Of a stretch of 22,486 nucleotides of DNA, positions 1 through 22,486 are shown in pieces (the stretch's first letter is position 1; the number at the start of each line of letters is the position of its first letter). This stretch comes from a virus. Where the stretch lies: the IMG/VR virus record IMGVR_UViG_3300035670_001328, positions 1-22,486 of that record; one strand, written 5' to 3'. A program made the position numbers and the translations under genes. The notes beneath the pieces are model-generated. The model searched no databases, was not told the DNA's origin, and saw only the letters and a program-made list of their open reading frames with translations.

Positions 1-133
1 AGCGTATGGCATTTGGGGCGGGCTAACCCCACACCAGCGAAACGAGATTCGTAAGGGCAAGACCACGCTAGAGAAGGCGTTAGGCCAGAACGCGGTTAGG
101 GTCGAGCGATTCAAGCTCGGTGCAATTCGATAA
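1..133 (+). CDS. whiB: WhiB-family transcriptional regulator, C-terminal fragment
   Basis: The 3' end of a plus-strand gene enters from the left edge (reading frame begins at base 2) and stops with TAA at 131-133. The 43 visible residues begin AYGIWGGLTPHQR, which carries the G-[IV]-W-G-G turn that follows the Fe-S cluster cysteines in WhiB-like proteins. A basic tail rich in Arg and Lys follows, as expected for the DNA-binding end. WhiB proteins are iron-sulfur regulators restricted to Actinobacteria and their phages, and they act with the primary sigma factor. The four cluster cysteines lie outside the window and could not be checked. It is the only plus-strand gene seen and converges on the late operon, so it probably belongs to an oppositely transcribed regulatory or early module. 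Family call is firm; its role here is inferred. Confidence 0.8.
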   Translation, partial: AYGIWGGLTPHQRNEIRKGKTTLEKALGQNAVRVERFKLGAIR

Positions 134-158
134 CCCCGCCAGGCTAAACCTGACGGGG
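134..158 (-). terminator. Terminator hairpin between whiB and the late operon
   Basis: Two 10-nt arms (134-143 and 149-158) surround a 5-nt loop. In minus-strand RNA all ten pairs form, one as G-U. In plus-strand RNA the same position is a C-A mismatch, so the structure appears built mainly for leftward transcripts. The following minus-strand bases are UUAUCG, a poor U tract. It directly abuts the whiB stop codon and may also serve that gene. Confidence 0.65.
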
Positions 159-180
159 GGCTTCATCTAAGAAGTGTTTT

Positions 181-194
181 GCCGACCGGCCGGC
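181..194 (-). other. GC-rich hairpin just 3' of the mini-tmRNA
   Basis: A 14-nt GC-only inverted repeat with a 4-bp GCCG/CGGC stem starts two bases after the discriminator A of the tRNA-like RNA. No U tract follows on the minus strand, so it is not a classical terminator. It could block 3' exonuclease trimming or mark a processing site. Confidence 0.35.
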
Positions 195-195
195 G

Positions 196-275
196 TGGAC
201 TTGCAGAGAATCGAACTCTGGTCTTAGTCGTTCCCACGTGGGGTTTTAGCGACTAATCGACACCGTTTCAAGCCC
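196..275 (-). ncRNA. Mini-tmRNA: tRNA-like domain of tmRNA without tag region
   Basis: This 80-nt RNA folds as the tRNA-like domain of tmRNA. The acceptor stem GGGCUUG/CAAGUCC (275-269 with 203-197) has a G-U pair at position 3-70, the AlaRS identity element, and discriminator A at 196. The D region has no stem and reads ACGGUGUCGA, close to the GGUUUCGAC signature of actinobacterial tmRNA 5' ends. A perfect 7-bp stem UUAGUCG/CGACUAA occupies the P2 position and encloses only 19 nt, where a true tmRNA has roughly 250-300 nt of tag and pseudoknots. GAC and then a T arm CAGAG-UUCGAUU-CUCUG complete it. CCA is not encoded. It does not fold as an ordinary tRNA because it lacks a D stem and a 7-nt anticodon loop. 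Read-through from the lysis genes would place it at the end of the late transcript. The structure is seen directly; charging with alanine and function are inferred. Confidence 0.8.
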
Positions 276-281
276 TAAGAA

Positions 282-300
282 GCCTACGCTAAACGTAGGC
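282..300 (-). terminator. Hairpin between lysis gene and mini-tmRNA
   Basis: A perfect 7-bp stem GCCUACG/CGUAGGC with a 5-nt loop lies 9 bases after the last lysis gene stop. It is followed on the minus strand by UUCUUA and then the first G of the tRNA-like RNA. The U tract is weak, so it may be a partial terminator or a processing barrier rather than a full stop. Confidence 0.45.
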
Positions 301-308
301 GCGAGAGT

Positions 309-318
309 TCTATTCTAC
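309..318 (-). repeat. Decamer GTAGAATAGA, copy 1 of 4
   Basis: The minus-strand decamer GTAGAATAGA occurs here and at 1113-1122, 11584-11593 and 18371-18380. Three copies overlap a stop codon at a gene end. The fourth lies near the 3' end of the large terminase gene. No function is known. Confidence 0.4.
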
Positions 319-666
319 GTCGTCCTTTGCGTTCGCGTCGTATAGATCGTCGTCGCCGTCGAAGTCCACGTCGTCGAAGTCGAAGTTGCCGTCCTGGGTG
401 ACCTTTAGTGCGTCCTCTACGGCTTCGCTGTCGCTCTTAGCCACGGCCGCGCGGTAGGCGTTCTGAATGTCGGAAAGTTCTAGGCTGCCTTTCCATGCAA
501 TAGCCACGCCGATAGTAGTTATGACTACCATAAAAGCCGACCCAATCCCGATAAGCGATCCCATAGCCCAATCGCCCGCGACTGCACCAATAGCGGTTCC
601 GCCGGCGGCCGTAGCCATGACTAGACCTAGTGAACGGACTAGAAGTTGCTTGATAGTTTCGCGCAT
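310..666 (-). CDS. Small membrane protein, holin candidate
   Basis: A 118-aa protein with two predicted hydrophobic stretches, about residues 10-30 (LGLVMATAAGGTAIGAVAG) and 36-57 (GSLIGIGSAFMVVITTIGVA). A soluble part follows, ending in a very acidic tail of Asp and Glu after residue 90. Two membrane spans, small size and position directly after the endolysin fit a holin that forms membrane lesions at lysis time. Its ATG overlaps the TAA of the endolysin gene as TAATG, so the two are translationally coupled. It is the last gene of the late operon. Holins have little sequence conservation, so the call rests on topology and context. A non-holin membrane protein cannot be excluded. Confidence 0.6.
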   Translation of the reverse strand: MRETIKQLLVRSLGLVMATAAGGTAIGAVAGDWAMGSLIGIGSAFMVVITTIGVAIAWKGSLELSDIQNAYRAAVAKSDSEAVEDALKVTQDGNFDFDDVDFDGDDDLYDANAKDDVE

Positions 667-1109
667 TAGTTTTCCTTTAGGTAGGCGATCGGGTCTTGCT
701 TTACGCTCGTTGGCCCAAAGACACCCTTTAGTTCTTTGCTTAGGGTTAGGTGTAGGTGCGCTCCCGAAGACGCTGATCCGCTAGGGGTCTTCTTACCGCC
801 GCCAACCTTGCCGATAATGTCGCCTTCTTTTACCTTCGTGCCAACTGCCAAGCCTGGTTCGGCTAGGTGGCAGAAACCGAAGTAGCGAATTTCCTTATCC
901 TTGCCCATTACACGAAGAACCGAAACGTTGCCTAGCACGTCGCTCCATTGTTGTAGAACGATAGTCCCGTTAGCCACCGAAGGAATCGGGGTGTTGTCTG
1001 GACGGCCAAAATCTACGCCGGAGTGCGGTTGCATACCACGGGACTTACGATACTCGGATAGAGTGCCGAAGCGGTCGGTGATGTATTTCGGGTCGAACGG
1101 GAAGCGCAT
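666..1109 (-). CDS. M23-family peptidase, probable endolysin
   Basis: A 147-aa zinc metallopeptidase of the LytM/lysostaphin M23 type, which cuts peptide cross-links of peptidoglycan. The metal ligands are visible: PHSGVDFG (about residues 28-35) supplies the His and Asp of the HxxxD motif, and GAHLHL (about residues 117-122) supplies the HxH pair. The middle shows the usual M23 features: PIPSVANGTIV, then a turn rich in Gly and GDIIGKVGGG. The protein is essentially only the catalytic domain. No signal peptide or separate cell-wall-binding domain is seen, so export probably depends on a holin. It lies between two small membrane-protein genes, a classic lysis cassette. A tail-associated murein hydrolase is the alternative, but the lysis context favours endolysin. 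Confidence 0.85.
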   Translation of the reverse strand: MRFPFDPKYITDRFGTLSEYRKSRGMQPHSGVDFGRPDNTPIPSVANGTIVLQQWSDVLGNVSVLRVMGKDKEIRYFGFCHLAEPGLAVGTKVKEGDIIGKVGGGKKTPSGSASSGAHLHLTLSKELKGVFGPTSVKQDPIAYLKEN

Positions 1110-1113
1110 AGGT

Positions 1114-1296
1114 CTATTCTACTTCGCGGTCGTAACGCAGCGGGAAGGTCAGAACCCAGACGAGAAGGGTTCCCAGGATTAGCCAGCCCGTTAGAGTGCG
1201 GGCCGTGCCTTCGAGAACGACATAACCTATAACTAATGCGACAAGCGTCCAAGCCTGATCGAGCAGGTCTTTCAATAGTGCCTTTACGAACTTCAC
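1114..1296 (-). CDS. Small two-span membrane protein, holin-like
   Basis: A 60-aa protein starting at GTG (1296). The start overlaps the TGA of the upstream gene as GTGA and follows a good Shine-Dalgarno AAGGA about 7 bases away. It has a short basic N-terminus and two hydrophobic segments: about residues 16-29 (TLVALVIGYVVLEG) and 37-52 (GWLILGTLLVWVLTFP). The end is charged (RYDREVE). It sits just before the endolysin gene. Size, topology and place suggest a holin or holin partner, but there is no family motif to prove it. With the 118-aa protein on the other side of the endolysin, the phage may use a two-component holin or a holin and antiholin pair. Confidence 0.6.
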   Translation of the reverse strand: MKFVKALLKDLLDQAWTLVALVIGYVVLEGTARTLTGWLILGTLLVWVLTFPLRYDREVE

Positions 1297-2345
1297 TTTA
1301 TCTTCCTTATTCCTGCCGCTACCTGACTAGCGATAACCGTCGATACGACAACATCTTGCGCTTCTTCGCGCTGTTCTGGGGTCATGTCCAAACCTGCCGT
1401 AGCAAACGCTTCTACTAATTCTCCCACGGCTTCGACGGCGGCTCCGATGGCTTGGGTAACGGTTGCTTCGATTGCGCTTGATACCGACTCGCTGAAAGTT
1501 TCTTCTGGGATTTGAGCAGCTTCCGTGGAAGTTGTAGTCGGTTCTTCATTTATACCTTCGCTAGACTGAACGGGTGTTGGCTCGATTACTTGCGGGGTTT
1601 GTGCTTCTGTCACTATGGGCAGGGGCGTTGGTTGCGCTATTGGTGATTCTGATTGTGTCGCTGTTTCGCCTGGGGTTGTGGGCGATTGCGTTGGTTCTGG
1701 TTCTGGCGATTGCGTCGGGGAACTTTCCGTTGGCGTTGGTGATGGTGTTGCTTCTGGGGTCGGTTCTGGCTGGACGGGTTCGGGGCTAGGTGAAGGTGCT
1801 GGCGAAGGTGGCTCTGGGCTTGGTAGCGGCTCTGGCGTTGGCGTTACTACCGTTGATTCTGACGCTGGGGATTCTGTCGTTTGTGTTTGAGTTTCTGCCG
1901 GCGGTGATGTAGTTGCGTCGCTTGATTGCGTTTCTGGGGATAGCGTTGTGGGTTCTATTGGTTGAGCTATGGGAGTCGCGGCGATCGTCATAATCGGGCC
2001 GTAGAATCCCGCCCAGAATCCGTGGTCGATACCCTCTAGCGTTAGCGTCTGGCTTCCGGTGATTGTAAAGACGTAATCCCTGGCCCCATGCTTCTCGGTT
2101 ACTTCGATTACCTGGTCGCCAAGCGTGATTCGGTAAGTGTCGATTACTTCCCCGCCATACCCGATTTTGTTTGTTATGTCGTTCACGACGGTAACGGTTA
2201 CGACCGAGTCGGTAAAGGTGCGGGTAACGCTGCCCCATTGGTAACTAAATTGTATGGTGTCGCCGTCTTGTCTAACGTCGGCATTTGCAGGGGTCGAGAA
2301 TAACCAGCCGAAAGCAAGAAGTAAGGCGATTAGGCCCCTACGCAT
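1293..2345 (-). CDS. Secreted proline-rich protein of the lysis region
   Basis: The chosen start is ATG at 2345, overlapping the upstream TAA as TAATG, because it opens with a clear signal peptide MRRGLIALLLAFGWLFSTPANA (residues 1-22). An open frame extends upstream but lacks such a feature. The 350-aa product continues with a beta-rich segment of about 95 residues (23-118). A long low-complexity stretch follows (about 125-270), made of Pro, Ser, Thr, Glu and Gln with many PSP, PTP and PEP triplets. Helical Ala- and Val-rich segments end the protein (about 280-348). The proline-rich part could act as an extended spacer through the cell wall. The product should be exported and possibly cell-wall spanning. 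I do not recognise the family. Position between fibre genes and endolysin suggests a role in lysis, superinfection exclusion or the envelope. Plus-strand DNA over this part is markedly G/T-rich. Confidence 0.7.
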   Translation of the reverse strand: MRRGLIALLLAFGWLFSTPANADVRQDGDTIQFSYQWGSVTRTFTDSVVTVTVVNDITNKIGYGGEVIDTYRITLGDQVIEVTEKHGARDYVFTITGSQTLTLEGIDHGFWAGFYGPIMTIAATPIAQPIEPTTLSPETQSSDATTSPPAETQTQTTESPASESTVVTPTPEPLPSPEPPSPAPSPSPEPVQPEPTPEATPSPTPTESSPTQSPEPEPTQSPTTPGETATQSESPIAQPTPLPIVTEAQTPQVIEPTPVQSSEGINEEPTTTSTEAAQIPEETFSESVSSAIEATVTQAIGAAVEAVGELVEAFATAGLDMTPEQREEAQDVVVSTVIASQVAAGIRKIK

Positions 2346-2557
2346 TAGAGCGCGTTGTAAATAGACGAAGCGACTGCGCCGATCACCGCGGACGCACCGG
2401 AGAACAACCACATACGACGTTCGAGCGCACGAATCCGTAGCTCGTGGTCTTTCATGTTGCGTTCGACCCAATCGACGTGAGTCGGAATTTTCTCGTTTAG
2501 TCGCTCTACCTGTTTGATTAGTTCAATAGCCCAGGTAGGGATTTGTTCGTCATTCAT
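2345..2557 (-). CDS. Small coiled-coil plus C-terminal membrane-anchor protein
   Basis: A 70-aa protein. The first 48 residues are charged and helical (QVERLNEKIPTHVDWVER, then DHELRIRALERR). The last part, about residues 49-68, is a single hydrophobic span (MWLFSGASAVIGAVASSIY). This layout resembles XhlA-type accessory lysis proteins, in which an amphipathic helix precedes a C-terminal membrane anchor, though no sequence match can be claimed. A GGAG Shine-Dalgarno lies about 8 bases before ATG 2557. The stop overlaps the start of the secreted proline-rich protein, so the two are probably co-translated. Likely a holin partner or lysis regulator; the function is uncertain. Confidence 0.55.
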   Translation of the reverse strand: MNDEQIPTWAIELIKQVERLNEKIPTHVDWVERNMKDHELRIRALERRMWLFSGASAVIGAVASSIYNAL

Positions 2558-2590
2558 TAGATACGCTCCGGAAGTCGCGTAGGTTTGTTA

Positions 2591-2827
2591 CTAGTTTACT
2601 AGAGCCTCGGCCTCGGCCTGAGTTAGCCCAAGTGCCAGAAGCTTCGCAATACCAGAAGCCTTTGCCTCTGCCTTTGCCGTTTCCTCGGCTTCACGAGCGG
2701 CCTGGTCTGCTAGTGCTTGTGCTGCCATTGCTTCACGCTCCTGAATCTCGGCCTCGGTCAAAGGAACGATAGTCCTTTCACCTGTTTCGCAGTTGATAAC
2801 TAGCTTGGTTGGGATTTCTTGAGTCAT
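2591..2827 (-). CDS. Small Ala/Glu-rich protein following the fibre genes
   Basis: A 78-aa protein. The N-terminus KLVINCETGERTIVPLT looks like a short beta hairpin. A long Ala/Glu helix follows (about 24-62, EIQEREAMAAQALADQAARE and so on). It ends with a short motif GIAKLLALGLTQAEAEALV resembling a helical hairpin. Proteins with this layout are frequent just after tail-fibre genes in tailed phages, where some are proposed fibre chaperones. Here it directly follows three fibre-type genes, which fits that idea. The DNA is internally repetitive (gcctcg and gcctttgcc runs) because of the Ala/Glu codons. The gene is secure; the role is unproven. Confidence 0.55.
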   Translation of the reverse strand: MTQEIPTKLVINCETGERTIVPLTEAEIQEREAMAAQALADQAAREAEETAKAEAKASGIAKLLALGLTQAEAEALVN

Positions 2828-2841
2828 TTCTTTTCTTTCTG

Positions 2842-3375
2842 TTAGCTAACTGTCGTTACGCCGTCTGAACCCTTTAGCACTCCGTAAAGGGTTGCGGAAG
2901 AATACTGCATTAGGTTGAAACCTGGGTCTTGAATCAAAATGCTAGTAATAGCTGCGGTGTTGCTCCACAAATTAGCAACAATGCTTAGACCCGTTGATGT
3001 TTCGTTGCTCTCGCCCACGCTATCGCCTGAACCTGTTTTGTAATTGCTCGAAGTGTAGTTGGGAATGTAAAGCGATCCGTTTCCGAAAGTGCTACCTGTC
3101 GCAGCGTTAGAAGTTTGGTAACCAAGCAAAAATGCGTCTGATCCGCTTCCGCTGTCCGACCCCGTAGCCAAGCTTGGAATTCCATAAAGCCTTCGATACG
3201 AATAGCCCGTTGTCACGCCATTGAACTGAACCGACAAGGTGTTTCTTGGCCCCTGATCAGTTCTTGTAGAGCGAGCAGAAACAACCAAATACAAATCTGT
3301 ATAAGTCTGTGGAATAGAACTAAAGGTAATGCTTGCCTGACTAGAAGCTAGTTCCTGATGTTGAATAACCTGCAT
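2842..3375 (-). CDS. Fibre-type virion protein, paralog 3
   Basis: A 177-aa beta-rich protein, third of three adjacent relatives. Shared landmarks are an early ASITFSSIPQTYTDLYL block (about residues 14-30), an Arg-rich strand SARSTRT, a LSVQFNG strand, and a C-terminal SSATLYGVLKG. Gly, Ser, Thr, Tyr and Asn dominate, as in secreted or virion beta-sandwich domains that bind sugars. It starts at ATG 3375, overlapping the TAA of the preceding paralog as TAATG. The likely role is a tail-tip or receptor-binding component, inferred from composition, repetition and position after the baseplate genes. It has the longest C-terminal tail of the three (KGSDGVTTVS). Its DNA carries a perfect 9-bp inverted repeat near the 3' end. 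Confidence 0.6.
   Translation of the reverse strand: MQVIQHQELASSQASITFSSIPQTYTDLYLVVSARSTRTDQGPRNTLSVQFNGVTTGYSYRRLYGIPSLATGSDSGSGSDAFLLGYQTSNAATGSTFGNGSLYIPNYTSSNYKTGSGDSVGESNETSTGLSIVANLWSNTAAITSILIQDPGFNLMQYSSATLYGVLKGSDGVTTVS
2868..2893. repeat. Perfect 9-bp inverted repeat inside a fibre gene
   Basis: AACCCTTTA (2868-2876) and TAAAGGGTT (2885-2893) are perfectly complementary around an 8-nt loop, inside the last codons of the third fibre paralog. No U tract follows on either strand, so termination is unlikely. It may be an RNA processing or stability element, or chance. Confidence 0.4.
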
Positions 3376-3884
3376 TATGCGATCACCCCGTAAAGGCTAA
3401 AGGTTGAACCCGCTGCAAAGCTCCCAGCAGTTAGATAAAACTTGATTTGATTGACTGCGTTGGTATTAGCCCAGCGACCAGCCCCAGCCGTAGTGTCGGT
3501 ATCTCCGTTATCTCTGCTAGATCGTGAGCGAATAAGCGTGGACTTGTGCTTGTCGGTTGCCGAGTAATCAAGGATTGACCCCTGGGCGATTGTGTAAGCT
3601 CCCGAAGTTGCCAAGCCGTAGTTGTAACCTGAAACAAAGATGTAGCTAGTGCCTGTTGTGTTGCTTCCGTAGCTTGCACCCCAGCCCGACATTCTGACAT
3701 TTGAGTAGTTAGCTCCGCCGTCTGCGTTGAGTTGCATGACACATGATTGGTCGTTGCTAGTGCCAAGAATTGAGATTGAGAAGATCAGGTCACGATAGCC
3801 GCTAGGGATTGAAGCGAATACAACTTCCGAGTCTGTCCCCGTTAGGGTTATCGTTGCCAAGCTTGTGTATGTTGATGTAGGCAT
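3375..3884 (-). CDS. Fibre-type virion protein, paralog 2
   Basis: A 169-aa protein built like its neighbours. A SEVVFASIPSGYRDLIFSIS block (about residues 19-38) is followed by a VMQLNADGGANYSNVRMSGWG strand pair, a DYSATDKHKSTLIRSRS segment matching the DI/DY-xxx-K pattern of paralog 1, a W near an Ala/Asn turn, and the ending STFSLYGVIA. The same order of landmarks in three consecutive genes indicates duplication of one ancestral gene. It is coupled on both sides by TAATG overlaps. Probable tail-tip or host-binding protein. No enzyme motif, metal site or coiled coil is visible. Alternatives are decoration proteins of the tail or capsid. Confidence 0.6.
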   Translation of the reverse strand: MPTSTYTSLATITLTGTDSEVVFASIPSGYRDLIFSISILGTSNDQSCVMQLNADGGANYSNVRMSGWGASYGSNTTGTSYIFVSGYNYGLATSGAYTIAQGSILDYSATDKHKSTLIRSRSSRDNGDTDTTAGAGRWANTNAVNQIKFYLTAGSFAAGSTFSLYGVIA

Positions 3885-4471
3885 TATGCCGCCTTTATTC
3901 CGTAGAGGGAGAAGCGAGAGCCTGTGACCAAGTTAGAGCCGACTAGCGGCTTGATTACAATACTTGAAACGGCAGTAGTGCTAAGCCAAGCACCTGATCG
4001 CAACTCAATCGAACTCCAAGCTGCGTTCATACCGTTTAGGCTTCGAACCGTCTTGTTCTTTGTGGTTTCGAATGGGTCGAGAATGTCTGTAACAATCGCT
4101 CCAAAAGCATTAGCGGTTGAGCTGGAAACAGGCATAGCCTCGGCAAGAAATAGGCTTGTTTGCGAAGTTCCTGCGTTTGAGTAAACCGCACTACTTCCGC
4201 CGAAGTTGTAACCGCCCAAGCCGTGCCGAGTGTAGTTGCTTCCTGTATCGGAATTGAACTGCAAGATTACGGGGTCGCTGTCTGCACCGCCCCTGTCGGT
4301 TCGGGTCAGGATTCTCAACTGCAAGTGCTGATAAGTGCTTGCATAGCTCGATAGCGAACTGAAAGTAACAGAAGAAGTGGAGCTGCCGAGCGTCTGCGTT
4401 TCGAGTAGGTCAAAGCTACCAGCCGCAGCCGATACCCCTGCGGTTGCAAAGAAACCTAAACCAAAAGGCAT
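3884..4471 (-). CDS. Fibre-type virion protein, paralog 1
   Basis: A 195-aa protein, first transcribed of the three relatives. A hydrophobic, Gly/Ala-rich N-terminus (MPFGLGFFATAGVSAAAGS) precedes the shared domain: SSVTFSSLSSYASTYQHLQL (about 33-52), LRILTRTDRGG, VILQFNSDTGSNYTRHGLGG, a DILDPFETTKNK segment, NAAWSSIELRSGAW, and the ending SRFSLYGIKAA. The N-terminus resembles short leader segments of phage tail proteins rather than a clean signal peptide. It overlaps its neighbours by TAATG at both ends. The fold is predicted to be all-beta. A receptor-binding or tail-tip role is inferred from context; I cannot name the family. Confidence 0.6.
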   Translation of the reverse strand: MPFGLGFFATAGVSAAAGSFDLLETQTLGSSTSSVTFSSLSSYASTYQHLQLRILTRTDRGGADSDPVILQFNSDTGSNYTRHGLGGYNFGGSSAVYSNAGTSQTSLFLAEAMPVSSSTANAFGAIVTDILDPFETTKNKTVRSLNGMNAAWSSIELRSGAWLSTTAVSSIVIKPLVGSNLVTGSRFSLYGIKAA

Positions 4472-5094
4472 TAGACGGTAATCTTTCCGATGACTCGGTA
4501 AGTGTTAGCGGCAGTCTTGATAACCTGCGCACCGTTGTATTGCTGGTCAATCTTGAAGGTTACGGCGGTTCCTGCGGTTCCTGCACCTGCCCAGGAAGTT
4601 ACGCCCGTTCCTGCGGCCAGGGTAACGGTTCCCGAAGTGTCACGGATTACGTTTAGCGAATCGCCCGTGGATAGCACGTCTGGGATAGTCACGGTTACGG
4701 CAGCGGTTCCGGTAACGATAATGGTTCCGTTGTCCAGACCTGCCACGGCGGTATAAGCCGCGCTAACTGCGGTGGCCCCAAAGACCATAGTTGCGGTGTT
4801 TACGTTTAGGGTTACGCTACCCGAAGTTCCGCCACCGGTTAGACCTGTTCCTGCGGTTACGGCGGTGATGTCGCCCGTGGCAACCGGCTCCCAGGCTGCT
4901 CCCGTGTAGACCTCTGTGGAGTTAGTGTCCTTTAGGTATGACACCATACCTTCGGATACGGCGGTTCCTAGCGTGGTCGACCGGTCGGTAGAGTCGTCAT
5001 AGACCTGAACGACCTGATCCTGCAAGTAGCCCTGAACGTCTGCCGCCGCGAGAATGTCCCCTGGGCTAAATACTTTACGGCCTAATCCAGCCAT
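4471..5094 (-). CDS. Minor tail protein, fibre adaptor type
   Basis: A 207-aa protein. The N-terminus (about 1-72: GRKVFSPGDILAAADVQGYL, then YLKDTNSTEVYTGAAWEPV) is the segment often seen at the start of actinophage minor tail proteins and presumably docks onto the tail tip. It continues with ITAVTAGTGLTGGGTSGSV (about 75-93), a Gly/Thr motif widespread in tail fibres and trimeric shafts, then a beta-rich C-terminal domain to residue 207. The start ATG 5094 has a strong AAGGAGA site. It lies between the baseplate-type protein and the three fibre paralogs, so it may be the adaptor connecting them. Composition is extremely rich in Thr, Val, Ala and Gly with no cysteine. Confidence 0.7.
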   Translation of the reverse strand: MAGLGRKVFSPGDILAAADVQGYLQDQVVQVYDDSTDRSTTLGTAVSEGMVSYLKDTNSTEVYTGAAWEPVATGDITAVTAGTGLTGGGTSGSVTLNVNTATMVFGATAVSAAYTAVAGLDNGTIIVTGTAAVTVTIPDVLSTGDSLNVIRDTSGTVTLAAGTGVTSWAGAGTAGTAVTFKIDQQYNGAQVIKTAANTYRVIGKITV

Positions 5095-5102
5095 GATTCT
5101 CC

Positions 5103-6323
5103 TTAGAACGCTAAAGCGTATAGGTCTAGTTTACCGAACTCTGCGTCGTCTAGCACTAGTAGCGCGGTGTCGAGAGTTGCGAAACTTAGCTTTACGCTAT
5201 GGGTTATTTGATTGCTTCCGTGTGATACCTGGATTACTTCCGCGTAGCGGTCAATCGCTGGCGGGATACCGTTAGGCGTGAACTTGATTCGAACGACCGA
5301 GCCGATTTCCAAGTTCAAGATTTGTAGCTGTTGCGCCGTGGTTAGCTCGTCTAGCTGAACTTCCAAAGTGCGGAAGCGGTATTCGGGGTTGGCGTAGAGC
5401 GAGCCTAAGTAAGAAGCCAGCGCGTCTACGTCGGCTTGCGCCTGAATCAGTAGGCCCGTCTGGGTTAGGTTCAATACACCGTATTCGGCTTGCGAAGTTG
5501 AGTCGATGGCGATAGCGGTTCCGCCCGTTGCACCTACGACGATTTCGTTGTAGAGCGTTTCCGATCCGTATTCGATACCAAGCTGGTTATAGGTAATTCC
5601 TGTTCCATCGTCCGCGAAGGTAACGCCACCGGACTCTGCTGCCGTGCGTCGGTCTTTGAATACGACGTGGCCGTCCTTGCCAATGAATAGCGCGCCTGGC
5701 TCCGAGCGGGTAACGGTTTGTAGGTATTCCAGAACGTTCGTATCCTGCGCCACGGTGTCGCTCGAAATAGTTGTAAATCCTGTTTCGATACTGCGGCTTT
5801 CAAGGGGCCAGCTAACCGAAGCGTTAGATAGCACTACGTCGATACGCTCACCGGTCTTCTGCGACGTGAAAGTCTGCGCGTCTAGGGTCTGGTTAGAGAA
5901 ATAGACGAACGCGTCGGAAGCGGCGGCCGACACTAGGCTTTCGCCGTTTGGGGAATACGAGAAGTTCCAATCGTCGATCACACCGACGAAGGCGTATTGG
6001 TTGTCGTAACTAATACGAATTGCTCGCTTCGGGATAATCTGCCCGTAGAAGGGCGAAGAAGTGAACAATGGGTCAAAGATACGTTCGCGGTTTTGTAGCA
6101 CGACGTTAGCCAACCCAGGGTCGTATACGTCCACTTCTCGGTTCTTGCCACGGTCAATCGAAACGCTGATTAGGTATTCGGTTACGTCGTAGAAGATTTG
6201 TCCGCCGAGTGGGTATTGCGTGTTATCTAGTAGACCTTTGGTTGCGCTATCGAGCGTGAATAGCGGGGCGTTCGCTCCCGTAATGTCAAAACCAATTTCT
6301 ACTTTCGGAACGGGAATAGACAT
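5103..6323 (-). CDS. Minor tail protein, distal tail or baseplate hub type
   Basis: A 406-aa protein directly after the tape measure gene, where siphoviruses encode distal tail and tail-associated proteins. Recognisable parts are YLISVSIDRGKNREVDVYDP (about 51-70), followed by ANVVLQNRERIFDPLF, a pattern of actinophage minor tail proteins whose N-terminal part resembles hub beta-sandwich domains. The rest alternates beta segments and short helices (for example YLQTVTRSEPGALFIGKDGH), as in gp27-like hub domains. ATG 6323 overlaps the tape measure TAA. It probably forms the ring at the tail tip onto which the adaptor and fibre proteins are built. The assignment to Dit or Tal type cannot be settled without structural comparison. 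Confidence 0.7.
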   Translation of the reverse strand: MSIPVPKVEIGFDITGANAPLFTLDSATKGLLDNTQYPLGGQIFYDVTEYLISVSIDRGKNREVDVYDPGLANVVLQNRERIFDPLFTSSPFYGQIIPKRAIRISYDNQYAFVGVIDDWNFSYSPNGESLVSAAASDAFVYFSNQTLDAQTFTSQKTGERIDVVLSNASVSWPLESRSIETGFTTISSDTVAQDTNVLEYLQTVTRSEPGALFIGKDGHVVFKDRRTAAESGGVTFADDGTGITYNQLGIEYGSETLYNEIVVGATGGTAIAIDSTSQAEYGVLNLTQTGLLIQAQADVDALASYLGSLYANPEYRFRTLEVQLDELTTAQQLQILNLEIGSVVRIKFTPNGIPPAIDRYAEVIQVSHGSNQITHSVKLSFATLDTALLVLDDAEFGKLDLYALAF

Positions 6324-9052
6324 TAGATAGCCACCGCCGCTAAGCGTCCGCCGTTAGCCGTGTATTTGTTGATGGCGTTTGCGATAACCGCACCAACCTG
6401 GGCGGTCGATTGAGTCTGATCCGTCTTCACGTTCACGTTGATAACGGTAGCGGGTTGCGAAGCCGTTGCGGGGTTAGCGGAGTTAGTAGGGATAGTGGGG
6501 AACTGCGTGGCATAGGTTCCCTGCGATTGGCCTAGTGCCTCGTCTATGTTGAACTCAAAGCCCGTGGCCCCGAAGGACTTGCCCGAAGCACCCTTGGCGT
6601 TAGGGCTTGTTTCCGCGATGGTTTCGTCGGCTACGCCCCTTAGCAAGTTACGGAACGACTTTACGGTCGCCGCTAGTCCGCCTAGCTTGCCGTCCATTTC
6701 GGTAATCGCGTTATCAAAGTCGGTCGTGATGTCGGTAATAGAGTCTTTTAGCGCGGTAGCCGCGTCGTTTAGCGACTTGGTGTAGTCAAGGTAGTTCTGC
6801 TCTAGTGCGTCTAGAAGCTGCTGGTTAGTGTCCTCGAATAGGGCAACTAGTTCTTGGGTTGCTAGGCCCTGCTTCTCGTATAGCTGATTGGCCAGAGCGT
6901 CTGCACCGCTACCAGCGACGGTTTCAATTTCCTTGAATAGTGCCTGGACTTCGCGGATAGTTTCTGGGCTACTTGCTAGTAGGCCCTCGGCTAGTGCGAT
7001 ACCGCCCGTTTCACCGGTGGAAATAATCTGCTCGATGAAGGTCTGCGAGAAGCCGGCTTCGAGTAGCTTTGCGCTAGTGTCCAGAACCTTCTTGTTAGAA
7101 GCGATCTTCGCGCGAAGGTTGTCCAGGTAAGCCTTTACGGGGTCGCCCTTTGTGAACACCTCGGTAAACGCCGTGCCTACTTCTTCGGCTGCCTTCTTAG
7201 CTTCGTTGAAAGAATCTAGGCGGGCTTGCTCTACTTCCGCGAAGTTAGATAGGAAGGTAGAAACATTGAACTGCGCGATTGACTTATACGCGTCGCGGAT
7301 TCGGTTCTTCGACTGCTCGATAATGTCGGCTAGGCGGTTGCCGTAGTCCTGGCGAATCTTTAGCTCGTTCTCTAGAAACGCCTTGTCCGCTGCGGTTACT
7401 GCCTTTGTGTAGGACTTCTGCGCGTCTGCTACTCGCTTTTGCGCGTCCTGAATAATCTTCTGAACCTTCTTGCGCGCTTCTGCAAACTGCTCGGCAGGGG
7501 TAGGGCCAGAAGTCGTGGTGGTGGTTTCTTCGGTGGTGGTGGTTTGTGGCTTGTAGGTTCCAGCCTTACCGCCATTCATGTAGTAGGCAAGTTCACGCTG
7601 GGCGTTTACTAGCTTCTCCGCGTCAATACGGGTATCGCCTAGCTGGGATCGGTAGTTCTTTAGGTTTGGGATTGAGTTGGCTAGAGCGTTCTTGAACCGG
7701 TTAGCTTCACCTGCCGAACTAGATAGACCGGTCTTGGTCTGCATTAGTTCGTCGTTTACCTTGATTAGCTGCTGGCGGTAGGAATTGACTTCGATTCCGC
7801 CCTGCTTGATTTTTTCGACTAGCTGGATTTGCTTTTGCTCTAGCGCAAGCGAAGCGTTCGTAGCGTTCTTGATTGCCTGGGTTGCAGGGGTTACTTCCTT
7901 CGTAAAGGCAATTACAGCGGCGGTAGTTAGGCCCAGAACGGTTAGTAGCGCACCGATCGGTGTAGCTGTCAAGGCCGTGCCAAACAATAGGACGGCAGCG
8001 CGCGCGGCGGTGGTTACGGTAGTGAATATCTTGATAGCTCCATAAAGCGTAGTTAGAACGCCCGTCACAGCTACTATCTGATTCCAGTTCTCTATTAGAT
8101 TCTTAGTAAAGTCGAAGAAGCCCTTTACGCCGTCTACGACCGCCTTAGTCAAATCTCTTACCGCTTGGGTTCCCTGCGGTGAAGCGAGCCAAGTAGTGAA
8201 TTCCTTGATTAGCGGAATAATCTCTTTGCGGAATACCTCGGCTAATTGTTGAAAGACTGGGGTTAGAGCTTTGCTAATCTCTGGGGTAAGGGCCACGACC
8301 TCGTTAGCCAAGTCGTCGAACACCGGCAATAGAGCTTCGCCTACGGTTTCGTAAACGTTCTCAAACGCCAGCTTCATCTTGTCGGAAGCCTTAGCAGTTG
8401 CCTGGGCGGTTCCGCCTACCTGCGATTCGATGGCTTGCAGGATTAGGTCTTGCGCCTTTAGGGTCTGGCCAGATTCGACCAGAACCTTGATGTTTTCCTT
8501 CTCTTGCTTCGTAAAGGTAACACCGGAACGGGTTAGTGCGGTTAGGCCCTTGATCGGGTCTTGCAGGGCTTTACCAAGCTGGGTGGCGTTGGTTTCTGCC
8601 GAACCGAATCCTGCGGCCGCTAGGTCTAGTGCGGCCATCGTTGCGCGGTCGAAAGCTCCGCCCGCTTCGTCTGCGCTTCCTGCTAGTTCCTTGAAGGTAA
8701 GAAGCTTGGACTGCGTGAGCTTGATGGTTTCTGCGTCGATAGCAAGATTGACTTCATTCGCTTCCGCGAGCGCAATAAGGCGGTTAGTTACGTCTGCGGT
8801 CTGCGAGCCAAATAGCCCCATAGACTTCGCGACTTGGCCTAGTCGGTTGTCTGCCTGGCGGACGTTCTCGGCTGCGTCTACGGCCTTAGAAGCAAAGCCC
8901 GCAACTGCTACACCGGCACCGATTACGGCGGCGGATACGGCGGCAAACGCAACACCTAGACCTTTGCCCAGATTGCCTAGTTCTTGTTGCGCGTCGCGAA
9001 CGCCCTTATCGTCCCATACGGACTTTAGCGTTACCTTTACATTTCCAGCCAT
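6323..9052 (-). CDS. Tape measure protein
   Basis: The largest gene of the window, 909 aa. It sets tail length during assembly and is ejected during infection. The N-terminal part is helical with a hydrophobic stretch (about 33-54). Residues near 160-182 include QLGKALQDPIKGLTALTRSG, a segment typical of the TMP_2-type tape measure domain. A second strongly hydrophobic region spans about 327-385 (VTGVLTTLYGAIKIF and ATPIGALLTVLGLTTAAV). A Thr-rich linker follows (near 505-515), then a long charged coiled coil (about 520-590). The C-terminus contains ATVINVNVKTDQTQSTAQV. No peptidase or lysozyme motif was seen. From about 0.15 nm of tail per residue, a tail of roughly 130-140 nm is expected. 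The start overlaps the upstream stop. Confidence 0.93.
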   Translation of the reverse strand: MAGNVKVTLKSVWDDKGVRDAQQELGNLGKGLGVAFAAVSAAVIGAGVAVAGFASKAVDAAENVRQADNRLGQVAKSMGLFGSQTADVTNRLIALAEANEVNLAIDAETIKLTQSKLLTFKELAGSADEAGGAFDRATMAALDLAAAGFGSAETNATQLGKALQDPIKGLTALTRSGVTFTKQEKENIKVLVESGQTLKAQDLILQAIESQVGGTAQATAKASDKMKLAFENVYETVGEALLPVFDDLANEVVALTPEISKALTPVFQQLAEVFRKEIIPLIKEFTTWLASPQGTQAVRDLTKAVVDGVKGFFDFTKNLIENWNQIVAVTGVLTTLYGAIKIFTTVTTAARAAVLLFGTALTATPIGALLTVLGLTTAAVIAFTKEVTPATQAIKNATNASLALEQKQIQLVEKIKQGGIEVNSYRQQLIKVNDELMQTKTGLSSSAGEANRFKNALANSIPNLKNYRSQLGDTRIDAEKLVNAQRELAYYMNGGKAGTYKPQTTTTEETTTTTSGPTPAEQFAEARKKVQKIIQDAQKRVADAQKSYTKAVTAADKAFLENELKIRQDYGNRLADIIEQSKNRIRDAYKSIAQFNVSTFLSNFAEVEQARLDSFNEAKKAAEEVGTAFTEVFTKGDPVKAYLDNLRAKIASNKKVLDTSAKLLEAGFSQTFIEQIISTGETGGIALAEGLLASSPETIREVQALFKEIETVAGSGADALANQLYEKQGLATQELVALFEDTNQQLLDALEQNYLDYTKSLNDAATALKDSITDITTDFDNAITEMDGKLGGLAATVKSFRNLLRGVADETIAETSPNAKGASGKSFGATGFEFNIDEALGQSQGTYATQFPTIPTNSANPATASQPATVINVNVKTDQTQSTAQVGAVIANAINKYTANGGRLAAVAI

Positions 9053-9675
9053 TAGAACCTTCTGTTTAGCTTGCGATAGAACTTATCCAAAACGCGGGTT
9101 TCAAGTTCCTTAGCTACTTCGTCAATTTTACTCTCTAGTGCAGGCCAAGCGTAGCGAGAAGCGGCCCCCGTCAGGTTGCGAATAAAAGTCTGGCCTTGGG
9201 TCGTAACTTTGTGGCGACGCTTTACGATTTCACCTGAACGGTTGCGGTAGTAATACTCACGCGAAATAGGTCTGCTCTTGTTCACGCGACCCGCCATGTC
9301 TGCCATAGACACCGCTGGCGATCGCACGACGATTTTTGCTAGTGAAGTATTTAGCGAACGGCCCGTTGCTTTCATCGCGCTATTTATGGAAGTAGCGTCT
9401 GGGGCGATAGCCTTAGAAGCCCTAAGCCCTGCGCCGTGCCAGCGTAGGCGACCCTCGTTTATCGAGTAGTTACCGGTCTTCTTGTTGAAGACGACGCTAC
9501 CCATACCGCTCATGGGTGGCTTGCTAGGAATGTTCTTCTTTATCTGGGCTTCGATTGGCTTTGCGATAGAACGAATTTCCGAGCGGATAGATTTCAGAAG
9601 TTCTGGCTCGACTAGCTTTAGGGCGGCGTTTATGCGCTTGATGTCTTGAGCCGATACTTCGCCACCTAGAAACAT
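9052..9675 (-). CDS. Basic minor tail or gp10-like protein
   Basis: The start is set at ATG 9675 (product 207 aa) because AAGGAG stands 7 bases before it. The frame stays open further upstream, but that stretch encodes the gpGT tail in another frame and a terminator. The protein begins MFLGGEVSAQDIKRINAALK, has a charged helical first third (SIRSEIRSIAKPIEAQIKKN), and many Arg and Lys. It includes REYYYRNRSGEIVKRRHKV and ends FYRKLNRRF. Size, basic character and helices resemble HK97 gp10-like proteins. Those usually lie before the tail tube gene, whereas this gene is between the chaperones and the tape measure. A minor tail or tape-measure-associated role is equally possible. Confidence 0.6.
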   Translation of the reverse strand: MFLGGEVSAQDIKRINAALKLVEPELLKSIRSEIRSIAKPIEAQIKKNIPSKPPMSGMGSVVFNKKTGNYSINEGRLRWHGAGLRASKAIAPDATSINSAMKATGRSLNTSLAKIVVRSPAVSMADMAGRVNKSRPISREYYYRNRSGEIVKRRHKVTTQGQTFIRNLTGAASRYAWPALESKIDEVAKELETRVLDKFYRKLNRRF

Positions 9676-9713
9676 AAACCGACTCCTTGTTTCTTCAAGT
9701 CTACCAAAAGCAA

Positions 9714-9736
9714 AACCCCCGCGATTAGCAGGGGTT
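9714..9736 (-). terminator. Terminator after the tail chaperone frames
   Basis: AACCCCUGC (9736-9728) pairs with GCGGGGGUU (9722-9714), nine pairs with one G-U, around loop UAAUC. It is followed on the minus strand by UUGCUUUUGG. It overlaps the TAA of the frameshifted gpGT frame (9737-9735). It would reduce transcription into the gp10-like and tape measure genes. Confidence 0.65.
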
Positions 9737-10129
9737 ATGCCGAGTGTTTCCAAATCAAGTAGCGGCCCATAGTCCAAAGCATACGATCGGATTCTTGCAT
9801 AAGAACCGATGGGGCTATGCCCGTTTCGACAGCAAGGCCGGCGATAAACCAATGGGACGACTTATCGCCAAGCCCTACTATTTTGGGTCTTTAGCGGAAG
9901 CTCCTACGCTCTCGACCGTTTCTAGCCATGCTTCGAAGTCCAGGGCGGTCTTGTTCTGTCGCTTTAGCGACGTGTGAGCTAGGAATAGCAAGTGGGTTAG
10001 CTTCATTTCCTTATCGAGTCTGGATACGCTGATGTCGTATTTTTCCTCGAATTTGACTAGGTCAATGGCTGAAGCGGTAACCTCTAGCTGGGTTCCGTCT
10101 ACTTGTTCGATTGTAAGGTTGATTCTCAT
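9735..10129 (-). CDS. Tail assembly chaperone gpGT, made by -1 frameshift
   Basis: After the slippery site at 9887-9881 the -1 frame stays open for 48 codons and stops at TAA 9737-9735, giving a 131-aa fusion of gpG with a second domain. The extension reads KIVGLGDKSSHWFIAGLAVE and later TGIAPSVLMQESDRMLWTMG. This has the ETGI-P-S-L and ML-TM pattern typical of the T part of actinophage tail chaperones. It has no start codon of its own near the junction. In lambda-like tails, gpG and gpGT together coat the tape measure protein and recruit tail tube subunits. The frame, heptamer and position between tail tube and tape measure genes all agree. Slip frequency is unknown, and no strong downstream pseudoknot was identified by eye. 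Confidence 0.87.
9878..10129 (-). CDS. Tail assembly chaperone gpG
   Basis: The 83-aa zero-frame product begins MRINLTIEQVDGTQLEVTAS, with the DLVKFEEKYDISVS segment (about residues 24-37) typical of actinophage gpG proteins. It ends GASAKDPK immediately at the slippery heptamer, before TAG 9880-9878. An AAGGAAA Shine-Dalgarno precedes ATG 10129. It follows the tail tube gene by 21 bases, so both are on one transcript. It works in tail assembly with the longer gpGT form and is not expected in the mature virion. The small size and acidic helical composition match the family. Confidence 0.87.
   Translation of the reverse strand: MRINLTIEQVDGTQLEVTASAIDLVKFEEKYDISVSRLDKEMKLTHLLFLAHTSLKRQNKTALDFEAWLETVESVGASAKDPK
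9881..9887 (-). promoter_or_regulatory. -1 ribosomal frameshift slippery site CCCAAAA
   Basis: In the gpG frame the sequence reads GAC CCA AAA TAG, so the heptamer C CCA AAA fits the X XXY YYZ rule with X=C and Y=A. The stop codon comes immediately after. Slipping back one base re-pairs both tRNAs (CCC, AAA) and continues into the 48-codon T frame. Confidence 0.88.
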
Positions 10130-10150
10130 TCGTAGGTTTCCTTCCGAGAA

Positions 10151-10558
10151 TTACGCGGTTGCGCGGGTTACTGCGCCAGATACCGGCCAAGTGACGTTAG
10201 CTACTGCTAGATCGCCAACTGCGCCCGAAACCGGAGTCAAGTTGTTTACGTTCACTACGAAAGTGTAGCTTGGGTTGGAAGACGATACTGCGGTTCCGTT
10301 TGGCTTTACGACAACGGTAGCAGCAGAACCAAACAAAGACCATAGGCCAGAGTCGATTGCGGCAGCGGCGTAGTCCTGGTGGAACGATACGGTGAAGGTT
10401 CCAGACTTTAGGCCGTTGGTGGAAGTGCGCCAAGCAGACCCAAACGCGGTGGTGTCTACTTCGTCGGCAGAAACGGAAATTTCTACCTGGTTGATGTTCG
10501 CCGAGTAGTCAGTCCCGCCAATGGTGGTAATAACGTCGGTGAGAACTAGCTTTGCCAT
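10151..10558 (-). CDS. Major tail tube protein
   Basis: A 135-aa protein that polymerises into the tail tube. It opens MAKLVLTDVITTIGGTDYSA and contains the landmark ADEVDTTAFGSAW (about residues 31-43), GLKSGTFTVSFHQDYAAAAI, and a C-terminus GDLAVANVTWPVSGAVTRAT. This combination is characteristic of short actinophage tail tube proteins. The ATG at 10558 has an excellent AGGAGA site, as expected for an abundant virion protein. It is preceded by the tail terminator gene and followed by gpG, the standard order. No Ig-like C-terminal decoration domain is present; the protein is only the tube domain. Confidence 0.9.
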   Translation of the reverse strand: MAKLVLTDVITTIGGTDYSANINQVEISVSADEVDTTAFGSAWRTSTNGLKSGTFTVSFHQDYAAAAIDSGLWSLFGSAATVVVKPNGTAVSSSNPSYTFVVNVNNLTPVSGAVGDLAVANVTWPVSGAVTRATA

Positions 10559-10570
10559 GTTTTCTCCTAA

Positions 10571-10978
10571 TTAGCTTGCAAGCACTCTAACGGCGAACTC
10601 CGCCGCTAGATAGGTGGTGTCGTTTACCAGAACGCTTCCGTAAGACGACATCTCGGTAACCACGCAGTCATAAGCGTAGCCACCAAGATTCCTATTCGAT
10701 TCTATCGCACCCCGTATAGACGACGCGGAATCGCTAGAGCAGTAAGCGTCTAGATTGCGCTGGGCTGATCGCTCGTCTACACGACCGACGAGAACCTGGA
10801 CGGCGAAAGTGTATTCCGCCATGCCGTTCTTGAAGTCTTGGTGATACTCGACGCGGACTAGCTGAACGATTGCGATCGGCGGGTTCGGGTTGTCTGGAAT
10901 GTCTACTGAAGTGCGTAGGCCAGAAATGGTTGCTAGGTTGTTGCAGATACCGGTTCGCAGTTGTTGAATGTCTGCCAT
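10571..10978 (-). CDS. Tail terminator / tail completion protein
   Basis: A 135-aa protein between the head-tail connector and the tail tube gene. It begins MADIQQLRTGICNNLATISG, followed by PDNPNPPIAIVQ. The middle holds EYTFAVQVLVGRVDERSAQR, and YLAAEFAVRVLA lies near the end. This is the pattern of small actinophage proteins placed at this position and thought to cap the tail tube and join it to the head, like lambda gpU. ATG 10978 overlaps the connector stop as TAATG. Alternating strands and helices fit the alpha/beta fold of tail terminators. The role is assigned by order and pattern, not by a catalytic motif. Confidence 0.75.
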   Translation of the reverse strand: MADIQQLRTGICNNLATISGLRTSVDIPDNPNPPIAIVQLVRVEYHQDFKNGMAEYTFAVQVLVGRVDERSAQRNLDAYCSSDSASSIRGAIESNRNLGGYAYDCVVTEMSSYGSVLVNDTTYLAAEFAVRVLAS

Positions 10979-11580
10979 TAGGCCATTCTCACTTTACGGA
11001 AGCCGTCTACTAGCTGGGCCACGTCTGGGTCTAGGCGAGTGCCGACGCGCATAGAACCAAGCTCACCGGAGATAATTCCTAGCGGGCTGTCTAGACGCTT
11101 ATAGATACGGGAAGCTTGAATAACGGTTGCCTGGGTAACAGCGATTGGAACCGAGCTGTAACCAAACACGCCTGTAACCTTCACGCTTGCTTCGCCGTTT
11201 AGGGTCTGGAACAAGTAGTTACCGATCGCGCGGATACGGGTATAAGGGGTCGGCTGCGAATCTGCTAAACCGTTTAGCGGCTCTAGCTGGTAGTCCTCGG
11301 AAGTCCAAGCGATGTTATAGCTGGACTGCGTTTCGTCGCTGTTTGTGTAGATTGAAGTTAGGGATACCAGATCGTCGATGTCGCATAGGTAAGAATCGCG
11401 TGGTGAGTAGTAGCGGACTACTGCGGTGCCGGTCGAGTAGAAGACGCGGTTGCAGTAGGAATCCATCGCACGGGAAGCGGACTCTACCGCCATCTCTAGA
11501 AGGCTGTCGTCCACGTTATCCGTGATTCTTAGTCCGGCCTTAACTTGTGCGAGCGTCGCGTAGCCATTAGTGATTGCCAT
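10978..11580 (-). CDS. Head-tail connector, gp6-like
   Basis: A 200-aa protein of the gp6/gp15 connector type that forms a ring below the portal. The N-terminal helical part is typical: YATLAQVKAGLRITDNVDDS (about 7-26), then ESASRAMDSYCNRVFYS. A beta-rich insertion follows (about 52-140), then a further helix QATVIQASRIYKRLDSPLGI. The C-terminal LDPDVAQLVDGFRKVRMA is the expected ending. It is separated from the capsid gene by the three-gene glycan cassette, an insertion that splits the usual capsid-to-connector neighbourhood. The RBS region includes one copy of the GTAGAATAGA decamer. Confidence 0.85.
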   Translation of the reverse strand: MAITNGYATLAQVKAGLRITDNVDDSLLEMAVESASRAMDSYCNRVFYSTGTAVVRYYSPRDSYLCDIDDLVSLTSIYTNSDETQSSYNIAWTSEDYQLEPLNGLADSQPTPYTRIRAIGNYLFQTLNGEASVKVTGVFGYSSVPIAVTQATVIQASRIYKRLDSPLGIISGELGSMRVGTRLDPDVAQLVDGFRKVRMA

Positions 11581-11589
11581 ACGTCTATT

Positions 11590-12009
11590 CTACCTTCCTA
11601 GCCTTTGCTTGATTTCGGTAGAGCTAATGCCTTTGGTATAGGGAATGTAGATAAGGCTTATGCTTCTTTCGTCTAGCCAATCCTGGGAGAATCCCATTTG
11701 CTTATAGTAATCCTTACGCGCCCAATCCGAACCGATGGCAATAACGTTCGGGGCCACGGCTTCAATGGTTGAAGTCGAATCTTTGCCGTCGGTATTTGGG
11801 ACGACACGGGAAACGTATGTGCAAGCAAGCAACACCTTTGCACGATCCGCGTAGCTTATGACGGGCGGCTTGCCTTTGTATTCGGCTATAAATTCGTCGG
11901 TGTTTAGCGCGACCGTTACTTCGCCTAGTTCCGAACAAGTCCTTAGAAACTCGACGTGACCCGCGTGGAATAGGTCGAACGTCCCGCCGGTGTAAACCTT
12001 TAGTCCCAT
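11590..12009 (-). CDS. TagD-like cytidylyltransferase
   Basis: The start is ATG 12009, supported by AAGGGAG about 6 bases upstream. This gives 139 aa, the usual family length; an ORF start 10 codons earlier lacks this support. The nucleotidyltransferase signature GTFDLFHAGH is at residues 9-18, RAKVLLACTYV at about 56-66, and GISSTEIKQR at 127-136. These match the glycerol-3-phosphate cytidylyltransferase family, which makes CDP-glycerol from CTP. Related enzymes activate other sugar or alcohol phosphates, so the substrate is not certain. It overlaps the end of the GT2 gene by 10 bases and is the last gene of a glycan cassette. No TagB/TagF-like glycerophosphotransferase is visible nearby. 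It may supply an activated group for virion decoration. Confidence 0.85.
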   Translation of the reverse strand: MGLKVYTGGTFDLFHAGHVEFLRTCSELGEVTVALNTDEFIAEYKGKPPVISYADRAKVLLACTYVSRVVPNTDGKDSTSTIEAVAPNVIAIGSDWARKDYYKQMGFSQDWLDERSISLIYIPYTKGISSTEIKQRLGR

Positions 12010-12647
12010 CGGTTCTCCCTTCGCACGTTTAGCGACCAACCGATAATGCCCTTATTGTTGGCAACCACCTTATTCCTGAACACCGAGTTATTACGGGAAT
12101 AGGTCTTGGCGTTCTGGGTTTCGTATCCGCTTTGTAGCGTTGAACTATTGTCGTGATACACGCGCGCGTTTATGGTGTTGAACTCTACGCCGAGTTCTCG
12201 CATACGCCATTCGTATTCGTCGTCGTCAAAGTAGATCGGGTGGAATACTTCGTCCCATAGGCCCGCCTTTGCTACGCTGCCTTCAGTCGGAATGACGCAC
12301 GACCACTTAGGCGAAATGTTTAGGAAGTTGAACTTGTTGGTATCGACTTCCCTAGCGATGGTTTCTAGCGCGCCTGGTTCGAAGTGTGCGTCGTCGTTAG
12401 GGATAACCCAATAAGGCGAATGTGGCGTGGACTTGATAATTAGGTTCCAGGCCCCGTTAGCACCTAGTCCGCTTGGCACTCGCAATAGCCAGACGTTCTT
12501 TACGTTGTCATTTACCTTCGGCTCGAATACCTTTTTGCCGGAGTTGTCCACGATTACTAAGTGTTCGACGGGGTAGTCGATGGAATCTAGTAGTCGTTGC
12601 GCTAGGTCAAACCTAGATAGCGTCGCGAAACCTAATACGGGGATCAT
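12000..12647 (-). CDS. Glycosyltransferase family 2-like protein
   Basis: The start is taken at ATG 12647, which overlaps the GT4 stop as ATGA, giving 215 aa. A start nine codons upstream would overlap more. The GT-A-type features are HLVIVDNSG (about 29-37), GLGANGAWNLI (60-70), and the acidic metal- and nucleotide-binding site PNDDAHF (83-89) that replaces a DXD motif. FDDDEYEWRMRELG (140-153), a likely acceptor or catalytic acidic region, follows. It probably transfers a sugar from a nucleotide donor to a protein or glycan. No membrane span is present, so it acts in the cytoplasm, consistent with modifying newly made virion proteins. The family is well supported; donor and acceptor are unknown. 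Confidence 0.82.
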   Translation of the reverse strand: MIPVLGFATLSRFDLAQRLLDSIDYPVEHLVIVDNSGKKVFEPKVNDNVKNVWLLRVPSGLGANGAWNLIIKSTPHSPYWVIPNDDAHFEPGALETIAREVDTNKFNFLNISPKWSCVIPTEGSVAKAGLWDEVFHPIYFDDDEYEWRMRELGVEFNTINARVYHDNSSTLQSGYETQNAKTYSRNNSVFRNKVVANNKGIIGWSLNVRRENRWD

Positions 12648-13819
12648 AGGTTCTCGGCTAGAAACGGCTTCCAATACTGCTGATAGACGGCTTCCGCTTC
12701 GAATTGCTTAGCGAATTCTACGCTTGCCTTAGAAACCCCTCTATCGGCTTCGTATGCCTGTTCAAGCGCGGTTACTAGGGAAGGCACTAGCGGAATCTGG
12801 AAGAACGACGACTGCGCTTCGTCCCAGAACGGCTGGCCATCTACCAACCAAGAATCCGAACCAAGTAGTTCTGGGGTTGCCGCCCAATTAGAACCAATGA
12901 CACGGGTTCCGCAAGCCTGGGCTTCGATAGCTGGAACGCCAAAGCCTTCGCCGTAAGAAGCGTGTAGCAGAACGTCCATCGCGGAATAAAGCCCCGCCAT
13001 TTCCTCGGACGTGTAGCCATAGCGAAGCTTGTGCGGATCAGGGAATAAGACCGCGTCTTCTGGTAGCCCTACGGCTTTCATAAGGGTTGCTAGGTGGAAT
13101 CCGCCGAAGACCCTAGACGGCTCGGCGTGAATGTATAGATACGCGTTCGGGTGCTTGCGTCGGAACATCGCGAAGGCTAGTAGGTTCTCGGCGTATGCCT
13201 TGCGGTGAATCGAGCCGTTCGCCTTATTGGCGGCCACCATACCGACGATAAAGTCGTCTTCACCTACGCCCATGTATTGCTTTAGCGAATAGCCTTCGAT
13301 GTTGTCGGTCGGCTTGTAGGTGGTTGTATCTACGGCGTGGGGAATGTAGGTCGAGTCTACGCCGATGGCTTCGAACTGCCTTTGCCCAAACGGACTCATT
13401 GAAATAGTTTTTACGTTCGGTCGCTTAGCCCAAGCCGCAACCTTTGGCGGAACGGATAGGTGGTCTACGGGAGTCCACGACCAGAACTTTAGGTCTTCTA
13501 GGTGTGGCACGTCTAGGTAAACCCAAGCGTCGTAGAGCGTGAGGATTGCGTTTGGAATTTCACGTCCGGCTAGGAAGTGCTTGTGGTGCGTTTCCAGAAC
13601 GTCGCCCGAATAGAGCGTGTAGCCACGGGGATAGTGTGCGATCGGGCCGTGCTTGGTTTCAAGCGTAGAGATGTTGCCTTCTAGCCCGAAGTTAGATAAT
13701 GCGGCAACGTCGTAGCCGTCGCGCTTTAGGCGTTCGGCTAGTAGTAGGCCCTGGACTCCGTAGCCCGTAGGCGAGCCTGGGGAATTGCTTGCGAGTGAAA
13801 TTGCGCCGTAGGTTGTCAT
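12644..13819 (-). CDS. Glycosyltransferase family 4 (GT-B fold)
   Basis: A 391-aa protein with a GT-B layout. The N-terminal domain begins ISLASNSPGSPTGYGVQGLL (Gly-rich acceptor loop, about 7-26). The C-terminal donor domain carries EGFGVPAIEAQACGTRVIGS (291-310), including the E-x7-E motif at E291 and E299. AANKANGSIHRKA (196-208) and YTSEEMAGLYSAMDVLLHAS (269-288) are typical family-4 segments. It is the first gene after the capsid gene and its terminator, with only about 21 bases between hairpin and ATG and no good Shine-Dalgarno. Its expression probably depends on read-through. Likely adds hexose units to a virion protein or onto the product of the GT2 enzyme. Confidence 0.88.
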   Translation of the reverse strand: MTTYGAISLASNSPGSPTGYGVQGLLLAERLKRDGYDVAALSNFGLEGNISTLETKHGPIAHYPRGYTLYSGDVLETHHKHFLAGREIPNAILTLYDAWVYLDVPHLEDLKFWSWTPVDHLSVPPKVAAWAKRPNVKTISMSPFGQRQFEAIGVDSTYIPHAVDTTTYKPTDNIEGYSLKQYMGVGEDDFIVGMVAANKANGSIHRKAYAENLLAFAMFRRKHPNAYLYIHAEPSRVFGGFHLATLMKAVGLPEDAVLFPDPHKLRYGYTSEEMAGLYSAMDVLLHASYGEGFGVPAIEAQACGTRVIGSNWAATPELLGSDSWLVDGQPFWDEAQSSFFQIPLVPSLVTALEQAYEADRGVSKASVEFAKQFEAEAVYQQYWKPFLAENL

Positions 13820-13840
13820 GCGTTTAGCCTAGCAAATAAA

Positions 13841-13876
13841 GATAGGCCCCGTGCAACCTACAACACGGGGCCTATC
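13841..13876 (-). terminator. Terminator downstream of the major capsid gene
   Basis: A perfect 13-bp inverted repeat (13876-13864 with 13853-13841, arms GATAGGCCCCGTG) with a 10-nt loop starts 17 bases after the capsid stop. It is followed on the minus strand by UUUAUUUGCU. A strong intrinsic terminator by eye. Confidence 0.88.
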
Positions 13877-13892
13877 AGTTTGTTACAAGGGA

Positions 13893-15056
13893 TTAGCTAG
13901 CTGCACCCTTGAAGGCTGAAACGTGAGCCTGGTGGGTTAGTGCGCCGTCTAGACGGATCAAGAAACGCCAGGTGGTCAGGTCGTTTGCGAAAGCGTAGTC
14001 CTGTGAAGACTGAACCTGGATTCCACCTGCAAGGCGAACCTTGTAGGACTCTAGGTCACCGAACAGAACGGACTTTGCACCGGTAGCGATAGCTGCAACG
14101 TGTGGGTTCTCCACGACGCGGAAGCCAGCGAAGGTGTCAGGGTAGCCAACGCCTACCTGGTATAGGTAGTTGCCAGCGGTGTCCTTTAGCTTGCGCATAG
14201 CACCGATGGTCTGGCCGTTTGCCATGAAACCAGCGGAAGGCAGACGACGAACCGCACCGTTTACCGAGTAGGCAAGGTCGATTAGGTTGTCGGCGGTGAA
14301 GGCACCCGATACGCCGGTTCCGCCGGTAACGCCGGTGCCAGCTGCGGTAGCGATACCCTCTGGCTGGACGGTTCCGGTTCCGGTGGTTAGAGCGGAGTTT
14401 ACTGCGTAACCAATAGCGTTACCAGCCTGCTTAGCTAGGTGAGAAGCTAGGTCGAAACCTGCGTCGGTAACTAGCTCGTTGGCTGCCTGGATTAGGAAGC
14501 CATACTTGTATGCGCCCAAAGTGATTGAGCTGTAAGTAGGCTCCGAAGCCGAGATAGCCGAACCCTCTGCGGTTAGAGCAGCGGTCGAGTAAGCGGTAAG
14601 GGTTGGAATGGTTAGGTCTTCGCCCGAAGTGGTGGTGATCACGTCGGAAACCTCTAGCATTGGGCCGGCTAGACGTGCTACGTCGAATACCTCGTCGTAG
14701 AAGGACTTTGGAACGGTGTTGTCCGAAGTAACTAGAGCGGCGCGCTTTGCGAACTCGTGTGAGCGAGCCTCGCCGTTTGCTAGTCCGCGGAAGATGTCGC
14801 TGTTTGAGCGAGCCTCGGAAACCGAAGGAATGAATCCCTTAGCGGCTACGGAAGCCTCGACCTTGCGAGCCTCTGCGCGGGTTGCTACCTCGATGGACTC
14901 GTCGGCCTTGCGAATGTCGGCCTCGATACGGTCGATCTTCTGCAATTCCTCAGAATCTAGTCCGCGACCCTCGGCCTCTGCCGAGTCAATGACCTCGCGA
15001 ATTTGCATGGTCAAGTTTGCGCGGAGTTCGTGCTGAGCCTTGATGAACTCTGACAT
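13893..15056 (-). CDS. Major capsid protein, HK97 fold
   Basis: A 387-aa HK97-type capsid protein. Residues 1 to about 105 form a charged helical delta domain (LTMQIREVIDSAEAEGRGLD, QKIDRIEADIRKADESIEVA), which acts as scaffold and is cut off by the prohead protease. The mature part starts around residues 106-115 and shows family landmarks: VPKSFYDEVFDVARLAGPML, GEDLTIPTLT, EGSAISASEPTYSSITLGAY, ELVTDAGFDLASHL, and near the end FANDLTTWRFLIRLDGALTH. The exact cleavage site is inferred. The start has the strong site AGGAGA followed by AATA and ATG. The gene is flanked by terminators on both sides and has a promoter candidate in its own leader, so it seems to form a separate highly expressed unit. 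Confidence 0.95.
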   Translation of the reverse strand: MSEFIKAQHELRANLTMQIREVIDSAEAEGRGLDSEELQKIDRIEADIRKADESIEVATRAEARKVEASVAAKGFIPSVSEARSNSDIFRGLANGEARSHEFAKRAALVTSDNTVPKSFYDEVFDVARLAGPMLEVSDVITTTSGEDLTIPTLTAYSTAALTAEGSAISASEPTYSSITLGAYKYGFLIQAANELVTDAGFDLASHLAKQAGNAIGYAVNSALTTGTGTVQPEGIATAAGTGVTGGTGVSGAFTADNLIDLAYSVNGAVRRLPSAGFMANGQTIGAMRKLKDTAGNYLYQVGVGYPDTFAGFRVVENPHVAAIATGAKSVLFGDLESYKVRLAGGIQVQSSQDYAFANDLTTWRFLIRLDGALTHQAHVSAFKGAAS

Positions 15057-15140
15057 TATTTCTCCTAAATTGAATGTAAGTAATTAGTCGCGCTGACGCA
15101 GACCAAAACGGCTAGAGCTAACTCACACGCCTAGTTCTAG

Positions 15141-15150
15141 TTTATAGCAC
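15141..15150 (-). promoter_or_regulatory. Extended -10 promoter candidate for the capsid gene
   Basis: The minus strand reads GTGCTATAAA, an extended -10 (TG-N-TATAAA), about 85 bases before the capsid ATG and just after a terminator. No good -35 hexamer is present at 16-18 bases. It is the only place between the flanking terminators where a promoter would be needed. Confidence 0.45.
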
Positions 15151-15176
15151 TACTGCATACTCGATAAAAAGAAGAA

Positions 15177-15207
15177 CCCCGCCGGTGAAAGGGGAAGACC
15201 GGCGGGG
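15177..15207 (-). terminator. Terminator upstream of the major capsid gene
   Basis: Perfect 10-bp arms CCCCGCCGGT and ACCGGCGGGG flank an 11-nt loop. The minus strand continues with UUCUUCUUUUUAUCG, a good U tract. It lies 20 bases after the stop of the 58-aa gene and would end transcripts coming from the terminase-portal-protease genes. Confidence 0.88.
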
Positions 15208-15226
15208 AGAAGCGTAAGCTTGGCGA

Positions 15227-15403
15227 CTATCTAGTTTCAGTCGGCTTGGTCACACGTGCTTCTTTTGCCTCGCCAGCGAAGGCGGGAGTGTCAATGGCGA
15301 CAACAGCGTCGGCCATTGAGTCTGCTAGGTCTGCGATGGCCCCGCTGATCGGGTTGCCCGCAACCTCTAGGATTGCTTTTTTGATCTGCTCTTTGGTAGC
15401 CAT
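15227..15403 (-). CDS. Small conserved-type protein before the capsid gene
   Basis: A 58-aa gene whose ATG (15403) directly follows the protease TAA, with AAAGGA 6-7 bases upstream. The product starts MATKEQIKKAILEVAGNPIS and continues GAIADLADSMADAVVAIDTP; it ends VTKPTETR. It is helical, amphipathic and cysteine-free. Its place between protease and capsid genes is where scaffold, decoration or hypothetical small proteins occur in actinophages, but no function can be assigned from the sequence. Short length and clean coupling make the gene itself convincing. It is the last gene before a strong terminator. Confidence 0.75.
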   Translation of the reverse strand: MATKEQIKKAILEVAGNPISGAIADLADSMADAVVAIDTPAFAGEAKEARVTKPTETR

Positions 15404-16696
15404 TTAGATTCCTTTGATTAGTAGTTCGAGCTTCTTCTTCTTGAGTGCAAGCATACCCAAGTCGCCCGAAGGTTGTGCAACTTCTTCCGAAGGTGCTAGG
15501 TCGTTGATTACGCGAGATAGCATGGCGGCTTCGTCTACGGAGATAGTCTGGCCGTCTTCAATCTTTAGTAGCGCGTCCGCTAGTGCGTCTGCGTCGATGT
15601 TGTTTCTTTCGGCTACCTTATCTAGCCCGCGAACCTGGGCGGTTCCGTTGGTGCTTGGGTAGGCAGGGAAGGCGACACCGGTAGAAACTTCCATTAGGCG
15701 AACGCTCTTTAGGGTGCGCTCGGTTCCATCGTTAGACCAAGAATCCCCGCCCGCTGGAACGGTGAATCCAAAGCTGAAACCTGTTACGTCACCGCGCTGA
15801 ATCGAAACCTTTGCGTCGCGTCCCCATGAGTTATCGGGCAACGTAGCCATTACGCGCAAACCAATTTCGTCTTCCTTTAGGGTTAGGGTTCCCGCACGGG
15901 TCGAGCCTAGAACCATGTCGGTATTGTGGTTCCAAAGAAGCTTGATGTCGTTGCGCGAGTTGATGGAACGCTTGAAAGCACCTGGCTTGATACGCTCGAT
16001 AAAAGGTAGCGGTTCGCTTGGCTCGTTGAATCTGGCGGCGTAGCCCGTTAGGGTCATACCTTCGCCGTCTTCGCGGACTTCGAACTCGTTAGTAAATACA
16101 CGAGTTTCTATCTTTGACAATGCTTCGCCTTTCGCTCGGCCTTCGTTTTCTTCTTCCATTCTACTAACCACACCCTCGGCATACGCCAAAGCACGGCGAG
16201 CGGCTGCCTTAGACGGCCCCGATCCCCAAAGCAAATGGGCAACTACGCCAGGACTAGGATAATCAGGGGAATCAGGTCTAGCGGCGGGCGAATCCAAATC
16301 AACAAGGTGACGGCTAATCCAAGCCCGAATCCGAACCCACTTATCTGCCGTGACATTTCCCGCCGCCATAGCGCGAGCTTCTCGGATAGTTGCTTCCACC
16401 ACTCCATCGCCAGCCTTGCCTTCTTCGTAGTAGCGCAAGCCCTGTCTGGCTGCGGCTCTCATGTAGGCCGGTGGGGTTAGGTTTACTTCCCTAAGTTCGG
16501 TTTCCTCGACTTCGATTTCCTCGTCGTCGTGTTCTTGGTAGCTTCCGCCTGGTTCGATACCTTCGGCGACAGATACGCCGACCATCGCGTCGATAGCAGA
16601 TTGCTTATCTTTGTGGCAAGAAACTTGCTTGCCGTCTTCTTTTACTACGGCCCACCCTGCGCACTCCGGCGATTCGTCCCAAATAAAATAAGGCAT
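15404..16696 (-). CDS. Prohead protease with long N-terminal extension
   Basis: A 430-aa protein, about twice the length of HK97 gp4. Residues 1-45 contain CAGWAVVKEDGKQVSCHKDK, a small module seen in actinophage head proteins. Residues about 70-180 form a second helical module (PPAYMRAAARQGLRYYEEG and YPSPGVVAHLLWGSGPSKAA). The peptidase domain (about 195-355) holds LLWNHNTDMVLGSTRAGTL with the catalytic His near 257, GDVTGFSFGF with the Ser near 308, and EVSTGVAFPAYPST. The C-terminus is acidic then Lys-rich (LALKKKKLELLIKGI). It cleaves the capsid delta domain during maturation and may self-cleave. The extra modules could help scaffolding or protease recruitment. Start overlaps nothing and abuts the 90-aa gene. 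Confidence 0.9.
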   Translation of the reverse strand: MPYFIWDESPECAGWAVVKEDGKQVSCHKDKQSAIDAMVGVSVAEGIEPGGSYQEHDDEEIEVEETELREVNLTPPAYMRAAARQGLRYYEEGKAGDGVVEATIREARAMAAGNVTADKWVRIRAWISRHLVDLDSPAARPDSPDYPSPGVVAHLLWGSGPSKAAARRALAYAEGVVSRMEEENEGRAKGEALSKIETRVFTNEFEVREDGEGMTLTGYAARFNEPSEPLPFIERIKPGAFKRSINSRNDIKLLWNHNTDMVLGSTRAGTLTLKEDEIGLRVMATLPDNSWGRDAKVSIQRGDVTGFSFGFTVPAGGDSWSNDGTERTLKSVRLMEVSTGVAFPAYPSTNGTAQVRGLDKVAERNNIDADALADALLKIEDGQTISVDEAAMLSRVINDLAPSEEVAQPSGDLGMLALKKKKLELLIKGI

Positions 16697-16968
16697 CAGT
16701 CTTCTTTCACTACTAAAACGTGTAACTCGCAGTCGGCCGTATCTGCAACCGCATAAAGCGAGTCGCCTGGGCCGATTGTAATTTGGCTAGTTAGAGTCGC
16801 TTGCGCGTGTATGCCGTTGTCCGCCGTTACGTCCGAACCGCCAATGTAAACGTTTGAGTTCAAGGCGTGTTCGTGGTTGTGTATGCAAACGTGTTGCGCC
16901 ATAACATCTGGCGCGACAATTTGAACCCTTGTCAGGCCGACTGAATACTGCGCCGTGGTTATTGGCAT
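16696..16968 (-). CDS. Small beta-rich virion-type protein
   Basis: A 90-aa protein between portal and protease genes. The pattern VCIHNHEHALNSNVYIGGSD, TSQITIGPGDSLYAV and LHVLVVKED suggests a compact beta-sandwich in which a short strand set ends in a surface loop. Proteins of this size and pattern occur next to head genes in several phages and may be head fibres or decoration proteins, but this is not established here. ATG 16968 overlaps the portal TAA as TAATG. One Cys and three His near residues 27-34 are not enough for a confident zinc site. Confidence 0.6.
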   Translation of the reverse strand: MPITTAQYSVGLTRVQIVAPDVMAQHVCIHNHEHALNSNVYIGGSDVTADNGIHAQATLTSQITIGPGDSLYAVADTADCELHVLVVKED

Positions 16969-18329
16969 TAGTTAGCCTCGTAAACGCCCTGCGGGTCTTC
17001 TGGGTCTATCTGCGCTACGCCTTGAAGCATTACGCTTGGAACGCCGGTGTGCTTGATTTCTGGCAGGTCTAGGGCTGCTAGGACTTCCTTCGGATCGTAA
17101 CCCGCGGTAACTAGACGGTTCGCCATAAGAACCTTCTTATCTTCCGCGACGATACCTGCGTCGGTAATTGCGATGTTCGCAAGCGGAACGCGGGCGATGT
17201 CGCCACCCTCGACCGGTGGTAGGTCTTCTAGTCGGCGAACGTCGTTTACGGTTAGCCAACCAGACTGCAAGCCGTTTGAGTAAGCGGCGAAGCGCGAGTT
17301 TGAATCACCGCGTAGAAGGCCGTCCATGCTGAAACGGATAAACGCGTTTTCGCCACCGGCTTCGGCAGATAGCAAAGTAGAGAACGCGCCTTCGAGCTTC
17401 TGCACGATTGGCCTAAGCGTCATGGAAGTAAAGGCGATGTTGTTCTGCTCGACCGATGAATAGGTGTTGGTTCCAGGTAGGCCGAGTAGGTGCGGTGGAA
17501 TGTTGAACGCACGGGCTACGTCCTCGACCGCCATACGGCGCGAGTCGATGAATTGGGCGGCGTTGTTGTCTACCTGATCGCTGACAAACTTCGCACCGCC
17601 AGATAGAACGCCGACCTTGTGCGCCTTCTTGAATCCGCCGTGGCGACTAGAGAACGCGTCCGATAGGTCTTTGGCTTGTTCTGGCGATAGGTTGCCTGGG
17701 AACTCAATGTGGCCCGCCATAGTTACGCCCTGCCCGAAGTAGCGAGCGGCGAAGGACTCTAGCGCGATAGCCAAACCAAAGTTTTCCTTTAGTGCTTCCA
17801 CACGGGATACGCCACGAATCTGACCTGGCTTTAGCACGTCTACGATGTGAAGAACCTGCTCGGACGAAAGAAGCTCGTCGTGGGATTGAACGCGGAACAT
17901 AACGCGACCGATACCGTTGCGGACTACCTCTACGTCGGTAGGGTTTAGCACCACTAGGTTTAGGGGCTTGCCCTGCGAGTCGCGGTAGACGCGGATAAAC
18001 GCGTTGCCGTCAAGAAGCATAGAAACAATGACGGCGTTATAGAACGGCTCTTTAGAAACTAGGTCTACGTCTGGGCGGGTTACCCAGGCTGGACGTGGGC
18101 GGAACGGACGACGCTCGCCGTCGATACGGATAAACGCGTCAAGTGGCAGGGTAGAAATGGTGTCGGCGATCAAGGATACGGCCGAGTAAATTGCGTTTAC
18201 CTTGAACACGGTATCCGGTGTGACGTAGGTTCCGGATTGAGTTCCGATGATTACGTCTTCGCCAGAACCCCATAAGGTTTGGAAACTGATTGACCGCCTG
18301 TTTAGCAGTCTGTCGATAAAACTTGCCAT
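16968..18329 (-). CDS. Portal protein, HK97 family
   Basis: A 453-aa protein forming the dodecameric DNA gate at one capsid vertex. Family landmarks in order are VFKVNAIYSAVSLIADTIST (about 42-61), FYNAVIVSMLLDGNAFIRVY (about 96-115), LVVLNPTDVEVV, the HIV...RGVSRVEAL region, and RRMAVEDVARAFNIPPHLLG followed by YSSVEQNNIAFTSMTLRPIV. The C-terminus holds SGWLTVNDVRRLEDLPPVEGGD, typical of the clip/stem end. It follows the large terminase by 8 bases, the standard packaging order. Length is normal for the family and no break is seen. Confidence 0.95.
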   Translation of the reverse strand: MASFIDRLLNRRSISFQTLWGSGEDVIIGTQSGTYVTPDTVFKVNAIYSAVSLIADTISTLPLDAFIRIDGERRPFRPRPAWVTRPDVDLVSKEPFYNAVIVSMLLDGNAFIRVYRDSQGKPLNLVVLNPTDVEVVRNGIGRVMFRVQSHDELLSSEQVLHIVDVLKPGQIRGVSRVEALKENFGLAIALESFAARYFGQGVTMAGHIEFPGNLSPEQAKDLSDAFSSRHGGFKKAHKVGVLSGGAKFVSDQVDNNAAQFIDSRRMAVEDVARAFNIPPHLLGLPGTNTYSSVEQNNIAFTSMTLRPIVQKLEGAFSTLLSAEAGGENAFIRFSMDGLLRGDSNSRFAAYSNGLQSGWLTVNDVRRLEDLPPVEGGDIARVPLANIAITDAGIVAEDKKVLMANRLVTAGYDPKEVLAALDLPEIKHTGVPSVMLQGVAQIDPEDPQGVYEAN

Positions 18330-18336
18330 GTCCGCC

Positions 18337-19839
18337 CTAAACGAAGAATTGTGGAACCAAAGGCTCGTCTTCTATTCTACCCACCGTTGCACGGTCGAAG
18401 GATAGCACGGCTGCTACGGCCGCGTCGATACGTCTTTGAGAAGCCCTGTTTTCTTTCACAATACGGGGGCCTAAGTTGTCCACCTTTACTACGGCGTTAG
18501 AAATGTGACGGGCTAGAAGTGGGTTGCCGTCGTGAATAACCTTCTGATCGACGACCGCGTCGTAGAACTTCGCGCAAGCTGGAACCATACGACGGGCGTT
18601 AGTAGATGGGTATTCGACAATGGGATAGCCTTCGTCTTGTAGCACTTGCATAGTTCGCGTCCAGCGGTAAGGGTCGCAAGCGATTTCCTTTACGTTCGGG
18701 TGCGCTTTTACGAACTGCCTAATCGTTTCTTCGACTTCCAGAACATCTACGCGCCAAGTATCGTCATGAATTGTTGCGTCCTTTTCCCACGCTCCCACGA
18801 TTCCAATTTGCGGAACGTCCTCGATAGTCGTATAGGTGACGACCGTAGCGTCCCCGCTAAACGACCCGTCAAGGCCCAGAATGTAGTCTTTGTCCCCTAC
18901 TTCCGTTTCGCCAGCGCAAGCGTCCCACGTCCCCGTTGGTAGCCAGCTAATCTGGGAACTGACCCATTGGTTACACCGCTTGGTTCTAAATTCCGCTTCT
19001 TCCGTTCGCCTAACTACTGATTCGAAGTCTTCGGCCGAACAAATGTCCCCGAAGCCTGGGTTAGAAACTTCCCAAGTTGAAGGCAAGCGATGGTCGGCTT
19101 CTGCGTCCGCTTCCCACCAAGCCATGAAGAACGTGGGGTCGTCTACTTCCTTACGGGCTATCTTTTGCCCGTATTGGTAAAGCGTGTAGCAGATTGAGTC
19201 TTTGCCATCTGCGCCGGTCTTCACGCCCGCGGTGCTAATGGCGATAAGCGTCGAAAGCCGTCCGCGCGAACCCTGGGCTTGTGACATTACGTCGAATAGT
19301 TCGCGTGTCGGTTGTGCGTGTAGCTCGTCAAAGATTGTGGCAGAAGGGTTTAGACCTTCTTTGGAATAGGCTTCGGCGGATAGAACGCGATACACCGAAC
19401 CTGCTTTCGGGAGTTCGATTGCGTCGCGATAGAGCTTTGTAATCGCGCTTAGTTCGGGTGACGCTTCGATCATTCGCTTAGCGTCGGCAAATACGATTCG
19501 GGCCTGTTCCTTTTCGGCTGCGACCGAATACACTTCTGCGCCCCTAGCCCCAAGTATTAGCGAGTAAAGACCAAATACCGATCCGATTGCAGACTTGCCG
19601 TTCTTGCGTGGCATACCAATAAGTGAAACGCGATGGCGATAACCGCTGTCGTCACCGGCAAAGACGTGACGGATTAGTTCCTTTTGCCACTCTCTCAAAA
19701 CTAGCGGCGACCCCGCGCGACCGGCTATCGAGTCCTTAGTGATAATTCCAAACGCTTCGGCAAAGTCGATTACTACTTCCCCGTCGCCGTTGAGTAGGTC
19801 GCTATTAGGAACCGGAGTTAGCCACTTCGGGGGCCACAC
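18337..19839 (-). CDS. terL: Terminase large subunit
   Basis: A 500-aa packaging motor and nuclease. The start is GTG 19839, chosen because AAAGGA stands 6 bases upstream; it overlaps the small subunit gene by 35 bases. The ATPase domain has Walker A GMPRKNGKS (75-83) and Walker B ATIFDE (167-172) with following LHAQPTRELFDVM. STAGVKTGADG (about 202-212) suits the coupling motif. The nuclease domain shows the three acidic clusters LGLDGSFSGD (D324), ACDPYRW (D389) and RRIDAAVAAV (D472). The type matches HK97-like Terminase_1 enzymes. The 3' part carries one copy of the GTAGAATAGA decamer. Fully intact. Confidence 0.96.
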   Translation of the reverse strand: MWPPKWLTPVPNSDLLNGDGEVVIDFAEAFGIITKDSIAGRAGSPLVLREWQKELIRHVFAGDDSGYRHRVSLIGMPRKNGKSAIGSVFGLYSLILGARGAEVYSVAAEKEQARIVFADAKRMIEASPELSAITKLYRDAIELPKAGSVYRVLSAEAYSKEGLNPSATIFDELHAQPTRELFDVMSQAQGSRGRLSTLIAISTAGVKTGADGKDSICYTLYQYGQKIARKEVDDPTFFMAWWEADAEADHRLPSTWEVSNPGFGDICSAEDFESVVRRTEEAEFRTKRCNQWVSSQISWLPTGTWDACAGETEVGDKDYILGLDGSFSGDATVVTYTTIEDVPQIGIVGAWEKDATIHDDTWRVDVLEVEETIRQFVKAHPNVKEIACDPYRWTRTMQVLQDEGYPIVEYPSTNARRMVPACAKFYDAVVDQKVIHDGNPLLARHISNAVVKVDNLGPRIVKENRASQRRIDAAVAAVLSFDRATVGRIEDEPLVPQFFV

Positions 19840-20281
19840 GTTGTTCCTTTCGTGCCATTAGTTCTTCGAGTTTTGACATGGCCTTTACTTCCGCTACGCC
19901 TAGTTTGCTTCTATCGCTTGGGGTAAATCCTAGTAGCGATAGGTTAGAAATAATTTGGCGATCTAGTTCTCGAAGGCCGCGGCGAAGTCTTGCGTCGTCA
20001 GTCTGCATTACTTTCACGCGTAGGTTCCAGCGTTCGTCAATCATTTCGCAGGTCATTAGCAAAATCTCAAAATCGGTATTAGGGCTAATCCAATTCAAGC
20101 CCTGTTCCCAAACCTTGTCCCATAACTCGCGACCGTATTTGAGTAGCGGCCGAGATGGTTCTGGAGTTTCCGAAACGCCTGGCAAAATTTGAAGCACGCC
20201 CTGTTCTGGCAACGGGCGACGGCCTGGATTACCAAGTAGTCGCTTTTGCTCTATCGGCTTTTGTGGTCTACCGGCTGGCAT
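19805..20281 (-). CDS. terS: Terminase small subunit, P27 family
   Basis: A 158-aa protein that recognises the packaging site and regulates the large subunit. The N-terminal GRPQKPIEQKRLLGNPGRRP (4-23) is the signature of P27-type small terminases. The rest is helical (DFEILLMTCEMIDERWNLRV) and includes LLGFTPSDRSKLGVAEVKAM, another family landmark. The GGAG site about 8 bases before ATG 20281 lies inside the end of the methyltransferase gene, with a 14-base overlap. Complete and normal in length. The cos or pac site is not identifiable by eye. Confidence 0.9.
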   Translation of the reverse strand: MPAGRPQKPIEQKRLLGNPGRRPLPEQGVLQILPGVSETPEPSRPLLKYGRELWDKVWEQGLNWISPNTDFEILLMTCEMIDERWNLRVKVMQTDDARLRRGLRELDRQIISNLSLLGFTPSDRSKLGVAEVKAMSKLEELMARKEQRVAPEVANSGS

Positions 20282-21533
20282 TGACTAACTCCGCCTTTTG
20301 GCCCGTTAGATTTTCCCAACGTTGGATAATAACGTCGCAGTATTTAGGGTCTAATTCAATAAGCGAAGCCTTTAGACCCAGCTGCTCGCAGGCGATCAAG
20401 GTAGAGCCGGAACCACCAAACGGGTCTAATACTCTATTGCCGCTAACCACACTGTTTTTTAGCAATTTAGCAACTAGAGCAATTGGCTTCATGGTTGGAT
20501 GAAGCTGGCTACTCTTTGGTCGCTTTTCCCTTACTACGCTGGTAGTTTCAAATGCGGATGTGAGGAACTCGATTAGTTCTTGCTTGCTGGCTTTTACCCA
20601 ATCACGTTTTTCAAATTCAACAACCGTTGTATTAGTAAATGGGCCATACCAAGAATGAGCTGCGCCTGGTTTCCAACCATAGAGTATTGGTTCGTGCTGC
20701 CAATTGTAATCTCGCCGGCCCAAAACTAAACTATCTTTTACCCAAATAATGCACTGCTTCAAAAGCCATCCAGCCTTTTCCATATTGTGTCGAAAAGCCT
20801 CGCCTGCGCTGTCGGCATGGCAAACATAAATAGGGCCACCCTCTTTGGTGTTTTCAACCGCTGCTTTGTAAAACTTAAAAAGAAATTCGTCGAATTGGGC
20901 ATCGTCCATATCGTCGCTTTTTATTGTCAGCTTTTCTTTTGTCTTACCAACATAAGCCACGTTATACGGAGGATCGGTAAAAACACAGTCGGCTAAATTT
21001 CCGTCTAGCGAAAGACTGATAACTCTTGCGTCGGTGCTATCTCCACAAACGAGACGGTGCTGACCTAATTGCCAAATGTCGCCCAATTGTGCAGTAGGTG
21101 TATCTGACAATTCTGGGGCTTCGTCCTCAAAGGTTTCAATGTCAATGAGTGGAATCTCTGGAACCTCAAAACCAAAGCCGGCAACCTGAATTCCGACTTC
21201 ATCTAGTTCGCGAAGTTGTTGCTCTAGCACTTCCTGGTTCCAAGTAGCTAACTCTGCCGTGCGGTTATCTGCTAGGGCAAAAGCCTTTATGCGATCAGCG
21301 TCCCAATCTGCCGGAACCCTTACCGCCTCAATCTCCGTCCAGCCCAGGGCCTTAGCCGCAGTGACGGTTCCGTTGCCGGCGACTATGACGTTGTTCTGAT
21401 CTATGACTATTGGCTTGCGCTGGCCGAACTCTTGTAGGCTGCCTTCGATTGCCTTTAGGTTTTTATCATCGTGAGCGCGAGCGTTGTTTGGGTCGAGCGT
21501 TAGTTTCTCGATGGCAATTTTTTCAAGCTTCAT
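20268..21533 (-). CDS. ParB-domain/DNA methyltransferase fusion
   Basis: A 421-aa fusion. Residues 1-90 form a ParB/Srx-like domain with NNARAHDDKNLKAIEGSLQE, and VIVAGNGTVTAAKALGW where the nucleotide-binding GNG replaces the more usual GHxR. Residues about 150-420 are a class beta amino-methyltransferase: motif IV TDPPYNV (DPPY 187-190), then a target-recognition part, HPTMKPIALVAKLLKNS, and motif I DPFGGSGSTLIACEQLG (370-386). DPPY favours N6-adenine methylation, although N4-cytosine is possible. Such fusions are common on phages and probably protect phage DNA from host restriction. No partner endonuclease is adjacent. The central part looks more AT-rich than its neighbours, suggesting a separate origin. 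Confidence 0.92.
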   Translation of the reverse strand: MKLEKIAIEKLTLDPNNARAHDDKNLKAIEGSLQEFGQRKPIVIDQNNVIVAGNGTVTAAKALGWTEIEAVRVPADWDADRIKAFALADNRTAELATWNQEVLEQQLRELDEVGIQVAGFGFEVPEIPLIDIETFEDEAPELSDTPTAQLGDIWQLGQHRLVCGDSTDARVISLSLDGNLADCVFTDPPYNVAYVGKTKEKLTIKSDDMDDAQFDEFLFKFYKAAVENTKEGGPIYVCHADSAGEAFRHNMEKAGWLLKQCIIWVKDSLVLGRRDYNWQHEPILYGWKPGAAHSWYGPFTNTTVVEFEKRDWVKASKQELIEFLTSAFETTSVVREKRPKSSQLHPTMKPIALVAKLLKNSVVSGNRVLDPFGGSGSTLIACEQLGLKASLIELDPKYCDVIIQRWENLTGQKAELVNASR

Positions 21534-21705
21534 TGTTTCCCGTTTCTCTATTGACTAGTTGCATGATGTATCTAGGCGACCATGCTGCGCCTGGGGTCTT
21601 GTTGTCCAGCATTTCTATTAGCGCAATAATTCGCTGGCGTTCTCTACTTTCACCTTGCTTGCGGTAATACTCGCGAGTGGCCTCTGCCTTGTCGTTGTAT
21701 GCCAT
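21523..21705 (-). CDS. Small basic protein upstream of the methyltransferase
   Basis: A 60-aa protein, MAYNDKAEATREYYRKQGES then RERQRIIALIEMLDNKTPGA. It is charged and helical. The stretch YYRKQGESRERQRIIALIEML resembles short phage proteins of unknown function. ATG 21705 overlaps the stop of the 44-aa gene as TAATG, and its own stop overlaps the methyltransferase start by 11 bases. So it belongs to a tight four-gene early-late junction. No motif allows a functional call. The coupling on both sides supports a real gene. Confidence 0.6.
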   Translation of the reverse strand: MAYNDKAEATREYYRKQGESRERQRIIALIEMLDNKTPGAAWSPRYIMQLVNRETGNNEA

Positions 21706-21839
21706 TATCCTTCTTTCGGTTCTATCAGTTGTAGCAACTTCGCCATAAGTTCTTCGTCCAAGTGCGTTTTTAGAATTTGTAAAATCCGTTTACGTTCTGC
21801 GAGCATTGAATTGTGATAGCCGGCCCGCCAGCCGACCAT
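21705..21839 (-). CDS. 44-aa hypothetical protein
   Basis: A 44-aa gene read from ATG 21839 with GGAAG 5 bases upstream, ending TAA at 21707-21705 coupled to the next gene. The product begins MVGWRAGYHNSMLAERKRIL and continues QILKTHLDEELMAKLLQLIE. It is amphipathic and helical. A GTG at 21863 in the same frame would add eight residues (VSDSAEAY) and overlap the HNH-like gene by 11 bases; the Shine-Dalgarno favours the ATG. No function is recognisable. Confidence 0.6.
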   Translation of the reverse strand: MVGWRAGYHNSMLAERKRILQILKTHLDEELMAKLLQLIEPKEG

Positions 21840-21852
21840 GTAAGCTTCCGCG

Positions 21853-22434
21853 CTATCTGACACTTGCTTCGGCCTTCCATCTAAGCCAACGTTTGTGGTG
21901 AACCCTGCAAAGCCCGCGGGCGAAGTATTCGAGCTTGCAGTCAGGATAATGACAATAGCGATCCTTGATGGTCAGGTCGCTCCAAACTGCGGGCCTAATG
22001 TAGCGCGCGATGTCGGAGTTGTCGCGTTTGATTCTTTCTAGCTTGCCCTCTTTGAGCCGAAGGCGATAAAGCTGTCCGTGATGGCGATTGCATAAATAAA
22101 GACCGCGGTGCTTTTCCTTGCAACCTGGAACCTCGCAAGTCTTGGGCGGGTTGAACTTGTCGACCGGCCTAGCAATCTTTTTTAGCAGCGCGTCATCTAC
22201 CGGCAGCGACTTCCGGCCGCGGTGAATCTTCGGAACGTAGCCGTAAACCCTTTTGGCTATGAAGCGGCTTTGAGTGATGTGCTTTGGCTCGACGCAATCG
22301 AAGTGTTTGCAGATTCGGTATCCGATCAGGTATGGCTTGCCTTGCTTATCTATGGGGCAGTTCCACAATTCGGAGAAGCGTTCGGCCGGTCGGCAGTCAA
22401 CGCTTACGTCCAGCCCTTCCCGATTCAAACTCAT
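21853..22434 (-). CDS. HNH-like protein with repeated zinc motifs
   Basis: A 193-aa protein. Residues 39-53 (YRICKHFDCVEPKHI) resemble the C-x4-C-x-x-P-x-H end of an HNH_3-type homing endonuclease domain, although the usual first-strand His is not obvious. Two later copies of a zinc module follow: C100-x4-C105 with LYLCNRHHGQLYRLR, and C161-x4-C166 with RGLCRVHHKRWLRW. The second has the GLC-x2-H pattern often found in actinophage HNH proteins. The product is strongly basic. HNH proteins next to terminase genes can help cos cleavage in packaging, but the active site may be degenerate and a DNA-binding role is possible. It is the first complete gene of the window from the right. Confidence 0.7.
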   Translation of the reverse strand: MSLNREGLDVSVDCRPAERFSELWNCPIDKQGKPYLIGYRICKHFDCVEPKHITQSRFIAKRVYGYVPKIHRGRKSLPVDDALLKKIARPVDKFNPPKTCEVPGCKEKHRGLYLCNRHHGQLYRLRLKEGKLERIKRDNSDIARYIRPAVWSDLTIKDRYCHYPDCKLEYFARGLCRVHHKRWLRWKAEASVR

Positions 22435-22443
22435 GGTTTTAGC

Positions 22444-22486
22444 TTATCCCAAAAAACCGATAATTTCGCGACTCTCTACGTCCTGA
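22444..22486 (-). CDS. Unidentified gene, C-terminal end only
   Basis: The right edge holds the last 13 codons of an open minus-strand frame, QDVESREIIGFLG then TAA at 22446-22444, ten bases before the HNH-like ATG. Another frame is also open here, so the assignment rests on spacing and composition only. No family can be named. Confidence 0.4.
   Translation of the reverse strand, partial: QDVESREIIGFLG

What the first reader, a model, noticed from the sequence alone, without database searches (positions are those of the whole stretch)
196..275. An 80-nt tmRNA-like RNA with no tag region
The element has the 5' and 3' ends of a tmRNA: acceptor stem with G3-U70 and A73, stemless D loop ACGGUGUCGA, perfect 7-bp P2 stem, GAC, and T arm. 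A 19-nt loop stands where the tag reading frame and pseudoknots should be. Real tmRNAs are several times longer. G3-U70 is the recognised AlaRS determinant, so alanine charging is expected. A charged or uncharged mini-tmRNA could bind SmpB or AlaRS and block or redirect trans-translation late in infection. Function is inference; the fold is directly visible.
Basis: partly seen in the sequence, partly recalled or inferred. Interest (0 to 1): 0.9.

Follow-up and report, generated by a model that had tools for sequence, protein, structure and literature searches.

The report
Phage mini-tmRNA without tag region
This phage carries an 80-nt RNA gene that is the tRNA-like half of the bacterial ribosome-rescue RNA (tmRNA) with its message part removed; it belongs to a widespread, strongly conserved phage RNA family, previously noted in one phage, that probably interferes with the host's ribosome rescue.

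Summary
On the minus strand (275..196) lies a complete tmRNA tRNA-like domain: 7-bp acceptor with G3·U70 and A73, stemless D loop, perfect 7-bp P2, GAC, T arm, and a 19-nt cap instead of the tag frame and pseudoknots. It is not chance. A covariance model trained only on other phages finds it at 64 bits (E 7e-14). I found about 150 distinct relatives in phage contigs, and roughly 440 contigs are estimated. Their T stem, acceptor and P2 covary strongly. In scans that did not impose it, every intact member has G3·U70. Rfam's tmRNA model hits most relatives above cut-off with its middle deleted; ARAGORN misses them. Sequenced phages (BRock, LuckySocke, phiPsal1) carry it unannotated. The kind is already known, from mycobacteriophage DS6A ("TLD only", PMC4131195; PMC11915505). 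Expression of such a form inhibited E. coli tmRNA. What is new is its breadth, conserved cap, strict alanine identity, occurrence in tRNA arrays or late operons, movement between genome positions, and coexistence with full phage tmRNAs. The best mechanism is an alanylated, SmpB-binding dominant-negative of host trans-translation (about 0.5). A tagless rescue RNA is the main rival. No expression evidence was available.

The parts
196..275 (-). mini-tmRNA (TLD-only tmRNA), 80 nt, 5' end at 275
   Evidence: (64.1 bits with a model from other phages)
269..275 (-). acceptor stem 5' strand GGGCUUG
   Evidence: pairs with 197-203; G3·U70; covarying pairs 4-7
257..268 (-). stemless D loop AAACGGUGUCGA
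   Evidence: GGNNUCGA conserved as in tmRNA; nearly always present in a scan that did not impose it
250..256 (-). P2 5' strand UUAGUCG
   Evidence: 7 perfect pairs; all 7 covary in the sublineage
231..249 (-). 19-nt cap CUAAAACCCCACGUGGGAA in place of tag frame and pseudoknots
   Evidence: family consensus AAARCCGCAYGCGGA, 3-bp CCG/CGG hairpin with CNNG loop
224..230 (-). P2 3' strand CGACUAA
221..223 (-). GAC before the T arm
   Evidence: direct reading; tmRNA signature
204..220 (-). T arm CAGAG-UUCGAUU-CUCUG
   Evidence: T stem paired in 102/102 distinct relatives
196..203 (-). acceptor 3' strand CAAGUCC and discriminator A73
   Evidence: U70 and A73 invariant
310..666 (-). holin-like gene directly upstream, same strand
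   Evidence: no PHROG match, homologues; lies between lysin and mini-tmRNA, also in L003, L008, L088
666..1109 (-). M23-type endolysin, end of late operon
   Evidence: PHROG endolysin/endopeptidase hits
2..133 (+). C-terminal end of a WhiB-like gene, convergent with the mini-tmRNA
   Evidence: GIWGG motif; Whib Pfam hits at the same place in G001

Best explanation
It is a phage-encoded tmRNA reduced to the tRNA-like domain plus a capped P2 stem. It is probably transcribed at the end of the late operon, trimmed like a tRNA, given CCA, and charged with alanine by host AlaRS through G3·U70. It binds SmpB (and EF-Tu) as full tmRNA does, but having no resume codon it cannot place a tag. It therefore competes with host tmRNA for SmpB and stalled ribosomes and acts as a dominant-negative of trans-translation, protecting phage proteins or mRNA from tagging and decay. 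Shown: fold, homology to tmRNA, conservation, context. Inferred: transcription, charging, SmpB binding, inhibition.
For: Structure and homology: R1 hit E 6.9e-14; covariation score 0.73-0.76 against 0.17-0.19 shuffled, 0/500; 102 distinct viral sequences with T stem 102/102 and acceptor pairs 4-7 at 97-99% paired. Rfam RF00023 above cut-off in 35 of 52 phage records, nearly all 78-83-nt copies spanning model 1-374; 10 of 17 loci. Alanine identity: G3·U70 and A73 in all 56 real hits, and in 50 of 51 real new loci, the exception having an acceptor indel. tRNA-like processing: 216 of 217 neighbouring tRNA genes on the same strand; the mini encodes CCA mainly where the phage's tRNAs do (Fisher p 0.005, 23 loci). 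Precedent: PMC4131195 says a TLD-only molecule, chargeable or not, strongly inhibits tmRNA, perhaps by titrating SmpB, and PMC11915505 says the DS6A form inhibits E. coli tmRNA; a truncated tmRNA with SmpB and EF-Tu was crystallised on the ribosome (PMC8363625). Hosts keep full tmRNA: 113 of 119 genomes of one actinobacterial order.
Against: Invariant G3·U70 is more than SmpB titration needs, since the reported inhibitor worked charged or uncharged. Two phage contigs (G020, G024) also carry a full tmRNA with a predicted tag frame, which a pure inhibitor would be expected to poison. No expression, charging or binding data. The DS6A sequence was not in the collections, so it was not compared.
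Confidence: 0.5

Rival explanations
1. Tagless rescue RNA. The charged mini-tmRNA with SmpB enters stalled ribosomes and takes over the nascent chain on alanine; the ribosome is then freed by another route without a tag. It helps rather than blocks rescue during infection.
For: Invariant G3·U70, A73 and CCA coupling suggest the charged form matters. CDS-less tmRNAs are retained with SmpB in some mitochondria, and ~65-bp forms occur in Mallomonadaceae plastids (PMC11915505). Two phages carry both forms.
Against: Reported inhibition when expressed in E. coli (PMC11915505). With no codon to follow, it is unclear how the ribosome would be released.
Confidence: 0.25
2. Transcript punctuation. The tRNA-like fold is a cut site for RNase P and 3' processing enzymes that separates late mRNAs, such as the capsid message.
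For: Often same-strand between genes: between head protease and capsid in about a dozen phages including phiPsal1, and after the lysis genes here.
Against: Does not require invariant G3·U70 or the tmRNA-specific D loop, GAC and P2; also found inside tRNA arrays and downstream of the last late gene.
Confidence: 0.1
3. Alanine-related role off the ribosome: AlaRS decoy or alanine donor for another reaction.
For: Alanine identity elements are invariant.
Against: A minihelix would suffice; the tmRNA-specific D loop, GAC and P2 are also kept.
Confidence: 0.08
4. Relic of integration at a host tmRNA gene (attP core or deletion remnant), without function of its own.
For: tmRNA genes are common integration sites (established knowledge; PMC11915505).
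Against: attP cores carry only the 3' end; here 5' end, P2 and a phage-specific cap are kept with compensatory changes. No integrase family hit among the ten non-structural G001 ORFs tested (incomplete). Best host 3' match only 23 of 28 nt with 11 host tmRNAs. The element sits at different places in related phages.
Confidence: 0.03

Closest known systems
Mycobacteriophage DS6A tmRNA (TLD only), tmID 11587
   Same: [quoted passage not shown] proposed inhibitor of host tmRNA (PMC4131195, PMC11915505).
   Different: Only that one phage is named in the papers found.
Standard bacterial tmRNA (ssrA, Rfam RF00023)
   Same: Acceptor with G3·U70 and A73, GGNNUCGA D loop, P2, GAC, T arm; relatives score above Rfam's cut-off.
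   Different: No mRNA-like domain, tag frame or pseudoknots; about 80 nt instead of 350-400 nt.
CDS-less organellar tmRNAs (mitochondria; ~65 bp in Mallomonadaceae plastids)
   Same: tmRNA homologues without tag frame, retained in evolution (PMC11915505).
   Different: Organellar reduction, no phage context; cap not compared.
Truncated tmRNA construct used for ribosome crystal structure
   Same: [quoted passage not shown]
   Different: Engineered laboratory construct, not a natural gene.

Membership tests
tmRNA (RF00023) | homology of both ends to tmRNA by covariance model | tested here: met
   Window itself below threshold, but sister copies in G001/G002 at E 6e-19 and 2e-18 (just under cut-off) and 35 of 52 phage records above cut-off
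tmRNA (RF00023) | tag reading frame with resume codon and stop | tested here: not met
   Only a 19-nt cap between the P2 strands; caps short throughout the family
tmRNA (RF00023) | pseudoknots | tested here: not met
   no sequence for them; 80 nt in all
TLD-only phage tmRNA (DS6A kind) | little more than the tRNA-like domain, phage-encoded | tested here: met
   window is a virus record
TLD-only phage tmRNA (DS6A kind) | alanine identity G3·U70, A73 | tested here: met
   direct reading; invariant in scans that did not impose it
TLD-only phage tmRNA (DS6A kind) | inhibits endogenous tmRNA | not testable with these tools
   literature only
TLD-only phage tmRNA (DS6A kind) | sequence relation to DS6A | not tested
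   DS6A record not in the collection
canonical tRNA | D stem and 7-nt anticodon loop | tested here: not met
   no D stem, 7-bp P2 with 19-nt loop; tRNA score 14.6 against 29 bits; no ARAGORN call
two-piece (permuted) tmRNA acceptor piece | permuted order with separate coding piece nearby | tested here: not met
   order 5'-acceptor..P2..T arm is the standard one; no second piece found by Rfam in the window

The most novel reading that the evidence does not exclude
A large, previously unrecognised phage RNA family of alanylated, tagless mini-tmRNAs with its own conserved cap that reprogrammes ribosome rescue during infection, for example by ending rescue with a single alanine instead of a degradation tag. 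In some phages it works alongside a full phage tmRNA, so that it is an active rescue variant rather than a decoy.
Probability: 0.2. Interest if true: 0.9.

Novelty: new member of a known kind. Interest (0 to 1): 0.72.

Why it matters
A form that the two tmRNA papers found here name in one phage turns out to be a widespread phage RNA gene family that ARAGORN and genome annotation miss. It points to ribosome rescue as a recurrent target of phages, and gives isolated phage-host pairs (phiPsal1 on Pontimonas, LuckySocke and BRock on Streptomyces) in which this can be tested directly.

Tried and rejected
blastn of window 1-3000 against isolated phages gave nothing. A narrow T-arm pattern in viral contigs gave nothing. 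A first acceptor-offset script error was corrected. G3·U70 in the set is imposed by the pattern, so it was not used; it was re-measured. MAFFT misplaces the acceptor when D-loop length varies (A1), so ungapped length classes were used (A3, A4). The window gap between protease and capsid holds no second copy. Rhodococcus phage Dorin tRNA-Ala and Stenotrophomonas phage Summit 'tRNA-OTHER' T-arm hits are ordinary tRNAs. 'Protein-coding conservation' was rejected because of the covariation. The 1-in-396 count of R1 in genomes of one order scored only 12 candidates per genome and is a lower bound. The Mao et al. 2009 paper was not held, so its result is taken from two later papers. DS6A could not be fetched.

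Full report
What is in the sequence. The window is a 22,486-base virus record whose genes nearly all run on the minus strand: terminase, portal, head protease, capsid, glycosyltransferase, tail genes, M23-type endolysin, holin-like protein. Just after the holin-like gene, at 275..196 on the same strand, lies the reported element. It reads GGGCUUG AAACGGUGUCGA UUAGUCG CUAAAACCCCACGUGGGAA CGACUAA GAC CAGAG UUCGAUU CUCUG CAAGUCC A: perfect 7-bp acceptor with G3·U70, stemless D loop, perfect 7-bp P2, GAC, 5-bp T stem with a standard T loop, A73. CCA is not encoded. A convergent WhiB-like gene ends at 133 on the other strand.

Is it more than chance? Alone it is not decisive: fold z -1.8, no ARAGORN call, no Rfam tmRNA hit. 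Relatives decide. Of 51 lysin relatives, L003 has the element almost unchanged and L008 has it with compensatory changes in P2 and the T stem, at the same place. Close relatives L002, L004 and L005 have other sequence there, so the element comes and goes as a unit.

A family. A pattern of D loop, GAC and T loop found the same RNA in unrelated phages. A third pattern built on the cap gave 56 loci, all but one real, 15 of them among the 120, which puts the number of viral contigs matching the general pattern near 440 (rough capture-recapture). Script 74 counted 149 distinct sequences. Pairing not imposed by the patterns is near perfect: T stem 102/102, acceptor pairs 4-7 at 99-101 of 102, P2 pairs 1-6 at 95-101 of 102, against about half by shuffling for the variable pairs. 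On unfitted alignments the covariation score is 0.73 (A3) and 0.76 (A4, the window's own length class) against 0.17 and 0.19 shuffled, with 0 of 500 shuffles reaching it. Model R1, built from 20 sequences of other phages, finds the window copy at 64.1 bits, E 6.9e-14, and L008 at 80 bits; full tmRNAs score 32 bits or less and minis 51 or more.

Relation to tmRNA. Rfam's tmRNA model passes its cut-off in 10 of 17 loci and 35 of 52 phage records, nearly all as 78-83-nt copies spanning model 1-374 with the middle missing. The window copy itself is below threshold; its sisters in G001 and G002 are just under it. Host tmRNAs of one actinobacterial order are about 354-400 nt in 113 of 119 genomes. 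Ten or more bacterial genomes holding a mini also have their own full tmRNA. So the RNA is tmRNA by descent but lacks the tag frame and pseudoknots that define tmRNA function.

Alanine identity. Scans that did not impose the acceptor found G3·U70 and A73 in every real hit (56 of 57 rows, the odd one being a false hit), and in 50 of 51 real new hits, the exception having an indel in the acceptor. This argues that charging with alanine matters, which simple SmpB titration would not need.

Context. On loci that also hold tRNA genes, 216 of 217 neighbouring tRNAs are on the same strand; the mini encodes CCA mainly where the tRNAs do (6 of 7 against 3 of 16 loci, p 0.005). In Streptomyces phages LuckySocke and BRock it lies unannotated inside tRNA arrays. 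In about a dozen phages, including Pontimonas phage phiPsal1, it lies between head protease and capsid genes. These phages have capsid, protease and portal proteins mostly 40-65% identical to those of the window phage, which has the RNA instead after the lysis genes. L171, of the between-protease-and-capsid type, has the same P2 and T stem as the window copy. The RNA has therefore moved within one phage group while staying in the late region. Other copies sit beside replication genes. One genome copy (Parafrankia L293) is flanked by terminase- and portal-like genes, i.e. a prophage.

Two phages with both forms. Contigs G020 (98.8 kb) and G024 (123.6 kb) carry a full tmRNA with a predicted tag frame and a mini. 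A plain inhibitor would be expected to hurt the phage's own tmRNA, so this is a real difficulty for the decoy reading, or a sign that the two act at different times.

Prior knowledge. Hudson, Lau and Williams 2014 (PMC4131195) list mycobacteriophage DS6A as 'TLD only' and say such a molecule, chargeable or not, strongly inhibits tmRNA, perhaps by titrating SmpB (citing Mao et al. 2009, not held). Nawrocki, Petrov and Williams 2025 (PMC11915505) repeat DS6A, add ~65-bp plastid forms, and note CDS-less mitochondrial tmRNAs. Further searches found no report of a wider phage family, but only open-licence papers were searched. A truncated tmRNA with SmpB and EF-Tu has been crystallised on the ribosome (cited in PMC8363625).

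Mechanism. Most likely: transcribed with the late genes, trimmed and CCA-completed like a tRNA, alanylated, bound by SmpB, and competing with host tmRNA as a dominant-negative. Fold, homology, conservation and context are shown; transcription, charging, binding and effect are inferred. The main rival is a tagless rescue RNA that hands the nascent chain to alanine. Punctuation of the late transcript, an AlaRS or alanine-donor role, and an attP relic are less likely for the reasons given in the rival list.

Verdict. Observation confirmed; interpretation partly supported; new member of a known kind, but with a large and testable extension of that kind.

Noticed in passing
L002:3800-3945 (also L004, L005, L118, L123, L135): In close relatives lacking the mini-tmRNA, the same place (after the holin-like gene) holds a different conserved non-coding stretch (GGTTTAGGTCACACTTCGCTTYGGTGAACTTAAGATAGCC); no Rfam match, fold z -1.5.
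   Followed up: partly
L337:1939-2027 (Microbacterium phage Quenya; related T-arm hits in Dismas, Kieran and others): Divergent tmRNA-end-like RNA GGGCCTG...CAGGTCCA with G3·U70, 34 bits with R1, next to tRNA-Gln and unannotated; a possible longer variant of the family.
   Followed up: partly
L341:1437-1529 (Salinibacter phage SRUTV-1): Weak R1 match (28.7 bits, E 2.5e-4) ending in GGACATGGGTTCGACTCCCATCCGGTCCA; possible divergent relative, between hypothetical genes.
   Followed up: no
G040 (record of L212 and L384, 135,953 nt), 42520-42602 and 109671-109753: One phage contig with two different mini-tmRNAs.
   Followed up: no
G020:C1:88065-88440 and G024:C1:77588-77979: Phage contigs with a full-length tmRNA (G020 predicted tag ANNIVRFEDFTACGEELALAA) besides a mini-tmRNA.
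   Followed up: yes
window 134-158: Hairpin CCCCGCCAGG/CCTGACGGGG just downstream of the mini-tmRNA, a possible late transcript end; not called by the terminator scan.
   Followed up: no
window 20268-21533: Fused ParB-like nuclease and DNA methyltransferase upstream of the terminase genes.
   Followed up: no
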